Assembly: GCF_001592265.1 (NCBI RefSeq)
Contig: NZ_BCWP01000004.1
Location: 1 to 64,000 of the forward strand
Length of the DNA stretch: 64,000 bases
From: Curvibacter delicatus NBRC 14919
GTDB lineage: Bacteria > Pseudomonadota > Gammaproteobacteria > Burkholderiales > Burkholderiaceae_C
Direction: 5' to 3'
Shown: one piece after another, positions 1-64,000 of the stretch
How the letters are laid out: each line of letters opens with the position of its first letter
Numbering within the stretch: the first letter of the stretch is position 1
Translations under genes and position numbers: made by a program
Notes under the pieces: generated by a model
Databases searched by the model: none
Told to the model about the DNA's origin: nothing
Seen by the model: the letters and a program-made list of their open reading frames with translations, nothing else

Positions 1-24
1 TCAGCAAATCCCTAAAATCGTCCA

Positions 25-2088
<2,064 letters not shown>

Positions 2089-2103
2089 CTCATAGAAACA
2101 CAA

Positions 2104-2114
2104 GGGGGGGGGGG
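2104..2114. repeat. Homopolymeric G11 tract before the HD-GHKL gene
   Basis: Eleven consecutive G residues end 8 nt before the ATG of the HD-GHKL gene and begin 15 nt after the glnS stop codon. The run can act as a purine-rich Shine-Dalgarno sequence. Tracts this long are prone to slippage. A TTG-initiated frame starting at 2076 would become in-frame with the HD-GHKL gene at 9 or 12 G. Contingency control is an inference; a homopolymer sequencing error in tract length is also possible. Confidence 0.85.
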
Positions 2115-2122
2115 AAGTTGAC

Positions 2123-4672
2123 ATGGACGAATTCGCGATTTGGAGGCGAACTCTCGCAGACCAAGGCGACTCACTCGATGCACAAAGATCAATTCTTCGA
2201 CAAGCATTTCTTGAATTCCGATCGAATGTCGCACAGCTCGTCCAAGAAATCGGTGGGCTTCTTCCAGATCTAACTGTTCACGACATTACCCATCTGGATG
2301 CTCTATGGCGTATCGCGGATCAAATAGCAGGGCCCGATTACCCACTGAATCCAGCCGAAGCTTTTGTTCTAGGCGGAGCAATTCTGTTGCATGACTCAGC
2401 ACATGTACTTGCCGCATATGAAAATCGCATCATAGGAGTCAAGGCGACAACGGAATGGAAGGATTTAATTGCGCAACAATTTGGTGGGAGGGAGCCATCA
2501 GATGGATCAGCCGACCAGAGAGATGCACTATTCCAAGTGCTACGTCTCCTTCACGCGAAGCAAGCACGCCTTCTACCGACCATGGAATGGAAGGTTTCTG
2601 AGAAAACTACTGGCGGCAGATTTAGATTACTTTCTCAACCCCAACTCTGCGAATACTACGGTCCATTAATCGGAGAGCTAGCCGAAAGCCATCACTGGTC
2701 AACAAAGAAAGTAGGTGAGTCTTTTGAAACTCGTCATGTCAATGCTCCAGCATTTCTAGCACCAGCCACATGGCAAGTCGATGCTCTAAAGATCGCATTT
2801 TTGCTGCGTACTGCCGATGCAGCACACATCGACGCTCAACGAGCACCTTGGTTTTTATTCGCCCTGCGACAACCTAAAGGCATATCAAGTGACCACTGGC
2901 GATTTCAAGCCAAGCTAGGGCAACCAACGCGGTCAGATAACGGCGAACTTCGGCTTACCTCTGGTAGTCCATTTGAGCCCGACGAGAGGAAAGCATGGTG
3001 GTTGGCGTATGACACCGCATGCATGATTGACCGAGAGTTACGTGATGCACAACTGATCATGCGGGACCTTGGGCGGCGGACTTTTGCAGCCACTTCAATT
3101 GCGCGAGTTGCAGACCCGTCATCCTTCGCCAAAGATGTACAAGTGCAAAACTGGGAACCGGTCAATGTTGCCCCGAAGATCAAGGACGTTCCAAAGGTGA
3201 TCGCGAATCTGGGCGGCAAGAAGCTGTACGGCGACGACCCATCTCTCGCCCTACGTGAACTACTGCAAAACTCTGCTGATGCAGTCCGTGCGCTTAGGGC
3301 AATTGGCGGTCTTGGCCCAGAAGAAGGCCAAATCGAAGTTGCACTCGAGCGCAAAAATGGGCAAAACTGGTTGCATGTTACCGATACCGGAATTGGCATG
3401 AGCCGCTATGTACTTACAGAAGTACTTCTGGATTTTGGAACATCATTTTGGAGTAGCGAACAGTCGCGCGCTGAAATACCTGGCCTCGCCGCCAGCGGAT
3501 TTAAGTCCGTAGGCCAATTCGGCATTGGCTTCTTCGCCACATTCATGCTGGGTGACAAAGTTATTGTTAATACACGGCGCTATCGCAGGGCCACAGCGGA
3601 CAGAAGCGACCAATGGCTTCTTGAATTTGGAGACTCACTTGATAGCCGGCCAATGCTGCGGCAACCATCTACGTCAGAAGAGTTGAGGAGAACTGGTACA
3701 CGAATTTCCGTCCACATTGAAGATGAAGTCTTGAAGAGACTTCTGGGAATCCGAGAAAAAACATGGACTGTCCCCGGCATCACCCATGTATACGGAGATA
3801 TTGATGAGGCTGCAACCAAAAAAGACGATCCCCCGACAGCAAGTCTTAATGCAGTTATAGGATTACTGTGCCCGACATTGGATATATCTGTGAACGTGAA
3901 AATCGGTACTAATGAGCCGAGGACGATCATTCAGCCTAATGACTGGCTAAGTCTAGATTCAGCCTCGCTTCTGAAGCGCTTATATCCGACCCACTATCGA
4001 CACAGACAACCAACAAACGAGCTAATTGACTTAGTGGAGAAAAGCGGCGAAGTCAAAGGGCGCTTACGACACCGTGATGGATACTTCAGCGAGGGCATTG
4101 CGACTCACCGAGGGATTCAATGTGGAACCGTGCCACTCACGGAGGGTGTTATTCAAGCCGAAAACAATGTCGATCTTGCTCGTAAAGTTGCACACCCCCT
4201 CGCTTCACTGGAAGCGTGGAAAACATGGGCCGTTAACCATCTTAATGAAATCGACAATGAGGATACCGACGCATTAACTGCTCTTCACCATTTGTGTCCA
4301 GATCTAGATCTCCCGGTTTTTAATCGGAATGGAGCATCGCTTAACAAGCAGGAGCTAGAGAAATGGATTTCAACTCAGTCCGTTGTTTACGTTTATGACT
4401 TTGAACTCGAACATGAAAGCTTCGATGAGGTTTCACGTCATAGCTTCGATACGTTCTTTGAACCCGCATCCGAGGTGGTTTTCATGCCGCGAGACATTGA
4501 CCGCCTAGCAAAGTATCTGGGAATTCCAACCATCGATTACCTTCCGCAAATCGAGTCCATCATGAGTGCAGCTTGGCCTTCTGGCTACGATTGGGAGCGT
4601 AAAGAACATGCGGTTGGAGAAGTCATGCTACAGAACATTGATCGCGACGTACTCGTCTTCACAAAGAAATGA
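2123..4672 (+). CDS. HD-domain / GHKL (HSP90-like) ATPase fusion, putative conflict-system protein
   Basis: The 849-residue protein combines two enzyme modules. The N-terminus carries an HD-type metal phosphohydrolase signature: H53-D54, H57, then H90-D91 with H94, and a later Asp in RTADAAHID. From about residue 365 a GHKL/HSP90-type ATPase begins: the N box has E379 and N383, the second box D421-x-G423-x-G425, and the glycine loop is G464-Q-F-G-I-G469. The C-terminal third is not recognised. Base composition is far more AT-rich than either neighbour, codon use is unlike the flanks, and the gene stands alone between glnS and a DUF427 gene, so horizontal acquisition is likely. HD-GHKL fusions resemble proteins linked to prokaryotic conflict systems. 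Substrate and trigger are unknown, and I do not assign a named defence system. Confidence 0.85.
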   Translation: MDEFAIWRRTLADQGDSLDAQRSILRQAFLEFRSNVAQLVQEIGGLLPDLTVHDITHLDALWRIADQIAGPDYPLNPAEAFVLGGAILLHDSAHVLAAYENRIIGVKATTEWKDLIAQQFGGREPSDGSADQRDALFQVLRLLHAKQARLLPTMEWKVSEKTTGGRFRLLSQPQLCEYYGPLIGELAESHHWSTKKVGESFETRHVNAPAFLAPATWQVDALKIAFLLRTADAAHIDAQRAPWFLFALRQPKGISSDHWRFQAKLGQPTRSDNGELRLTSGSPFEPDERKAWWLAYDTACMIDRELRDAQLIMRDLGRRTFAATSIARVADPSSFAKDVQVQNWEPVNVAPKIKDVPKVIANLGGKKLYGDDPSLALRELLQNSADAVRALRAIGGLGPEEGQIEVALERKNGQNWLHVTDTGIGMSRYVLTEVLLDFGTSFWSSEQSRAEIPGLAASGFKSVGQFGIGFFATFMLGDKVIVNTRRYRRATADRSDQWLLEFGDSLDSRPMLRQPSTSEELRRTGTRISVHIEDEVLKRLLGIREKTWTVPGITHVYGDIDEAATKKDDPPTASLNAVIGLLCPTLDISVNVKIGTNEPRTIIQPNDWLSLDSASLLKRLYPTHYRHRQPTNELIDLVEKSGEVKGRLRHRDGYFSEGIATHRGIQCGTVPLTEGVIQAENNVDLARKVAHPLASLEAWKTWAVNHLNEIDNEDTDALTALHHLCPDLDLPVFNRNGASLNKQELEKWISTQSVVYVYDFELEHESFDEVSRHSFDTFFEPASEVVFMPRDIDRLAKYLGIPTIDYLPQIESIMSAAWPSGYDWERKEHAVGEVMLQNIDRDVLVFTKK

Positions 4673-4679
4673 CTCAATC

Positions 4680-4694
4680 CGAGGAAAATCCTCG
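4680..4694. terminator. Small hairpin between the HD-GHKL gene and the DUF427 gene
   Basis: A perfect six-base inverted repeat, CGAGGA-aaa-TCCTCG, starts 8 nt after the HD-GHKL stop codon and ends 9 nt before the next ATG. No T-run follows. It may be a weak terminator, an RNA-processing hairpin, or a sequestered ribosome-binding site, since it contains GAGGA. Confidence 0.4.
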
Positions 4695-4702
4695 CAACCC
4701 TC

Positions 4703-4984
4703 ATGAAAGCCACCTGGAACAACACCGTCATCGCCGAGAGTGACGACACCGTGCTGGTGGAAGGTAACCACTACTTCCCCGAGCACACGCTCAAGCGCGA
4801 GTACGTCACCTTCAGCAACCACAAGACCACCTGCCCCTGGAAGGGCGAGGCGCACTACTACTCGCTCATGGTCAACGGCGACATGCTGCCCGACGCCGTG
4901 TGGTTCTACCCCGAGCCCACCCCCGAAGCCCATCTCATCCAGGGCCGCGTGGCGTTCTGGAAGGGTGTGAAGATCGAGGAGTGA
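4703..4984 (+). CDS. DUF427 domain protein
   Basis: This is a 93-residue single-domain protein of the DUF427 family. Its features are the MKATWNNTVIAESD start, a central KTTCPWKGEA segment around residue 52, and the conserved YYPEP-like VWFYPEPTP near residue 74. Family members are small soluble beta-rich proteins without an established reaction, sometimes labelled nucleotidyltransferase-like. GC-rich codon use returns here, matching the chromosome, so the AT-rich island ends before this gene. The next gene starts 34 nt downstream on the same strand and may be co-transcribed. Confidence 0.85.
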   Translation: MKATWNNTVIAESDDTVLVEGNHYFPEHTLKREYVTFSNHKTTCPWKGEAHYYSLMVNGDMLPDAVWFYPEPTPEAHLIQGRVAFWKGVKIEE

Positions 4985-5018
4985 GCAGCGCGCCCTGCGC
5001 TGGCGTTGCACACACAGC

Positions 5019-5345
5019 ATGGCCCGCCGCCCGCACTACCACGTCTACGTCATCGAGCTTTCCAAAGACGTGCTGTACGAGCCCAAGTTCCGCAAGAACA
5101 ACCCGGGCTATGTGGAAGGCAAGCCCTGTGTCTACGTCGGCATGACGGGGCTGGACCCAGATGTGCGCTTTGACAAGCACAAGGCCGGCATCCAGGCCAA
5201 CCGCTACGTCACCAAGTACGGCCTGCGCCTGCTGCCCGACCTGTATGAGGGCTTCAACCCCATGAGCTACAAAGATGCCCAGGAACGCGAGGTGGAAGTG
5301 GGCATTGACCTGCGCTCGGCCGGGTTTGGTGTCTGGCAGGCCTGA
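5019..5345 (+). CDS. Small GIY-YIG-like protein
   Basis: The protein has 108 residues. Two short strands, HVYVIEL (about 8-14) and PCVYVGMTGL (about 43-52), followed by RFDKHKAG, resemble the GIY-YIG nuclease fold in which a Tyr pair precedes a helix with a basic residue. The spacing between the two strands is longer than usual, and I cannot confirm the catalytic Arg and Glu set, although a late QEREVEVGIDLR helix supplies Glu. It may be a degenerate or non-nuclease member of the superfamily. It begins shortly after the DUF427 gene. Confidence 0.6.
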   Translation: MARRPHYHVYVIELSKDVLYEPKFRKNNPGYVEGKPCVYVGMTGLDPDVRFDKHKAGIQANRYVTKYGLRLLPDLYEGFNPMSYKDAQEREVEVGIDLRSAGFGVWQA

Positions 5346-5421
5346 GCCGGTGGTATGCATGCTTATGAGCGTGCTGAATGTCGCATAAACTCATAGTAGT
5401 TTTTGCGATTTCTTTCTTTTT

Positions 5422-6591
5422 GTGCATCTCGACACCTCCACCCTGATTTTCATCAATATCGCCGACCTGTTGGCGATGTCACTGGCCTTACCCTTGGTGA
5501 TGGGGCTCAATCTGAGCCGCGCTGCCAGCCATGTCCGCACCTCGCTCATGCTCAAGGCCGGGGCCTGGGTGCTGCTGGCGCTCACCACACGCCTGGCCGG
5601 GCAGTGGCTCGAACCGGTACTGGCCACGCTGGCCTTGGCGCTGATGTCGCTGAGCCATGTGCTGATCTTCCGTGCGCTGAGCCTGTGGCTGGGGCCGCGG
5701 CCCATGGGCCGGCTGCTGGTGGTGCTGGCCGTGGCCACGCCGATCGGCTTTGCGCTGAGTTTTCACAACTACCCGGTGCGGGTGGCCTGGATCAGCCTGG
5801 CGCTGGCCGGGCAGTTGCTGATTCAGGCGCGGGCGACGCTGCTGCCCGCCGCCGACAGCAACAGCCGCGGTGGCTGGCGCTACCTGCTGTTCGGCTGCCT
5901 GTTCCTGATGGCGGTGCTGATGGCCTTTCGCGGCATCTTTGGCGCCTTTGTCCCGGAGCTCAGCCCCGGCTTCACCACGCCTTCGCCCATCATCGCGCTG
6001 ACGCTGGTCGCGGCCAATGTTGCGCTGGTGTTGGGCAATATCGCCCTGCTGGCCGCCTGGCGCGAAGAAGCCCAGCAGCAGTTGCGCACGCTGGTGGTGA
6101 CGGACACGCTCACGGGCCTGCTCAACCGCAACGGCTGGTCTGAACAGGCGAACCAGGCGCTGCGTTATGCACAGCGCCACGGGTTTCCGCTCTCGCTGCT
6201 GATGTTCGACCTGGACCATTTCAAACGCATCAACGACACGCACGGCCATGAGGTGGGCGACACGGCGCTGGCGTTTTTCGGCGGCCTGCTCAGGCAGTGC
6301 CTGCGCGCGGGTGACGTGAACGCCCGCCTGGGTGGCGAAGAGTTCTGTGTGCTGCTGGTGCACGCCGACACCACGGCGGCGCAGGCCTTTGACCAGCGCC
6401 TGCGTGCCGCACTGGCCGAGGCTGCGCCGCAGGCGATTCCCTGCACCATCGACTTCAGCACCGGCCATGCCCTGTGCAACGGCAAGGACGAGACGCTGGA
6501 GTCGCTCATGGCCCGTGCCGACACGGCGCTGTACCGCGCCAAGAACGCGGGCCGCAGCCAGCTGGTTTCGGCCGAGGCACCAGCCAGTTGA
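5422..6591 (+). CDS. Membrane diguanylate cyclase (copy 1)
   Basis: This enzyme makes the second messenger cyclic di-GMP from two GTP. About 200 N-terminal residues form six or seven hydrophobic helices, followed by a GGDEF domain. The active-site loop is G304-G-E-E-F308, and an RxxD allosteric inhibition site (R295-A-G-D298) lies five residues upstream, so the enzyme should be active and product-inhibited. The start is a GTG that gives the N-terminus MHLDTSTLIFINIADLL. It aligns end to end with the gene at 7766 (389 and 390 residues, both GTG starts, the motif at residue 304 in both), so the two are a local duplication. The signal sensed by the membrane part is unknown. Confidence 0.93.
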   Translation: MHLDTSTLIFINIADLLAMSLALPLVMGLNLSRAASHVRTSLMLKAGAWVLLALTTRLAGQWLEPVLATLALALMSLSHVLIFRALSLWLGPRPMGRLLVVLAVATPIGFALSFHNYPVRVAWISLALAGQLLIQARATLLPAADSNSRGGWRYLLFGCLFLMAVLMAFRGIFGAFVPELSPGFTTPSPIIALTLVAANVALVLGNIALLAAWREEAQQQLRTLVVTDTLTGLLNRNGWSEQANQALRYAQRHGFPLSLLMFDLDHFKRINDTHGHEVGDTALAFFGGLLRQCLRAGDVNARLGGEEFCVLLVHADTTAAQAFDQRLRAALAEAAPQAIPCTIDFSTGHALCNGKDETLESLMARADTALYRAKNAGRSQLVSAEAPAS

Positions 6592-6707
6592 AATGAGCAT
6601 CCTCACCCTGACCCGGGTGAACGTTTCATAGAGGAGCCGCCGAGCCTGTTTGACGCCCCTGACACGTTGGAACAGAATGAAAATCTGAAGGCAGGGAGGG
6701 CCCGGTA

Positions 6708-7379
6708 ATGGCAATCAACAAGCGTGGTCGTGAGGGCGTGCGCCGTCGGGACGTCCTGACTCTGGCAGAAGGGCTCATCGGTGCCGTGTCGCTGGGGGCC
6801 TGCTTCACTGCAACGCCAAGCCATGCCGCACCCATCGCCTTCACTGAGGCGCAATGTGGCGACAAGAGCCTGGCGGACCGGAAGATATTGGTCGCCTACG
6901 CCAGCAAGTACGGCTCCACCGGCGGTGTGGCAGATGCCATCGGCCAGACACTGTGCGGCAAGGGTGCGACGGTGGACGTGCGGCTGATGAAGAACGTTCG
7001 CAACCTGGAAGCCTACCAAGGCGTGGTCCTGGGGGCCCCGGTGTATATGGGCAAGTGGCTGCCGGAGGCGGCCGACTTCGTGAAACAGAATGCCGAAGCG
7101 CTGGGCCGGGTTCCGCTGGCGTGTTTTGTGGTCTGCATGCTGCTGCATGAGCCAACCCCGGACAACATGGCCAAGGCCCTCGCCTACCTGGACCCGGTGC
7201 TGAAGGCTGCGCCACTGCTCAAGCCGGTGGGCGTGGGCGCTTTTGCCGGCGCGCTGGATTACGGCAACCTGTCCTGGGCCACGAAGAAGATCATGCAGTC
7301 CAAGGCGCAGCCGGAAGGCGACTTCCGCGACTGGAAGGCCATCCACGCCTGGGCGGAGGCGTCGCCCCTTGCAAAGTAA
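6708..7379 (+). CDS. Exported flavodoxin-domain protein
   Basis: This 223-residue flavodoxin-fold protein resembles the HemG/flavodoxin_5 type. The FMN phosphate loop lies at about residues 66-73 (SKYGSTGG), and GAPVYMGKW supplies the second flavin contact. Flavodoxins are normally cytosolic, but this one has an N-terminal extension with R12-R13-R14-D-V-L, a hydrophobic stretch and an LGAC box ending at C32. That looks like a Tat-type signal, possibly for a lipoprotein. It sits between two duplicated diguanylate cyclases. The redox partner is unknown. Flavodoxin identity is secure; export is inferred from the N-terminus. Confidence 0.85.
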   Translation: MAINKRGREGVRRRDVLTLAEGLIGAVSLGACFTATPSHAAPIAFTEAQCGDKSLADRKILVAYASKYGSTGGVADAIGQTLCGKGATVDVRLMKNVRNLEAYQGVVLGAPVYMGKWLPEAADFVKQNAEALGRVPLACFVVCMLLHEPTPDNMAKALAYLDPVLKAAPLLKPVGVGAFAGALDYGNLSWATKKIMQSKAQPEGDFRDWKAIHAWAEASPLAK

Positions 7380-7382
7380 AAT

Positions 7383-7436
7383 GCTATTGATTTAGTAGCT
7401 GTTCGCGCATATTCCACCTGGGCTAGAGCCCATTTT
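7383..7436 (+). repeat. Dispersed hairpin repeat, copy A
   Basis: GCTAT-attgatttagt-AGCTG forms an imperfect hairpin and is followed directly by CGCGCATATTCCA. A GGGCT-aga-GCCC inverted repeat with ATTTT comes next. It lies between the flavodoxin stop codon and the GTG at 7465. The same module recurs at 11563, 21395 and 44848 in the same orientation. Confidence 0.8.
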
Positions 7437-7464
7437 CATTCATGGCCTTCCCAAGGTTCCGCCC

Positions 7465-7698
7465 GTGACCGACCTCACCCTGCGCCCCGTAAATGCCGAC
7501 GTCTACAGCGTGCACACACCCGACGGCGCGCACGTGGGCAACCTCAAGCGCGTGGGCGCGGTGTGGAAGTTCAAGGCCATCGGCTACGACGCCGCTGGCC
7601 AGCTCGTGCCCGGCGGTGGGCCCTTCACGGACCAGCACAACACAGCCATGGCGGCACCGGATGCAACCGAGCTCAGCACCCGGCTGGGCGTGCGCTGA
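7465..7698 (+). CDS. Conserved small hypothetical protein
   Basis: A 77-residue soluble protein starts at a GTG (MTDLTLRPVNADVYSV). It has no signal peptide, membrane segment or motif that I recognise. Its central part, VHTPDGAHVGNLKRVGAVWKF, reads like a compact beta-sheet protein. The start lies 29 nt downstream of a dispersed repeat element, and the following diguanylate cyclase begins 67 nt further on. Codon use matches the surroundings, which supports a real gene. No function is proposed. Confidence 0.65.
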   Translation: MTDLTLRPVNADVYSVHTPDGAHVGNLKRVGAVWKFKAIGYDAAGQLVPGGGPFTDQHNTAMAAPDATELSTRLGVR

Positions 7699-7765
7699 AC
7701 CGGCGCCCCGTCACCGGCGGCAAGTACACTAGGCAACAGCCTGTGCCCCCTGGGCCCCGCCTGCC

Positions 7766-8938
7766 GTGCAGATCGATCCCACTTCGCTCATCATCGTCAA
7801 CGTTGCCAACCTGCTGGTCATGGCAACGGCGCTGCCTTTCGTCATGGGCCAGGGCCTGAGCCCGGCTGCCAGCCATGCGCGGCACTCGTTGCTCCTCAAT
7901 GCCGCCGCCTGGATCTGCCTGCTGGCCTCCAGCCTCTGGTACGGGCAGACGCCAGACCTCATCCTGTCCACCTTGGCCATGGCCTTCATCTGCGCCAGCC
8001 AGTGGATGGTGTACCGCGCGCTGGAGAACTGGCTGGGCCCGCGCCCGCTGCGCGGCCTGCTGCGCTTGCTGGTGTGGATCATGCCGGTGGGTTATGTGCT
8101 GAGTTTCTCCAGCTACCCGGTGCGCGTGGGCTGGGCCAACCTGGTGCTGGCGGCACAGCTGCTCATCGTGGCGCGCGCCTGCCTCTACCCCACCAGCCGC
8201 AACTTCGGCCGGCGCGCCTGGCGCTACCCGCTGTTCGGCTGTCTGGCCGTGATGGCCGGGTTCACCGCGGCGCGCGGCATCCTGGGCGCGTGGTTCACCG
8301 AGCTGTACCCGTTTTTCCGTGCCCCCACGCCGGTGAACATTGCGGCGCTGATCGGCGCCAACATGTCGCTGGTGCTGGGCACGATTGCCATGCTGGGCGC
8401 CTGGCGCGAAGAAGCGGAACGCCAGCTGCACAAGCTGGCCAGCACCGACACCCTGACCGGCCTGCTCAACCGCCACGGCTGGACGATGCAGACACGCCAC
8501 CCGCTGCGCCAGGCGCAGCGCCACGGGCACCCGCTGTCGCTGCTGATGCTGGACGTGGACCACTTCAAGCGCATCAACGACACGCACGGCCACGAAGTCG
8601 GCGACGCGGCGCTGCAGCTCATCGGCCAGTTGCTGCAGCGCTGCCAGCGCGGGGGCGACGTGAGCGCGCGCGTGGGCGGCGAGGAGTTCTGCGTGCTGCT
8701 GCCCTACACCGACGCCGCCGCGGCGCAGGCCTTTGATGCCCGCCTGCGCACCGAGCTGGCCACCCATGCGAGCGCGGCCGGCCTGCCCTGCACGCTGGAC
8801 TTCAGCAGCGGCCACGCACAGTACCGCCCATCGGGCGAGACACTGGAGTCGCTGATGGCGCGCGCCGACGCTGCGCTGTACCGCGCCAAGAACAGCGGCC
8901 GAAGCCGGCTGGTGCTGTACGAAAACACCATCACCTGA
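7766..8938 (+). CDS. Membrane diguanylate cyclase (copy 2)
   Basis: This paralogue of the enzyme at 5422 has the same architecture: multiple N-terminal membrane helices (starting MQIDPTSLIIVNVANLL) and a C-terminal GGDEF domain. The catalytic loop is G304-G-E-E-F308 with the RxxD inhibition site R-G-G-D five residues before it, and the helical signature LDVDHFKRINDTHGHEVGD is conserved. It starts at GTG, like its partner. The strongest conservation between copies lies in the cyclase domain and in short membrane-domain blocks such as SxYPVRVxW. The divergent loops in the membrane half suggest that the copies sense different inputs while making the same product. Confidence 0.93.
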   Translation: MQIDPTSLIIVNVANLLVMATALPFVMGQGLSPAASHARHSLLLNAAAWICLLASSLWYGQTPDLILSTLAMAFICASQWMVYRALENWLGPRPLRGLLRLLVWIMPVGYVLSFSSYPVRVGWANLVLAAQLLIVARACLYPTSRNFGRRAWRYPLFGCLAVMAGFTAARGILGAWFTELYPFFRAPTPVNIAALIGANMSLVLGTIAMLGAWREEAERQLHKLASTDTLTGLLNRHGWTMQTRHPLRQAQRHGHPLSLLMLDVDHFKRINDTHGHEVGDAALQLIGQLLQRCQRGGDVSARVGGEEFCVLLPYTDAAAAQAFDARLRTELATHASAAGLPCTLDFSSGHAQYRPSGETLESLMARADAALYRAKNSGRSRLVLYENTIT

Positions 8939-9074
8939 CGCGGCCCGCCTGCGGCCATCTGCCGCCCCGCGGCCGCCACGTTGTCAACGTTTTCTCTGTG
9001 GAGCGGCATTGAGTGGCTGGCTTTGGGCTAAGCTCGCGCCCTCACCCACAAGCAACACACAAGGAACATCCGCC

Positions 9075-9323
9075 ATGAAGAAACTCAACGTCACCATCCA
9101 GCTGCAGATGTCCGTGCCCGACGGCTGGGAGCTGGTGCAAACCTCCGAAGGCACGCCGATGATCCGCATGCCCGGCGGCACCTACCTCGATCTGGCGGTG
9201 GAACCGCTCTACACCGCCGACCCGGAAGGCACCTGGAGCGGCACCGAGAGCGAAGACGAACTGAACGAGTTTCTGGACATGGTAGACAGCGAAGAAGTCT
9301 CTTACGAGTTCGTGGCCGACTGA
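9075..9323 (+). CDS. Small acidic hypothetical protein
   Basis: An 82-residue protein begins MKKLNVTIQLQMSVPDGWEL. I chose the ATG at 9075 over the upstream in-frame start at 9009 because AAGGAA precedes it at a suitable distance and the upstream residues look non-coding. The C-terminal half is strongly acidic (ESEDELNEFLDMVDSEE). There is no membrane segment or recognisable catalytic motif. No function is assigned. Confidence 0.7.
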   Translation: MKKLNVTIQLQMSVPDGWELVQTSEGTPMIRMPGGTYLDLAVEPLYTADPEGTWSGTESEDELNEFLDMVDSEEVSYEFVAD

Positions 9324-9450
9324 ACCCGGCCGCGGCACAGGTTGGCGGAGGCTTCAATCGGGAAGGCCTCGGCACGGTTTGACACTTGCCGGCATCCGTC
9401 GCATGCTTTGCCCCCAATGCGCTTGCAACAAGCCAGCAAGGGAGGCAGCG

Positions 9451-11541
9451 ATGAAGACACTTCGGCAATGGCGCGCTCAACTGGGCGCCGTGATCATGGC
9501 GATTGCATGCCCGCTGGGCGCCATCGCCCAGCCCTATCCCGCCAAACCCCTTCTTCTGGTTGTTCCCTACGCCGCAGGCGGGGTTACTGATGGTCTGGCG
9601 CGCATGGTTGCCCAGCGGCTGAGTACGCGGTTGGGTCAGTCGGTGATGGTTGAGAACCACGCCGGAGCCATGGGGCAAATCGGTTTCGAACGCGTTGCCA
9701 AGTCAGCGCCTGATGGCTACACCATGGTGCTGGGCAATATTGGCAGCTTCCCAGACACAGCCGGCCAGCTCACGCCCGTGGTCGACCTGCAGCGGGACTT
9801 CGTACCGGTCTCGCTGCTGGCGCAGCTTCCCGTTGCTCTCATCGTCGATTCGTCCGTTCCGGTCAACTCGGCCAAGGAACTGCTGGATTACGCCGCCGCC
9901 CGGCCCGGCCAGGTTGCCTACGGCACCTCGGAAACCGGCAGCCCCAGCCACCGGGCCGGTGAACAGTTCAGGCAAGACACGAAAACGACGATGACGCGGG
10001 TGCCATTCCGCACGGATGCAGCCACACTCACCGCACTGGCATCCGGCGATGTCAAGGTGGCCTTTGCCACATTGGATGGCGTGGCGTTCTTCAGACCCAA
10101 AGAGAAGATTCGTGCCCTGGCGGTGACAGGCAACCATCGTTCGCCCTTGGCGCCCGGCGTTCCAACGTTCGCGGAAGCAGGCATCAAGGGGGTTGATGCC
10201 TTGTCCCAGTACGCGGTGCTGCTGCCGCGCGGCACACCGCAAGACATCGTGGCAACCCTGCACAAGGAACTCACGGCAATCGTCCAGTCACCCGAGTTCC
10301 AGAGCCAGATGGCTGAATATGGCATTGAAACGGTTGGCTCCAGCCCCCAGGAACTGGCCACCATCCTGGAGACATCGCGCGGTTCGGCTCGGTGGGCCGC
10401 TCTGGTGAAACATGGCGCGGCGCCTGCAGACCAGCCCAAGGCGGCTGCACCGGCCCCGGTGGTCACGGCGCCGATTGTCATCCCGCCCCCGGCCAAGCCC
10501 GCAGCCATGCCCACGCCCGCTCAACCGAGCCCAGTCGCTCCCTACAAGGTTGTCAAGGTCTTCTTTGGCACGGATCGCAAGCTGGTCCCCACCGCCAGTT
10601 CACCGCGCGATTTCTTTGCGTCGGAACGCGGGCGAGCCATCAGCTACGGCCATTGCGAAGTCAGCATTCCGCGGGATCACAAAACTGGAGAACTGGAAGC
10701 TCCTTCGTTGCTGCGGAAATATCTTGAGAACCCGGCCAAGCATGTGGTTCTGCTGCGGCTCAACCTGCGCAACAGAAACGAATTCATGAGCGACCTCAAC
10801 AGCACGATCGCAGAGAAAAAGACAAACTCCGCGCTGGTGTTCATCCATGGCTACAACAACACGTTCGAGGATGCCGCCAGGCGTACTGCGCAGATTGCAC
10901 ATGACATCGAATTTCCGGGTGTTCCCATGTTCTACAGCTGGCCCTCGAACGGCGCCACGCTTTCCTACGTCACGGATGGCAACGATGCGGACCAGGCCAT
11001 CGTGTACCTCAAAGCCTTTCTCAAGGATCTTGCGGTCAATTCAAAATTCACCTCCATCACCTTGCTGGCGCACAGCATGGGCAACCGGGTACTGACACAG
11101 GCCTTCGCCGCGCTGAAGAACGAGATTGACACCACGAAATTGCGGGTCTTCAAGGAGATCATCCTCGCGGCACCAGACATTGACGCCGACGTTTTCAAGA
11201 ACAATATCGTCCCGGCACTTGTGGCGAGCAAGTCCTCGGTCACTTTGTATGCGTCATCGCGCGACGGGGCATTGGCTGCCGCCAAGAAAATCAACGGCGA
11301 GCCCCGTGCTGGCGATTCGGAGGGAGGGCTGGTCGTCGTCAAAGGCATCGAGACCATTGATGCCACCAACGTCGATACCAATCTCTTCTGGGGCCTCGGC
11401 CATGCCTATGTCGCGGACAGCCGGAACATCCTGTCCGACCTTTCTTATCTCATCGTCAAGGGTCTGCATGCCACCTCCAGATACGGACTGGAGCCGGTAC
11501 CCGCGCCCAGCGGCACGCAATACTGGAAATTCAAGAACTAG
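9451..11541 (+). CDS. Secreted Bug/TctC-type binding protein fused to a DUF900 alpha/beta hydrolase
   Basis: The protein has 696 residues from the ATG at 9451, which follows GGGAGG; the longer frame from 9379 adds an implausible N-terminus. Residues 1-26 form a signal peptide ending AIA before QPYP. About residues 27-322 are a Bug-family (TctC-like) solute receptor, with the typical YPAKPLLLVVPYAAGG start and GxPTFAEAG near its end. A Pro/Ala linker (about 324-363) leads to a DUF900-type alpha/beta hydrolase. It has the strand-loop H466-G467, nucleophile Ser542 in AHSMG, acid candidates D576 or D578, and H651 in GLGHAY. Bug proteins are normally free-standing periplasmic receptors, so this fusion is unusual. 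It may bind and hydrolyse a carboxylate ester in the periplasm. No transporter genes lie beside it. Confidence 0.9.
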   Translation: MKTLRQWRAQLGAVIMAIACPLGAIAQPYPAKPLLLVVPYAAGGVTDGLARMVAQRLSTRLGQSVMVENHAGAMGQIGFERVAKSAPDGYTMVLGNIGSFPDTAGQLTPVVDLQRDFVPVSLLAQLPVALIVDSSVPVNSAKELLDYAAARPGQVAYGTSETGSPSHRAGEQFRQDTKTTMTRVPFRTDAATLTALASGDVKVAFATLDGVAFFRPKEKIRALAVTGNHRSPLAPGVPTFAEAGIKGVDALSQYAVLLPRGTPQDIVATLHKELTAIVQSPEFQSQMAEYGIETVGSSPQELATILETSRGSARWAALVKHGAAPADQPKAAAPAPVVTAPIVIPPPAKPAAMPTPAQPSPVAPYKVVKVFFGTDRKLVPTASSPRDFFASERGRAISYGHCEVSIPRDHKTGELEAPSLLRKYLENPAKHVVLLRLNLRNRNEFMSDLNSTIAEKKTNSALVFIHGYNNTFEDAARRTAQIAHDIEFPGVPMFYSWPSNGATLSYVTDGNDADQAIVYLKAFLKDLAVNSKFTSITLLAHSMGNRVLTQAFAALKNEIDTTKLRVFKEIILAAPDIDADVFKNNIVPALVASKSSVTLYASSRDGALAAAKKINGEPRAGDSEGGLVVVKGIETIDATNVDTNLFWGLGHAYVADSRNILSDLSYLIVKGLHATSRYGLEPVPAPSGTQYWKFKN

Positions 11542-11562
11542 ACCTTTCACCGAAACAAGATT

Positions 11563-11619
11563 GCTATATTTTCGATAGCTTGCCGCGCATATTCCAAGAG
11601 CAAAACAACCTGTTTTTCC
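11563..11619 (+). repeat. Dispersed hairpin repeat, copy B
   Basis: GCTAT-attttcg-ATAGCTTG is followed by CCGCGCATATTCCA, matching the modules at 7383, 21395 and 44848. It lies between the binding-protein/hydrolase stop codon and the methyltransferase ATG at 11643, in the direction of transcription. Confidence 0.8.
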
Positions 11620-11642
11620 ATAAAAGAACCGTCACCGACTCC

Positions 11643-12266
11643 ATGACCGAACCCGCCTTCAGCCCCGCCGCCGAACGCAACAAGCACCCCATCTTTGACA
11701 TGCTGCGCCAGTTGCTGCCCATGCAGGGCCGCGCGCTGGAGATTGCCAGCGGCACCGGCCAGCACGCGGCCTGGTTCGCCGCCCAGATGCCGCAATGGAC
11801 GTGGCTGCCCAGCGATGCGCAGGTTGATCTCTTTCCGTCCATCACCGCCCACGCGACCGCAGCGCACTTGCGCAATGTGCAGCCGCCCCGGTTGCTGGAC
11901 GTGCTGTCAGACCGTTGGTTGCCCGATGACGCATCAGGCCAAGCCCCGCTGTTCGACCTGATCTACTGCGCCAACATGCTGCACATCGCGCCCTGGGCCT
12001 GCTGTGCGGCCTTGATGCGCGGCGCTGCACGCCACCTGGCGCCGGGTGGCCAGCTCGCGACCTACGGCCCGTATCTGGAAGACGGGGTGCCCACGTCGGA
12101 GGGCAACCTGGCGTTCGACCAGAGCCTGCGCGCACAAGACCCGGCCTGGGGCATCCGCCGGCGCGAAGACGTGGAACGCGAGGCCCAGCACGCCGGCCTG
12201 CGGCTGGCCGCGCGCCACGCCATGCCGGCCAACAACCTGCTGCTGGTGTGGACACGGGCAAGCTGA
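11643..12266 (+). CDS. DUF938 SAM-dependent methyltransferase-like protein
   Basis: This 207-residue protein has a class I methyltransferase fold. The SAM-binding glycine motif is ALEIASGTGQHAAWFA (about residues 32-47), and the DUF938 signature FDLIYCANMLHIAPW follows at about 105-119. I chose the ATG at 11643 because family members begin close to the PAAERNKHPI segment and the upstream codons run into the repeat element. The substrate is unknown. It probably acts alone in the cytosol, with no functional link to its neighbours visible. Confidence 0.88.
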   Translation: MTEPAFSPAAERNKHPIFDMLRQLLPMQGRALEIASGTGQHAAWFAAQMPQWTWLPSDAQVDLFPSITAHATAAHLRNVQPPRLLDVLSDRWLPDDASGQAPLFDLIYCANMLHIAPWACCAALMRGAARHLAPGGQLATYGPYLEDGVPTSEGNLAFDQSLRAQDPAWGIRRREDVEREAQHAGLRLAARHAMPANNLLLVWTRAS

Positions 12267-12292
12267 GCGCGACGCGGGGATAATCCGGCCCC

Positions 12293-12760
12293 ATGTTGAC
12301 CTCTCTTTTCCCCTTGGGCTGGCAGCACTACCTGCTGGGCGGCCTGTTGATCGGCCTCGGCACGGCGCTGTTGTTTGTCTTCACCGGCCGCATCGGCGGC
12401 ATGAGCACGGTGTTTTCCAGCACCTGGTCTTACGTCGTCAAAGGGCCGTTCTTCCAGCAGCCGCGCTTCACCGGCTCACGCGGCTGGCGCCTGGTGTACG
12501 CGGCAGGGTTGGTTGTGGGCGCCGCCCTCTGGTGGCTGGGTTTCACCGATGGCACACCGCTCAGCACCCATGTGCCGGCCTGGCAACTGCTGCTGGGTGG
12601 CTTCTTTGTGGGCTACGGCGCGCGGCTGGGCAACGGCTGCACCTCGGGCCATGGCATCTGTGGGCTGGGCTCGCTGCAATGGCCGTCGCTGATGGCCGTG
12701 CTGACCTTCATGGCCACGGCCTTCCTCACCGCCAACCTGGCTGCGAGGTGGCTGGCATGA
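12293..12760 (+). CDS. YeeE/YedE-family membrane protein, first half of a pair
   Basis: This 155-residue integral membrane protein has about four hydrophobic segments. The family hallmark GNGCTSGHGICG lies at about residues 111-122; its cysteine is typical of YeeE-type transporters of sulfur compounds such as thiosulfate. It overlaps the next gene by four bases (ATGA), so translation is coupled. Together the two halves probably form one transporter that is encoded as a single chain in other bacteria. The exact sulfur substrate cannot be read from sequence. Confidence 0.85.
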   Translation: MLTSLFPLGWQHYLLGGLLIGLGTALLFVFTGRIGGMSTVFSSTWSYVVKGPFFQQPRFTGSRGWRLVYAAGLVVGAALWWLGFTDGTPLSTHVPAWQLLLGGFFVGYGARLGNGCTSGHGICGLGSLQWPSLMAVLTFMATAFLTANLAARWLA

Positions 12761-13191
12761 GCATGCAACAGAATTCCCTGCCGCGCGTTCTGGCCACGCT
12801 GGCCGCGGGTGCGCTGTTCGGCTTCGGCCTCTCGCTCTCGGGCATGGTGCGGCCGGAGGTGGTGCTGAGCTTCCTGCACTTCTCCGACTTCGGCCTCATG
12901 CTGGTGATGGGCGGCGCGGTGCTGGTGGTGGTGCTGGCCTACAAAGTGGTACCGCGCCTACTCAACCGCCCGCTGCTGGGCGACTACTTTCACACCCACC
13001 CGAGCGAATGGAACCGCGACACCGCCGTGGGCGCGGCGCTGTTCGGCATTGGCTGGGGCCTGTGCGGCGTCTGCCCCGGCCCGGCCATTGCCGGCCTGGG
13101 TACCGGCAACCTCGATCTGCTGTGGGCGCTGGGCGGCATTGCGCTCGGTGCGCTGGTACAGGGGCTGGTGGCCACGCGCAAGGCCCGCTAA
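12757..13191 (+). CDS. YeeE/YedE-family membrane protein, second half of a pair
   Basis: This 144-residue membrane protein starts at the ATG at 12757 inside the stop region of its partner. It has about four hydrophobic segments. LFGFGLSLSGMVRPEVVLSF near the start and GWGLCGVCPGPA at about residues 100-111 are the second cysteine motif of the YeeE/YedE (DUF6691-type) half. The ATGA overlap with the previous gene and the complementary motifs indicate a two-subunit transporter for a sulfur species. Confidence 0.85.
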   Translation: MSMQQNSLPRVLATLAAGALFGFGLSLSGMVRPEVVLSFLHFSDFGLMLVMGGAVLVVVLAYKVVPRLLNRPLLGDYFHTHPSEWNRDTAVGAALFGIGWGLCGVCPGPAIAGLGTGNLDLLWALGGIALGALVQGLVATRKAR

Positions 13192-13284
13192 GCCGGCGGC
13201 GCGGGGCGTCGACGCTTATCGCTTGGGTGACTGCGGCGCCGGCTGGGTGCAGGCATGCTCACGCATCGTTTTGGAGAAGCCCCG

Positions 13285-14409
13285 ATGGATGCCAGCACCT
13301 GTTTCCGTTTCTGCGTCGGCCGCACCGACCTGCACGCCACCCGCCTGCTGAGCGACCCCGATGCGCCGGCCGCGCGCCCGCTGGCCGAGGGCGAGGTGCG
13401 CCTGCGCGTGGACCACTTCGCGTTGACGGCCAACAACATCACCTACGCGGCCTTCGGCGACAAGATGAAATACTGGCAGTTCTTCCCGAGCGGTGCCGAG
13501 GGCTGGGGCTGCATCCCGGTCTGGGGCTTCGCCGAGATAGTGGAGTCGCGCTGCGCGGAGGTGAGCACCGGCCAGCGCGTCTATGGCTACCTGCCCATGG
13601 GCCACTACCTGGTGGTTCAGCCCGCGCGCGTGAACCGGCACGGTTTCATGGACGGCGCTGCACACCGGCGCGAACTGGCCGCCGTCTATAACCAACTGGT
13701 GTTTTGTGCCACCGACCCAGGCTACGACCCGGCGTTCGAAGGCCAACAGGCCGTCTTGCGCCCGTTGTTCACAACGTCCTTCCTGATCGACGACTTCATG
13801 GCCGAGCACGGGTTCTTTGGTGCGCACCAACTGCTGCTGTCCAGCGCGTCGAGCAAGACAGCCTACGGCACGGCCTTCTGTCTCTCGCGACGCGACGGTG
13901 CCCCCCGGGTACACGGCCTCACATCGGATGCCAATCTGGCGTTCACACACGGGCTGGGCTGCTATGGCGCGGTGAGCACCTATGAGCAGGTGACCGCGCT
14001 GGACCCCAGCGTGCCCACGGTCTACATTGACTTCGCGGGCAATGCCGGGCTACGCCGCACGATCCATGAGCACTTCGGCAACGCGCTGACCTACAGCTGC
14101 TCGGTTGGCGGCAGCCACTGGGAGTCGCTCGGTAGCGGTGGTCGGCTGCCCGGACCGAAGCCCGAATTGTTTTTTGCCCCGGCCCAAGTCAAGAAGCGCG
14201 TTGCACCACCGCCCGAGGGCTGGGGGCCCAGCGGCTTTGAACAACATCTGGGACTGGCCTGGAAGGCCTTCCTGCAAACCGTGAACAACCCCAGCCAGCC
14301 TTGGCTCACGATCCGCACAGCCCGAGGCACCGAAGCCGTGACCGCCGCCTACCAGCAACTGCTGGCCGGCCGCAGCGATGCGCGCGAAGGGTTGATGCTG
14401 GCGCTCTGA
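13285..14409 (+). CDS. DUF2855 family protein
   Basis: The 374-residue cytosolic protein resembles the DUF2855 family, whose layout is distantly similar to medium-chain dehydrogenase/reductases: an N-terminal barrel-like part (GEVRLRVDHFALTANNITYAAFGDKM) and a later nucleotide-fold-like half (LLLSSASSKTAYGTAFCL). I chose the ATG at 13285 because GGAGAAG lies just upstream; a longer frame from 13255 is less likely. The reaction is unknown. It is followed convergently, after only 11 bases, by the DUF3014 gene. Confidence 0.8.
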   Translation: MDASTCFRFCVGRTDLHATRLLSDPDAPAARPLAEGEVRLRVDHFALTANNITYAAFGDKMKYWQFFPSGAEGWGCIPVWGFAEIVESRCAEVSTGQRVYGYLPMGHYLVVQPARVNRHGFMDGAAHRRELAAVYNQLVFCATDPGYDPAFEGQQAVLRPLFTTSFLIDDFMAEHGFFGAHQLLLSSASSKTAYGTAFCLSRRDGAPRVHGLTSDANLAFTHGLGCYGAVSTYEQVTALDPSVPTVYIDFAGNAGLRRTIHEHFGNALTYSCSVGGSHWESLGSGGRLPGPKPELFFAPAQVKKRVAPPPEGWGPSGFEQHLGLAWKAFLQTVNNPSQPWLTIRTARGTEAVTAAYQQLLAGRSDAREGLMLAL

Positions 14410-14420
14410 GTGCTTACGCG

Positions 14421-15296
14421 CTACGGCCGTGGCGCGCTGGCGGCCAACGCCGGGGCCACGGCAGCCCCTGTGACCAGCTTGCGCACCTCCAGCAACTTGG
14501 CACGCAGGCGCCGGTGGTTCACAGGGCCGGTGCGGATCAGCATCTTCTGCCCGGCAGAGAGGGCTTCGAGCTTCGGGTCGGTGAATTCATAACGCACCCA
14601 GGGGCGTTCGGAAGGCACCGGCCCTTTCACGTCCACCAGGCCCACACCCACCGGGCCGTCCTGCACCGGTGCGGCCAGCAGCTGGTCGATCACCGCCACC
14701 AGCCGGTCATTGAAGTAACGCTTGGGAAAACCCACCTCTTCATACGCTTGCTGGAACAGCGGGTACAGGCTGACGTAGAGCCTGACGGCCTGCGCCGTGT
14801 CCACCGATTCCACGAAGAGCACAAACGGGGTGTAGCGCTGGCTGTTGTCAGGGTGGATGGTCTCGCTGCCCGCCTGGCCGCGGGTGCTGAAACGTCCGGG
14901 TGTGGGGTTCACCGGCCAGACCATGGGCGGCGCGTGTTCGCGTGCCAGGTTGTCGACCGTGGCCACCACGCGGCGGGCAAAGCTGTCGAGCTGCAGGAAG
15001 GTGAGCACGTTTTTCTTGCCCAGCAGATCGGTCAGCACGGCCTGCACATAGGCGTCGGAGTCGGCCAGGGCCGGCAACGGCTGCTTGGGCTGCGCTTCGG
15101 GCTCGGCAGCAGGGAGTGGGTATTGGATGGCGGGTTGGGATGCCACCGGTGCGGGCGCAGGCGCAGCAGCTGGCACGGGCACCGGGGGCTCAGCCGGCTC
15201 GGGCGCCACCTCGCTCGGGCGCATCCAGCCGAAGTAGGCTGCCCCCAGCACACCCGCCACCAGAATGAGGACCAGCACGACTCTGGACTTGTTCAC
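14421..15296 (-). CDS. DUF3014 membrane-anchored periplasmic protein
   Basis: The 291-residue protein has one N-terminal transmembrane anchor (about residues 6-24), then a Pro/Ala-rich spacer (about 28-75) and a conserved globular DUF3014 domain. That domain is recognised by the LDSFARRVVATVDNLARE and FVESVDTAQAVRLYVSLYPLFQQAYEEVGFP segments. It should face the periplasm. The family has no established activity. It is monocistronic and convergent with the DUF2855 gene. Confidence 0.88.
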   Translation of the reverse strand: MNKSRVVLVLILVAGVLGAAYFGWMRPSEVAPEPAEPPVPVPAAAPAPAPVASQPAIQYPLPAAEPEAQPKQPLPALADSDAYVQAVLTDLLGKKNVLTFLQLDSFARRVVATVDNLAREHAPPMVWPVNPTPGRFSTRGQAGSETIHPDNSQRYTPFVLFVESVDTAQAVRLYVSLYPLFQQAYEEVGFPKRYFNDRLVAVIDQLLAAPVQDGPVGVGLVDVKGPVPSERPWVRYEFTDPKLEALSAGQKMLIRTGPVNHRRLRAKLLEVRKLVTGAAVAPALAASAPRP

Positions 15297-15415
15297 GGTT
15301 TCCTCCCGCTATGCACGTTGAAACGCAGCCATGCTAGCACCGCACCCTCACCAACAAGGATTGCGGCGGCCCGCAGGCCCTTCTACACTGCAGGCTGCAC
15401 ATCAGGGAGGACAAC

Positions 15416-15802
15416 ATGAGCCAGAACTTCAACCCGGTCGGCTGGTTTGAGCTGTACGTGGACGACATGGCGCGCGCCAGGAAGTTTTACGAGACGGTGT
15501 TCCAGCGCCCTCTGGCCGACCTGCCAGCCGCATCGAGCGGCGACACGCAGATGGCGCTCTTCGCCATGGACATGTCCGTCCCCGGCTGCGCCGGCGCCCT
15601 GGTGAAGAGCCCGCGCAACAAGCCGGGCAACGGCGGGACGATGGTCTACTTCACGTGCCTGGACTGCGCCGTGGAAGCGGCTCGGGCGGCCGCGGCCGGC
15701 GGCACGGTGTGCCAGCCCCGGGTGAGCATTGGCGAATACGGCTTCATCGCCATCGTGCAGGACACCGAAGGCAATGCCATCGGCCTGCACTCGCGCCAAT
15801 AA
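15416..15802 (+). CDS. VOC (glyoxalase/bleomycin-resistance) family protein
   Basis: The 128-residue protein covers one full VOC module. It begins NPVGWFELYVDDMARARKFYETVF, the classic first beta-alpha unit, and ends GEYGFIAIVQDTEGNAIGLHS, the closing strand with a metal-ligand-type Glu/His region. Members bind a metal ion and act on small electrophiles, but the substrate is not evident. An AGGGAGGA-like ribosome-binding site precedes the ATG. The next gene follows after only nine bases, so the pair is probably one operon. Confidence 0.9.
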   Translation: MSQNFNPVGWFELYVDDMARARKFYETVFQRPLADLPAASSGDTQMALFAMDMSVPGCAGALVKSPRNKPGNGGTMVYFTCLDCAVEAARAAAAGGTVCQPRVSIGEYGFIAIVQDTEGNAIGLHSRQ

Positions 15803-15811
15803 ACTCAGCCC

Positions 15812-16138
15812 ATGGCCTTCGACCCTCATCTCGTCGATCTGATGCGCAGCGCGCTGCGGCAACGACACCACTTCACCGAGAAACGCATGTTCGGCACCTG
15901 GTGCTGGATGTGGGAGGGGCACCTGGTGTGCGGCGCGGGCGTGGGGCGCTACCTGTTCCGTGTGGGCAAGGCACTGGAAGCCGAGGCGCTGGCACGCCCG
16001 GGCGCTACGCGCATGGCGTCCAGCGGCCGGCCCATGAGCGGCTTCATCTGGGTGGATGCCGATGCCGCGCTCGACGAAGGGCTGGAGCGCTGGGTCGAGC
16101 TGGCCATGCGCTGCGTGGGCAGCCTGCCGCCGAAGTGA
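15812..16138 (+). CDS. TfoX N-terminal domain protein
   Basis: This 108-residue protein corresponds to the TfoX/Sxy N-terminal domain alone, with the characteristic EKRMFGTWCWMWEGHLVCGAG at about residues 22-42 and FIWVDADAALDEGLERWVELA near the end. Full-length Sxy proteins promote natural competence by assisting CRP, but many betaproteobacteria carry only this short domain and its role there is unproven. It is apparently co-transcribed with the VOC gene. Confidence 0.85.
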   Translation: MAFDPHLVDLMRSALRQRHHFTEKRMFGTWCWMWEGHLVCGAGVGRYLFRVGKALEAEALARPGATRMASSGRPMSGFIWVDADAALDEGLERWVELAMRCVGSLPPK

Positions 16139-16169
16139 CGCGAAACCTCGGCGCCTCGCGTTGACGGGT

Positions 16170-16183
16170 TTGATCCGCATCAA
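16170..16183. promoter_or_regulatory. Perfect FNR/ANR box upstream of the chemoreceptor gene
   Basis: TTGATccgcATCAA matches the FNR-family consensus exactly, in the 235-nt gap before the chemoreceptor gene. Its centre lies about 197 nt upstream of that ATG. I do not see a convincing -10 element at the canonical distance, so the transcription start is uncertain. Confidence 0.7.
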
Positions 16184-16252
16184 CGGTTGGTGTTCTAACG
16201 GCTGTTTCAGCCTTCTGCCCCCCGATGGAAATCGAGGGTTACTCCCAATGGA

Positions 16253-16259
16253 TACCCAT
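16253..16259 (+). promoter_or_regulatory. NarL-type heptamer upstream of the chemoreceptor gene
   Basis: TACCCAT fits the NarL heptamer consensus TACYYMT, and a one-mismatch copy (TACTCCC) lies at 16240-16246. Single heptamers occur by chance. The location between an FNR box and a putative nitrate-sensing receptor makes this one worth testing. Confidence 0.4.
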
Positions 16260-16373
16260 GATCGTATGTCGACATTTAGGTGGGTCATCAAAAAACAAGC
16301 TGCAGGAGCGAGGTCCTTGACTGAGATGTGAGGCATCGACGTTCCTCTCAGCACCAACAAAGAGGATCTCGAC

Positions 16374-18344
16374 ATGCAATTCATTGGCAATCTGAAAGTC
16401 ATCAACCGCTTTGCCTTGCTCGGCGCCATCGGGTTCGTGCTGACGCTCGCCCCCACGCTGCTGTACATGCGGATGGCTTACCAGAACATGCAGTTGGCGC
16501 AAGTCGAAGCGCACGGCATTCCGTTCACCAAAGCAGCCCTGAAGGTGATCCAGCTCACGCAGCAACACCGCGGTTTGAGCGCGCTGGCCCTGGGCGGCAA
16601 CACAGCGGCGCAGTCGGATCGCAGCAACAAGCAGAGCGAGGCCGACAAGGCCTACCAGGCGCTGGCGACGCTGATCGAAGGTGAAAGCCTGCTGGATGCG
16701 GCCTTGAAATCCGAATGGCAGACGATCCAGAAGGACTGGAAAGCCCTGAGCAGCCAGGTGGCCGCCGGCAACCTGGTGGCGCCGCAGAGCTTTGCGGCCC
16801 ACACCGCCGTGATTGAAAAACTGCTTGCGCTGACCGACCGGCTGGCCGATGCCTTCGGCCTGTCGCTGGACCCGGAGCTTGACAGCTACCAGTTGATCCA
16901 GTCGGTGCTGTATGCCCTGCCGGTTCTCAGCGAAGAGCTGGGCAAGTCGCGCGCCCGCGGCAGCGTCATGCTGAGCAACAAGGGGGCCTCACCGGCCGAA
17001 CGCCAAGCGCTGGCCGTCTTCATGGCACGCATCGGGGCGGAGAAGGAGCGTGTGCTTCTGGCCTACGGCAAGTCGGCCGCAGCCAACGGCAACGTCAAGC
17101 AGGCCCTAGACGGACAGGTGAAGGAGATGGTGTCGCTGACGCAGCAGGCCATCAAGCTGACCACCGAGCAGGTGATCACACCGGAAGAGCTGAGCTATGC
17201 GCCGGGGGATTACTTCGCCTTGCTCACCAAGACGATTGATGTGCAGGTCAAGCTCAACGACATGGCCATGGACGTGCTGGGGCAGCTGCTCGACGGCCGC
17301 GTCACCAGCCTGCAGCGCCAGTTGCTGGTGCTGATCGGCGTGCTGCTGACCCTGGGTGTGCTGGGGGCGATGGTGGGCATCGTGGCGGCACGCTCCATCA
17401 CGCAGCAGCTGGGTGGCGAGCCGAGCGAGGTGATGGCCATCGCCAATGCGGTTGCCGAGGGCGACCTCAGCTCCCGCATCCGCCTGCAGCAAGACGCGCA
17501 GGCCAGCATCATGGGCGCTATGGCGGCCATGCAGAGCTCCCTGCAAAAAGTGGTTGGCACCGTTCGCCAGAGCTCCGAGGCACTGGCCTCCGCCAGTGAC
17601 CAGATCGCCCAGGGCAATCAGGACCTGTCGGCCCGCACCGAAAGCCAGGCCAGCGCGCTGGAAGAAACCGCAGCCTCCATGGAGGAACTGGGCTCTACCG
17701 TCAAACAGAACGCCGACAACGCCCGCCAGGCCAACCAGCTGGCGCAAAGCGCCAGCACGGTGGCCGTCAAGGGCGGTGAGGTGGTGGCCCAGGTGGTGGA
17801 CACCATGAAGGGCATCAACGACAGTTCACGCAAGATTGCCGACATCATCAGCGTCATTGACGGCATTGCCTTCCAGACCAACATCCTGGCACTGAACGCC
17901 GCGGTGGAAGCCGCGCGTGCCGGCGAACAGGGCCGCGGTTTTGCCGTGGTGGCCAGCGAGGTGCGCAGTCTGGCCGGCCGCAGTGCGGAAGCGGCAAAGG
18001 AAATCAAGACGCTCATCACCGACAGCGTGGAGCGTGTCGAACAAGGTACCGCGCTGGTGGACCAGGCCGGCACCACCATGAGCGAGGTGGTCAGCAGCAT
18101 CCGGCGCGTGACCGACATCATGGGCGAAATCAGTGCCGCCAGCTCGGAGCAGAGTTCCGGCGTGGCGCAGATCGGTGAAGCTGTGGTTCAGATGGATCAG
18201 TCGACACAGCAGAACGCCTCGCTGGTGGAAGAGATGGCATCGGCCGCCTCCAGCTTGCGCGGGCAGGCCCAGGAACTGGTTCAGGCCGTGGCCGTGTTCA
18301 AGCTGTCGCACGGTCAGCGGCCGGCCTTGCTGACCGCGTCTTGA
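16374..18344 (+). CDS. Methyl-accepting chemotaxis protein with NIT-like sensor domain
   Basis: This 656-residue inner-membrane chemoreceptor has a transmembrane helix at about residues 13-33, a large helical periplasmic domain, and a second helix at about 315-342. A HAMP domain and the signalling hairpin follow, with the conserved tip around [20 protein letters not shown]. The periplasmic part begins with [16 protein letters not shown], resembling the Q-x-E-R-G-x-S start of nitrate/nitrite-sensing NIT domains, with His in place of the usual Glu. There is no C-terminal CheR-tethering pentapeptide. AGAGGA precedes the ATG. An FNR box and NarL-like heptamer lie upstream, and a nitrate-respiration locus lies 30 kb away. 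Ligand identity is inferred. Confidence 0.92.
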
Positions 18345-18459
18345 GCGGCGGCGGTCGCACCACCGCCTCATGCAACTTCACACTTCTTTGCCAGCCTGAC
18401 CGGTGTCGTGACACCTGGCCGGGCTAGGCTCGTGCCCGGTCTCAAGACAAGGAGTGGCA

Positions 18460-19041
18460 ATGAAGAAGTGTTCCCTTTGGCCTCTGCTCATGCTGGCGCC
18501 GTGGGTGGTCCAGGCGCAGACGGAGGTGCCGCCGGCACCGCCTGCTGGCGAGCACGCACCACCAGCATCCGTCAGCGCCCTGCAGTACCCGGGAGCCACC
18601 GGCCAGTACCCCAACACGCTGGCGCAGTTGCACGACAAGCTGGCCCTGACGCCGCAGCAACAGGCCCTGTGGCAGACCTATGCGGGCAAGGTGGACGCCT
18701 ACACCGCGCAGTACTACCGCGAGAAACCGGTCATGCCATCGGCGGACACACCGGCGCCCCAGCAGGTCGTCGGTCTGGTGCAGAACCTGCAGAACCGGTT
18801 GACCGCGCTGGAAGACATCGAGCAAGCTGCGAAACAGTTGTACGCGGCCTTGAACCCCGAGCAGCAACAGACCGCCAACCAGCTGCTGCTCTCGACCATT
18901 CCCACCTTTGCCGGCCCCGGCAACACGGCGGGCCCGGCACAGGACAGCCACAGCCCGGGCGGACGGCGGGGTGGCGACATGCGTGCGCGCAGTGGTGGCA
19001 CCAGCGGCGGCCAAGGGGGCTGGAGCCGCGGTGGTTTCTGA
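18460..19041 (+). CDS. Periplasmic Spy/LTXXQ-like helical protein
   Basis: A 193-residue protein begins MKKCSLWPLLMLAPWVVQA with a signal peptide cut before QTEV. I chose the ATG at 18460 because AAGGAG lies about six bases upstream; a GTG two codons earlier is weaker. The mature protein has a helical segment (about 50-145) with KLALTPQQQALWQTYAGKVDAY and YAALNPEQQQTANQLLL, the LTxxQ pattern of Spy/CpxP-type periplasmic proteins. The C-terminus is disordered and Gly/Arg/Ser-rich. A chaperone or envelope-stress role is plausible but unproven. Confidence 0.75.
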   Translation: MKKCSLWPLLMLAPWVVQAQTEVPPAPPAGEHAPPASVSALQYPGATGQYPNTLAQLHDKLALTPQQQALWQTYAGKVDAYTAQYYREKPVMPSADTPAPQQVVGLVQNLQNRLTALEDIEQAAKQLYAALNPEQQQTANQLLLSTIPTFAGPGNTAGPAQDSHSPGGRRGGDMRARSGGTSGGQGGWSRGGF

Positions 19042-19164
19042 CGCCACCGGCCCGTCCTTCACCTGAAATCCAGCACGCTTTACCGCAGCTTTACAGAAGC
19101 GAAATCCGCCCACGAAGGCCATCGTGCATGCTGTCTGCCTGTGCTCACGGAAAGGTTGAAGCCA

Positions 19165-19818
19165 ATGAAAAAACAAGTGGTACTGACTGCGGCCATGCTG
19201 GCTAGCGGCCTGTGTCTGGCGCAGGAAGTCGGGCGCGTGATTTCCACCACCCCGATCGTGCAGCAGATGGCGGTGCCGCGGCAGGTGTGCACCACCGAAC
19301 AGGTGGCGGTGCAGGCACCCAAATCGGGCGCAGGTGCCGTGATGGGCGCCATTGCCGGCGGGGCCATCGGCAACTCAGTCGGTAGTGGCGCGGGTCAGGC
19401 CGCAGCCACCATGATCGGCCTCGTCGGCGGTGCCGCCCTTGGCGACAAGATCGAAGGCAGCCCCGCACCGCAACTGCAGAACGTGCAGCGCTGCGGTGTA
19501 CAGACCGTCTACGAAAACCGCGGCACGGTCTACCACGTGGTCTACGAATACGCCGGCAAGCAGTACACGGCACAGCTGCCCTACGACCCGGGCCGCACGG
19601 TGGCGATCCAGATCACCCCGGTCGGCACGAACCCGACGATGACGACACCGGCCAGCAACGCCATCGCACCGCAGCCGGTGTATGTGCAGCCCGCGCCGGT
19701 GGTGGTCGCGCCTGCGGCCTACCCGGTCTACTACCCGCAGCCCTACTACCCGCCCATCGGCATTCAGCTGGGCTTTGGTTACTGGGGTGGTTACCGCGGA
19801 CCCCGGCACTGGCACTGA
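19165..19818 (+). CDS. Glycine-zipper 2TM (17 kDa antigen-like) envelope protein
   Basis: The 217-residue protein has a signal peptide (MKKQVVLTAAMLASGLCLA) and then a glycine-zipper segment at about residues 53-94 (AGAVMGAIAGGAIGNSVGSG and following) typical of the Rickettsia 17 kDa surface antigen family. The C-terminal third is rich in Pro, Tyr and Val (PVYYPQPYYPPIG). The site before Cys is not a good lipobox, so signal peptidase I processing is more likely. Family members sit in or near the outer membrane. The ATG at 19165 is favoured because the signal peptide begins there. Confidence 0.85.
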   Translation: MKKQVVLTAAMLASGLCLAQEVGRVISTTPIVQQMAVPRQVCTTEQVAVQAPKSGAGAVMGAIAGGAIGNSVGSGAGQAAATMIGLVGGAALGDKIEGSPAPQLQNVQRCGVQTVYENRGTVYHVVYEYAGKQYTAQLPYDPGRTVAIQITPVGTNPTMTTPASNAIAPQPVYVQPAPVVVAPAAYPVYYPQPYYPPIGIQLGFGYWGGYRGPRHWH

Positions 19819-19833
19819 GGCACGGCCGCTGGC

Positions 19834-20652
19834 TCAGGGCTGGTGGTAGGCCTGCACCGTTTCCCAGGCCACAGTCTGGAGATGGCGGGCGATCTCCGGC
19901 GACAGGCCGGCGTTGTACGTCAGCCCCACGGGCGACTTCTTGAACAGCGAGGCATAAACCGTGCAGGCTGCCAGGTAGGTGCCGGCCAGGCTGGGGTGGC
20001 GCTTGTCGGGTGCGTACAGGTTGAGCGCGGGCATCTGCTGGATGGAACGGGCGAAGGCCAGACCGGCAGGAATGACAAAGACGTTGTTGTCGTTGCCGGC
20101 CCGGGTGTAGGCCTCGGCCAGCTGGGCCGTCATCTCCGGCGCATCCTGGTAGGCCCAGGACATGAAGAACACCGGCTTGGCGCCATGCTTGCGCACGGTT
20201 TCGCTGTTCTTGCGGGCGTACTCGGTGAACACGCTCTTGAGCTGGGGATGCAGCGGGCACTGGCTGCAATCCATCATGATGGCGACGTCGAACAACTTGT
20301 CGAGCTTGTTGAACGAGACGACATTGTTGGGGCCGAAGGAATAGCCGCCGATGGCGTTGGGCCGGAAATACGAATCCACATCGTGCCAGTCGAAGCCCGA
20401 GCCGCTGATGGTGACCGAGGTGGCACGGTGCCGAAAGCCCGGCAGGCCTTCGGTGATGAGCTGGCCCACATGGCCGTGCAGGCTGTTGTTGTAATAAAAG
20501 AAGCTGTTGCCGATGTAGATCGCCGAGGCCGGGTTGGCAATGCCGGCATCGAGCACCTTGGGTTTGGTCTGGGCGCCAGCCTGGCACACGGCCAGCGCCA
20601 GCAGGGCAAAAGCAAGCAGGCCGCGCAGACGGGCCGGGAACAGTGAAGGCAT
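19834..20652 (-). CDS. Secreted SGNH-hydrolase-like protein
   Basis: The 272-residue protein has a signal peptide ending AGA before QTKP. The ATG at 20652 is preceded by CAGGAGACC, and the longer in-frame extension overlaps the upstream gene. YIGNSFFYYNNSLHGHV provides a GNS-type nucleophile block, DCSQCP lies in mid-protein, and KRHPSLAGTYLAACTVY supplies the late D/x-x-H-type block (KRHPS), as in SGNH esterases. The substrate is unknown. It is separated by 80 bases from the upstream quinone-reductase gene on the same strand. Confidence 0.72.
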   Translation of the reverse strand: MPSLFPARLRGLLAFALLALAVCQAGAQTKPKVLDAGIANPASAIYIGNSFFYYNNSLHGHVGQLITEGLPGFRHRATSVTISGSGFDWHDVDSYFRPNAIGGYSFGPNNVVSFNKLDKLFDVAIMMDCSQCPLHPQLKSVFTEYARKNSETVRKHGAKPVFFMSWAYQDAPEMTAQLAEAYTRAGNDNNVFVIPAGLAFARSIQQMPALNLYAPDKRHPSLAGTYLAACTVYASLFKKSPVGLTYNAGLSPEIARHLQTVAWETVQAYHQP

Positions 20653-20732
20653 GGTGGTCTCCTGCAGTTTGATTTTTGTGGTGCCTGAAGGCGCAACCAC
20701 TCTACTACAGGCCTGCCGCCACACGATGCGCG

Positions 20733-21323
20733 TTAGGACGCCGCCCGCCCCAGCGCACGCATCTTGCCCTGCCACTTGGTCACGCCGGCCTCGCCCAGCT
20801 TGTCCACCATGCCGACGAGCGTCTCGTTCACCGGCGCGATGCCGACAAAACCCAGGATGTTGCGCTCCAGTGACTTGAGGCTGTGGGCCCGGAAGTACCA
20901 GCGGTAGACCAGCGCCGGCATGCCCATGGTGACCACCACGCGCGCACTGCGTCCGGTCAGGCCCTTGCGACCGAAGGGGTTGCCGCCCTCGGCGGTGAAG
21001 GCAAAACCGGGCCGCGCCACCTGCTCCAGAAAACCCTTGAGCAAGGCCGGCATGTCACCCAGCCAGAGCGGAAAGAACAGCACCAGGTGCTCGGCCCAGG
21101 CGATGTCGTCCTGCGCACTCTGCAGCGCAGGCGGCAGCTCGCCATGTTCCCAGGCCTGCTGGCTGCGCAGCAGCGGGAAGTCGAGCCGGGCGACATCGGT
21201 CCAGCGCACCTCGTGACCGGCCGCCTCTGCGCCTTCGGCGTAGGCCTCGGCCAGGGTATGGCACAGGTGTGGGGTCACGGCGTCCGGGTGGCCCTGGATC
21301 AGGAGGATGCGTTGGCCAGCCAT
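20733..21323 (-). CDS. NAD(P)H:quinone oxidoreductase, flavodoxin-like fold
   Basis: This 196-residue cytosolic flavoprotein is of the NQO1/MdaB/KefF type. It begins QRILLIQGHPDAVTPHLCHTLAEAY, the FAD/FMN phosphate-binding start, and has FFPLWLGDMPALLKGFLEQVARPGFAF, the signature of the flavodoxin_2 family. It should reduce quinones by two electrons. The ATG at 21323 has GGAG upstream; an ATG ten codons earlier is less favoured. It lies upstream of, and on the same strand as, the SGNH-like gene. Confidence 0.88.
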   Translation of the reverse strand: MAGQRILLIQGHPDAVTPHLCHTLAEAYAEGAEAAGHEVRWTDVARLDFPLLRSQQAWEHGELPPALQSAQDDIAWAEHLVLFFPLWLGDMPALLKGFLEQVARPGFAFTAEGGNPFGRKGLTGRSARVVVTMGMPALVYRWYFRAHSLKSLERNILGFVGIAPVNETLVGMVDKLGEAGVTKWQGKMRALGRAAS

Positions 21324-21394
21324 GTGTTGCTCCGGCAGTGGATCAGGCGCCATGGTGGCACGGCGCGCGCAGCGTGTCCATGACGCATCTAAAC

Positions 21395-21450
21395 GCTATC
21401 TTTTTGATAGCTGCTTGCGCATATTCCACAAGGGCCACCTGCCAATATGA
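21395..21450 (+). repeat. Dispersed hairpin repeat, copy C
   Basis: GCTAT-cttttt-GATAGCTG followed by CTTGCGCATATTCCACA is the most complete copy of the element seen here. It lies in the divergent gap between the quinone reductase and the ferredoxin gene at 21498, with the hairpin first and the conserved tail toward the ferredoxin. Confidence 0.85.
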
Positions 21451-21497
21451 TGCCTCATACAATCGGGGGCAGTTTTGCCAGCATCCCACTTACCTGC

Positions 21498-21791
21498 ATG
21501 AACCCCACCGATACCCCGGAGTTTTTCATCGGCCGCACCGAGCCTTTCGACCAGCAATTCGATGCCTGGGCCAAGCAGCCGCTGCTGCTGTCCATGGAGC
21601 AAGGCGGCATCGACTGGCCGAGTTCGTGCCGCAACGGCACCTGCCGCACCTGCATCGGCCAGCTGGTCAGCGGCCAGGTGCGTTACGCCATCGAGTGGCC
21701 TGGCCTCACCAAGGAAGAGCAGGAAGAGGGTTCCGTGCTGCCCTGCGTCGCGCACCCGTGCTCGGACGTGGTGCTGCGCGAGGGCTATTGA
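21498..21791 (+). CDS. 2Fe-2S ferredoxin, plant type
   Basis: The 97-residue electron-transfer protein has cysteines C44, C49 and C52 (C-x4-C-x2-C) and C83, which coordinate one [2Fe-2S] cluster in the adrenodoxin/plant-ferredoxin fold. I chose the ATG at 21498 because the longer frame from 21447 adds codons overlapping a repeat element. The partner enzyme is not encoded beside it. The preceding dispersed repeat may contribute to its control region. Confidence 0.88.
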   Translation: MNPTDTPEFFIGRTEPFDQQFDAWAKQPLLLSMEQGGIDWPSSCRNGTCRTCIGQLVSGQVRYAIEWPGLTKEEQEEGSVLPCVAHPCSDVVLREGY

Positions 21792-21813
21792 CCCGCCCCC
21801 GCCTTGAGACTGC

Positions 21814-22728
21814 TCAGGCGTTGAGCGTGCCGCGCAGCAACTCCGGCAGCCGGTCGGCGCTCATGCGGAAACCACAGGCCTGTGCGTGGCCGCCGCCGCC
21901 CATGCTTTCGGCCAGCGGAATGCAGTCGTAGTCGCGCTGCGAACGCAGGCCGGCCTTCACCACGCCGTTGCCGGCCGCGCTCCACATCAGCGCAAAGGTG
22001 CCACTCTGCTTGGACAGGATGTCGCCCACCAGGCTGTGGAACATGCCAGGGGCGTTGACCATCAGGCCCTGCTGGCCGTTGAAGGTGAGCGGCTGGGCAC
22101 CGGCGGCGATGTCGGCGCACAGCTTGCGGTACTTCTCGTCCATGGCCTGGCCACGCGCCATGAAGGCTTGCAGCTGCGCAGGCGAGAAAGACGCAATCTC
22201 GGCCCAGCGCTCGAACGTCTGCGGCTCCATGTCGAGTGCCGCCAGAAAGCCGGCGCTTTCTTCAAACTCCCATTTCCAGATGTCACGGTCTTCGATGTAG
22301 CGCACCAGATCGGGCAGCGTGCGATCGGCCTGGAAGAACTCCCAGGCCAGACGCGAGCCGGACTTGCCCATGTCGAAATGCACCACACCACAACGGCAGG
22401 CAAAGCCGGTGAGCTTCTCGGCGGCGCTCTTGTGGTGGTCCAGCATCACCAGCTTGGCGGCGCGCTGTTCAATCTCCCGCATCAGTTCGGGGTCGAAGGA
22501 GAAGTCGAGAATGTAGATGGCGCGGCCGTCAAGGGCCGGCAGGTCGGCCACGGTCTTGACGTCGCCATGGTCCAGGCCGTGGAATTCGGCGCGGCCTTCA
22601 TAAAACAGCCAGGCCGCCAGCGCGGCGCCAAAACCGTCGGGGCAGCGGGCGTGGTACAGGATGAGCGGTTGGGGATCGTGACGGTCAGGCGAAATGAGGA
22701 GGGCCAACGGAAGAATCGTTTTTTTCAT
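21814..22728 (-). CDS. DHH-family phosphoesterase
   Basis: The 304-residue protein has DHH superfamily motifs: H26 with C-P-D31-G-F-G, D75 in ILDFSFD, and D97-H98-H99 with K-S-A. Toward the C-terminus GGGGHAQACGFRM is a DHHA1-type substrate-binding motif. Such enzymes hydrolyse phosphodiester or pyrophosphate bonds, for example in short oligonucleotides or cyclic dinucleotides; the substrate here is unknown. The start is uncertain between 22728 and the upstream ATGs at 22737 and 22752. Two membrane diguanylate cyclases lie elsewhere in the window, but no link is implied. Confidence 0.85.
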   Translation of the reverse strand: MKKTILPLALLISPDRHDPQPLILYHARCPDGFGAALAAWLFYEGRAEFHGLDHGDVKTVADLPALDGRAIYILDFSFDPELMREIEQRAAKLVMLDHHKSAAEKLTGFACRCGVVHFDMGKSGSRLAWEFFQADRTLPDLVRYIEDRDIWKWEFEESAGFLAALDMEPQTFERWAEIASFSPAQLQAFMARGQAMDEKYRKLCADIAAGAQPLTFNGQQGLMVNAPGMFHSLVGDILSKQSGTFALMWSAAGNGVVKAGLRSQRDYDCIPLAESMGGGGHAQACGFRMSADRLPELLRGTLNA

Positions 22729-22769
22729 GGCCTCCATTGTCGCCGCTGTCACCCCGCTTTTCAGGCACC

Positions 22770-23861
22770 CTAACGTTTGACCTTGAACGTCGAAGGCTTG
22801 CGCGCCGGACCGGGGGCCGGGGCTTTGCCGGACGCCTTGCCGGGTGTCTTGGCCGACGTCTTCACACCACTCTTCACGGACGGCTTGCCGGTGGTCTTGG
22901 CGGGGCTCTTCGCCGCCGGTGTTTTGACCGATGGTTTTTTCACCCGGATCAGCCCCTCGCTGGCCAGCGCCTCCTTGCGCAGCTGGCGCTCGGCATCGAG
23001 CTTCTTGCCTTCGGCCAGCCAGCGCGCGAATTCCTCCGGGGTTTCGAGCGTGATGCGCCCGATGCGCCCGGCACGAAAATCGGTCAGCACCACCTCGGCC
23101 GCCTTTTGCGTGTTGACGCGCCCGCCGCTGAGCAGTGCACCGTTCTTGCGGCCAATCTCTTCCAGCAACTGCTCGTCACTCAAGCCCGCCACGGCATCGA
23201 GCTTGTAGCGCGCCGCCAGCAAAGCAGCATAGGGTGCCTTGATGTAGTCCAGCAATTCCAGCGCGACCTCTTCCTCGTCGAAGGCGTTGCGGCCCACGGC
23301 GCCGCTGGCCGCCAGGTTGTAACCGCTCTTGGCCACGATGATGCGCGGCCACAGCATGCCCGGCGTGTCGTAGAGATAGAAATCGCTGGCCAGCGTGATG
23401 CGCTGCTCCATGCGGGTGACGCCGGCCTCGTCGGCCGCCTTGGTGACGCGCCGGCCGACCATGGTGTTGATGAGGGTGGATTTGCCCACATTGGGGATGC
23501 CGCAGATCAGCACGCGCAGGGGCTTGGCCATGCCACCGCGCGTGGGGGCCAGCACCTGGCAGGCAGCGATGAGCGCCTTGGCCGGTGCAGCCATGCCAGC
23601 ATCGAGCGCCACGGCCCGGGTCTCCGGCAGGCTGTTGTAATAGTCCAGCCATAACGCGGTGCGCTGCGGGTCGGCCAGGTCCTGCTTGCTCAGGGCCTTG
23701 AGCGTGGGCTTGTGCGCCGTGAGCTTGGCAAGCATGGGGTTGGCGCTGGAGCCGGGCAGGCGCGCGTCGAGCAACTCGATGACCACATCGATGTTCTTGA
23801 TGCGCTCTTCGATTGCCTTTTGGGTCAGGTGCATGTGACCCGGGAACCACTGGACGGCCAT
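22770..23861 (-). CDS. ylqF: Circularly permuted ribosome-assembly GTPase (YlqF/RbgA-like)
   Basis: The 363-residue GTPase has G motifs in permuted order: G4 S58-K-Q-D61, then the G1 P-loop G121-IPNVGKST129, then G3 D165-T-P-G168. YlqF/RbgA proteins act late in 50S subunit assembly. The ATG at 23861 starts MAVQWFPGHM, the invariant family N-terminus; the longer frame is discarded. The last 60 residues are an unusual Lys/Pro/Ala/Thr repeat tail (TPAAKSPAK, SVKSGVKTSAK) resembling histone H1-like tails, which could bind rRNA. Confidence 0.92.
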   Translation of the reverse strand: MAVQWFPGHMHLTQKAIEERIKNIDVVIELLDARLPGSSANPMLAKLTAHKPTLKALSKQDLADPQRTALWLDYYNSLPETRAVALDAGMAAPAKALIAACQVLAPTRGGMAKPLRVLICGIPNVGKSTLINTMVGRRVTKAADEAGVTRMEQRITLASDFYLYDTPGMLWPRIIVAKSGYNLAASGAVGRNAFDEEEVALELLDYIKAPYAALLAARYKLDAVAGLSDEQLLEEIGRKNGALLSGGRVNTQKAAEVVLTDFRAGRIGRITLETPEEFARWLAEGKKLDAERQLRKEALASEGLIRVKKPSVKTPAAKSPAKTTGKPSVKSGVKTSAKTPGKASGKAPAPGPARKPSTFKVKR

Positions 23862-23960
23862 GGCTTGTTTTTCTTCTGTCTGGGAGGGAAAAGATGAATT
23901 CAACAGGGTGAATTGTGACCCACCGCACAAGCCGGCCGCCACGACACCGATAATCGGCAC

Positions 23961-24197
23961 ATGGCCCACCCACCCCGCATTCCTTCCCGCCAGCACGACA
24001 AGAACGCCAACGACCTGCTGATCAAGGGCATCGTCGTCGCCCTGATCGGGCTGGCGGTGCTGCTGGCGCCCTACTTCAGCAAGTCGCCGGAGCTGCAGGC
24101 CATCCTGGCCGGCTCAACGCTGGTCGGCTGGTTCGCGCTGGTGCTGGGCGGCGCCTTCATCGTGCAGCACCTGCTGCGCCGCCGCGCCGGCAAATAG
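23961..24197 (+). CDS. Small two-helix membrane protein
   Basis: The 78-residue protein has two hydrophobic helices (about residues 21-38 and 48-68) and basic ends (HPPRIPSRQHDKN and LLRRRAGK). It has no recognised domain. It is divergent from the ylqF-like gene, and its 3' end overlaps the 3' end of gshA on the opposite strand by 84 bases. Compact gene-like codon use and a sensible start support it, but function is unknown. Confidence 0.6.
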   Translation: MAHPPRIPSRQHDKNANDLLIKGIVVALIGLAVLLAPYFSKSPELQAILAGSTLVGWFALVLGGAFIVQHLLRRRAGK

Positions 24198-25727
24198 GCC
24201 GAGCCGCCGGGGCGACACGTATTCCTGCCGGAAGACCTCGAACGGCTGACTGTCGGCCGCTTCAATCGCTTTCTGATCGCGCCGCGACTGCTCGGCCAGC
24301 GCCTCGAAGCGCGCCTGCTGCGGAGCCGACCACGGCTGTGCCAGCAACACCTCGCGCGTGTGGCGCGAACGTTCGCGCGTGAAGCGCAGGAAGGAGTTGT
24401 CATGCTCGGCCATGGCCGCCAGCACGCGGGCCGACGGCAGTGCCGTGGCATCCTGCAGCATGGCCTGGGCCGACCGCACAGCCTGGCTGTAGTCCTGGCC
24501 ACCGTGTACCGCGTCCAGCGCTTGCGCCACCGGGTCCAAGGCCTGCAGCAACTCGCCGCCCCAGTCCACCAGCCCCACCTCGTGCCCGTCGCGCCGCAGC
24601 TGCAGGCCCGGCTCGCGGCCGCGGGCGGCAGTGAGGTTCTGGTTGTGCGCCAGTTCGGCGATCTCCTGCGGTGTATCGGGCGGACTGTCGCTCAGCAGGC
24701 AATGCAGCAGGAAGACATCGATGAAACGCATGGTCTGCGCGTTGATGCCCACTGGCTCGAACGGGTTCAGGTCGAGCAGGCGCACCTCCACGTACTCGAC
24801 ACCGCGCTCGCGCAGCGCGTGCAGCGGCCGCTCACCCGGGAAGATGGTGCGTTTGGGGCGGATGTTGCCGTAGAACTCGTTCTCGATCTGCAACAGGCTG
24901 GTGGCAAGCTGGATGTAGTCACCACCAGGGTTGAGGATGCCCAGGCCTTCGTAGGCCGGCCAGGGGCGCGTGAGCGCGTCATGCAGCGAGGCGGCGTAAC
25001 CGTCCAGGCTGTTGTAGCTCACCGCCAGCGAAGCCTGGGCGTCGCTCTGGTAACCCAGCCGCCCCATGCGCAACGAGGTGCCGTGCGGCATGTACAGGGT
25101 GTTGTTGGTGAGCGGCTGCAGTTCATGTGAACGACCGAGCACGAAATTCGAGCACACCGCCGGCGAGGCGCCGAACAGGTACAGCAGCAGGAAGGCATGG
25201 CGGCGGAAGTTGCGGATCAGCGCAAAGTACTGCTCGCTGGTGACACCAGGCAGCGACCAGTTGTAGTGGATACCCGAGATGGTCTGCATGCGCCGGCCGT
25301 AGCGGTGGCCCAGGCCCATGCGGTAGACGCTCTTGGCGCGCCCGATGTTGGACGAGCCGTAGCGCCCGATCGGAATGGTCTCGTCGGTCGGCAGGCCACA
25401 GGGCATGCTGGAGACCCACAGCATTTCGTCACCGGCCTCGCGCAGCACGCGGTAGGTGTACTGGTGAACCTCGGTCAGCTCGTCCAGGCAGGCCTGCACA
25501 CCAGCGTGTACGCCGGTGATGAGTTCGAGCTGGGACTCGCTGTAGTCGGTGGTGATGTGCGGATGCGTGAGCGCCGAACCCAGCGCCGCCGGATGCGGTG
25601 TCAATGCCAACATGCCGTCGGGCAGGGCACGCAGGCTTTCCTTCTCGATGCCGCGGCGGATGCCCCGCAAGCGTTCGGGCGTCAAGGCGCCCAGCCGTTC
25701 GCCCAAACCCGCATGCGCAATAGTCAT
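24114..25727 (-). CDS. gshA: Glutamate-cysteine ligase
   Basis: This enzyme catalyses the first step of glutathione synthesis, ATP-dependent coupling of glutamate and cysteine. The 537-residue protein matches the proteobacterial GshA type (E. coli about 518). It has the N-terminal RRGIEKESLR, TDYSESQLELIT and QTISGIHYNWSL segments that build the active site. I chose the ATG at 25727 (MTIAHAGLGERL); the longer frame is unlikely. About 25 extra residues at the C-terminus run antisense to the small membrane-protein gene, a convergent overlap. Confidence 0.95.
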   Translation of the reverse strand: MTIAHAGLGERLGALTPERLRGIRRGIEKESLRALPDGMLALTPHPAALGSALTHPHITTDYSESQLELITGVHAGVQACLDELTEVHQYTYRVLREAGDEMLWVSSMPCGLPTDETIPIGRYGSSNIGRAKSVYRMGLGHRYGRRMQTISGIHYNWSLPGVTSEQYFALIRNFRRHAFLLLYLFGASPAVCSNFVLGRSHELQPLTNNTLYMPHGTSLRMGRLGYQSDAQASLAVSYNSLDGYAASLHDALTRPWPAYEGLGILNPGGDYIQLATSLLQIENEFYGNIRPKRTIFPGERPLHALRERGVEYVEVRLLDLNPFEPVGINAQTMRFIDVFLLHCLLSDSPPDTPQEIAELAHNQNLTAARGREPGLQLRRDGHEVGLVDWGGELLQALDPVAQALDAVHGGQDYSQAVRSAQAMLQDATALPSARVLAAMAEHDNSFLRFTRERSRHTREVLLAQPWSAPQQARFEALAEQSRRDQKAIEAADSQPFEVFRQEYVSPRRLGLFAGAAAQQVLHDEGAAQHQREPADQR

Positions 25728-25768
25728 GGCTGCTATCTCATTCTTCTGATCGGACCCGGAAATTAACA

Positions 25769-25872
25769 CGGACGGGCCAAGCCGTCCGGCGTAAGGTTTT
25801 GAGGTGGATCAGGCATCACGATCCGGGAGGGCCGGATCGGAAGAGACCGGCGGCAGCGAGGCCTGCCGGTCT
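25769..25872. repeat. Three consecutive perfect hairpins
   Basis: Three inverted repeats follow one another in the gap between the gshA start and the stop of the next minus-strand gene. They are CGGACGG/CCGTCCG at 25769-25788, CGATCCGG/CCGGATCG at 25819-25839, and AGACCGGC/GCCGGTCT at 25844-25872. On the minus strand the last one read is followed by TGTTAATTT, so it may be a terminator for the gene at 25881. The role of the others is unknown. Confidence 0.6.
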
Positions 25873-25880
25873 GAGGGAGG

Positions 25881-26180
25881 TCAGGCCTGCTCGTCGAGCA
25901 GGCGGCCCATCATCTTTTTCTCGGTCTGGATGACCTTGAGGTTGGCATCAAAGGCATAACCAGCGCTCTTCTGGTCCACCAGATCCTTGGCCAGTGCTTC
26001 GCCCGGCACTGTCGCGCGGCGGGTATGGGTCTTGACGCCGCCCTCGGCTACGGCTTCCTGCGTCACGTCCTCGCGACGGAAGTTGCCGGTTTCCACATTC
26101 GCAATATTGTGGGCCGACGAGTCCATGCGACGCTGTGCAGCGTTGAGACCGGATTGGGCAATGGCAGAGGCGACGTTCAT
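25881..26180 (-). CDS. Orphan flagellar basal-body-rod-like small protein
   Basis: The 99-residue protein begins MNVASAIAQSGLNAAQRRMDSSAHNIANVETGNFRRE, which matches the N-terminal rod-family motif shared by FlgB, FlgC, FlgF, FlgG and FlgE. The C-terminus (DANLKVIQTEKKMMGRLLD) resembles the FlgC-type closing helix, so it looks like a miniature rod protein lacking the middle domain. No other flagellar gene is present nearby. It could be an accessory rod part or a remnant. The ATG at 26180 fits the motif start better than the longer frame. Confidence 0.75.
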   Translation of the reverse strand: MNVASAIAQSGLNAAQRRMDSSAHNIANVETGNFRREDVTQEAVAEGGVKTHTRRATVPGEALAKDLVDQKSAGYAFDANLKVIQTEKKMMGRLLDEQA

Positions 26181-26212
26181 GCTGGGACCTTGGGACCTGA
26201 ACTTGCAATTTA

Positions 26213-26266
26213 ACAAACCTGAGGGTGTCTCGGGCACCCCGGTTTGTAACAATTCGTACAAACCGG
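26213..26266. promoter_or_regulatory. Triple ACAAACC half-site region in a divergent promoter gap
   Basis: CCGGTTTGTA (26239-26248) and TACAAACCGG (26257-26266) are perfect inverted arms around an 8-nt spacer. A third half-site, ACAAACC, lies at 26213-26219. The cluster sits in the 151-bp gap between the rod-like gene (minus) and the small Cys-rich gene (plus). It looks like an operator, or alternative RNA hairpins; the protein that binds is unknown. Confidence 0.55.
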
Positions 26267-26331
26267 CGCCGATAATGGCCGCCGTCGGAAAAAACCGTCA
26301 GATTTCCCGAACCCACACCCTGTTGGCCCGC

Positions 26332-26541
26332 ATGTCCGCCCCGCCCTCCCCGCTTGAAACCGTCCAAACCCTCTTTGCCGAATTGCAACAACGGGCGCTG
26401 GAGGCCGGCGTGACCCTGCGCCAGCCGCCGCCCGTCCCCACCACCTGCTGCGGCCGGGGCTGCAACGGCTGTGTCTGGGAAGGCTTTTACGCGGCAGCCG
26501 CGTACTGGCGCGAGGAAGCGCTGCTGCAGCTGGCGCCCTGA
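26332..26541 (+). CDS. Oxidoreductase-like domain small Cys-rich protein
   Basis: The 69-residue protein matches the short Oxidored-like domain (N-terminal oxidoreductase-like), with C39-C40-GRG-C44-NG-C47-VWEGFY, a compact cysteine motif that probably binds a metal or is redox-active. I chose the ATG at 26332; the much longer frame from 25987 runs through the divergent promoter region. The molecular role of this family in bacteria is unknown. It ends 20 bases before the convergent SDR gene. Confidence 0.8.
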   Translation: MSAPPSPLETVQTLFAELQQRALEAGVTLRQPPPVPTTCCGRGCNGCVWEGFYAAAAYWREEALLQLAP

Positions 26542-26561
26542 GGCGCCACCTTAAGCACTCT

Positions 26562-27473
26562 TCAGCTTTTCCCGAGCTTGGCCATGGCGCGGCCGACCTC
26601 GTGCGTGCCCTGGGCACTGCCATTGGGCGGCACGGTTTCGCCAGCACGGTCGGTCACCACGGCCAGTTGCTCAGCCAAGCGCGAATCAGCGTCCTGGTCC
26701 AGCCCGATCCAGACCCCTTGTGTCATGGTGATGTGGGCCGCCTCGAAGCTGCCGGCCCCGGCACACAGCGTGGTTCGCGTTGGCGCATCGGCACTGGCCA
26801 GCACCAGCATGGCTGGCACCACGGCTTCGGGCTTCAGGGCCTGCAGCACGGCCTCGGGCATCAGGTCTTCGGTCATGCGCGTGGCGGCGGTCGGGGCCAG
26901 GCAGTTGACACGGATGTCATGCTTGGCGCCTTCGAGCGCCAGCGTCTGCATCAGGCCGACGAGCGCCAGCTTGGCGGCGCCGTAGTTGGACTGGCCGAAG
27001 TTGCCGTACAGGCCGGTGGACGAAGTGGTCATGACGATGCGGCCGTATTTCTGCTCGGTCATGAGGGGCCACACCGCTTTCGTGCAGTGCACCGCGCCCA
27101 TCAGGTGCACGTCGAGGACCAGGCGGAAGTCGGCCAGGTCCATCTTGGCAAAGGTCTTGTCGCGTAGGATGCCGGCATTGTTGACCAGGATGTCGACGCG
27201 GCCCCAGGTGTCCACCGCCTGCTGCACCATGGCCTGCACGGCGGCGAAGTCGGTCACCGAAGCGGCGTTGGCAATCGCCTCGCCACCGGCGGCGCGGATC
27301 TCGTCCACCACCGCCTGCGCGGCCGAGGCAGAACCGCCCGAGCCGTCACGGGCACCACCGAGGTCGTTGACCACCACTTTGGCACCGCGTCGGGCCAATG
27401 CCAGCGCATGCTGTTTGCCCAGTCCGCCGCCGGCGCCGGTCACGATGGCCACGCGGCCCTTGAAATCGATCAT
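26562..27473 (-). CDS. Short-chain dehydrogenase, MFE-2 hydroxyacyl-CoA dehydrogenase-like
   Basis: The 303-residue NAD(P)-dependent SDR has the cofactor loop TGAGGGLG at about residues 12-19, NNAG at about 97-100, a catalytic Ser in MTTSSTGLYGN, and Y-G-A-A-K. The NDLGGARDGSG insertion after the second strand and the long C-terminal extension are typical of the hydroxyacyl-CoA dehydrogenase part of multifunctional beta-oxidation enzymes. It probably oxidises a (3R)-hydroxyacyl-CoA; the chain-length range is unknown. It is divergent from the NUDIX gene. Confidence 0.88.
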   Translation of the reverse strand: MIDFKGRVAIVTGAGGGLGKQHALALARRGAKVVVNDLGGARDGSGGSASAAQAVVDEIRAAGGEAIANAASVTDFAAVQAMVQQAVDTWGRVDILVNNAGILRDKTFAKMDLADFRLVLDVHLMGAVHCTKAVWPLMTEQKYGRIVMTTSSTGLYGNFGQSNYGAAKLALVGLMQTLALEGAKHDIRVNCLAPTAATRMTEDLMPEAVLQALKPEAVVPAMLVLASADAPTRTTLCAGAGSFEAAHITMTQGVWIGLDQDADSRLAEQLAVVTDRAGETVPPNGSAQGTHEVGRAMAKLGKS

Positions 27474-27565
27474 GCTGTCTCCTTGGTTGCTGTCAGCGTA
27501 TGCTTTGAAACGGTCAAATCTTAATTCACCCTTTTTTCGTCACGGGTCACCTGTCTGACAGCACC

Positions 27566-28434
27566 ATGGAACTGAACTCCGAAGTCGTTACCGCGCCGCC
27601 GCGCGCCGCTGCCACCGTGGTCATGCTGCGCGACACCCTGACGGGCTGGAGGTGTTCCTGCTCAAACGCCACGGCAATTCGGACGTGCTGGGTGGCGCTT
27701 ATGTCTTTCTCGGCGGCAAGGTGGATGCGGCCGATGCCGGCCTGGCCGCCCACCTGAACCAGTCGCCCACCGAGCTGCACGCCGCACTGGGTGAAGCCGA
27801 ACTGGACCTGCCGACAGCCACGAGTTTTTATGCGGCGGCGCTGCGTGAAGCATTCGAAGAGTCGGGCGTGCTGTTTGCCACCGACGCGGACGCCGCACAG
27901 TTGCAACAGGCCGCGGCACTGCTGCGCGCAGGCCAGTCCTTCGGCGACATGCTGGCGCAATTGACGCTCCGGCTGGACACGCGCAGCGTGCTGCCCTGGT
28001 CACGCTGGATCACGCCGCGCATGCCCTCGGTCAGCAACAAGCGCTTCGACACGCGCTTCTTTGTGGCGGCGGTGCCGGCGCAGCAGACGGCACGCCATGA
28101 TGACTACGAAGCGACGGAAAGCATCTGGCTGGCGCCGCGCCAGGCACTGCAGCAGTACTGGGACGGGCAGATCTCGCTGGCGCCGCCACAGATCATGAGC
28201 CTGGCGCATCTGGCACGGCATGCGTCGGTGGCCAGCGTGCTGACTGAGGCGCAGCGCCGCTTGCCGCCGGTGATCCTGCCCGAATCGTTTGACGACAACG
28301 GCATGCGCGTGATCTGCTACCCCGGTGACGAACGCCACCCGGTCGCGGTCCGCGCCCTGCCCGGCCCGACGCGTCTGCACTTCCGCAACCGGCGTTTCGA
28401 GCCGCACAGCGGTTTCGAAGGCCTGTTCGCCTGA
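27566..28434 (+). pseudogene. NUDIX hydrolase split by a one-base deletion
   Basis: The gene opens at the ATG at 27566 (MELNSEVVTAPPRAAATVVMLRD), but after about 27 codons the frame turns to nonsense. The real NUDIX sequence resumes one frame over, from about 27650 (VFLLKRHGNSDVLGGAYVFLGGKVD). Adding one C at about 27645 would restore TGLEVFLLKRHG. The downstream 260 residues keep the NUDIX elements GGKVD and, after an insertion, REAFEESGVLF, as in NUDT19-like coenzyme A or nucleoside-diphosphate hydrolases. It is either a recent frameshift or a sequencing error; a GTG at 27652 could start a truncated protein. Confidence 0.82.
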
Positions 28435-28548
28435 GGCGGCAGGCCCGGCACCACCGGGCGACGAGCGGGCTTGCGCCCGTGAAGCGCGACTACTAGCATG
28501 CCATCCCTCAGCAGCGGCAAGTCACTGCTGCCACAAGGGAGGCGCACG

Positions 28549-29421
28549 ATGGACATCAAGGCTCCTTGGGAGTTGCCCGGACTCAGCGGCGGTCTGGCCT
28601 CCTACCGTTACCGTTTCCTGGCCGAAGGCGATTCCTGGTTTTCGATCGGCGAACTGCCGCCCTGGGCCACCTCCAACCTGCTGTTCGAACTGCGGCAAAG
28701 CAGCCTAAAGAACGACGTCATCGTCAACTGCGCGCACCAGGGCGACACCCTCACCCATATGGTGGAGATGTGGCACGACGCCAATTTCACCGGCTTGCTG
28801 GACGGCCCGATCCAGCGGCCCTGGGACGCCATCCTGCTGTCCGCCGGGGGCAATGACCTGATCGATGCCAGCCTGGTGGCCGGCAGCGAGCCCAGCCACA
28901 AACGCCTGCTGCTCTTGCCGCACGAACGGCCGGCACAACCCAGCCTGGGCAGCGACTATGTGTCCGAAACGGGCTGGCAGCTTTTCCTGTCTTATCTGCA
29001 GGCCAACATCAGGACCCTGATCGAGCGGCGCGATCACAGCGCCAGCTGCGCACCCCAATTGGGCTGGAAGGCGCCGATCTTTCTTCACACCTACCACCAG
29101 CCCACCGTGCGCAATGCCCCGGCTGGCCCGCTGGGTCCCTGGCTCTACAAGGCGGTCACGCACTACCAGGTCCCCGAGCCGCACTGGCAGCTGGTGGGGG
29201 AAGAGCTGTTCGGCCGCCTTCGCAGCGCGTTGCTCGGCGTGGCGTCGGACAGCGACCGCGTGTATGTCTTCGACAGCTCAGGCGCCGTGACGCTGGCGGC
29301 CGCCGTGCCGGGTTCGACCGGCGCCAGCGGCGACTGGCAGAACGAAATCCACCTCACGCCGCAGGGCTACCGCAAGGTGGCGACCGGCCTGCTGGCTTTC
29401 ATCGAAAGCCACATGCCTTGA
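28549..29421 (+). CDS. SGNH-hydrolase-like cytosolic protein
   Basis: The 290-residue protein has SGNH-type blocks: AEGDSWFSIGE at about residues 25-35 (nucleophile Ser in GDS), LSAGGNDLID at about 100-109 (the Gly-Asn oxyanion block), and NEIHLTPQGYRKVA near the end (catalytic His). There is no signal peptide, so it should be cytosolic. AAGGGAGG lies just before the ATG at 28549 and fixes the start. Esterase or lipase activity is likely; the substrate is unknown. It is convergent with the photo-operon that ends at 29429. Confidence 0.85.
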   Translation: MDIKAPWELPGLSGGLASYRYRFLAEGDSWFSIGELPPWATSNLLFELRQSSLKNDVIVNCAHQGDTLTHMVEMWHDANFTGLLDGPIQRPWDAILLSAGGNDLIDASLVAGSEPSHKRLLLLPHERPAQPSLGSDYVSETGWQLFLSYLQANIRTLIERRDHSASCAPQLGWKAPIFLHTYHQPTVRNAPAGPLGPWLYKAVTHYQVPEPHWQLVGEELFGRLRSALLGVASDSDRVYVFDSSGAVTLAAAVPGSTGASGDWQNEIHLTPQGYRKVATGLLAFIESHMP

Positions 29422-29428
29422 TGCGGCA

Positions 29429-29857
29429 TCAGCTGTTGGCGCGTTGCTTCAACCAGCGCATCAGCGTGCCAAGCACCGGCAGCTTCTCGTACAGCTCCTC
29501 CGCCGCGTCCCAGTAGTCGCGGTGAAAGCAGATGCGCCCGTCCGGCGCCAGTTGGAGCTGCGTGGCGCCGCGGATGATCTGCTGCACGTCCGGGCTGAAC
29601 TTGCGGAAGCGGAAATGGAAATCCCAGGTGAGAAAGCATTGCCCGCCATCGGCCACGCGGCTGGTGATGACAAAACGCGGCTCATGCAGGTTCTCGTACA
29701 TATGGCCGAAGATGCGGCGGATGGCCGGAATGCCACGCACCTCGTTGAAGGGGTCTTTGAACCAGGCGTCCTCGGTATAGAACTCGCCGAAGCGCTCGAT
29801 GCTGTGCGGCGTCAGCGTTTCGAAGAAGACCACGATGCGTTCGATGGCGTGACTCAT
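29429..29857 (-). CDS. NTF2-like (SnoaL-fold) protein, last gene of the light-linked operon
   Basis: The 142-residue single-domain protein has a nuclear transport factor 2/SnoaL-like fold. It begins AIERIVVFFETLTPHSIERFGEFYTEDAWFKDPFNEVRG, the cone-shaped fold's first helix and DPF turn, and has TWDFHFRF and IRGATQLQLAPDGRICFHRDYWD strands. Such proteins bind small hydrophobic molecules or act as lyases or isomerases. It overlaps the upstream SDR by four bases, so it belongs to the eight-gene operon. The ligand is unknown but probably lipid-like given its neighbours. Confidence 0.87.
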   Translation of the reverse strand: MSHAIERIVVFFETLTPHSIERFGEFYTEDAWFKDPFNEVRGIPAIRRIFGHMYENLHEPRFVITSRVADGGQCFLTWDFHFRFRKFSPDVQQIIRGATQLQLAPDGRICFHRDYWDAAEELYEKLPVLGTLMRWLKQRANS

Positions 29858-30648
29858 AGTCCGGTGAACTTTCGCACAAGCGGGAAATAAAGGCGATAGG
29901 GCAGCAGTCGCAGCAGCTTCATCCAGCGCGTGAAACGCTTCGGGTAATGGATGTCAAAGTCGCCGCGTGCCCAGCCGGCCAGCATGGCTTGCGCCGCCTG
30001 CTCGGGCTTTATGAGGCCGGGCATCCTGAATTCATTCTGGGCCGTCAGCGGCGTTTCGACAAACCCCGGATTGACCAGACTGACGCCGATGCCCAGCGGC
30101 TGCAGATCGAGGTAGAGCGTCTCGGCCAGGTTGATGAGCGCTGCCTTGGTCGGGCCATAGGCCAGGCTTTGCGGCAAGCCGCGAAAACCCGCCACACTGC
30201 TGACCAGGCTGATGTGGCCGCTGCCCCGGGTGCGCAGCCCCGGCAGCACGGCATCAAGCACATACAGCGCGCCAAGGTAGTTGATGCGCTGGTGGGTGAG
30301 CATCTCCTTGAGGTCAAAAGCATCGGCCCGCAGCGCGCGGTAATGGCCCGCGCAGTACAGCACCAGGTCAATCGGCTGTCGGGCTTCGATGCTGCGCGCG
30401 GCGGCCTGCACCTGCGCCAGGTCCGTCACGTCCAGCGGCAGGGCCACGGCACGCGCGCGACCTTGTCCATCGTGGCCCGGGTGCTGTTCCACCCACGCCT
30501 CCAAGGCGGCCACACTGCGCGCCGAGACGAACACGCTGGCGCCCTGCGCGTGCAATGCCGAAGCCGTGGCACGGCCGATGCCGCTGGAAGCACCCACCAG
30601 CCAGACGGTCTTGCCGTGCCAGTCGCGAAGCGAGGGGTTGAAGGTCAT
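29854..30648 (-). CDS. SDR-family oxidoreductase of the light-linked operon
   Basis: The 264-residue SDR has the NAD(P) loop V-G-A-S-S-G-I-G at about residues 18-25, CAGHY in place of NNAG, a catalytic Ser in LVSSVAG, and Y-G-P-T-K at about 154-158. The basic C-terminus with aromatic residues (KRFTRWMKLLRLLPYRLYFPLVRKF) could associate with membranes. It overlaps both neighbours by four bases. Its context with a CFA-like methyltransferase suggests a lipid or fatty-acyl substrate, which is inference. Confidence 0.88.
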   Translation of the reverse strand: MTFNPSLRDWHGKTVWLVGASSGIGRATASALHAQGASVFVSARSVAALEAWVEQHPGHDGQGRARAVALPLDVTDLAQVQAAARSIEARQPIDLVLYCAGHYRALRADAFDLKEMLTHQRINYLGALYVLDAVLPGLRTRGSGHISLVSSVAGFRGLPQSLAYGPTKAALINLAETLYLDLQPLGIGVSLVNPGFVETPLTAQNEFRMPGLIKPEQAAQAMLAGWARGDFDIHYPKRFTRWMKLLRLLPYRLYFPLVRKFTGL

Positions 30649-31211
30649 GGCTGTCGCTTGCTGAAGGACAGTGTGACCTCGCCCAGGGTGACACCGAACT
30701 TGCTCATGGTGGCGCGGTTGAGCATGACGCGCTCGTTCATCAGGTACATCCAGTCGTCGAAGCGCACCTCGATGAGGCGGCCATCCACCGGCAGGCTCAG
30801 CGTGTAGGCCCAGTAGAAGGCATTGCCCTGCTCTTCGCCCACGGCCTCGCCCACCACGTCGTCGGCACGGCCGCTGTAGCGCCCCTGCCCGCCCGTGCCG
30901 GGCTCGCGCTGGAGACGCCAGATGCGTTTCTGGGTCGTGCCGTCGGAATAGACAAAGTCTTCGTCCAGCACCCCCTCCTCGCGCCCGGCTTCACCCTGCC
31001 AGCGGCATTGCATGACCACGGTGAAACGCTTGACCACCTTGCCGGCACGGTCGGTGAAGACGCCGTAGGCGTCGATGGTGCCATTGAAGTAGCGCCGCAG
31101 GTCGAGTTGCGGCTTTTCGTTGGCGTAATCCGCAATCCTGGGTGCCGAGCACCCGGCCAGCAGGCCAGTGCCCAGCGCGGCCGAGCCGGCCAGCAGGAGA
31201 CGTCGTTTCAT
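30645..31211 (-). CDS. DUF3833 lipoprotein of the light-linked operon
   Basis: The 188-residue protein starts MKRRLLLAGSAALGTGLLAGC; LLAGC is a good lipobox, so the mature protein should be lipid-anchored from the cysteine. The rest is a DUF3833 domain with FNGTIDAYGVFTDRAGKVVKRF and WAYTLSLPVDGRLIEVRFDDWMYLM. The family regularly accompanies CFA-like and amine-oxidase-like genes. I chose the ATG at 31211, which overlaps the upstream MFS gene by four bases, over a long upstream extension. Confidence 0.88.
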   Translation of the reverse strand: MKRRLLLAGSAALGTGLLAGCSAPRIADYANEKPQLDLRRYFNGTIDAYGVFTDRAGKVVKRFTVVMQCRWQGEAGREEGVLDEDFVYSDGTTQKRIWRLQREPGTGGQGRYSGRADDVVGEAVGEEQGNAFYWAYTLSLPVDGRLIEVRFDDWMYLMNERVMLNRATMSKFGVTLGEVTLSFSKRQP

Positions 31212-32488
31212 GAGCTTCCTTTCGTGCCGCCAGCATGGCGGATGAAGAACCGATACAGCAGGCCGGCCGCCAGCAGCTTGAGCACACAAGGCAGCAGGCC
31301 ATAGGCCAGGCCCAGCGCCTGCAGCGCCTGCGGCTCGCGTGTGCCCGGCACATAACCAAAAAGGCCCAGCAGCGGCAGCGCCAGGCCGGCGGCCAATGCC
31401 AGGTTGAGCTTGGTGGCAAAGTTCCACCAGCCGAAGTAGGCGCCTTGCGCCTGGCCCAGGTCACCGGCGCGCGCCATCAGGCCACTGAGCAGGGCGCCGG
31501 GCAGGGCCAGGTCCGCCCCCAGCGCCAAGCCGGACAGCATGCAGATCAGGAGAAAAGGCAGCGTGTCACCGGCCCCCAGCCCGCTGGCCCAGACAAACAC
31601 GCCTATTGCCAGCAGCATGCCGGCCAGCCAGCAGCGCGCCAGGCCGAAACGCCGCACGCCGCGCAGCCACAGGGGCATGGACAGTGCGGCACAGAGGAAA
31701 TAACTGCCCAGGACCAGCGGCTCCAGCGACGGCGGTGCCTGCAGGCGGTCCTGCACGAAAAACAGCACCAGCGTGGCCGGTATGGCGCTGGCAATGCCGT
31801 TGAGCATGAAGACCGCCAGCAGACGGCGAAAGGAGGCGCGACGCCAGGGCAGCCACAGTGCAGCCGCCCGCGGTGCTGCGGGCTGGTACTGCAGCTGAGG
31901 TCGCGGCGCGCATAGCCAGGCCAACCAACCCAGCACGAGTGCCAGCCAGAACAGCATCACGGTGGGCGCCAGCCCGAGCAGGACCGGCACCAGCGACGCC
32001 AACAGCACACCCAGCAGACCCAAGCCTTCGCGCCAGGCTACCAGCCGGCTTTGCTGTACCGCATCGCCAGCCAGCAGCGCACCCCAGGACTGGTGCGCCA
32101 CCATGACTGCGCTGTAGCTGGCATAGGTCAGCATCAGCAGCACGGCACTGGACCAGAGCAAAGCCTGCGGTTGCTGGGTCAGCGGGAAAAGCAGCAGCAG
32201 AAAACCCAACGCCAGCAAGCCACACGCTGCTGCCGCCCACGCCAGAACGGTACGCGCCGAGCGACGGAACAGATGATCAAACCAACGCCCCAGCAGCGGG
32301 TCGATCAGGGCGTCGATCAGGCGGGTGACCAGCAGCACGGCACCGAGCGCGGCCATTGGCACACCGAACTCGCGCGCGTAGTGGTTGGGCAGCAGCACGT
32401 ACAGCGGCAGGGCGACAAAGGCCAGCGGCAGCCCCATCAGGCCGTAACGCCAGCCCTGGCCGAAGGTGAGCGTGTGGGCGGTGGACAT
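31208..32488 (-). CDS. MFS/GPH-type transporter of the light-linked operon
   Basis: This 426-residue integral membrane protein has about twelve hydrophobic segments. The MFS_2/GPH-like features are YGLMGLPLAFVALPLYVLLPNHYA at the start, and RLIDALIDPLLGRWFDH at about residues 56-72, the family's cytoplasmic loop motif. The substrate may be a sugar, cation or lipid. Overlaps of four bases with the DUF3833 gene and 21 bases of spacing from the upstream gene place it in the operon. Confidence 0.87.
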   Translation of the reverse strand: MSTAHTLTFGQGWRYGLMGLPLAFVALPLYVLLPNHYAREFGVPMAALGAVLLVTRLIDALIDPLLGRWFDHLFRRSARTVLAWAAAACGLLALGFLLLLFPLTQQPQALLWSSAVLLMLTYASYSAVMVAHQSWGALLAGDAVQQSRLVAWREGLGLLGVLLASLVPVLLGLAPTVMLFWLALVLGWLAWLCAPRPQLQYQPAAPRAAALWLPWRRASFRRLLAVFMLNGIASAIPATLVLFFVQDRLQAPPSLEPLVLGSYFLCAALSMPLWLRGVRRFGLARCWLAGMLLAIGVFVWASGLGAGDTLPFLLICMLSGLALGADLALPGALLSGLMARAGDLGQAQGAYFGWWNFATKLNLALAAGLALPLLGLFGYVPGTREPQALQALGLAYGLLPCVLKLLAAGLLYRFFIRHAGGTKGSS

Positions 32489-32509
32489 GGGATGCGTGGG
32501 AACCCGGCC

Positions 32510-33148
32510 TCAGTTGCTGGTGGCCACGGCCTGCCCCAGCAAGGCCTGGCGCAGGCGCGGCTCGGACGTCTTGTCCGACAGCCAGATGCCGAAAAAGAGC
32601 TGGGCGAATTCGGCGTCCATCACCTCGGCAGTGAGCCGGCCGTTGGCCAGGAAGCGCGCACCCCGCCCCGGCAGGTAGATGCCCAACAGGCGATCGCCGG
32701 GTTCCACATCAGGAAAGGCTTGCGTCATGGCCTGCAGCCAGGCCTGCGCCTGCGCCTCGGAAAAACGGCCGAGCCGGCGCATTTCGTCGATGGAGCGCTG
32801 TGCGATGTCGCGCCCCTTGAAGCCGCGCAGGTAGCGCAGCTCCAACGCATAACGCTGCCGCGCCAGCGTGGTGCTGTCGAAGCCGGGTTCGACCCACAGG
32901 CTGGCCTGGTAGACGTCGAAGCCCCAGAAGGTGAAACGCGACACCCCGGCCAGCCGCGGCTGCACCAGCTCGGTGACCACCGGTGGCGGTGCGGCCGTTT
33001 GTGCCGACGCTGTCGATTGAAGGCCAAAAATGGTCGCAGACCCTATCAACAATGCGCCAGCCGCTATTTTTTTTGTAGCGTGAACTGCACCACATCGATG
33101 TTCGCCTCGTCGAAAGCCGCTTCGCAGTAAGCCAGATAGAACTCCCAT
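32510..33148 (-). CDS. Chalcone-isomerase-like exported protein, start uncertain
   Basis: The mature part (QTAAPPPVVTELVQPRLAGVSRFTFWGFDVYQASLWVEPGF and following) matches the chalcone-isomerase-like domain of bacterial exported proteins, with ALELRYLRGFKGRDIAQRSIDEM in the middle. A signal-peptide-like stretch (TKKIAAGALLIGSATIFGLQSTASA) precedes it. The only ATG in this frame is at 33148, inside the 3' end of the upstream CFA-like gene, giving an 84-base overlap. TTG codons nearer the signal peptide are alternatives. True isomerase activity is not expected; the role in the operon may be binding a fatty acid. Confidence 0.78.
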   Translation of the reverse strand: MGVLSGLLRSGFRRGEHRCGAVHATKKIAAGALLIGSATIFGLQSTASAQTAAPPPVVTELVQPRLAGVSRFTFWGFDVYQASLWVEPGFDSTTLARQRYALELRYLRGFKGRDIAQRSIDEMRRLGRFSEAQAQAWLQAMTQAFPDVEPGDRLLGIYLPGRGARFLANGRLTAEVMDAEFAQLFFGIWLSDKTSEPRLRQALLGQAVATSN

Positions 33149-34293
33149 AAGCGCATGAACCTTTCGTCAAAACCCAGTTGCAGGATGCGGCGTTGCTCGG
33201 CCAGGAACTGGTGGCGCCAGCGCCGCAGTGTCTCGGCGTAGTCGGGGCCGAAAGCCAGCTCGTCCACCACCTTCAGGCCGGCCGCTTCGGCCTGGCGTCG
33301 GAACTCGCCGGGAGACGGCAGACAGCCGCCGGGAAAGATGTACTGCTGGATGAAGTCGGTCGAGTTCACATAGCGTTCGAACAGCGCGTCGTCGATGACG
33401 ATGCTCTGGATGCAGGCACGGCCACCGGTCTTGAGCAGGCGGTGCACGGTCTCGAAGTACTGCGGCCAGTACTCGCGGCCCACGGCCTCCACCATCTCGA
33501 TGGAGCAGATGGCGTCGAACGGGCCGTCGTTGATGTCGCGGTAGTCCTGCAAGCGCAGGTCGGCCCGCTGGCCCGCGCCCTGCCCCACCCCCAGTCGGGC
33601 CAGGCGCGCCTGCCCCCAGGCCAGCTGCTCGGTGCTGAGCGTGACGCCAACCACACGGGCGTCGAACTCGGTGCTGGCCATCTCGGCCAGTGCGCCCCAG
33701 CCGCAACCGATCTCCAGCACACGGTCGCCCGGCCCCACGCCGGCCATGCGCAGCGCACGACGCACCTTGGCCTGCTGCGCCGGCACCATGTCACCGTCCA
33801 GCCTGCCTTGGAACCAGGCCGAGGAGTAGTTCATGGTCTCGTCCAGCCAGAGCTGATAGAAGGCGTTGCCGAGGTCGTAGTGGGCGTGGATGTTTCTCCG
33901 GCTGTTGGTTCGGGTATTGCGATGCAGCAGGTGACGCAGCCGGTACCACAGGCTGCCGAGCCAGCTGCCGTAGATCACGCCCTCGATCTCCTGCCGGTTG
34001 CGCACGAACAGGCGCAGCAGCTCGGCCAGCTGCGGCGTGCTCCAGTCGCCGGCCATGTAGCTTTCGGCAAACCCGATGTCGCCGGACTTGAGTGTCGCAC
34101 CGAACACGGCCCAGTTGTGCAGCACCAGGGTGGCCGCGGGCTGCTCGCCCCGGCCGAACTGCGGCACTGTGCCGTCGGGCAGGTGCAGGGTCAGCGTGCC
34201 ATGGCGCAGGCGCTGCAGCAGCTTGAAGACGGTGCGCGCGCTGGCCGGGGCACTGCGCGGAAGCATCAGGGTCGGTGCGGTGGTGGTGTTCAT
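33064..34293 (-). CDS. Cyclopropane-fatty-acid-synthase-like methyltransferase
   Basis: The 409-residue SAM-dependent methyltransferase is of the CFA synthase family. It has GDIGFAESYMAGDW at about residues 70-83, HYDLGNAFYQLWLDETMNYS for the active-site region, and the SAM loop VLEIGCGWGALAEMA at about 195-209. These enzymes methylate double bonds of membrane phospholipid acyl chains. The ATG at 34293 overlaps the upstream DUF1365 gene by four bases. In other bacteria, similar gene sets with amine oxidases are tied to singlet-oxygen stress or furan fatty acid synthesis, so the product may not be a simple cyclopropane. Confidence 0.92.
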   Translation of the reverse strand: MNTTTAPTLMLPRSAPASARTVFKLLQRLRHGTLTLHLPDGTVPQFGRGEQPAATLVLHNWAVFGATLKSGDIGFAESYMAGDWSTPQLAELLRLFVRNRQEIEGVIYGSWLGSLWYRLRHLLHRNTRTNSRRNIHAHYDLGNAFYQLWLDETMNYSSAWFQGRLDGDMVPAQQAKVRRALRMAGVGPGDRVLEIGCGWGALAEMASTEFDARVVGVTLSTEQLAWGQARLARLGVGQGAGQRADLRLQDYRDINDGPFDAICSIEMVEAVGREYWPQYFETVHRLLKTGGRACIQSIVIDDALFERYVNSTDFIQQYIFPGGCLPSPGEFRRQAEAAGLKVVDELAFGPDYAETLRRWRHQFLAEQRRILQLGFDERFMRLWEFYLAYCEAAFDEANIDVVQFTLQKK

Positions 34294-35087
34294 GGCGTGG
34301 AGGACCTGGGGTTGGAACGGGTGACGAACGCCGGCGGTGGTGCCGGTTTGGCAAAAAACGGAACACGCTTGAACCACAGGCGGCAGGCCTGCCAGTGGAT
34401 GTGCGCGATCAGGCCCAGCGTCATGGCCGGGTGCCGCCACAGGGCCCGGCGGATGGCTTGCGGCGTCACCGGTTCGAGCACACCGCTGACGCTGGTCTGC
34501 AGCAAGGGGCCCTGGGCGTCATCGAGGTCGACACGCACCACGGTGTGGGGCACACCGGCACGCACCGTGCGCAGGAAACGGAAGCGGTAGTCGCCTTCGA
34601 CACGGCAGAAGGGCGAGACGTGGAACACCTTGGTCGCACGCAGCTCCTGGCCGTAGCGCGGCGCCTCCAGCAAATAGCAGTGGCGTTCGCCGAAGGTGTT
34701 GTTGACCTCGGCCACGATCGCGCGCAGGCTGCCGTCAGCCGCATGGCAGTACCAGAAGCTCACCGGCTTGAAGGTGTAACCCAGCACGCGTGGGTAGCAG
34801 TGCAGCCAGATCTCGCCATCGGCATCAACGACGCCGTGGCTGCGCAGCAGCTCCTCCAGCCAACCGAGCGCCCCGCCTTGCGCTGCGCTGCGGCCATCGC
34901 CGTGATCGACGTCGTGAAAACTCAGCCAGCCGGCCCGGTTGAAAGCCAGCGCCCCCCCGCCCTGCCGCTGCATGCTGCGCAAGGGCAGCATGAGAAAAAA
35001 CGTCGGGTAGGCAAAGGCGTGACGTGCCGGCCGCAGCCGCGTGTGGCGCACCTGGCCAAAACCGATGAGCGGGGTGACCGTGTTCAT
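34290..35087 (-). CDS. DUF1365 family protein of the light-linked operon
   Basis: The 265-residue protein belongs to DUF1365, which nearly always lies between an amine-oxidase-like gene and a CFA-like gene. It begins GFGQVRHTRLRPARHAFAYPTFFLMLPL and carries LGYTFKPVSFWYCH at about residues 108-121 and ATKVFHVSPFCRVEGDYRFRF at about 160-180, the family hallmarks. No reaction is established. Four-base overlaps with both neighbours indicate coupled translation. Confidence 0.92.
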   Translation of the reverse strand: MNTVTPLIGFGQVRHTRLRPARHAFAYPTFFLMLPLRSMQRQGGGALAFNRAGWLSFHDVDHGDGRSAAQGGALGWLEELLRSHGVVDADGEIWLHCYPRVLGYTFKPVSFWYCHAADGSLRAIVAEVNNTFGERHCYLLEAPRYGQELRATKVFHVSPFCRVEGDYRFRFLRTVRAGVPHTVVRVDLDDAQGPLLQTSVSGVLEPVTPQAIRRALWRHPAMTLGLIAHIHWQACRLWFKRVPFFAKPAPPPAFVTRSNPRSSTP

Positions 35088-36388
35088 GGGTAACTCGGCT
35101 CGCGCAAGGAAATGTCCACCAGCAGCTGGCGCGCCACCGACAGCCCGGCCTTGAGGCCGTCTTCGTGGAAGCCGTAACCCATCCAGGCACCGCAGTACCA
35201 GGTGTGCTGCCGGCCCTGCAGTTGCGGCATGTCAGCCTGGGCACGGATGGCGGGTACGTCGAACACCGGGTGCGCGTACGCGTAGTCGCCCAGCACGTGC
35301 TGCGCGGCGATGGCCTGCACCGGGTTGAGCGAGACGATGACCGGCTGCGTGAAGGGCAAAGGCTGCAACTTGTTCAGCAGGTAATGCAGACAGACGCGGC
35401 TGTGCTCCTGCTCGGTGGCCGGCGCGCGTTCGTAGTTCCAGGCCGCCCAGGCACGGCGGCTGGCCGGCAGCACCGCGGCATCGGTGTGCAGCACAGCGCG
35501 GTTGGCCTGGTAGCGGATGGCGCCCAAGGTGCGCGCCTCCAGTTCGGAGGGGTGCCGCAAGAGCCGCAGCGCCTGGTCGGAGTGCGTGGCCAGCACCAGT
35601 TTGTCAAAACGCTCGGGCCCCTGGTCGGTGAAGACGGTAACGCCATCCGCATCACGCTCGATCAGGCGCACCGGCGTGGCCAGCCGCTTGTCGGCAATGC
35701 GGTCCACGATCTTGTCGACGTAATGGCGCGCGCCGCCTGTCACCGTCCACCACTGCGGCCGGCCGTTGACCTGGATGAGACCGTGGTTATGGCAGAAGCG
35801 GATCATGGTCGAAACCGGGAACTGCAGCATCTGGGCAGTAGGGCAGCTCCAGATGCAGGCCATCATGGGCAGGAAATACCAGTCGCGGAATTCGGCGCTG
35901 AAGCCATGGGCATCGAGGAACTCACCCAGCGGCTGCACCAGTTCGTCTTCCTGCCCACTCTCGGCCAGACGGGTGGCCAGTTGGTTGAAACGCAGCACCT
36001 CGCGCAGCATGCGCAGGAAACGCGGGTTGAGCAGGTTGCCGCGCTGGGCAAACACGGTGTTGAGGTTGGCGCCGTTCCACTCCAGGGTGCGGCCCCGGGT
36101 CGCGTCCGCCGCCTTGACGGAAAAGCTCATGTCGGTCCTGGCGGTGGCCACCCCGAGTTCGGCCAGCAGCTGGATCAGGTTCGGGTAGGTGCGTTCGTTG
36201 AACACCAGAAAACCGGTGTCCACACCCCAGGTGCGCAGCCCTTGCGCCGTGGGCAGCGTGATATCCACCGTGTGGGTGTGGCCGCCAAAGTAGTCGGCTG
36301 CCTCGAACAGCGTGATGTCGGCGCGCCCGCGCAGGGCATGGGCCACGGCCAACCCCGAAATGCCTGAACCGACAATTGCTATTTTCAT
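35084..36388 (-). CDS. FAD-dependent amine-oxidase-like oxidoreductase, first gene of the light-linked operon
   Basis: The 434-residue flavoprotein begins MKIAIVGSGISGLAVAHAL, a Rossmann dinucleotide motif (GSGISG), with E-A-A-D-Y-FGGHTHT following as the FAD-ribose segment, and ends TWYCGAWMGYGFHEDGLKAGLSVA, the flavin-contacting C-terminal motif. Family members act on unsaturated or methylated fatty acyl chains in characterised bacterial clusters. The ATG at 36388 is chosen on the Rossmann start. This is the promoter-proximal gene, divergent from the B12/MerR regulator across about 212 bases. Confidence 0.92.
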   Translation of the reverse strand: MKIAIVGSGISGLAVAHALRGRADITLFEAADYFGGHTHTVDITLPTAQGLRTWGVDTGFLVFNERTYPNLIQLLAELGVATARTDMSFSVKAADATRGRTLEWNGANLNTVFAQRGNLLNPRFLRMLREVLRFNQLATRLAESGQEDELVQPLGEFLDAHGFSAEFRDWYFLPMMACIWSCPTAQMLQFPVSTMIRFCHNHGLIQVNGRPQWWTVTGGARHYVDKIVDRIADKRLATPVRLIERDADGVTVFTDQGPERFDKLVLATHSDQALRLLRHPSELEARTLGAIRYQANRAVLHTDAAVLPASRRAWAAWNYERAPATEQEHSRVCLHYLLNKLQPLPFTQPVIVSLNPVQAIAAQHVLGDYAYAHPVFDVPAIRAQADMPQLQGRQHTWYCGAWMGYGFHEDGLKAGLSVARQLLVDISLREPSYP

Positions 36389-36521
36389 GACTTGCCTGCA
36401 GTTTTGGCGTCCTGTCAGCCGTCTTGCCCAGCCACTCAGCAGGCGCATCCAACCGAATATCTGACATGGACAAATATCAAAATAAACGAGTAACATTCGA
36501 ATAATTGAAGAAAATTATTGC

Positions 36522-36538
36522 ATTTGTCCTAGACAAAT
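36522..36538. promoter_or_regulatory. GACAAAT palindrome between the photoreceptor gene and the lipid operon
   Basis: ATTTGTCctaGACAAAT is a perfect seven-base inverted repeat with a 3-nt spacer. A further half-site, GACAAAT, lies at 36469-36475. A TTGAAG-N19-TAGACA arrangement overlaps the palindrome, and a 19-bp spacer is typical of MerR-regulated promoters. It is a good candidate operator for the divergently encoded regulator, but no binding is demonstrated. Confidence 0.6.
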
Positions 36539-36600
36539 AAATGGACTGCACTAAAGACCACACTCATCGATCAAGCATTGAAGCCAGCAACCTGCCCGCC

Positions 36601-37521
36601 ATGAACGTCCCCAGTTCACCCGCTGCCCTGCCGATTTCGGCCGTCGAACGCGACACCGGCCTGTCCAAGGACACCTTGCGCGTCTGGGAGCGCCGCTACG
36701 GCTTTCCGCAGCCGGTGCGAGATGCCTTCGACGAGCGTGTCTATCCGGCCGACCAGGTGGAGCGGCTGCGCCTGATTGCACGTTTGCTCAACAGCGGGCA
36801 ACGCCCGGGCCGGGTGGTGTCACTGCCCATGCCGGCGCTGCAGCAACTGGTGCAGCAGGTGGCACCAGGCGCCAGCGGCGACGCAGCGGCCAGCACGGAA
36901 CAGCGGGCCATCCTCGAAGGACTCAAGGAACACGATGTCGTCGGCCTGCGCCGCGCCCTCAACCAGGCTGTGCTGCGCATGGGCCTGGGCCGCTTCGTCA
37001 CCGAACTGCTGGCGCCACTGAATGTGCTGGTCGGCGAGGCCTGGGTGCGGGGCGAGATTCAGGTGTTCGAAGAACACATGTACACCGAGAGCGTGACGGC
37101 GGTGCTGCGCAGCGCCATCGGCAGCACGCCCGCAACGCCCCTGCCGGGGCGCCCGCGTGTTCTGCTCACCACCTTCCCGCAGGAGCCGCATGCGCTAGGC
37201 CTGCTGATGGCCGAGGCGATGCTGGTGCTGGAGGGCTGCAACTGCGTCTCGCTCGGGGTGCAGACCCCATTGCTGGAGATTGCGCAGGCGGCGCAGGCCA
37301 ACCGGGTGCAGATCGTGGGCCTGAGCTTCAGCGCCAGCGTCAACACCAACCAGATGCTGCGCGGCCTGCAGGAATTGCGTGCCAAGCTGCCCGCCGACAT
37401 CAGCATCTGGGCCGGCGGCCATCACCCAGCGCTGAAAAGGCGCGACCTCGACGGCATCACGCCGGTTGCCGACCTGGCCGACATTCAGCCCTTGCTGGCG
37501 CAGTGGCCAGCTGTGCATTGA
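36601..37521 (+). CDS. MerR-type B12-binding photoreceptor regulator (CarH/LitR-like)
   Basis: The 306-residue regulator has an N-terminal MerR winged helix (ISAVERDTGLSKDTLRVWERRYGFPQP, about 13-39) and a C-terminal cobalamin-binding module. The helical cap has W148 followed after nine residues by E158-H159, the W-x9-EH signature of adenosylcobalamin photoreceptors. The B12 domain has E195-x-H197-x-x-G200, then LSFSAS, then GG before HHPAL. CarH-type proteins repress in the dark as B12-bound oligomers and release DNA in light. The ATG at 36601 is preferred over 36541. The 3' end overlaps dusC by 65 bases. It probably controls itself and the divergent operon. Confidence 0.9.
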   Translation: MNVPSSPAALPISAVERDTGLSKDTLRVWERRYGFPQPVRDAFDERVYPADQVERLRLIARLLNSGQRPGRVVSLPMPALQQLVQQVAPGASGDAAASTEQRAILEGLKEHDVVGLRRALNQAVLRMGLGRFVTELLAPLNVLVGEAWVRGEIQVFEEHMYTESVTAVLRSAIGSTPATPLPGRPRVLLTTFPQEPHALGLLMAEAMLVLEGCNCVSLGVQTPLLEIAQAAQANRVQIVGLSFSASVNTNQMLRGLQELRAKLPADISIWAGGHHPALKRRDLDGITPVADLADIQPLLAQWPAVH

Positions 37522-38452
37522 GCCACTGTTCGACCAGCACCGGATCGTTGATGGTGCGCAAGGCCATGAAGGCCTCCTGCGCCTCAGGATAGACGCGACG
37601 CAGGTAGTTGAGCCACTGCTTGAGGCGCCCAGCACGGTGGCGGCGCTCGACACGGCCACTGACCAGCCGCCAGAAATCCGCCATCAGCGGCAACAGGGAA
37701 GACCAGGCCACCGGCGCTGCGGCTTGCACGCCAACGGCCGCCCGCACCGCCAAGCCTAACCCCGGGTCGGCCACCATGCCGCGGCCCAGCATCAGGCTGT
37801 CGCAGCCGGTGACTTCGCGGCAACGCAGTGCGTCCTGCACCGTCCAGATTTCGCCATTCGCCACCATCGGCACGCTGACCCGCGCGCGCAGGTCCGCAAT
37901 ACGCTCCCAGTAGGCCGGCGGACGGTAACCGTGCGCCTTGGTGCGCGCGTGCACCACCAGTTCATCGGCGCCGCTGTCGGCAATGGCCTGGGCGCATTCC
38001 TCGGCGCGGCTGTCGTCATTGAAACCGAGGCGCATCTTGGCCGACACCGGCACCTGGGCCGGCACGGCGCGGCGCACTTCAGCCACGATGCGGGCGATCA
38101 GTTCCGGCTCATCGAGCAGCGCAGCACCACCGCCATGGCGATTGACGACCTTGGCCGGACAGCCGAAGTTGAGGTCCACCCCTGGCGCACCAAGTGCGGC
38201 CAGCGCCGCGGCGTTGTCGGCCAGCACGGCCGGGTCGGAGCCCAGCAACTGCGGCCGCACCGGCACGCCGGCCAGCGTGCGCCCACCGTTGCGCAGCTCG
38301 GGCACGATGCGGGTGAAAACGCGGTCGGGCAGCAGGCGGTCGGTGACGCGAATGAACTCGGAGACACAACGGTCGACCCCGCCCACACGCGTGAGGATGT
38401 CGCGCAAAGCGCAATCGAGCAGCCCCTCCATTGGGGCGAGAAGAATTTGCAT
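37457..38452 (-). CDS. dusC: tRNA-dihydrouridine(16) synthase
   Basis: The 331-residue FMN enzyme reduces uridine in tRNA. Features are MQILLAPMEGLLDCALRDILT at the start, VDLNFGCPAKVVNRHGGGAALL at about residues 92-113 with the catalytic Cys in the NFGCP motif, and a C-terminal helical RNA-binding domain. The sequence resembles DusC, which modifies position 16, more than DusA or DusB. It is convergent with, and overlaps by 65 bases, the 3' end of the photoreceptor gene. Confidence 0.92.
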   Translation of the reverse strand: MQILLAPMEGLLDCALRDILTRVGGVDRCVSEFIRVTDRLLPDRVFTRIVPELRNGGRTLAGVPVRPQLLGSDPAVLADNAAALAALGAPGVDLNFGCPAKVVNRHGGGAALLDEPELIARIVAEVRRAVPAQVPVSAKMRLGFNDDSRAEECAQAIADSGADELVVHARTKAHGYRPPAYWERIADLRARVSVPMVANGEIWTVQDALRCREVTGCDSLMLGRGMVADPGLGLAVRAAVGVQAAAPVAWSSLLPLMADFWRLVSGRVERRHRAGRLKQWLNYLRRVYPEAQEAFMALRTINDPVLVEQWLNAQLATAPARAECRPGRQPA

Positions 38453-38555
38453 GACAGGGGGAAACGAACTTCTGGCGGAGCCGGCGTATCCTACACGCCA
38501 GCCCTACACGCCGGCCCTGCACTGCTTCGACAGCCTGGGCCGGTCGCGACCGGGA

Positions 38556-41207
38556 TCAGCGCAAGGTCGGCAGGGTACTCAGGTCCTGCGGGGCAAAGTC
38601 GCGCAGCAACCCGGCAACACAGGACTCAAGCCAGCGGCCTGACAAACGGCTCAGCAAGGCAGTCGCCGCCGACTGGTTGCCCTCGCCACTGGCCACAGAG
38701 ACCACCGCGTCCACCAACCCGACGCCGTTGCGCCCCCCGGGCAAAGCGATCTCCTGCACCTTGCGGCTGTCGACTTCCAGCACGGCACCCAGGGCATCCA
38801 CCCGCAAGGCCAGCTCTTGGAGCTTGCCGGATTCAGTCTGGACCAGCACCACGATGAGTTGGCGCGAATGATCGCTGTTTCGCGAAACGGGCCGCAGACC
38901 GGTCGACGTTGTCTCCTTGCCGGCGGCAATCACACTGCGCAAGTCGATCACCGGGTAGGCCCTGCTGCCGATCTGGGTGATGCCAAGAAAAGGGGGCTGA
39001 ATGCCCCCTGCGTTCGCGATGGTGGCATCCGGCGCCGCCAGCAGGACTTGCGCCGCCGGCAAGCCGAGCCAATGTCCGGCCACGCAGAACGTTGCCACTT
39101 GCAGTCCATGCCCGGCCTCGATCCGGCTGCTGCGGCCGGATGGCCGGCTGCTGCTCTCTGCCCGGGCCCGCGACTGCGGCTTGCACAGGCTCCTGAGCGC
39201 CATGCAACCCAGGCCATGCGCATAACCGTCGCTGACCCGGAACTCCCGATACCCCTGCCCGCGATGCATGCCGACACCATACAAGGCGCCCGCCAGCTCC
39301 ACGATGCGCTCGCCCTGCAGGCAGGCCTGCGGCGCCTGTTGACCCGACAGCAGTGCATCATTGCCATGCACGCTGATCGGGTGGCCGTCGGCATCCACAA
39401 ACATCAGCAGGTCATCGGCAGCGGAGCCTTCCCCGCAGTCAGCCAGAATGGATGACAGCTGGCTGCTCGCGTCCCAGACGATACCGATGCCGCCCAGCAC
39501 GGCGGCAGCGGCCGCATCCGGATCGTGGACCGCCGCCGCGTAGACAAAGGTCGGGCTGCTGCCGGAGAACTGGCTGGGTTCGAAGGCACTCACGACATAG
39601 TCCTGGCTGCTGCTCAGGTGCAGGGCCTGCACGGCCCAGTCCGCCCGGATCGGCTGCCCGATCTGCGGCACCAGTTCCGGTTTTGACACGGCAACCACCG
39701 TGCCATGCCGGTCAAACAGCACCAGGGAGGCGTACACCGTGTAAAGCGAATTGATGTACTGCAACACGCGCGTGGCATCGGCACACCCGACCGTTCCCGC
39801 ACGCAGCGTGCTCACAAACTGCGGTGTCAGGGCCCACCAGCGGCAGTCGTTGGCGCGCTCGTACAGGTTGCGGTCCAGGATCTGCATCGCCAGTGAAGCA
39901 CGATCCTGCACATCCCTCAGCATCGATTGGATGACAACGAAATGCAGGTCGTGCAGGGTGCTGGAGAAGGCCTGGGCTGTCTTGAACGCGGTATTGCCGA
40001 TCTCGGACAACAACGTCCTGGCAAACGCCAATTCCCGGGCGTGGGCCGGCGACCCGTCCGACTCGATCCGGTTGATGTCAAGCAGGCCGTTCCAGACCGA
40101 ACGCTCCAGCGCCGCCTGGATGGCGGCCGCATTGCGGGGGATGTCACGCAGGTTCGCCGCCAGCAGATCGGTGCTGCGGGCCGCCTCCAGCATCAACGGT
40201 GAACCCGCCTGCTCGTCATCGTCCCCGAATGCCATGTCCATGGGGATCATGGCCAGACCGCGCCAGCCGGGGCCGGTATAGCCCTGGAACCCGTGGGTGT
40301 CGCGCACCACCAGCAGGTACTCGCGTCCGAGATGGCGCACCGTGCTCATCCCGGCCCGGCCCGACTGCGGGATCTGCCAACCCAGGGGAAGCTGCAAGGG
40401 GTCATTGGTGCCAATCACACCACCTTGCGCATCGACCAGTGCCAGCACGATGCCATCGTCCGCGGCCGCGGCGCCTTGAATCGCGTTGAAGATGGCGGGC
40501 ATCTCATCCGCCAGATTGAATTGCAGGCACAGTGTCCCGACGACCGTCCGCCCCGACTCCACGCGATGCGCATAGATCAGCGTGGACGGCCCTGACCCGG
40601 CCGAATCCATGCAGAAGTGGTGCTGCGCGTAGTGCTCGACATAGGGTGCCGTGCTGGTCTGCACCGCCTGCAGAAAGACCGCATCGCGCGGATCGGGCAG
40701 AGGCGCCGGCTCATCCGGCCGCGCCCTGAGACTGGCTCGCAGGCGTCCCTGCACATCGAACAGGAAGATGTCACAGTAGACCGAGTATTTGCTTGCGTAT
40801 TCGTAGAGCCGGGCCTCAACGTCGGTGCGCGTCAGCGGATCAGTCTGCGCCAGGTACCGGGCGATGATGTCATCGGTGGCCAGAAAACTGATGTCCGCCG
40901 TGCGTTCAAACAAATTGCGCACAAGAATGTCAATGCACACCTGCGCCCGGGAAGCCAGATGATCGAGGGCGTTCTTCAGGCTCTCGGACTCCAGCCCGCG
41001 CATCATCGCGTCCGACAAGGACGCGAATTCCTGCCGTGCCCGCCCCAGGTCGCTGCCGGAGGAGGCATCCGACGACAGCCGCGACAGCGACGACAGCAAG
41101 GCCAGGTTGTCCCAGGCCGACTCCACCAGTCTCAACTCCTGGCGCCGGAGTTGCACCCGCGGCATGTACCGCAACAAACGCCCCAGATTTGAAAAAAGCT
41201 CACTCAT
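38556..41207 (-). CDS. Large soluble protein with two Cache-like modules and C-terminal CheW domain
   Basis: The 883-residue protein appears to contain two tandem sensor modules of similar design. Each has YxSKYSVYCDIFLFDVQGRLR / YINSLYTVYASLVLFDRHGTVV strands typical of Cache (PAS-like extracellular) domains. The last 200 or so residues are a CheW-like domain ending in a regulator-type AVVSVASGEGN segment. There is no signal peptide or transmembrane helix, so the Cache-like domains should face the cytosol, which is atypical. It may couple an internal signal to a chemotaxis-type signalling array. The ATG at 41207 (MSELFSNLG) is chosen over an upstream extension. Confidence 0.78.
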   Translation of the reverse strand: MSELFSNLGRLLRYMPRVQLRRQELRLVESAWDNLALLSSLSRLSSDASSGSDLGRARQEFASLSDAMMRGLESESLKNALDHLASRAQVCIDILVRNLFERTADISFLATDDIIARYLAQTDPLTRTDVEARLYEYASKYSVYCDIFLFDVQGRLRASLRARPDEPAPLPDPRDAVFLQAVQTSTAPYVEHYAQHHFCMDSAGSGPSTLIYAHRVESGRTVVGTLCLQFNLADEMPAIFNAIQGAAAADDGIVLALVDAQGGVIGTNDPLQLPLGWQIPQSGRAGMSTVRHLGREYLLVVRDTHGFQGYTGPGWRGLAMIPMDMAFGDDDEQAGSPLMLEAARSTDLLAANLRDIPRNAAAIQAALERSVWNGLLDINRIESDGSPAHARELAFARTLLSEIGNTAFKTAQAFSSTLHDLHFVVIQSMLRDVQDRASLAMQILDRNLYERANDCRWWALTPQFVSTLRAGTVGCADATRVLQYINSLYTVYASLVLFDRHGTVVAVSKPELVPQIGQPIRADWAVQALHLSSSQDYVVSAFEPSQFSGSSPTFVYAAAVHDPDAAAAAVLGGIGIVWDASSQLSSILADCGEGSAADDLLMFVDADGHPISVHGNDALLSGQQAPQACLQGERIVELAGALYGVGMHRGQGYREFRVSDGYAHGLGCMALRSLCKPQSRARAESSSRPSGRSSRIEAGHGLQVATFCVAGHWLGLPAAQVLLAAPDATIANAGGIQPPFLGITQIGSRAYPVIDLRSVIAAGKETTSTGLRPVSRNSDHSRQLIVVLVQTESGKLQELALRVDALGAVLEVDSRKVQEIALPGGRNGVGLVDAVVSVASGEGNQSAATALLSRLSGRWLESCVAGLLRDFAPQDLSTLPTLR

Positions 41208-41512
41208 CCTGTCATTCAAGCAACTGCTCGCCCTTCCACGAAGCATGAAACACCGGTGTATCAGCACCCATGCACGCAAGTTGTGCGCCAGGACGGCGCG
41301 GCAAGGCAGAAGAAGAAAAAAACGGAATCAGGGCCTGGCATCTGCCCATTTCGATGGCATGCCGCACCAAGAGTGCATCTTGCATGCCCTCCATGCACGC
41401 CATCGGTGCAATGGGCGTCGGGAAAGGCCCGGCGGGGCCATCACTGCATCGGGGGGCAGCGCGCAGGCCCCCGCAAAGACAGGCAGGTCCGCGGTGGACC
41501 TGCCCTGAACGC
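41208..41512. other. Intergenic stretch without a supported gene
   Basis: This 305-base gap separates the start of the Cache-CheW gene (minus) from the stop of the GNAT gene (minus). Open frames on both strands lack a ribosome-binding site and protein-like composition. It contains the hairpin at 41482 and a Cys/Arg-coding GC-rich segment but no recognised regulatory box. The promoter of the CheW gene presumably lies near 41210-41300. Confidence 0.5.
41482..41504 (-). terminator. Strong hairpin downstream of the GNAT gene
   Basis: GGCAGGTCC-gcggt-GGACCTGCC is a perfect 9-bp stem with a 5-nt loop, beginning nine bases past the GNAT stop codon. The following minus-strand bases TGTCTTTG are only modestly T-rich, so it is a plausible but not textbook terminator. 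Confidence 0.65.
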
Positions 41513-42034
41513 TCAGGCCGTGGCGCGCTTGAGGCGGATTTCTTCCAGGCGGAAACCGCCCACCGGCACGGTCTTGGCCGTGGTGAGTTCGCGCTTGAAG
41601 CCGGCCAGTTCGTGGAAACGCAGGGCACGCTCGTTGCCCAGCGGCAACCAGACCGTGACCTGGGTGCAGCCTTCTTCCTGCAGGCCGTCGCGCGCGGCAT
41701 CCCACAGTGCCAGGCCGGCACCGGTGTCCCAATGAGAAGGCAGCACGTAGATGGCCCAGATCTCGCCCACCGTCGGCTTGGTGCCTTCGTCGCGCGAGCG
41801 GTCGTAGCCGACGAAGCCGATCACCTTGTTGTTCTCGTCAACGGCCACCTGCACCTGCGGCTCGGCGTACTCGATGGCTTCGCGCCAGAAGGCCAGACGC
41901 GCATCGGCGCCCTGGGGCTTCAGGAACTCGGCCGGAATGAGTTCGCGGTAGATGGTCTCGCTGGTGCTGGCGTGGATGGTGGCAATGGCCTTGGCGTCAC
42001 GCAATGTGGCGGGGCGGATGGTGTAGCTGGACAT
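41513..42034 (-). CDS. GNAT-family N-acetyltransferase
   Basis: The 173-residue acetyltransferase has the GNAT fold: IRPATLRDAKAIATIHA start, VGEIWAIYVLPSHWDTGAGLALWDAA at about residues 87-112 with the acetyl-CoA loop, and VWLPLGNERALRFHELAGFKRE at about 130-151. The ATG at 42034 begins MSSYTIRP. The acceptor substrate (protein, amine or antibiotic) cannot be inferred. It is divergent from the hybrid histidine kinase across about 90 bases. Confidence 0.9.
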   Translation of the reverse strand: MSSYTIRPATLRDAKAIATIHASTSETIYRELIPAEFLKPQGADARLAFWREAIEYAEPQVQVAVDENNKVIGFVGYDRSRDEGTKPTVGEIWAIYVLPSHWDTGAGLALWDAARDGLQEEGCTQVTVWLPLGNERALRFHELAGFKRELTTAKTVPVGGFRLEEIRLKRATA

Positions 42035-42123
42035 GGAAAAGACAGACTCGTTCGAAAAACCGGGCGGCAGGCACGCCGCGAAAGCAAGCGGGCGATAATA
42101 GCGCACGCGATACCCCCACGCCC

Positions 42124-44193
42124 ATGAGCAACGAGACACCCCAGAAATCACTGTCCCAGCTGGTCGAGGAACTGCGCAGCTACCAGGCCGAGCTGGAAGC
42201 CCAGAACGAGGCCCTGCGCTACAGTCGTATTGCCGCCGAAGGCGCCTCGGAACGCTTCGAGTCGCTGTTCTCCAATGTGCCACTGGCGCTGATGGTGGTG
42301 GACGAACTCGGCATGGTGGTGCAGAGCAATGCCATGGCCCTGCGCCTGTTCCGGCCCCAGGAATACGACCCGCCGCTGAACTTCCTGCTGCCGCTGGTCG
42401 ACGAGGCGCACCTGGAGCGCGTCGGACGCTGCTTCAACGATGCGCGCCGCAACGGCAACAGTGAAGTGACCGAGGTGGTCTTTCTGCGCGGCTCGGAAGG
42501 CACGCTCACCGGCGACCTGCACATGGCGCGCATCGAGTACTCTCAGGACGACGAGATGGCGCACTTCATCTGCGCCGTCATCGATCAGGGCCCACTGCTG
42601 GCCGAGCGCCACGCACTGCAGGAAAGCGCCGAGGCGCTGCGCCAGCGCAACGAGGCCCTGCACCTGAGCGAGAACCGCATGGCGGCCATCATCAACTCCT
42701 CGCTCGACGCCATCATCTGCGTCGATGCCGACCAGCGCATCTCGGTTTTCAACCCGGCTGCCGCGGCCCTGTTCCAGTGCCCGGCCATGGAGGCCATGAA
42801 CAGCTCGCTGGCGCGCTTCCTGCCGGACGCCATGCCCGCGATTGCCGCCACGCAGGTCTCCAGCCACACCCGGCTCGACGAGGTGAGCGGCCTGACGGCC
42901 AATGGCCAGCCGCTGACCCTGGAGGTCAGCGTCTCCTGCGAGCGCCATCCTCAAGGCAACATCACAACCTTGTTTGCGCGCGACCTGACGGCCCGCAAGG
43001 CCATGGAGGCGCAGCTGCGCGAGTCGCACAAGATGCAGGCCATCGGCACCATGGCCGGCGGCATTGCGCACGACTTCAACAACATCCTGGGCGCCATCCT
43101 CGGCAACGCGGCGCTGGCGATGGAAGATGCCGGACCGGACTCGCCGGCGCAGGTCAGCCTGGCCCAGATCGAAAAGGCCGGCCAGCGCGCCCGTGACCTG
43201 GTGCGCCAGATCCTCACCTTCAGCCGCAACGAGGCGCCGCGCCGCGACCCGGTCAAGCTCGCCGACGTGGTGCAGGAATGCAAGCGCCTGCTGAAGGTGA
43301 CACTGCCGACCAATCTGAAGCTGCAGGCCCAGATCGATGCCGACACGCCCGACGTGCTGGCCGATTCCACCCAGGTCGGGCAGGCCTTGTTCAACCTGTG
43401 CACCAATGCCATCCACGCCATGGGCAGCAAACGCGGTACGGTGCGCATCGAGCTGGGCCATGCCCACCTCGACACCCTGCAGGCCGAGCCGCTCGGGCTG
43501 CTGCCCGGCCACTACGCCACGCTGACCGTGCGCGACACCGGCACCGGCATCGACCCGGCCACACTGCAACGCCTGTTCGAACCCTTCTTCACCACCAAGC
43601 AGGTCGGCCAGGGCACGGGCCTGGGCCTGGCCGTGGTGCATGGCGTCATGCGCACCCACATGGGTACGGTCGATGTGCAGAGCACACCCGGCGCGGGCAG
43701 CGCCTTCACGCTGTACTTTCCGGCACTCGACGAGGCCGTCGAGCCGGTGGAGCCCGCGCCCGTCAAGACGCGGCGCCCGGCCAGCGGCAACACCGCCAGC
43801 GGCCATGTCATGTATGTCGACGACGACCAGGCCCTGGTGTTCCTGATGCAGCGCGCATTGAGCCGCAAGGGCCTGAAGGTCAGCACCTACACCGATCCGC
43901 AGCAGGCCCTGGCCGCGCTGCGCGACAACCCGGCCGACATCGACCTGCTGGTGACCGACTACAACATGCCGGGCTACAGCGGCGTGGACCTGCTGCGCGA
44001 TGCGGCCGCCATCCGGCCCGGCCTGCCGGTGGCACTGGCGTCCGGTTATGTCACGCCCGAGATCGAACAGGCCGCCCAGGCTGCCGGTGCACGCGCCCTG
44101 ATCCACAAGCCCAATGACGTGGAGGAGATGTGCGAAACCGTGCAGCGCCTGCTTCGGGGTGAGCCCACTGCCGCGCCCGATGCAAGCGCTTGA
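42124..44193 (+). CDS. PAS-containing hybrid sensor histidine kinase
   Basis: The 689-residue cytosolic protein begins with a coiled coil (about 11-45), followed by two PAS domains (about 48-170 and 185-300). A HisKA-type segment MAGGIAHDFNNILGAILGN has phosphorylated H316. A HATPase domain follows (NALFNLC-type N box, DTGTGID, GTGLGLAVVHG), and a C-terminal receiver has D612 in LLVTDYNMPGYSG. There is no membrane segment. The ATG at 42124 is used because upstream codons overlap the divergent GNAT gene. The receiver probably passes phosphate to an unlinked output protein. Confidence 0.92.
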   Translation: MSNETPQKSLSQLVEELRSYQAELEAQNEALRYSRIAAEGASERFESLFSNVPLALMVVDELGMVVQSNAMALRLFRPQEYDPPLNFLLPLVDEAHLERVGRCFNDARRNGNSEVTEVVFLRGSEGTLTGDLHMARIEYSQDDEMAHFICAVIDQGPLLAERHALQESAEALRQRNEALHLSENRMAAIINSSLDAIICVDADQRISVFNPAAAALFQCPAMEAMNSSLARFLPDAMPAIAATQVSSHTRLDEVSGLTANGQPLTLEVSVSCERHPQGNITTLFARDLTARKAMEAQLRESHKMQAIGTMAGGIAHDFNNILGAILGNAALAMEDAGPDSPAQVSLAQIEKAGQRARDLVRQILTFSRNEAPRRDPVKLADVVQECKRLLKVTLPTNLKLQAQIDADTPDVLADSTQVGQALFNLCTNAIHAMGSKRGTVRIELGHAHLDTLQAEPLGLLPGHYATLTVRDTGTGIDPATLQRLFEPFFTTKQVGQGTGLGLAVVHGVMRTHMGTVDVQSTPGAGSAFTLYFPALDEAVEPVEPAPVKTRRPASGNTASGHVMYVDDDQALVFLMQRALSRKGLKVSTYTDPQQALAALRDNPADIDLLVTDYNMPGYSGVDLLRDAAAIRPGLPVALASGYVTPEIEQAAQAAGARALIHKPNDVEEMCETVQRLLRGEPTAAPDASA

Positions 44194-44836
44194 CGGCATC
44201 ACCCTGAGGCATGCCGACGAGGCCCTGCTGGTACTCGACAAACCGGCCGGCCTGCTTTCCGTGCCTGGCCGCGGCCCCGACAAACAGGACTGCCTGAGTG
44301 CCCGCGTACAACGCCACTTTGCCGACGCCCTCATCGTGCACCGGCTGGATATGGCAACCTCCGGCCTGCTGCTGATGGCACGCGGCGCGGCCATGCAGCG
44401 CGAACTCAGCATCGCCTTTGCCAACCGCATGGTGCACAAACGCTACGTCGCCGTGGTCGACGGCCACCTTGAACCACCCGCTGACACATGGCAGGTGATC
44501 GAGCTGCCCATCCTGCTGGACTGGCCGCGCCGGCCGCTGCACATCATCGATCCGCGCGGCAAGCCCAGCCTGACGCGCTGGCGCGTGCTGGCACATGAAG
44601 CCGATGCAGCCGGCCTGCCACAAACCCGGCTGGAACTGGAGCCCGTGACGGGCCGCTCGCACCAGCTGCGCGTGCACCTGCAGGCCCTGGGCCACGCCAT
44701 CGTCGGGGATGCGCTGTATGCCAGCGCCGAGGTTCAGGCGCGCAGCCCACGCTTGCTGTTGCACGCCAGTGCAGTGGCCCTGCAGCACCCGCTCACCGGG
44801 CTGCCTCTGCAGCTGAGCAGCCCGCCACCGTTCTGA
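44180..44836 (+). CDS. RluA-family pseudouridine synthase
   Basis: The 218-residue protein isomerises uridine in RNA. The catalytic motif is H-R-L-D57-M-A-T-S-G at about residues 54-62, with VLDKPAGLLSVPGRG near the start and LEPVTGRSHQLRVHLQALGHAIVGDALY later, all diagnostic of the RluA family. It lacks the N-terminal S4 domain, so RluA-like (23S rRNA/tRNA) substrates are likely. The ATG at 44180 overlaps the kinase stop by 14 bases, indicating co-translation. Confidence 0.9.
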   Translation: MQALDGITLRHADEALLVLDKPAGLLSVPGRGPDKQDCLSARVQRHFADALIVHRLDMATSGLLLMARGAAMQRELSIAFANRMVHKRYVAVVDGHLEPPADTWQVIELPILLDWPRRPLHIIDPRGKPSLTRWRVLAHEADAAGLPQTRLELEPVTGRSHQLRVHLQALGHAIVGDALYASAEVQARSPRLLLHASAVALQHPLTGLPLQLSSPPPF

Positions 44837-44847
44837 CATCGTTTTTT

Positions 44848-44903
44848 GCTATAAAAACAATAGCTGTTGGCACATATTCCACAAGACAAACCAGCACATT
44901 TGG
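44848..44903 (+). repeat. Dispersed hairpin repeat, copy D
   Basis: GCTATaaaaacaATAGCTG forms the hairpin, and TTGGCACATATTCCACAAGAC follows as the conserved tail (one substitution against GCGCATATTCCA). It lies between the pseudouridine synthase stop and the SDR ATG at 44922, oriented with the plus-strand genes. Confidence 0.8.
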
Positions 44904-44921
44904 CACTCCAGGGAGCTCATC

Positions 44922-45677
44922 ATGTCTCACCCCCATCTGTACATCCTCACCGGCGCTTCGCGCGGCATGGGGCTGGCCATGGCCCGGCAACTGCTGCAGC
45001 CGGATCACGCTCTGCTGTGCATTGCACGCCAGACCAGTGAGACCCTGGCCGCGCAGGCGCGGCCAAGCGCTTGTCAACTGGAGCAATGGCCGCTGGATCT
45101 GGCCCACAGCCGTGAGGCCGCCGCCATGCTGCGCCAATGGCTGGGCCGCCCCGCTGCGCGTTATGCCAGCGCCACGCTGATCAACAACGCAGGGGTGATT
45201 CCACGCGTCAGCCCCCTGTCGGCCGCTGACCCGGACGAACTGGCGCAGGTGATGCGCGTGGATCTGGAAGCCCCCCTGCTGCTGAGCGCAGCCTTCCTCG
45301 GCGCCACCGAGGGCTGGGGCATTCCGCGCCGAGTGCTCAATATCTCGTCGGGCCTGGGACGGCGCCCCATGGCCTCGCAGGCCCCGTACTGCGCCGCCAA
45401 GGCCGGCATGGACCATTTCACGCGTTGCCTAGCGCTGGAAGAAGCCCGGAAGCCGGATAGCGCCAGGGTCTGCTCACTGGCCCCGGGCGTGATCGACACC
45501 GACATGCAGGTGCAGTTGCGCAATGCCGACCCCACCGCCTTCCCGGACCGCGGCCGTTTTGAACAACTCAAAAGCGGGGACCAGCTTGACAGCCCAGAGA
45601 CCGCCGCGCGCAAGGTGCTGGCTTATCTGGCCCGGCCCGATTTCGGCACCGAGCCGGTGGCCGACGTGCGCGGTTGA
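44922..45677 (+). CDS. Short-chain dehydrogenase, sepiapterin/benzil-reductase-like
   Basis: The 251-residue SDR has the cofactor loop T-G-A-S-R-G-M-G at about residues 10-17, NNAG at about 87-90, a Ser in NISSGLG, and Y-C-A-A-K at about 155-159, with PGVIDTDMQ after it. The segment TCTL-like after strand 1 (IARQTSETL) favours NADP. The ATG at 44922 has GGGAGCT upstream. The substrate is unknown. A dispersed repeat occupies its presumed promoter region. Confidence 0.88.
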   Translation: MSHPHLYILTGASRGMGLAMARQLLQPDHALLCIARQTSETLAAQARPSACQLEQWPLDLAHSREAAAMLRQWLGRPAARYASATLINNAGVIPRVSPLSAADPDELAQVMRVDLEAPLLLSAAFLGATEGWGIPRRVLNISSGLGRRPMASQAPYCAAKAGMDHFTRCLALEEARKPDSARVCSLAPGVIDTDMQVQLRNADPTAFPDRGRFEQLKSGDQLDSPETAARKVLAYLARPDFGTEPVADVRG

Positions 45678-45783
45678 CCCAATACACCGGCCCAGCAAGG
45701 TGATGCGCGCCATCTGAGCGCCGTCAACGCCGTGGCACCGGCGGGGCCGGCCCCGGCGGCTCGCGGGGAAAGCGTTCGAAGCG

Positions 45784-46023
45784 TCAGGCCGCGTGCAGCA
45801 TCTGCACGATCTCGTCCTTCAGCTTGAGGCGCTGCTTCTTGAGGTTCTCCAGGGCTTCGTCGGTCATGACGGCACCGCCGGTCTCGGCCTTGGTGATGGT
45901 GTGGTTCACCTCGTCGTAATCGTTGAACAGACGCGCGAAATGGTGGTGCGTCGTCTTCAGGGTATGGATTTTGTCTTTCAGCTGAGGGAATTCGGTGGCG
46001 ATGTCGTGCTTGAGCAAATCCAT
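45784..46023 (-). CDS. YdcH-family (DUF465) small protein
   Basis: The 79-residue helical protein of the DUF465/YdcH family has HHHFARLFNDYDEVNHTI followed by a basic helix with LKKQRLKLKDEIVQML, the diagnostic two-helix hairpin. Function is unknown; homologues are common single-copy genes. A 12-bp palindrome (GGGGCCGGCCCC, 45743-45754) lies between it and the convergent SDR gene. Confidence 0.85.
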   Translation of the reverse strand: MDLLKHDIATEFPQLKDKIHTLKTTHHHFARLFNDYDEVNHTITKAETGGAVMTDEALENLKKQRLKLKDEIVQMLHAA

Positions 46024-46077
46024 GGTGGGTCTCCGTTTCAGAATGCTCCCAGTCTAAGAGGCTGGGGCCAGAAAGTC

Positions 46078-46091
46078 ATGATCCAGATCAA
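46078..46091. promoter_or_regulatory. FNR-like box upstream of narX
   Basis: ATGATccagATCAA differs from the FNR consensus TTGAT-N4-ATCAA at one position. A NarL-like TACTCCG heptamer (one mismatch) follows at 46094-46100. The box centre lies about 52 nt upstream of the narX ATG, so the 5' UTR would be very short if it activates at -41.5. Confidence 0.5.
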
Positions 46092-46136
46092 TTTACTCCG
46101 GCTTGCAGGGCCGGCGCGTCAGGCCCTGAAGCTAAG

Positions 46137-48050
46137 ATGCCAGCCATGACACGCCGCAAGCACTGGAGCCTGAGCGCCAAGCTCGCCTTGGTGGCAACGC
46201 CTTTCCTGCTTCTGGCCCTGGTGGCCACGGCGGCCACGCTGTGGGTGTCGTGGCAGCTCGACGGAGGCGCCGCCGCCGTCAACGAGGCCGGTCGCATGCG
46301 CATGCAGGCCTACCGCCTCTCGCTCTCGCTGGGCACCGGGGAAATGGCCGCCGTGCCGGCCCAGGTACGCGAATTCGAGGACAGCCTGGCCGTGCTGCGC
46401 CATGGCGACCCGGAACGTCCCCTGTTCGTGCCGTGGGACGACACCGTGCAGAGACGCTTCAACGTCATCGAGCAGGACTGGAAGGTTTTCCGTTCGCTGG
46501 CAGCCACCCCGACATCGCCGCAGGAGCTGCGCACGCGGACCATCTCCTTTGTCGAGCACATCGAGGCTTTCGTCCAGGGCATCGAGCACCACATCTCGCG
46601 CTGGACCGCCATCCTGCACCTGCTGCAGACCACCATGATGGCCGTGGTCGTGCTCGGCGCACTGGTGCTGCTGTATGCCGGTCATCTGTTCGTGCTGGAG
46701 CCGGTGGGGCTGCTCAAGCAGGCGATCGAAAAGATCCAGGGCGGCGACTTCGACGCCCGCGTCGAGAAACTCACGCGCGACGAATTCGGCACGCTGGCCC
46801 AGGGCTTCAACGGCATGGCGGAGAACCTGCAGTCGATGTACCGCAATCTGGAAGGCAAGGTGGCGGAAAAGACCGCTGAACTGGAAGAAAAGCGCGAACG
46901 ACTGGAAAGTCTGTACGAGGTCACAACGCTGGTGGCACACGTCACCACGCTGGATGAACTGGCGCAGGGTTTTGCCCGCAGCATCATGCGCATCGCGCAT
47001 GCCGACGGCGTGGCGCTACGCTGGTCGGACCAGGCCAACCAGCGCTACCTCATGCTGGCCGCCAACGGTTTGCCGACCGACATGCTGGAAGCCGAGCACT
47101 GCATCCACAAGGGCGATTGTGATTGCGGTTCTTCCACAGGACCGGCGGCCTTGCGCGTCATCCCGATCCATGCACTGGGCAACACCAAGGAGCGGCTCTG
47201 CGGCAAGGCCGGTTTCGAGACCCTCGTCAACATCCCGGTGTGCCTGCATGAGCGCCTGATGGGCGAGGTCGACCTATTCTTCCACGCCAAGATCACCCTC
47301 TCCGCGGCGGAGCGCTCGCTGCTGGAGGCACTGGCCAGCCACCTGGCCAGCGCGATGGAGAACCTGCGTCTCAACGCACTGGAAAAAGAAGCCGCCGTGG
47401 CGCAGGAGCGCAACCTGCTGGCGCGCGAACTGCACGACTCGATCGCACAGTCGCTGGCCTTCCTCAAGATCCAGGTCCAGCTCATGCGCGATGCGCTGGC
47501 GGGCGGCGACCAGAAGGCGATCGAGCAGGTGCTGGAGGAAATCGACGTCGGCGTGCGCGAAAGTTATGGCGACGTACGCGAGCTGCTGCTGCACTTCCGC
47601 ACCCGCGCCAACACAGAAGACATCGAGCCGGCGCTGGCCACCACCCTGCGCAAGTTCGAACACCAGAGCGGCCTGCAAACCCATCTGCAGATCGAGGGCC
47701 ACGGCCTGCCGCTGTCGCCCGACCTGCAGATCCAGGTGCTGCACATCATCCAGGAAGCCCTCTCCAACGTGCGCAAGCATGCCCGTGCGTCGCAGGTCTG
47801 GGTCGACGTGCAGCAACAACCCGAATGGCGTTTCGAGGTCCGCGACAACGGCATCGGCTTCGTCAGCGATCGCCGTCTCGACGAAACCCATGTCGGCCTG
47901 CGCATCATGAGCGAACGGGCGGAACGCATTGGCGCCCGGATTGACGTCATCTCCACCCCTGGGCGCGGCACCTCCATCGTGCTGATCTTGCCGGCCCAGC
48001 TGACACCCTCGGCCCCCCTGCTGACGGCCGTCGCGCTTGATCCGCATTGA
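46137..48050 (+). CDS. narX: Nitrate/nitrite sensor histidine kinase NarX-like
   Basis: The 637-residue inner-membrane kinase senses nitrate and phosphorylates NarL. An N-terminal helix (about residues 12-35) is followed by the periplasmic P box N49-E-A-G-R-M-R-M-Q-A-Y-R60, then a second helix (about 158-180), HAMP, and a central module with a cysteine cluster (C322, C328, C330, C355). The HisKA_3 H box has H433 in RELHDSIAQS, and the HATPase has NxGIGF (RDNGIGF). The start could also be the ATG three codons downstream. It forms a pair with narL nine bases away. Confidence 0.93.
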   Translation: MPAMTRRKHWSLSAKLALVATPFLLLALVATAATLWVSWQLDGGAAAVNEAGRMRMQAYRLSLSLGTGEMAAVPAQVREFEDSLAVLRHGDPERPLFVPWDDTVQRRFNVIEQDWKVFRSLAATPTSPQELRTRTISFVEHIEAFVQGIEHHISRWTAILHLLQTTMMAVVVLGALVLLYAGHLFVLEPVGLLKQAIEKIQGGDFDARVEKLTRDEFGTLAQGFNGMAENLQSMYRNLEGKVAEKTAELEEKRERLESLYEVTTLVAHVTTLDELAQGFARSIMRIAHADGVALRWSDQANQRYLMLAANGLPTDMLEAEHCIHKGDCDCGSSTGPAALRVIPIHALGNTKERLCGKAGFETLVNIPVCLHERLMGEVDLFFHAKITLSAAERSLLEALASHLASAMENLRLNALEKEAAVAQERNLLARELHDSIAQSLAFLKIQVQLMRDALAGGDQKAIEQVLEEIDVGVRESYGDVRELLLHFRTRANTEDIEPALATTLRKFEHQSGLQTHLQIEGHGLPLSPDLQIQVLHIIQEALSNVRKHARASQVWVDVQQQPEWRFEVRDNGIGFVSDRRLDETHVGLRIMSERAERIGARIDVISTPGRGTSIVLILPAQLTPSAPLLTAVALDPH

Positions 48051-48059
48051 ATATTTACC

Positions 48060-48752
48060 ATGGCCTTGTCTGCAACCATCCGCATCCTGGTCGTCGATGA
48101 CCACACCCTGTTCCGCCGCGGCCTGATGGCCCTGCTCTCGCGCGAGCCGCAGTTCGAGGTGGTGGGCGATGCCGCCGACGCCGGCGAAGCCCAACGCCGC
48201 GCCCAGGAATTGCAGCCCGACCTGATCCTGCTCGACAACCACCTACCCGGCGTGCGGGGCGTGGATGCGCTGCCGTCCCTGCGCGAAGCAGCGCCCAGCA
48301 GCCGGGTGCTGATGCTCACCGTCAGTGAGGACGAACAGGATCTGGCCGATGCCCTGAAAGCCGGCGCCGCCGGCTATCTGCTCAAGACCATCGAGGGCGA
48401 CGCCCTGGCGGCGGCCATCCGCCGCGTCATGGCCGGCGAAAGCGTGCTGGCGCAGGAGATGACCAGCAAGCTGGTGGCGGCCTTCCAGGGCGCCAGCAAC
48501 GGCATGCGCCCCGCCACGGCCACGGTCTCAGCGCCCCCCCCGGCAAGCTCCCCGCTGCTGGACAGCCTGTCGCCGCGCGAACGCGACATCCTGCGCGGCA
48601 TCGCACGCGGCGCCAGCAACAAGGAAATCGGCCGCGAACTGGGCATCGCCGAGACCACAGTCAAGATCCACGTGCAGCACGTGCTGCGCAAACTCGACGT
48701 GAGTTCGCGCGTCCAGGCCGCCGTACTGGCCACCGAAAACGGCTTGACCTGA
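48060..48752 (+). CDS. narL: NarL-type nitrate response regulator
   Basis: The 230-residue response regulator has a receiver with acidic DDH near the start and phosphorylated D59 in LILLDNHLPG, and a C-terminal LuxR-type helix-turn-helix (SPRERDILRGIARGASNKEIGRELGIAETTVKIHVQHVLRKL, about 170-212). It follows narX after nine bases. When phosphorylated it should bind TACYYMT heptamers to activate nar genes; candidate sites lie upstream of narX, narK1 and the chemoreceptor. Confidence 0.93.
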   Translation: MALSATIRILVVDDHTLFRRGLMALLSREPQFEVVGDAADAGEAQRRAQELQPDLILLDNHLPGVRGVDALPSLREAAPSSRVLMLTVSEDEQDLADALKAGAAGYLLKTIEGDALAAAIRRVMAGESVLAQEMTSKLVAAFQGASNGMRPATATVSAPPPASSPLLDSLSPRERDILRGIARGASNKEIGRELGIAETTVKIHVQHVLRKLDVSSRVQAAVLATENGLT

Positions 48753-48773
48753 ATCGCCCATCCGGGCTATCTT

Positions 48774-48787
48774 TTGACCTGCATCAA
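48774..48787. promoter_or_regulatory. FNR-like box in the narK1 promoter
   Basis: TTGACctgcATCAA differs from the consensus at one position and begins 21 nt after the narL stop. Placing it at -41.5 would put the start near 48822 and a -10 element near CATAGT (48811-48816), which is consistent with anaerobic activation of narK1K2GHJI. Confidence 0.7.
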
Positions 48788-48810
48788 ACAGGCAACGAAT
48801 TCCAGTCTCA

Positions 48811-48830
48811 CATAGTTCTTTCGAACTATG
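48811..48830. promoter_or_regulatory. Palindrome at the predicted narK1 -10 region, NarL-like 7-2-7
   Basis: CATAGTTCtttcGAACTATG is a perfect 8-base inverted repeat. It can be read as two NarL-like heptamers, TAGTTCT and the complement of CGAACTA, in the 7-2-7 spacing NarL favours, although each departs from TACYYMT. It overlaps the likely -10 element, so it may be a repressor or NarL site. Confidence 0.5.
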
Positions 48831-48906
48831 CCGCACCTGCCAGCGAAGGATGGCGCCCACGGCGCCTGAACCCTAGAGTCAGTCCATCCTTAAAAGGAGT
48901 ATGGAC

Positions 48907-50163
48907 ATGGAAAAAAACAGACAAGCACTTTCGGTGCTGATCGTCAGTACGCTGGCCTTCACCGTGTGTTTCATGGTGTGGATGATGTTCGGCGTGATCG
49001 GCATCCCGATCAAGAAGGCGCTCAACCTCAACGCCACCGAATTCGGCCTGCTCACCGCGATGCCGGTGCTGACCGGCTCTCTGATCCGCGTCCCACTGGG
49101 CATCTGGACCGACAAGTTCGGTGGCCGCATCGTCATGACCATTCTGATGGCCTGCACCGTGCCGGCCATCTGGTTGATGGCCCATGCCACGCAATATTGG
49201 CATTTCCTGGTGATCGGTCTGTTCGTCGGCTTGGCCGGTGGTTCGTTCTCGGTCGGTACGCCCTATGTGGCGCGCTGGTTCCCAAAGAACCGCCAAGGTT
49301 TTGCCATGGGTGTGTATGGGGCCGGCAACTCGGGTGCTGCAGTCAACAAGTTCATCGCGCCGGCACTGGTAGTGGCCTTCGGTTGGACCATGGTGCCGCA
49401 GGTCTATGCCGCCATCATGCTGGGCACGGTCATCGTGTTCTGGTTCTTCAGCTACAGCGACCCGACCCATCTGGTGCCCAGCAACGTCAAGTTCACCGAC
49501 CAGCTCCGGGCCCTGAAAGATCCGAAAGTGCTGAAGTACTGCCAGTACTACAGCATCGTGTTCGGCGGCTATGTGGCGCTGTCGCTCTGGATGGTGCAGT
49601 ACTACGTGGGTGAATACGGCCTGGACATCCGTGCCGCGGCGCTGCTGGCAGCCTGCTTCTCGCTGCCCGGCGGCGTCCTGCGCGCCGTGGGCGGCTGGCT
49701 GTCCGACAAATACGGCGCCCACAGCGTGACCTGGTGGGTGATGTGGGTGAGCTGGATCTGCCTGTTCCTGTTGAGCTACCCGCAGTTCGACTTCACGGTG
49801 GCCACCACCAACGGCCCCAAGACCTTCCACATCGGCCTCAACGTCTATGCCTTCACCGTCTTGATGTTCATCCTGGGCATCGCCTTTGCCTTCGGCAAGG
49901 CCAGCGTCTTCAAGTACATCAGTGACGACTACACCGGCAACATCGGCACCATCAGCGGCATCGTCGGCCTGGCCGGTGGCCTGGGCGGTTTCGTGCTGCC
50001 CATCATGTTCGGCGCACTGGTGGACATCACCGGCATCCGTTCCAGCGCCTTCATGCTGATGTACGGCGTGGTCTGGGTCTCGCTGATCTGGATGTACTGG
50101 ACCGAAGTCCGCCGTGCCGAAGTCATGGGCGCTCATGCCAAGGACTTCAGCCTGCAAGGCTGA
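48907..50163 (+). CDS. narK1: NarK1-type nitrate transporter
   Basis: This 418-residue MFS protein of the nitrate/nitrite porter family has about twelve hydrophobic segments. Family motifs are LIRVPLGIWTDKFGGR after helix 2 and GLAGGSFSVGTPYVARWFPKNRQGFAMGVYGAGNSG, the nitrate-signature region. NarK1-type proteins are thought to import nitrate by proton symport. AAGGAG at 48894-48899 fits the ATG at 48907 (7-nt spacing) but is too close to the ATG at 48901, so the shorter start is preferred. It is the first gene of the transporter-reductase operon. Confidence 0.9.
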   Translation: MEKNRQALSVLIVSTLAFTVCFMVWMMFGVIGIPIKKALNLNATEFGLLTAMPVLTGSLIRVPLGIWTDKFGGRIVMTILMACTVPAIWLMAHATQYWHFLVIGLFVGLAGGSFSVGTPYVARWFPKNRQGFAMGVYGAGNSGAAVNKFIAPALVVAFGWTMVPQVYAAIMLGTVIVFWFFSYSDPTHLVPSNVKFTDQLRALKDPKVLKYCQYYSIVFGGYVALSLWMVQYYVGEYGLDIRAAALLAACFSLPGGVLRAVGGWLSDKYGAHSVTWWVMWVSWICLFLLSYPQFDFTVATTNGPKTFHIGLNVYAFTVLMFILGIAFAFGKASVFKYISDDYTGNIGTISGIVGLAGGLGGFVLPIMFGALVDITGIRSSAFMLMYGVVWVSLIWMYWTEVRRAEVMGAHAKDFSLQG

Positions 50164-50192
50164 GCCTCTCCCTTCAATACCAAGGACGCAAT

Positions 50193-51833
50193 ATGAATAC
50201 GACTAGCAAAGCTGTCCAGGACAGTGGCGCCACCATCACCGACTGGCGGCCAGAAGACGAACAGTTCTGGGAAAACACCGGCAAGAAGGTCGCCTACCGC
50301 AACCTGTGGATCTCGATTCCCGCCCTGCTGTGTGGTTTCGCGGTCTGGGGCATGTGGGGCATCATCACCGTGCAGATGCTCAACCTGGGTTTCCCCTTCA
50401 CCCAGGCCGAACTCTTCACGCTGACCGCCATTGCCGGCATTGCCGGGGCCACCATGCGCATTCCGGCCTCCTTCCTCATCCGCTTGGCAGGTGGTCGCAA
50501 CACCATTTTCCTGACCACGGCCATGCTGCTGGCGCCGGCCATCGGCACCGGCATTGTGCTGCAACATCCCGAGTGGCCGCTGTGGGCCTTCCAGTTGATG
50601 GCGCTGTGGTGTGGCGTGGGCGGCGGCAACTTTGCCTCCAGCATGTCCAACATCAGCACCTTTTTTCCCAAGCGTCTGCAGGGAACTGCGCTGGGCCTGA
50701 ACGCCGGCTTGGGCAACTTCGGCGTGACCACCATGCAGATCGTTATCCCGCTGGTGATGACCGTGCCGCTGCTAGGCGCCCTCGGCGGCGAACCCATGAC
50801 GCTGGCAAAGGACAGCGGGTGGATCTTCGGCAAGATTGCCGCTGGCACATCCACTTGGATCCAGAATGCCGGTTTTGCCTGGGTGCTGTCGCTGGTACCG
50901 CTGTCCATCCTGTGCTGGTTCGGCATGAACAACCTGAAGACGGTCACGCCTGACAGCGGCAACCCGATCGTGGCCTTCGCCAAGATCACCTGGCTGTATA
51001 CGCTGGCCTTCATCCCCTCGATACTCGGCCTTTATCTGTACCTGCCCAAGCCCACGGGCCTGGGCCTGATCAGCATGTGGGTGGCGATTCCCCTGGACGT
51101 GGTCAGCGCGCTGCTGATCATGAAGCTCGCCGCCTTCGGCCCGATGAAGGAGAACGTTGCCAAGCAGTTCGCGATTTTCAAGGACAAGCACACCTGGTCT
51201 TTGACGGCGCTGTACATCGTGACCTTCGGTTCCTTCATCGGCTTCTCGATGGCACTGCCGCTGGCAATGAAGGTGATTTTCGGCAGCACCCACGTGTTCA
51301 ACCCGGCCACCAATGCATGGGTTCATGCCAACAACCCGAACGCGCCGACCGTGCTGGCCTATGCCTGGATCGGCCCCTTCGTCGGCGCGGCCGTGCGTCC
51401 CATCGGCGGCTGGATCTCCGACAAGGTTGGCGGCTCCATCGTCACCCAGATCATCTCGGCCGTGATGGTGTTGGCCTCGGTCGCCGTGGGCTACGTGATG
51501 ATGCAAGCCTACGGTTCAGCCACACCAGAGCAGTACTTCCCCATGTTCCTGGGCCTGTTCATCGTGCTGTTCTTCGCCAGCGGCATCGGCAACGGCTCGA
51601 CCTTCCGCACCATCGGCGTCATCTTCGACCGCACCCAGGCTGGCCCCGTGCTGGGCTGGACCTCGGCCATCGCTGCCTACGGCGCCTTTGTCGCGCCCAT
51701 CGTGATCGGCGACCAGATCAAGGCCGGCACGCCGCAATACGCAATGTACGGCTTCGCGGTGTTCTACGCCCTGTGCCTGATCCTGAACTGGTGGTTCTAC
51801 CTGCGCAAGAACGCCTACGTGAAGAACCCCTGA
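50193..51833 (+). CDS. narK2: NarK2-type nitrate/nitrite antiporter
   Basis: The 546-residue MFS protein carries the NNP signature WCGVGGGNFASSMSNISTFFPK at about residues 145-166, and GAAVRPIGGWISDKVGG near helix 11. It has long hydrophilic loops and a N-terminal cytoplasmic tail of about 35 residues, unlike NarK1. Such proteins exchange nitrate for nitrite during respiration. The start ATG follows AAGGAC. In some bacteria NarK1 and NarK2 are fused; here they are separate and 29 bases apart. Confidence 0.92.
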   Translation: MNTTSKAVQDSGATITDWRPEDEQFWENTGKKVAYRNLWISIPALLCGFAVWGMWGIITVQMLNLGFPFTQAELFTLTAIAGIAGATMRIPASFLIRLAGGRNTIFLTTAMLLAPAIGTGIVLQHPEWPLWAFQLMALWCGVGGGNFASSMSNISTFFPKRLQGTALGLNAGLGNFGVTTMQIVIPLVMTVPLLGALGGEPMTLAKDSGWIFGKIAAGTSTWIQNAGFAWVLSLVPLSILCWFGMNNLKTVTPDSGNPIVAFAKITWLYTLAFIPSILGLYLYLPKPTGLGLISMWVAIPLDVVSALLIMKLAAFGPMKENVAKQFAIFKDKHTWSLTALYIVTFGSFIGFSMALPLAMKVIFGSTHVFNPATNAWVHANNPNAPTVLAYAWIGPFVGAAVRPIGGWISDKVGGSIVTQIISAVMVLASVAVGYVMMQAYGSATPEQYFPMFLGLFIVLFFASGIGNGSTFRTIGVIFDRTQAGPVLGWTSAIAAYGAFVAPIVIGDQIKAGTPQYAMYGFAVFYALCLILNWWFYLRKNAYVKNP

Positions 51834-51864
51834 ACGCACCGAACCTGATTGACCGGAGACCAAC

Positions 51865-54800
51865 ATGAGTCACTTTCTCGACCGACTGAGCTACTTCTCG
51901 CAGCCGAAGGAATCGTTCTCGAACGACCACGGCATCACCACGGGTGAAGACCGCACCTGGGAAGACGCCTACCGCGACCGCTGGGCACACGACAAGATCG
52001 TGCGCTCCACCCACGGCGTGAACTGCACGGGCTCCTGCTCGTGGAAGATCTACGTCAAGGGCGGCATCGTCACCTGGGAAACCCAGCAGACCGACTACCC
52101 GCGCACCCGCTGGGACATGCCCAACCACGAGCCGCGCGGCTGCGCCCGCGGCGCCAGTTACAGCTGGTACCTGTACAGCGCCAACCGCGTCAAGTACCCG
52201 ATGGTGCGCGGTCGCCTGCTCAAGCTCTGGCGTGAGGCACGCCTCTCGCATGATCCGGTGGATGCCTGGGCCTCGATTGCCGACAGCAATGCCAAGCGCA
52301 AGGAATACCAGAGCGTGCGTGGCCTCGGTGGTTTCGTGCGCTCCAGCTGGGACGAGGTCAACGAGATGGTGGCTGCCGCCAACATCTACACCGTCAAGAA
52401 ACACGGCCCGGACCGCGTGATCGGCTTCTCGCCGATTCCGGCCATGTCCATGGTGTCCTACGCCGCCGGCTCGCGCTACCTGTCGCTGCTGGGCGGCGTC
52501 TGCATGAGCTTCTACGACTGGTACTGCGACCTGCCCCCCGCCAGTCCGCAGATCTGGGGTGAGCAGACCGACGTGCCCGAATCGGCCGACTGGTACAACT
52601 CCACCTACATCATCGCCTGGGGCTCCAACGTGCCGCAGACACGCACGCCCGACGCCCACTTCTTCACCGAGGTGCGCTACAAGGGTGCCAAGACCGTTGC
52701 CATCACGCCCGACTACGCCGAAATCTCCAAACTGGCCGACATCTGGATGCACCCCAAGCAGGGCACGGATGCGGCCTTGGCCATGGCCATGGGCCATGTG
52801 ATCCTGAAGGAGTTCTACTTCGACAAGCGCAGCGCCTACTTCGATGACTACGCACGGCGTTACACCGACCTGCCCATGCTGGTGATGCTCAAGGAGCAGA
52901 AGGCACCGAACGGCGAGACCATTCTGGTTCCGGATCGTTATGTGCGGGCCAGCGACTTCAACGGCAAGCTCGGCCAGGCCAACAACCCCGAGTGGAAAAC
53001 CGTGGCCTTCAACGAAGACGGCAAGGTGGTACTGCCCAACGGTGCCATCGGCTTCCGCTGGGGCCCGGATGGCCGTGCCGATGCCGGCCAGTGGAATCTG
53101 GAATCCAAGGAAGCGCGTCACGGTGGTGATGTGAAGCTCAAACTCTCGGTGCTGGAAGGCGACAGCCCCAGCAGCGAGACCGCCAAAGTGGGCTTCCCCT
53201 ATTTCGGCGGCATTGAATCCGAGCACTTTCCGAACAACACCACGGGTGCGGCCAGCAGCAACGTGCTGGTGCGCACGGTGCCGGTCCAGCGCATTGCGCT
53301 GGGCAAGGAAGGCGAGAAGCGCGAAGCCCTGGTGGCCACCGTGTTCGACCTGCAAGCCGCCAACTACGGTGTGGCCCGCGGCATCGCCGGCGAGCTGGCT
53401 GCCAGCAGCTTTGACGATGACACACCCTACACCCCGGCCTGGCAGGAGAAGATCACCGGCGTGCCGCGCCAACAGCTCATCACCGTGGCACGCCAGTTCG
53501 CCGACAACGCCGACAAGACCAAGGGCAAGTCCATGGTCATCATCGGCGCGGCCATGAACCACTGGTACCACAGCGACATGAACTACCGCGGAGTCATCAA
53601 CATGCTGATGATGTGCGGCTGTATCGGGCAAAGCGGTGGCGGCTGGGCTCACTACGTGGGTCAGGAAAAGCTGCGCCCGCAGACCGGCTGGACCGCACTG
53701 GCCTTCGCGCTGGACTGGATCCGTCCGCCGCGCCAGATGAACTCCACCAGTTTCTTCTACGCCCATACCGACCAGTGGCGTTACGAGAAACTCGGTATGG
53801 AAGAGGTGCTCTCGCCCCTGGCCGACAAGAAGCTGTACGGCGGCAGCATGATCGACTACAACGTGCGCGCCGAGCGCATGGGCTGGCTGCCCTCCGCCCC
53901 GCAACTGCAGACCAACCCGATGCAGGTGGTGAAGGACGCCGTGGCGGCCGGCATGGACCCGAAAGACTACACCGTCAAGGGCCTGAAGGACGGTTCTCTG
54001 AAAATGAGCTGCGAGGACCCGGACCACCCGGCCAACTGGCCGCGCAACATGTTCGTCTGGCGCTCCAACATCCTGGGCTCCAGCGGCAAGGGTCACGAAT
54101 ACTTCCTCAAGCACCTGCTGGGCACCAGCCACGGCGTGCAGGGCAAGGACCTCGGCAAAGACGATGCCAAACCGACCGAGGTGGTGTGGCATGACCAGGC
54201 GCCGGAAGGCAAGCTGGACCTGCTGGTCACGCTGGACTTCCGCATGAGCACCACCTGCCTGTACTCGGACATCGTGCTGCCAACGGCCACCTGGTACGAG
54301 AAGAACGACCTCAACACCAGTGACATGCACCCCTTCATCCACCCCCTGAGCACCGCGGTGGACCCGGCCTGGCAATCGAAGAGCGACTGGGAGATCTACA
54401 AGGGGTTCGCCAAGAAGTTCAGCGAACTGTGCGTCGGCCACCTCGGCGTGGAACGCGAAATGGTGCTGTCGCCGCTGATGCACGACTCACCGGCCGAATT
54501 GGCCCAGCCTTTCGGTGTGCAGGACTGGAAGAAGGGCGAGACCGACCTCATCCCGGGCAAGACCGCGCCCAACATGATGGTGGTCGAGCGCGACTACCCC
54601 AATCTCTACAAACGCTTCACTGCCCTGGGGCCGCTGATGAACAAGGTGGGCAACGGCGGCAAGGGCATTGCCTGGAACACCCAGACCGAGGTCAAGCAGC
54701 TCGGCGAACTCAATGGCGTGGTGAGGGCCGAAGGCGTGACCTGTGGCATGCCGAAAATCGAGACCGACATCGACGCCTGCGAAGTGGTGTTGCAACTGGC

Positions 54801-55668
54801 CCCCGAGACCAACGGCCATGTTGCCGTGAAGGCTTGGGAAGCGCTCAGCAAACAAACGGGGCGCGATCACGTGCACCTGGCCCTGTACCGCGAAGACGAG
54901 AAGATCCGTTTCCGCGACATCCAGGCCCAGCCGCGCAAGATCATCTCCTCACCGACCTGGAGCGGCATCGAGAGCGAAACGGTGTCCTACAACGCCGGCT
55001 ACACCAACGTGCATGAGCTGATCCCATGGCGCACCCTGACCGGCCGCCAGCAGTTCTATATGGATCACCCATGGATGACGGCTTTCGGTGAGAACTTCAC
55101 CAGCTACCGCCCGCCGGTGGACCTGAAGACCACGGCCGGCATCCATGGCGTGAAGTCCAACGGCAACACCGAGATCCTGCTGAACTTCATCACGCCGCAC
55201 CAGAAGTGGGGTATCCACTCCACCTACACGGACAACCTGTTGATGCTCACGCTCAACCGCGGTGGCCCGGTGATCTGGCTGAGCGAAGACGATGCCAAGA
55301 AAGCGGGCATTGTGGACAACGACTGGGTCGAGCTGTTCAACATCAACGGCGCCATTGCAGCGCGGGCGGTGGTGAGCCAGCGCGTCAACCCGGGCATGGT
55401 CCTGATGTACCACGCGCAGGAAAAAATCATCAACACCCCGGGATCGGAAATCACCGGGGCACGCGGCGGCATTCACAACTCGGTGACCCGCATCGTGCTC
55501 AAGCCCACGCACATGATCGGCGGCTACGCGCAGTTCAGCTACGGCTTCAACTACTACGGCACCATCGGCACCAACCGCGACGAGTTCGTGGTGGTGCGCA
55601 AGATGAACAAAGTGGACTGGCTGGATGGCACCGCCGCCACAACCACCAGCACGGGCGCGCACGCCTGA
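51865..55668 (+). CDS. narG: Respiratory nitrate reductase alpha subunit
   Basis: This 1267-residue catalytic subunit reduces nitrate to nitrite with a molybdenum bis-MGD cofactor. The N-terminal FS0 iron-sulfur cluster ligands are H50-x3-C54-x3-C58, with HGVNCTGSCSWKIYV typical of NarG. There is no Tat signal, as expected for the cytoplasm-facing subunit. Length and motifs match the family (E. coli 1247). A ribosome-binding site ACCGGAG precedes the ATG. narH starts 16 bases after its stop. Confidence 0.97.
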   Translation: MSHFLDRLSYFSQPKESFSNDHGITTGEDRTWEDAYRDRWAHDKIVRSTHGVNCTGSCSWKIYVKGGIVTWETQQTDYPRTRWDMPNHEPRGCARGASYSWYLYSANRVKYPMVRGRLLKLWREARLSHDPVDAWASIADSNAKRKEYQSVRGLGGFVRSSWDEVNEMVAAANIYTVKKHGPDRVIGFSPIPAMSMVSYAAGSRYLSLLGGVCMSFYDWYCDLPPASPQIWGEQTDVPESADWYNSTYIIAWGSNVPQTRTPDAHFFTEVRYKGAKTVAITPDYAEISKLADIWMHPKQGTDAALAMAMGHVILKEFYFDKRSAYFDDYARRYTDLPMLVMLKEQKAPNGETILVPDRYVRASDFNGKLGQANNPEWKTVAFNEDGKVVLPNGAIGFRWGPDGRADAGQWNLESKEARHGGDVKLKLSVLEGDSPSSETAKVGFPYFGGIESEHFPNNTTGAASSNVLVRTVPVQRIALGKEGEKREALVATVFDLQAANYGVARGIAGELAASSFDDDTPYTPAWQEKITGVPRQQLITVARQFADNADKTKGKSMVIIGAAMNHWYHSDMNYRGVINMLMMCGCIGQSGGGWAHYVGQEKLRPQTGWTALAFALDWIRPPRQMNSTSFFYAHTDQWRYEKLGMEEVLSPLADKKLYGGSMIDYNVRAERMGWLPSAPQLQTNPMQVVKDAVAAGMDPKDYTVKGLKDGSLKMSCEDPDHPANWPRNMFVWRSNILGSSGKGHEYFLKHLLGTSHGVQGKDLGKDDAKPTEVVWHDQAPEGKLDLLVTLDFRMSTTCLYSDIVLPTATWYEKNDLNTSDMHPFIHPLSTAVDPAWQSKSDWEIYKGFAKKFSELCVGHLGVEREMVLSPLMHDSPAELAQPFGVQDWKKGETDLIPGKTAPNMMVVERDYPNLYKRFTALGPLMNKVGNGGKGIAWNTQTEVKQLGELNGVVRAEGVTCGMPKIETDIDACEVVLQLAPETNGHVAVKAWEALSKQTGRDHVHLALYREDEKIRFRDIQAQPRKIISSPTWSGIESETVSYNAGYTNVHELIPWRTLTGRQQFYMDHPWMTAFGENFTSYRPPVDLKTTAGIHGVKSNGNTEILLNFITPHQKWGIHSTYTDNLLMLTLNRGGPVIWLSEDDAKKAGIVDNDWVELFNINGAIAARAVVSQRVNPGMVLMYHAQEKIINTPGSEITGARGGIHNSVTRIVLKPTHMIGGYAQFSYGFNYYGTIGTNRDEFVVVRKMNKVDWLDGTAATTTSTGAHA

Positions 55669-55684
55669 GACTAGGAGAACGAAC

Positions 55685-57208
55685 ATGAAAATCCGCGCTC
55701 AAATCGGCATGGTGCTCAACCTGGACAAGTGCATCGGCTGCCACACCTGTTCGGTCACCTGCAAGAACGTCTGGACCAGCCGCTCCGGCATGGAATACGC
55801 CTGGTTCAACAACGTCGAGACCAAACCCGGCATCGGTTACCCCAAGGAATGGGAAAACCAGGACAAATGGAATGGCGGCTGGGTCCGCAAGACCAATGGC
55901 CAGATCGAACCGCGTCAGGGGGCGAAGTGGAAGCTGCTCATGCGCATCTTTGCCAACCCCAACCTGCCGCAGATCGACGACTACTACGAGCCCTTCACCT
56001 TCGACTACGACCATCTTCAGTCAGCACCGGAAATGAAGGCCGCACCGACTGCCCGGCCGCGCAGCCTGATCACCGGCCAGCGCATGGAGAAGATCGAGTG
56101 GGGCCCGAACTGGGAGGAAATCCTGGGCGGCGAGTTCAGCAAGCGCTCGAAGGACAAGAACTTCGACGACGTGCAGAAGGACATCTACGGCCAGTTCGAG
56201 AACACCTTCATGATGTACCTGCCGCGCCTGTGCGAGCACTGCCTGAACCCGGCGTGCGTGGCATCGTGCCCCTCGGGCTCGATCTACAAGCGTGAGGAAG
56301 ACGGCATCGTGCTGATCGACCAGGACAAGTGCCGCGGCTGGCGCATGTGCGTCAGCGGCTGCCCCTACAAGAAGATCTACTACAACTGGCAGTCAGGCAA
56401 AGCCGAGAAGTGCGTCTTCTGCTACCCGCGCATCGAAGCCGGCCAGCCGACCGTGTGCTCGGAAACCTGCGTGGGCCGCATCCGCTACCTGGGCGTGCTG
56501 CTCTATGACGCCGACCGCATCGCTGAGGCCGCCAGTGTGGAACATGACCGCGACCTCTACCAGGCCCAGTTGGACATCTTCCTGGACCCGAACGATCCGA
56601 AGGTGATCGAGCAGGCCCGTATCGACGGCATTCCGGATGCCTGGATGGAGGCCGCACGCAAGAGCCCGGTCTACAAGATGGCCGTGGACTGGAAGATCGC
56701 GCTGCCGCTGCACCCGGAGTACCGCACCCTGCCCATGGTCTGGTATGTGCCACCGCTCTCGCCCATCACGGCAGCCGCCAATGCGGGCCAGATCGGCATC
56801 AACGGTGAGATCCCGGACGTCAAGCAGTTGCGCATCCCGGTCAAGTACCTGGCCAACCTGCTGACCGCCGGCGACACCCTGCCGGTGGAACGCGCGCTGG
56901 AACGCATGCTGGCCATGCGCGCCTACCAGCGTGAAAAGCACGTGGAAGGCCGCATCAACACCGCAGCGCTGCAGCAGGTTCAGATGACGCAGGCCGAGGT
57001 GGAGGACATGTACCAGGTGATGGCGATTGCCAACTACGAGGACCGCTTCGTCATTCCGAGCACACACCGCGAGTACGCCGAAAACACCTTTGACATGCGC
57101 GGCGGTTGCGGTTTCTCGTTCGGCAACGGCTGCTCTGATGGCGCCAGCGAGACCAGCCTGTTCGGCGGCACCAAACGCCGCACCATCCCCATCAAGGCAG
57201 GAGTCTGA
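55685..57208 (+). CDS. narH: Respiratory nitrate reductase beta subunit
   Basis: This 507-residue electron-transfer subunit has four iron-sulfur cluster cysteine sets: CIGCHTCSVTCKNVW at the start, CEHCLNPACVASCP, CRGWRMCVSGCP and CVFCYPRIEAG through C-x3-C later. The Trp in CRGWRMC replaces a cysteine, which yields the [3Fe-4S] cluster characteristic of NarH. AGGAG precedes the ATG at 55685; upstream codons of the open frame belong to the narG tail. It passes electrons from NarI to NarG. Confidence 0.97.
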   Translation: MKIRAQIGMVLNLDKCIGCHTCSVTCKNVWTSRSGMEYAWFNNVETKPGIGYPKEWENQDKWNGGWVRKTNGQIEPRQGAKWKLLMRIFANPNLPQIDDYYEPFTFDYDHLQSAPEMKAAPTARPRSLITGQRMEKIEWGPNWEEILGGEFSKRSKDKNFDDVQKDIYGQFENTFMMYLPRLCEHCLNPACVASCPSGSIYKREEDGIVLIDQDKCRGWRMCVSGCPYKKIYYNWQSGKAEKCVFCYPRIEAGQPTVCSETCVGRIRYLGVLLYDADRIAEAASVEHDRDLYQAQLDIFLDPNDPKVIEQARIDGIPDAWMEAARKSPVYKMAVDWKIALPLHPEYRTLPMVWYVPPLSPITAAANAGQIGINGEIPDVKQLRIPVKYLANLLTAGDTLPVERALERMLAMRAYQREKHVEGRINTAALQQVQMTQAEVEDMYQVMAIANYEDRFVIPSTHREYAENTFDMRGGCGFSFGNGCSDGASETSLFGGTKRRTIPIKAGV

Positions 57209-57210
57209 CC

Positions 57211-57900
57211 ATGGCACTGACCAACGCAACACTCAGCCTGCGGGTGCTGGCGCGCCTGTTGTCCTATCCGGACGCCGAGCTGCGCAGCCACCTGTCGGAA
57301 ATGCGGGATGCGCTGCACAGTGAGGCCGCCCTGGGTGCGCCTCGTCTGGCCGAGCTGGATGCCCTGATGCGCAGTTTGACGGCACAGGATCCGCTGGAGG
57401 TGGAAGCAGAGTATGTTCAGCTGTTCGACCGTGGTCGTGCCACGTCGCTGCATCTGTTCGAGCACGTGCACGGCGACTCGCGCGACCGTGGGCCGGCCAT
57501 GATTGACCTGGCCAAGACCTACGAACAAGCCGGCCTCTACCTGGCCGAAGGCGAGTTGCCGGACTACCTGCCGGTGGTGCTGGAGTTCGTCTCCACGCAG
57601 CCGCCCAAAGAGGCCCGGGCCTTCCTCGGCGAGATGGCGCACATTCTCAACGCCATCTTCAGTGCCCTGGTGAAGCGCCAGAGCGCCTACGCCAGCGTGC
57701 TGGGCGCGCTGCTGGAAATTGCCGGCGAGAAGGCCCAGGCCGTCAAGGTGGCCGAGGACGAACCGCTGGACCAGAGCTGGGAAGAGCCCGCCGTCTTCGG
57801 TGGCTGCTCCACGGAAGGCCAGGCCAAGCCGGGCCAGCCCCAGCCGATTCGCATCGTCAAAAACGAAGCCCAACGCCACAACGTTGTGCAAGGAGTGTGA
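57211..57900 (+). CDS. narJ: Nitrate reductase assembly chaperone
   Basis: The 229-residue chaperone of the TorD/NarJ family has LRVLARLLSYPDAELRSHL at the start and YVQLFDRGRATSLHLFEHVHGDSRDRGPAMIDL at about residues 66-98, the NarJ hallmark. It is needed for cofactor insertion into NarG. It follows narH after two bases and narI starts two bases after its stop, so the four structural genes are tightly coupled. Confidence 0.96.
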   Translation: MALTNATLSLRVLARLLSYPDAELRSHLSEMRDALHSEAALGAPRLAELDALMRSLTAQDPLEVEAEYVQLFDRGRATSLHLFEHVHGDSRDRGPAMIDLAKTYEQAGLYLAEGELPDYLPVVLEFVSTQPPKEARAFLGEMAHILNAIFSALVKRQSAYASVLGALLEIAGEKAQAVKVAEDEPLDQSWEEPAVFGGCSTEGQAKPGQPQPIRIVKNEAQRHNVVQGV

Positions 57901-57902
57901 TC

Positions 57903-58637
57903 ATGAGCTACCTCAACCAGTTTGTCTTCGGCATCTATCCCTACATCTGCCTCACGGTCTTCCTGCTGGGCAGTCTGATCCGCTTCGACCGCGACCAGTA
58001 CACCTGGAAAAGCGACTCGTCGCAGTTGCTCAAGGCCGGCCAGCTGCGCCTGGGCAGCAATCTGTTCCATCTGGGCATCCTGTTCCTGTTCTTCGGCCAC
58101 ACGGTGGGCATGCTGACGCCGCACTTCGTCTATGAGCCCTTCATGACGGCTGGCGCCAAGCAGTTGATGGCCATGATCTCAGGCGGTCTGTTCGGCCTGC
58201 TGGGCTTCTTGGGTGTCACGCTGCTGCTGCACCGCCGTCTGGCCGAACCGCGCATCCGCGCCACCTCCAAAACCAGCGACATCGTCTTGCTGATCTTGTT
58301 GTGGCTGCAGTTCGCACTCGGCCTGGCCACCATCCCGCTGTCGGCCCAGCACCTGGACGGCGGCATGATGATGAAGCTGGCCGAGTGGGCACAGCGCATC
58401 GTCACCTTCCGCGCCGGCGCCCCCGAACTGCTGGTGGAAGCCAGTTGGGTTTTCCGGGCCCACATGTTCCTCGGCATGAGCATCTTCCTGATCTTCCCGT
58501 TCACGCGGCTGGTCCATGTCTGGAGTGGTTTTGCCTCGGTTGCCTATCTGGTGCGGCCCTACCAGGTGGTGCGCAGCCGCCGTCTGAACCTGCCAGCCGG
58601 TCACAACATGCCGCGCCGCCCAGGCGCCGGCGTCTGA
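57903..58637 (+). CDS. narI: Respiratory nitrate reductase gamma subunit (cytochrome b)
   Basis: The 244-residue membrane subunit has five hydrophobic helices. It oxidises quinol and passes electrons through two b-type hemes to NarH. LFHLGILFLFFGHTVGMLTPH and SWVFRAHMFLGMSIFLIFPFTRLVHVWSG contain the heme-ligand histidines. I chose the ATG at 57903 rather than a GTG two codons earlier. Confidence 0.96.
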   Translation: MSYLNQFVFGIYPYICLTVFLLGSLIRFDRDQYTWKSDSSQLLKAGQLRLGSNLFHLGILFLFFGHTVGMLTPHFVYEPFMTAGAKQLMAMISGGLFGLLGFLGVTLLLHRRLAEPRIRATSKTSDIVLLILLWLQFALGLATIPLSAQHLDGGMMMKLAEWAQRIVTFRAGAPELLVEASWVFRAHMFLGMSIFLIFPFTRLVHVWSGFASVAYLVRPYQVVRSRRLNLPAGHNMPRRPGAGV

Positions 58638-58648
58638 AGGAGTGCACC

Positions 58649-59479
58649 ATGAGCGCGTCCTGCTCTCCTTCCTGCGGTTGCGCCAGCGCTGAGACCAGTG
58701 CAACTGCCGTGACAGATCTTGTTGTGGCCCGCATCAATGGCGTGGCGCTGCACAGCGCTGATCAGATGCTGTCGGTCGACGAACTGCGTCAACGGGCCTA
58801 CACCGAACTGCTGCGCCAGGCGGCCCAAAGCCGCGGCCTGCTGGCGGCAGACGATGTGGCCGGCACTGACGGCATTGCCAGTGAGGCTGCGAGCAGCGCC
58901 ATCGAACAACTGCTGGAGCAAAGCCTGCAGATCCCTGAGCCATCGGACGAGGCCTGCCGCCGCCATCATGTCGCTCATGCCGCCAGCTACCGGGTGGGCG
59001 AACGTGCCAACGTGCGCCACATCCTGTTTGCCGTCACACCCGGCGTTGATGTCAAGGCATTGCGTCTGCGCGCCGAAAGCGCCCTGCTGGACGTGCGCAG
59101 CCACGACGGCCAGGCCGACCCCTTTGCCGACGCGGCGCGCCAGCTGTCCAACTGTCCGAGCGGGCAGGAAGGCGGCTCACTGGGTTGGCTGACAGCGCAG
59201 GACTGTGCACCCGAATTCGCACGCGAAATCTTCGGTCACGCAGAAGTCGGCGTGCTGCCGCGCCTGGTGCACAGCCGCTTCGGCCTGCATGTGGTCGAGG
59301 TACTGGAGCGCGAGGCGGGTGAAGACCCGCCCTTTGAAACCGTGCGCGGCGCGGTAGCCATGGCGCTTCGCCAGCAATCCTACGTAACCGCGCTACGCCA
59401 GTTCCTGAGTCTGCTGGCCGGACAGGCCCACGTGGAAGGCATTGACCTTGACGGTGCGGATACGCCTTTGGTGCAATAA
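58649..59479 (+). CDS. PpiC/NifM-type peptidyl-prolyl isomerase
   Basis: The 276-residue protein has a parvulin (rotamase) domain at about residues 120-225: NVRHILFAV, then FADAARQLSNCPSGQEGGSLGWLTAQDCAPEFA, then GVLPRLVHSRFGLHVVEVLER. A Cys-rich N-terminus (MSASCSPSCGCASA) and a helical arm precede it, without a signal peptide. In nar operons of betaproteobacteria this gene follows narI and probably helps NarGHI mature. GAAGGAG precedes the ATG at 58649. It closes the operon, just before a GC-rich repeat. Confidence 0.88.
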   Translation: MSASCSPSCGCASAETSATAVTDLVVARINGVALHSADQMLSVDELRQRAYTELLRQAAQSRGLLAADDVAGTDGIASEAASSAIEQLLEQSLQIPEPSDEACRRHHVAHAASYRVGERANVRHILFAVTPGVDVKALRLRAESALLDVRSHDGQADPFADAARQLSNCPSGQEGGSLGWLTAQDCAPEFAREIFGHAEVGVLPRLVHSRFGLHVVEVLEREAGEDPPFETVRGAVAMALRQQSYVTALRQFLSLLAGQAHVEGIDLDGADTPLVQ

Positions 59480-59575
59480 GTGGCACACCCCCAAGCTACG
59501 CGCACTTCGTGTCGCTACGCCCCCCCCCTTGCAGGGGGCAACGCCAGTGGGCCGGCGGAGCCGGTTCCACGGCGT
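59480..59575. repeat. GC-rich intergenic repeat with hairpins after the nar operon
   Basis: The segment contains AAGCTACGCGC, a CCCCC-ttgca-GGGGG hairpin (59524-59538) and a CCGGC-gga-GCCGG inverted repeat. It resembles dispersed intergenic GC-rich elements I associate with Comamonadaceae. AAGCTACGCGC recurs at about 60393-60403, in the gap after the carbonic anhydrase gene. It may serve as the transcription end of the nar operon. Confidence 0.6.
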
Positions 59576-59619
59576 TCCGCGGCTAGACTGCCTCATGCGA
59601 AAATCTGAGTTGAAAATTT

Positions 59620-60360
59620 ATGCCTGACGAACTGCTGGATCGGTTGCGCCGTTTCCACGATCACACCTTCCCAGGCATCCAGGAGCAGTTTCAGGATCTG
59701 GTGGCGCAAGGACAGCATCCGACCATCCTGTTCATCGGCTGTTCCGACTCGCGGCTGGTGCCCTACCTGCTGACAGGCACCGGGCCAGGCGATCTGTTTC
59801 TGGTCCGCAATGTCGGTGCCTTCGTGCCACCCTACGATGGTTCTGCCGGTTTTCACGGCACCGCCGCCGCCATCGAGTTTGCGGTCATCAACCTGCAGGT
59901 TTCGCACATCGTGGTGTGCGGCCACAGCCACTGCGGCGGCATTCGCGCACTCTACGAAGGTGCCCCAGCCCAGGCCATCAATCTGACGGCCTGGCTGGAG
60001 CTGGGCCGCGAAGCGGCGTTGCCGGTCCAGGTCACCCCCGAGGCCTTGCGCCGCACCGAACAGCGCGCCGTCATCCTCCAGCTGGAACGCCTGATGGGTT
60101 ACCCCATGGTGCGCGAACGGGTCGAACAGGGCAAACTGGCCCTGCATGGCTGGCATTACGTGATCGAAGAGGGGGAGGTGCATGTGTTCGACGTCAAGAG
60201 CGGCGAGTTCGTGCCGGCTTCCAGCGCCTCGCACAGCGGTACCGGCCCGTACGCCATGCCGGAGGACACGATGTCCAGTCCGCTGTTCAACGAAATCGAT
60301 GAGAGCTACCGCCAGCTGCAGCCAGTCGCCACGCCTGACTGCTCATGCGGCAAAACTTGA
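59620..60360 (+). CDS. Beta-class carbonic anhydrase
   Basis: The 246-residue enzyme interconverts CO2 and bicarbonate. Zinc ligands are C41, H102 and C105 (HSHCGG), with catalytic D43 and R45 in GCSDSR. The sequence is a standard cytosolic beta-CA, somewhat longer at the C-terminus (PEDTMSSPLFNEIDESY, then CSCGKT). The start is the ATG at 59620. It may balance CO2/bicarbonate under anaerobic growth, but there is no direct tie to the nar operon beyond position. Confidence 0.93.
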   Translation: MPDELLDRLRRFHDHTFPGIQEQFQDLVAQGQHPTILFIGCSDSRLVPYLLTGTGPGDLFLVRNVGAFVPPYDGSAGFHGTAAAIEFAVINLQVSHIVVCGHSHCGGIRALYEGAPAQAINLTAWLELGREAALPVQVTPEALRRTEQRAVILQLERLMGYPMVRERVEQGKLALHGWHYVIEEGEVHVFDVKSGEFVPASSASHSGTGPYAMPEDTMSSPLFNEIDESYRQLQPVATPDCSCGKT

Positions 60361-60446
60361 CCCCGCTCAAAACACGCGCGGCCGGACGTCCCTAAGCTAC
60401 GCGCTTTGTCACGTACCCATGGCCGCCCACAGCGGTTGCTCTCCAC

Positions 60447-61673
60447 ATGCATGCTTCTTCCGCCTTCTCCCCCGCCATCTCTGCAGAAAGCGCCACCTGG
60501 CTGGCACGCAGCGGCCTGCGCGCCCTGAACCTGGGGGGGCGTACGCTGCTGCCTGTGGTGCAAGGTGGTATGGGCATCGGGGTCTCGGCCCACCGGTTGG
60601 CCGGCAGCGTGGCCGCACTGGGCGGTGTGGGGACTTTGTCATCGGTGGACCTGCGCCGCCATCACCCTGATCTGATGGCACAGACCGGGCACCTTGGTGC
60701 CGGCGAAGACACAAAACGCCTGATTGACGCTGCCAACCTAGAAGCCCTGCGGCGGGAAATCAGCGCGGCACGCGAACTGGCCCAGGGCCGCGGCCTGTTG
60801 GCCATCAATGTGATGCGCGCCGTCAGTGAATATGCCCCTACGGTACGTTGTGCACTGGAGAGCGGCATCGATGCCGTGGTGGTGGGCGCCGGCCTGCCGT
60901 TGGACCTGCCCGACCTGGCACAGGACCATCCGCAAGCCGCACTGATTCCCATCTTGTCCGATGCGCGCGGCGTTCAGTTGATCGTCAAGAAATGGGAGCG
61001 CAAAAAGCGCCTGCCTGACGCCATCGTGATCGAGCACCCTCGACTGGCAGGCGGTCATCTGGGTGCGGCCAGGATCGCCGACCTGAACGACCCGCGCTTT
61101 GACTTCGAGAATGTCATTCCGCAATCGATCGAATTCCTGAAGTCCGCTGGCATTGAGAAAGAGATTCCCTTGATCGCCGCCGGTGGCATTCGCAGTTTCG
61201 AAGACATTGCGCGCCTGCAGTCGCTCGGCGCGGCGGCCGTCCAGCTCGGCACGCCCTTTGCCGTGACCGAAGAAGGCGATGCCCACCCCGAGTTCAAGCG
61301 CGTCTTGGCACAAGCCAAAGAAGACGACATGCTGGAATTCACCAGCGTTGCCGGCCTGCCGGCGCGCGCCGTGGCCACGCCTTGGCTGCGCGCCTACCTG
61401 AAAATTGAAAGCAAGCTGCAGGCCGTGGTGCACCACAAGGCGCATTGCACCAAATACTTCGACTGCCTGGCCCAGTGTGGCCTGCGTGACGGTCTGCCGG
61501 GCTGGGGACAGTTCTGCATCGACAATCAGCTGGCAGCCGCCCTGCGTGGTGATGTGAAAAAAGGCCTGTTTTTCCGCGGCGTCGGCACCCTGCCGTTTGG
61601 TGAGCAGATTCGAAGCGTGCGTGACCTGGTCGAACGACTGTTGACACGTCAAGGCGCCCTGCAGCACGCCTGA
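60447..61673 (+). CDS. Nitronate monooxygenase-like flavoprotein
   Basis: The 408-residue FMN enzyme is of the nitronate monooxygenase/2-nitropropane dioxygenase family. It begins LLPVVQGGMGIGVSAHRLAGSVAALGGVGTLS, the first barrel strand and loop, and has ALIPILSDARGVQLIV and IAAGGIRSFEDIARLQSLGAAAVQLGTPF as later FMN-phosphate contacts. A C-terminal extension with several cysteines (HCTKYFDCLAQCGLRDG) marks a subgroup often labelled 2-nitropropane dioxygenase-like. It oxidises nitronates and could detoxify nitro compounds. It stands alone between carbonic anhydrase and the YqjD-type genes. Confidence 0.88.
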   Translation: MHASSAFSPAISAESATWLARSGLRALNLGGRTLLPVVQGGMGIGVSAHRLAGSVAALGGVGTLSSVDLRRHHPDLMAQTGHLGAGEDTKRLIDAANLEALRREISAARELAQGRGLLAINVMRAVSEYAPTVRCALESGIDAVVVGAGLPLDLPDLAQDHPQAALIPILSDARGVQLIVKKWERKKRLPDAIVIEHPRLAGGHLGAARIADLNDPRFDFENVIPQSIEFLKSAGIEKEIPLIAAGGIRSFEDIARLQSLGAAAVQLGTPFAVTEEGDAHPEFKRVLAQAKEDDMLEFTSVAGLPARAVATPWLRAYLKIESKLQAVVHHKAHCTKYFDCLAQCGLRDGLPGWGQFCIDNQLAAALRGDVKKGLFFRGVGTLPFGEQIRSVRDLVERLLTRQGALQHA

Positions 61674-61779
61674 GGCATGCTTCTGGCGGCACCCCTTTCT
61701 TGATCTTCGTCATGAAAGTGGTATGAGAACGCGCTATGCTTGATTCGAATTCTCACCCTGTCACTTAAGGAGAACGAGC

Positions 61780-62091
61780 GTGCCCCAACTCACCACTGCC
61801 CACAAAGATAAATTGATGGCCGATCTGCGCGTCATGATTGCCGATGCGGAAGAACTGCTGCGCGTGACGGCCGACCAGGCCAGCGGCAACGCCGCCGAAG
61901 TGCGCGGCCGCATCCAGGGTCGCCTGCAGCAGGCGCGCGCCGAACTGGCGCAACTGCAGGGTGCAGCGGTGGCCCAGGTCAAGGCGGCCGGCCATGCCGC
62001 CGATGAATTCGTGCATGAGAACCCCTGGAAATCGGTTGGTGTCGCTGCCGGCATCGGTCTGGTGATCGGCCTGCTGATCGGCCGTCGCTGA
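61780..62091 (+). CDS. YqjD/ElaB-type (DUF883) membrane-anchored protein
   Basis: The 103-residue protein has a helical N-terminal part (about residues 8-75) and a C-terminal hydrophobic anchor WKSVGVAAGIGLVIGLLIG, as in YqjD and ElaB, which dock ribosomes at the membrane in stationary phase in E. coli. It starts at GTG with AAGGAG ten bases upstream. It is the first of three adjacent YqjD-YqjE-YqjK-like genes. Confidence 0.85.
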   Translation: MPQLTTAHKDKLMADLRVMIADAEELLRVTADQASGNAAEVRGRIQGRLQQARAELAQLQGAAVAQVKAAGHAADEFVHENPWKSVGVAAGIGLVIGLLIGRR

Positions 62092-62095
62092 CCTC

Positions 62096-62497
62096 ATGAC
62101 GAACCCTGACGGAGGGCTTTTTTCCTCGGTGCGCCAGTTGCTGGCGACCGGGGTGGAGACTCTGCGTGTCCGGCTGGAACTGCTGAGTACCGAAGTTGAA
62201 GAGGAAAAACTTCGCCTGTTCGATGCTGTGCTCTGGGCCGGCCTGGCCCTGTTGCTGCTGGGCATGGGGCTGCTGTTCCTGTGTGGCCTGATCGTGGTCC
62301 TGCTGTGGGACCACCACCGGTTGCTCGCCCTGGGTGGCCTGACCGTGATCTTTCTTGGTTGCGGCTACTGGGTATTGCAGATCGCACGCGCGCGCCTGCG
62401 CGCCCCAGGCGGTCTGTTCACCAGCAGCGTGGCCGAACTGGCTCGTGACCACTCCGAACTGGCCCGCGAACGAGCCGGCCTGGATGAGGCGGAATGA
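62096..62497 (+). CDS. YqjE-type (phage-holin-family) membrane protein
   Basis: The 133-residue protein has two hydrophobic helices (about residues 45-70 and 78-98) within ALLLLGMGLLFLCGLIVVLLWDHHRLLALGGLTVIFL, flanked by charged helices. It matches YqjE, which databases file under a phage-holin superfamily; that name does not make it a phage gene. It starts four bases after the DUF883 stop and is followed one base after its stop by the YqjK-like gene. Confidence 0.85.
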   Translation: MTNPDGGLFSSVRQLLATGVETLRVRLELLSTEVEEEKLRLFDAVLWAGLALLLLGMGLLFLCGLIVVLLWDHHRLLALGGLTVIFLGCGYWVLQIARARLRAPGGLFTSSVAELARDHSELARERAGLDEAE

Positions 62498-62498
62498 C

Positions 62499-62807
62499 AT
62501 GTCGGGTGCGATGCGTTCACGCGAGACGGAGCTGGTGGCACGCAAGCAGCAACTGCTGATCCGCAGTGCCGAACTGCGCGTCACCTTGGCGCATCAATCC
62601 CAAACCCTGCAAGGACCGTTGGCCTTGGCCGACCAGGCTGTCAGTGGCACCCGCTGGCTACGCAGCCACCCGCAGTGGCCGTTGGGCGCCCTGTTGTTGC
62701 TGGCGGTCTTGCGCCCCCGCCGGGCACTGGCCTGGGCGGGGCGACTGTGGTGGGGTTGGGGCCTGTACAAACGGGCGCGCAGCTGGCTAGCACGCGGCGA
62801 GCACTGA
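62499..62807 (+). CDS. YqjK-type small protein
   Basis: The 102-residue protein has a basic helical start (RETELVARKQQLLIRSAELRVTLAHQSQTL) and one hydrophobic segment (WPLGALLLLAVLRPRRALAWAG), fitting the YqjK-like family. I chose the ATG at 62499, just after the YqjE-like stop. With the two preceding genes it forms a conserved YqjD-YqjE-YqjK-type operon. Function unknown. Confidence 0.78.
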   Translation: MSGAMRSRETELVARKQQLLIRSAELRVTLAHQSQTLQGPLALADQAVSGTRWLRSHPQWPLGALLLLAVLRPRRALAWAGRLWWGWGLYKRARSWLARGEH

Positions 62808-63028
62808 AGTCCAATCACGGCAACCAGCCCAGCCACCAGACTTCGGATCGGCTCAGCCGAAAATCAGTCACCGCCCTTGGGATAGAGCACTCTTGGCGTG
62901 CAACAAACAGTGCGGGTATTGGTCAACGTCACACTGCCGCCCGCGTTCAGAGGCCACTGGGCGCCATCCATTCATGCGGCACCGTCACTCGGCTCGCACG
63001 CCATCGGCCACGTGCGACAAGCGGCGAC

Positions 63029-63433
63029 CTATCCCAAACGCACCGGAAACCCTTGTACATCGAAAGGCAGGTAGCTGTCCAGCGCTCCGCGCTTGACGTC
63101 TTCCACCATGCGCTGGAGCAGCGCATCGGCATCCTGGCTGCTGGGCGCACGGCCGCCACTGCCCGACATGCCGGCGACAAAAACAAGTGCCCAAGGCTGG
63201 CCGAACTGACGCGCCTCATCGGCCAGTGCCGTAAACGAGACAATTTCTTCCGGTGTCTTGTCCACGCACATCAACGGCACCAGCGCACCACCTTGACCCG
63301 CCTCAAATCTGGCCGACTGCTCGGGCGTGCTGTCTTCCGGCAGTTCGGCCGAGGCGAAAACGAAAAGCAGACGCTGCGGCTCGGGCTGCTGCCGTGCAGC
63401 GGACAGCAGGTCATCAAAAGAGGAAATATTCAT
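63029..63433 (-). CDS. Small conserved protein divergent from nrdJ
   Basis: The 134-residue soluble protein begins NISSFDDLLSAARQQPEPQRLLFVFASAELP and has VPLMCVDKTPEEIVSFTALADEARQFGQPWALVFVAGM. I recognise no catalytic motif. It lies divergently next to the ribonucleotide reductase gene, a pairing I associate with Comamonadaceae genomes, and may assist that enzyme; this is inference from position. GAGGAAATATTCAT covers its start region. Confidence 0.7.
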   Translation of the reverse strand: MNISSFDDLLSAARQQPEPQRLLFVFASAELPEDSTPEQSARFEAGQGGALVPLMCVDKTPEEIVSFTALADEARQFGQPWALVFVAGMSGSGGRAPSSQDADALLQRMVEDVKRGALDSYLPFDVQGFPVRLG

Positions 63434-63435
63434 AC

Positions 63436-63449
63436 TTGATTTTCGTCAA
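63436..63449. promoter_or_regulatory. FNR-like box in the nrdJ divergent gap
   Basis: TTGATtttcGTCAA matches the FNR consensus except one base. It lies three bases upstream of the ATG of the minus-strand gene and about 140 bases upstream of the nrdJ ATG. No convincing -10 element for nrdJ lies at the canonical distance, so this is tentative. Confidence 0.4.
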
Positions 63450-63489
63450 GGCAGTGCCACACTTACACAAAGGCCGCCGCAAAACAGGC

Positions 63490-63508
63490 TGTTCGCACAA
63501 GGCGAACA
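63490..63508. promoter_or_regulatory. Inverted repeat upstream of nrdJ
   Basis: TGTTCGCacaagGCGAACA is a perfect 7-base inverted repeat with a 5-nt spacer, 75 bases upstream of the nrdJ ATG. It does not match the NrdR-box pattern I know. It may be an operator or a structured leader. Confidence 0.45.
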
Positions 63509-63582
63509 AGGTTTGTGACAGGTCAAACAGCAAAGCTGACCTCACTTTAGCATCGTGCAGAAATGATGAGGAGTAATGATTC

Positions 63583-64000
63583 ATGACCGACACCACGCAG
63601 AGCCCGCAAGTCAGCACCCAGACCCTTGCCCCCCAGTCCATCAGCGAAGAAGTGCTGCTGGAAAAGTACGCCAAAGGCGATGAACACAGCATCCTGCAGG
63701 TCAACCAGCGCGTGGCGCATGCGCTGGCCCAGATTGAGGCACCGGAGCAACGCACACACTGGGAGGGCCGGTTCCTGCATGCCCTGCAGCAGGGTTTCTT
63801 GCCGGCCGGACGCATCCAGTCCGCAGCCGGCACGGACCTGACGGCCACGCTGATCAACTGCTTTGTGCAGCCGGTGGGGGACTCGATCGCGCACGATGAC
63901 GAAGGCCACCCTGGCATCTACGTGGCGTTAATGGAAGCGGCCGAGACCATGCGCCGCGGCGGTGGCGTGGGTTACGACTTCTCCCGCATCCGGCCGCGCG
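63583..64000 (+). CDS. nrdJ: B12-dependent (class II) ribonucleotide reductase, N-terminal part
   Basis: The frame runs to the window edge, so only the first 139 residues are visible. They contain an SEEVLLEKYAKGDEHSILQVNQRVAHALAQIE start, FLPAGRIQSAAGTDLTATLINCFVQPVGDSI with the substrate-region cysteine, and AAETMRRGGGVGYDFSRIRPR, the barrel segment typical of adenosylcobalamin-dependent reductases. It makes deoxynucleotides without oxygen. GAGGAG precedes the ATG at 63583 at good spacing. The gene continues beyond 64000, so an AdoCbl-type C-terminus is inferred. Confidence 0.9.
   Translation, partial: MTDTTQSPQVSTQTLAPQSISEEVLLEKYAKGDEHSILQVNQRVAHALAQIEAPEQRTHWEGRFLHALQQGFLPAGRIQSAAGTDLTATLINCFVQPVGDSIAHDDEGHPGIYVALMEAAETMRRGGGVGYDFSRIRPR

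What the first reader, a model, noticed from the sequence alone, without database searches (positions are those of the whole stretch)
2123..4672. Standalone AT-rich HD/GHKL ATPase fusion: candidate single-gene conflict system
HD phosphohydrolase motifs and a complete GHKL ATP-binding site occur in one chain, in a gene whose composition is foreign to its GC-rich neighbours, and with no partner gene. The two-enzyme design suggests ATP-gated activation of a nuclease or nucleotide hydrolase. I cannot match it to a named defence system.
Basis: partly seen in the sequence, partly recalled or inferred. Interest (0 to 1): 0.75.

Follow-up and report, generated by a model that had tools for sequence, protein, structure and literature searches.

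The report
Lone HD-Hsp90 fusion in defence slot
A bacterial genome carries one acquired gene that joins a phosphate-cutting enzyme to an Hsp90-type switch; it sits where related bacteria keep other genes, many of them antiviral, so it is probably a one-gene virus defence of a class already predicted, with its function still untested here.

Summary
Observation confirmed: window 2123-4672 (+) is one intact 849-aa ORF with a complete HD motif (H53/H57, H90-D91, H144, H190, D232) and a complete Hsp90-type GHKL site. GC3 is 0.45 against a window mean of 0.80. No partner gene is evident. Pfam calls the N-terminus HD-CE (PF24391, E 1.3e-49), a name I recall from Nicastro et al. 2023, whose abstract (recalled; paper not held) already links such effectors with HSP90 modules. 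So the class can be matched.

New here is context. In 11 of 11 genus-mates where glnS and DUF427 were found together, other AT-rich genes fill the gap, among them a retron II-A pair, OLD-like ATPases, FRG+GmrSD and an AbiU-like protein. Homologues (mostly 30-42% identical) are patchy and AT-rich; ten lie on predicted viral contigs, several beside cI-like repressor, integrase or portal genes, one on a plasmid next to a TIR-NLR, others beside YhcG or PDC-S06. Model and fold search show Hsp90; a middle domain is likely, not proved. The last third is the most variable part.

Best reading: an infection-triggered Hsp90-like ATP clamp that switches an HD phosphohydrolase. Defence role, gating and substrate are inferred. 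New member of a known kind.

The parts
2123..4672 (+). HD-CE/Hsp90 fusion gene, 849 aa
2261..3043 (+). HD-CE domain (aa 47-307), predicted HD phosphohydrolase; H53/H57, H90-D91, H144, H190, D232
   Evidence: Pfam PF24391 E 1.3e-49; conservation; model of aa 1-347 pLDDT 90.1
3215..3757 (+). Hsp90-type GHKL ATPase domain (about aa 365-545)
   Evidence: Foldseek GRP94/TRAP1
3257..3280 (+). N-box E379..N383..D386
   Evidence: 14 of 14
3383..3400 (+). G1 box D421-T-G-I-G-M426
   Evidence: D421, G423, G425, M426 14 of 14
3512..3532 (+). G2 box GQFGIGF (464-470)
   Evidence: G467, G469 14 of 14; G464 13 of 14
3758..4669 (+). C-terminal region (aa 546-849), probably Hsp90 middle-domain-like, most variable part, candidate sensor/clamp
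   Evidence: two of the 60 listed PDB hits (HSC82, Hsp82) align over profile positions 365-806 of 872; Foldseek alignments of 389-581 columns to Hsp90s, model range not reported; mean identity 0.16-0.17; C-terminal profile alone has no significant PDB hit
4181..4183 (+). R687; candidate middle-domain catalytic Arg (inference)
   Evidence: invariant (10 sequences; 11; 13), sets that overlap; not matched in distant L131 and L138 in the alignment
2104..2114 (+). G11 homopolymer 8 nt before the ATG; possible slippage switch
   Evidence: one of 4 G/C runs of 10 or more in the genome; absent from 21 homologue leaders
2089..4702 (.). glnS-DUF427 cargo slot
25..2088 (+). glnS, left border of the slot
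4703..4984 (+). DUF427 (NTP_transf_9) gene, right border of the slot

Best explanation
A horizontally acquired single-gene anti-phage (or anti-mobile-element) protein. An Hsp90-like ATP clamp (ATPase domain plus variable, probably middle-like region, about aa 365-849) holds the N-terminal HD phosphohydrolase (aa 1-345) inactive and, on meeting an infection cue, changes state with ATP so that the HD enzyme is released and destroys nucleotides or a nucleotide-like substrate, halting phage and probably the cell. Shown: two intact active-site motif sets, their joint conservation, Hsp90 likeness of the second half, foreign composition, patchy distribution and slot context. Inferred: defence, gating, substrate, dimerisation.
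For: Motifs kept in 13 of 13 homologues except H144 and G464 in one of them, L138, and in all 10 (9 new). HATPase also detected in 4 of 5 long HD-CE proteins without a BLASTP match (1 of the 4 over Pfam's cut-off; the fifth has WD40). Models: pLDDT 80.1, pTM 0.69; HD part 90.1, 0.90. Hsp90 fold matches, best E 3.4e-11. Slot: 11 of 11 genus-mates with both borders have other AT-rich cargo; PADLOC hits at E <= 1e-15 in 9 of 15 slot proteins scanned, from 7 of 12 genomes, against 0 of 5 proteins of the next gap. Ten predicted viral contigs carry the fusion, with repressor, integrase, portal, terminase or head genes near by in several. HD-CE also occurs alone or with WD40, as a swappable effector would. 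Precedent: VcSduA, GHKL + nuclease, both sites needed (passages of PMC12137116).
Against: No functional data. The HD model has no Foldseek match at E <= 0.001 (best 0.038, a PDE), so substrate is open. PADLOC does not know the protein (TmtA only, E 0.012). At least five homologues (L126, L127, L134, L135, L138) sit among core-looking genes (by eye). Some slot cargo is not defence-like: transglycosylase in G015, cytochrome c in G006; five of the 15 scanned proteins gave nothing at E <= 1e-5, and the AAA-type hits are to broad ATPase models. Eight of 23 slot proteins were not scanned by PADLOC. No full-length relative was found in named phage records.
Confidence: 0.65

Rival explanations
1. Defence protein in which the HD domain is a nuclease or cleaves a signalling nucleotide (cyclic mono- or oligonucleotide) rather than free nucleotides.
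For: The motif set H..HD..H..H..D resembles the two-metal type of HD nucleases and PDEs (recalled); most of the best, though weak, fold matches are cyclic-nucleotide PDEs.
Against: Those matches have E 0.04-0.9 and TM-scores of about 0.2-0.3; no nucleotide-cyclase gene is evident beside it.
Confidence: 0.25
2. A chaperone-like regulator or stress protein: the Hsp90 part acts on clients and the HD part makes or breaks an alarmone; not antiviral.
For: Strong Hsp90 N-domain likeness.
Against: Patchy: 4 of 399 family genomes; foreign composition; defence-rich slot; carriage on predicted viral contigs and a plasmid; no Hsp90 C-terminal dimer domain found.
Confidence: 0.1
3. A selfish or addictive cargo gene (toxin of a mobile element) without benefit against phage.
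For: Mobile contexts; slots of relatives include Gp49/HTH toxin-antitoxin-like genes and, by eye, zeta-toxin-like ones.
Against: No antitoxin-like partner seen; residues of the putative switch kept over wide divergence.
Confidence: 0.12

Closest known systems
HD-CE effectors coupled to HSP90 modules (Nicastro et al. 2023, NAR 51:11479; abstract recalled, paper not held; Pfam PF24391)
   Same: HD-CE domain and Hsp90-like ATPase, here in one chain
   Different: Nothing tested sets it apart; slot and viral-contig contexts are added here
VcSduA (Shedu with GHKL N-domain; PMC12137116, passages seen)
   Same: single gene, GHKL ATPase plus a cutting effector
   Different: effector is PD-(D/E)xK DUF4263 at the C-terminus; here HD at the N-terminus
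Tiamat (TmtA)
   Same: GHKL ATPase in a large single protein (recalled)
   Different: only 23 residues match, E 0.012
Clover CloA dNTPase (PMC12265719, passages seen)
   Same: HD phosphohydrolase effector in defence
   Different: works with an NTase, CloB; here an Hsp90-like domain is fused and no partner gene is evident
HtpG/Hsp90
   Same: N-terminal ATPase and probably middle domain
   Different: N-terminal HD added; alignment stops at 457-461 of HSC82/Hsp82, so no C-terminal dimer domain seen

Membership tests
HD-CE/HSP90 predicted immune proteins | HD-CE domain | tested here: met
   PF24391 169.7 bits, cut-off 27
HD-CE/HSP90 predicted immune proteins | Hsp90-type GHKL ATPase in the same chain | tested here: met
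   PF13589 36.6 bits, cut-off 25
HD-CE/HSP90 predicted immune proteins | conflict or mobile genomic context | tested here: met
   slot; predicted viral contigs; island and plasmid neighbours in the 6 of 13 homologues scanned; five others core-looking
HD-CE/HSP90 predicted immune proteins | phage protection | not testable with these tools
   needs plaque assays
HD superfamily phosphohydrolase | H..HD..D metal ligands | tested here: met
HD superfamily phosphohydrolase | HD fold | tested here: inconclusive
   confident mostly helical model; best matches PDEs but E >= 0.038
Hsp90 chaperones (HtpG) | N domain with N, G1, G2 boxes | tested here: met
Hsp90 chaperones (HtpG) | middle domain with catalytic Arg | tested here: inconclusive
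   for: HSC82 and Hsp82 align over profile positions 365-806, R687 invariant; against: other listed hits stop near position 585 or before, hhalign to own HtpG covers the N domain only, one search finds nothing, R687 not matched in L131, L138
Hsp90 chaperones (HtpG) | C-terminal dimerisation domain | tested here: not met
   profile alignment ends at 457-461 of HSC82/Hsp82
Tiamat | full-length TmtA profile match | tested here: not met
   E 0.012 over 23 of 1063 positions
Shedu VcSduA-type | DUF4263 nuclease | tested here: not met
   only HD-CE and two HATPase models in Pfam at E <= 10
Clover | adjacent NTase partner | tested here: not met
   neighbours glnS, DUF427, GIY-YIG-like

The most novel reading that the evidence does not exclude
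An Hsp90-type clamp serves as an NLR-like sensor: its fast-diverging last third recognises an infection-made client and ATP-driven closure fires the HD enzyme. The gene is also one cassette of a glnS-linked exchange slot in which defence genes are swapped one or two at a time, without an integrase of their own, some bringing a copy of the glnS 3' end.
Probability: 0.25. Interest if true: 0.75.

Novelty: new member of a known kind. Interest (0 to 1): 0.42.

Why it matters
If right, it gives a compact, testable example of an Hsp90-like ATPase used as an immune switch, with both catalytic sites in one chain so that each can be knocked out separately. The glnS-DUF427 slot would be a hunting ground: 9 of 15 occupants scanned match defence profiles at E <= 1e-15, and unmatched ones (cargo of G002/G025, G015, G018) would be candidates for new systems.

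Tried and rejected
Considered and rejected: (1) plain HtpG paralogue: an HD-CE domain is fused, and full-length relatives are patchy. (2) Tiamat or Shedu member: defining features not met. (3) Clover-like: no partner NTase. (4) Assembly artefact: homologues of the same architecture exist in many genomes. (5) Phase variation by the G11 tract: left open; it is rare (4 places in 3.76 Mb), but the other three lie, by eye, by ordinary genes and 21 homologue leaders lack it.

Led nowhere: tblastn in phage records found only matches confined to the Hsp90 part or none at 1e-20 for L169's protein; blastn of the genes of L162 and L133 in E. coli genomes gave none; C-terminal profile against PDB gave nothing significant; hhalign to the genome's own HtpG reached the N domain only. 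Literature: one search (HD-CE) gave unrelated papers; one search listed eight, of which three were opened and cite Nicastro et al. in their reference lists; listings of searches showed no paper on such a protein; one search (two of glnS, defence hotspot, Comamonadaceae) found none. In PMC9519451 and PMC13092281 only matching passages were seen.

Full report
What is there. The ORF at 2123-4672 (+) codes for 849 aa. Pfam finds HD-CE at 47-307 (1.3e-49) and HATPase_c_3 at 375-492 (5.7e-9). NCBIfam finds Hsp90-family models far below their cut-offs (best 65 of 455 bits), and PADLOC only a 23-residue TmtA scrap. Its GC3 is 0.45 against a mean of 0.80 (sd 0.085) for 47 ORFs picked by a simple caller in the window, the lowest of them. 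The gene occurs once in its genome; the second hit there is HtpG.

Conservation. Of 23 loci searched by BLASTP, 13 gave a match. Aligned with them, H53, H57, H90-D91, H190, D232 and E379, N383, D386, D421, G423, G425, M426, G467, G469 are identical in 14 of 14; H144 and G464 in 13 of 14, L138 being the exception. One of the 13 (L139, 446 aa) stops inside the GHKL domain. Of the ten unmatched loci, five hold long HD-CE proteins: four carry HATPase by Pfam at E 0.007 to 9.5e-6, one of them over the cut-off, and the fifth (L141) has WD40 repeats; two short ones scanned (L142, L143) show HD-CE alone; the other three were not scanned. Mean identity to the query is 0.35-0.39 in the HD part, 0.38-0.39 in the ATPase and 0.16-0.17 after residue 545.

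Structure. AlphaFold2 on 11 sequences gave pLDDT 80.1 and pTM 0.69; the HD part alone 90.1 and 0.90. Foldseek against PDB lists Hsp90s or their complexes throughout the 50 rows shown, best E 3.4e-11, over 389-581 alignment columns; the range in the model is not reported. Against viral models it lists Hsp90-like proteins and phage RIIA proteins among the named rows. A profile of the 11 sequences hits 155 PDB sequences; of the 60 shown, HSC82 and Hsp82 align over profile positions 365-806 of 872 to their residues 23-457/461, which would be the N and middle domains (domain limits recalled); the others shown stop near position 585 or before. hhalign to the genome's own HtpG covers only the N domain, and a profile of the last part alone finds nothing significant. 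So a middle domain is likely but not proved. R687 is invariant and resembles by position the arginine of the HtpG stretch NVSRE; that it is the Hsp90 catalytic arginine is inference, and distant L131 and L138 do not match it in the alignment. The HD model's matches are mostly cyclic-nucleotide phosphodiesterases and, lower, a dGTPase, none at E <= 0.001.

Where it sits. glnS (25-2088) and DUF427 (4703-4984) border it. In the genus, 25 of 26 genomes gave a glnS hit, two of them only a weak distant one; I took 15 downstream regions. DUF427 was found in 11 (in pieces in G025 and G008), and in all 11 a stretch of about 1.2-2.4 kb lies between, GC 0.47-0.54, with unrelated genes on the glnS strand. 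By eye, likeness stops at the glnS stop codon and resumes at the DUF427 ATG. I listed 23 cargo proteins from 14 genomes and ran Pfam on 20: OLD-like AAA_15 (G024, G017), FRG + GmrSD_N (G012), reverse transcriptase (G013), AIPR (G008), an ORC-CDC6-like match under the cut-off (G009), UvrD-like (G007, no DUF427 found), Gp49/HTH plus T5orf172 (G003), DUF6036 nucleotidyltransferase (G018), STAS with weak HATPase (G023), transglycosylase (G015), cytochrome c (G006, no DUF427), no match for G002 (no DUF427 found) and for the longer G025 protein. PADLOC was run on 15 of the 23: 9, from 7 of 12 genomes, hit at E <= 1e-15, among them a type II-A retron pair (NDT 4.1e-62, RT 8.5e-109; G013), PDC-S15 3.5e-50 (G012), AbiU 8.2e-35 (G008) and 'Helicase' 5.8e-137 (G007); hits of the AAA proteins are to broad ATPase models. 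The first ten were chosen by eye as the likelier ones, which biases the share upward. Of five control proteins from the next gap (DUF427 to GIY-YIG), four had no hit at 0.01 and one, a P-loop protein, had 3.9e-6 at best.

How the slot may be filled. In G018, G027 and G087 an extra copy of the last 80-110 codons of glnS lies before the AT-rich cargo (71, 45 and 65% identical to the window glnS). In G025 and G008 pieces of DUF427 are repeated. Stacked insertions at the glnS 3' end, or exchange through the flanks, would leave such marks. No integrase family was among the Pfam hits of the 20 proteins. The window's own slot has no such relic. In 20 regions from other genera of the family, picked from the matches in 120 genomes, ORFs of GC 0.53 or less follow glnS in 5 (L178, L183, L186, L187, L191), and DUF427 was found in 1 (L186).

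Homologues elsewhere. The HD part matches 4 of 399 family genomes, own included. HD-CE passes its cut-off in 14 of 399 order and 17 of 398 phylum genomes, counting every HD-CE protein and not only fusions. The gene is poorer in GC than its surroundings in 12 of 13 homologues and in 10 of 10 viral contigs. Neighbours of 6 of the 13 were scanned by PADLOC, chosen by eye: TIR-NLR next on a Zymomonas plasmid (L094), YhcG and NERD-UvrD (L128), PDC-S06 and a protein with Cap4-nuclease and nSTAND1 matches under Pfam's cut-offs (L130), PDC-M36A about 4 kb off (L131), an HNH protein (L095), a methyltransferase-like one (L002); tyrosine integrases in L131 and L133. L126, L127, L134, L135 and L138 look by eye to lie among core genes. 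The viral-contig scan gave 16 loci, of which 10 hold the fusion, L163 and L164 apparently the same gene. A cI-like repressor lies directly upstream in L163, L165 and L169; an integrase is next to it in L168 (with a repressor 3.7 kb off) and within a few ORFs in L169 and L170; portal and terminase genes are next to it in L162; a major head protein lies on L161. L169 reads repressor, fusion, a small ORF, integrase. PMC9122126 names the place between cI repressor and integrase of a P2-related phage of Vibrionaceae as a defence hotspot (passage); whether L169 is such a phage was not tested. These contigs are predicted viral sequence and may include host flanks; named phage records gave no full-length relative.

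How it likely works. A GHKL domain that is needed together with a cutting domain has a tested parallel: in VcSduA loss of either the ATPase or the nuclease residue abolished defence (passage of PMC12137116). Here the order is reversed, with HD first. Conserved HD and ATPase parts against a variable last third suggest effector and engine against sensor. HD-CE is, as I recall the abstract of Nicastro et al. 2023, predicted to degrade nucleotides; that paper is not in the library, and only citations of it were seen.

Verdict. Real, well conserved, very probably mobile, probably a one-gene defence. It belongs to a predicted class, so novelty is modest; the slot and the viral-contig placement are the additions.

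Noticed in passing
window 2089-4702; L146-L160, L186, L204: The glnS-DUF427 gap behaves as a cargo slot with many defence-like genes; glnS 3'-end duplicates in G018, G027, G087.
   Followed up: partly
window 4984-5019 and L146-L153: A second variable gap between DUF427 and the GIY-YIG-like gene, mostly with host-like GC in relatives and nearly empty in the window.
   Followed up: partly
window 2104-2114: G11 tract 8 nt before the start codon, rare in the genome; possible phase variation.
   Followed up: partly
L150 10170-12067: Type II-A retron pair (NDT + RT) in the glnS slot of G013; its RNA was not sought.
   Followed up: no
L156 225-1589 and L159 393-1766: Proteins of about 455 aa in the slot of G002 and G025 that look alike at the N-terminus by eye and have no Pfam match; candidates for unknown defence genes.
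   Followed up: no
L141 9524-12613: HD-CE fused to WD40 repeats, 1030 aa.
   Followed up: no
L139 9570-10910: Homologue ORF ends within the GHKL domain (446 aa), apparently broken.
   Followed up: no
L166 2790-4766: Second ORF whose N-terminus reads by eye like a GHKL ATPase, about 3 kb upstream of the fusion homologue on the same viral contig.
   Followed up: no
window 5422-6591 and 7766-8938: Two alike proteins that read by eye as GGDEF-type flank a flavodoxin-like gene.
   Followed up: no
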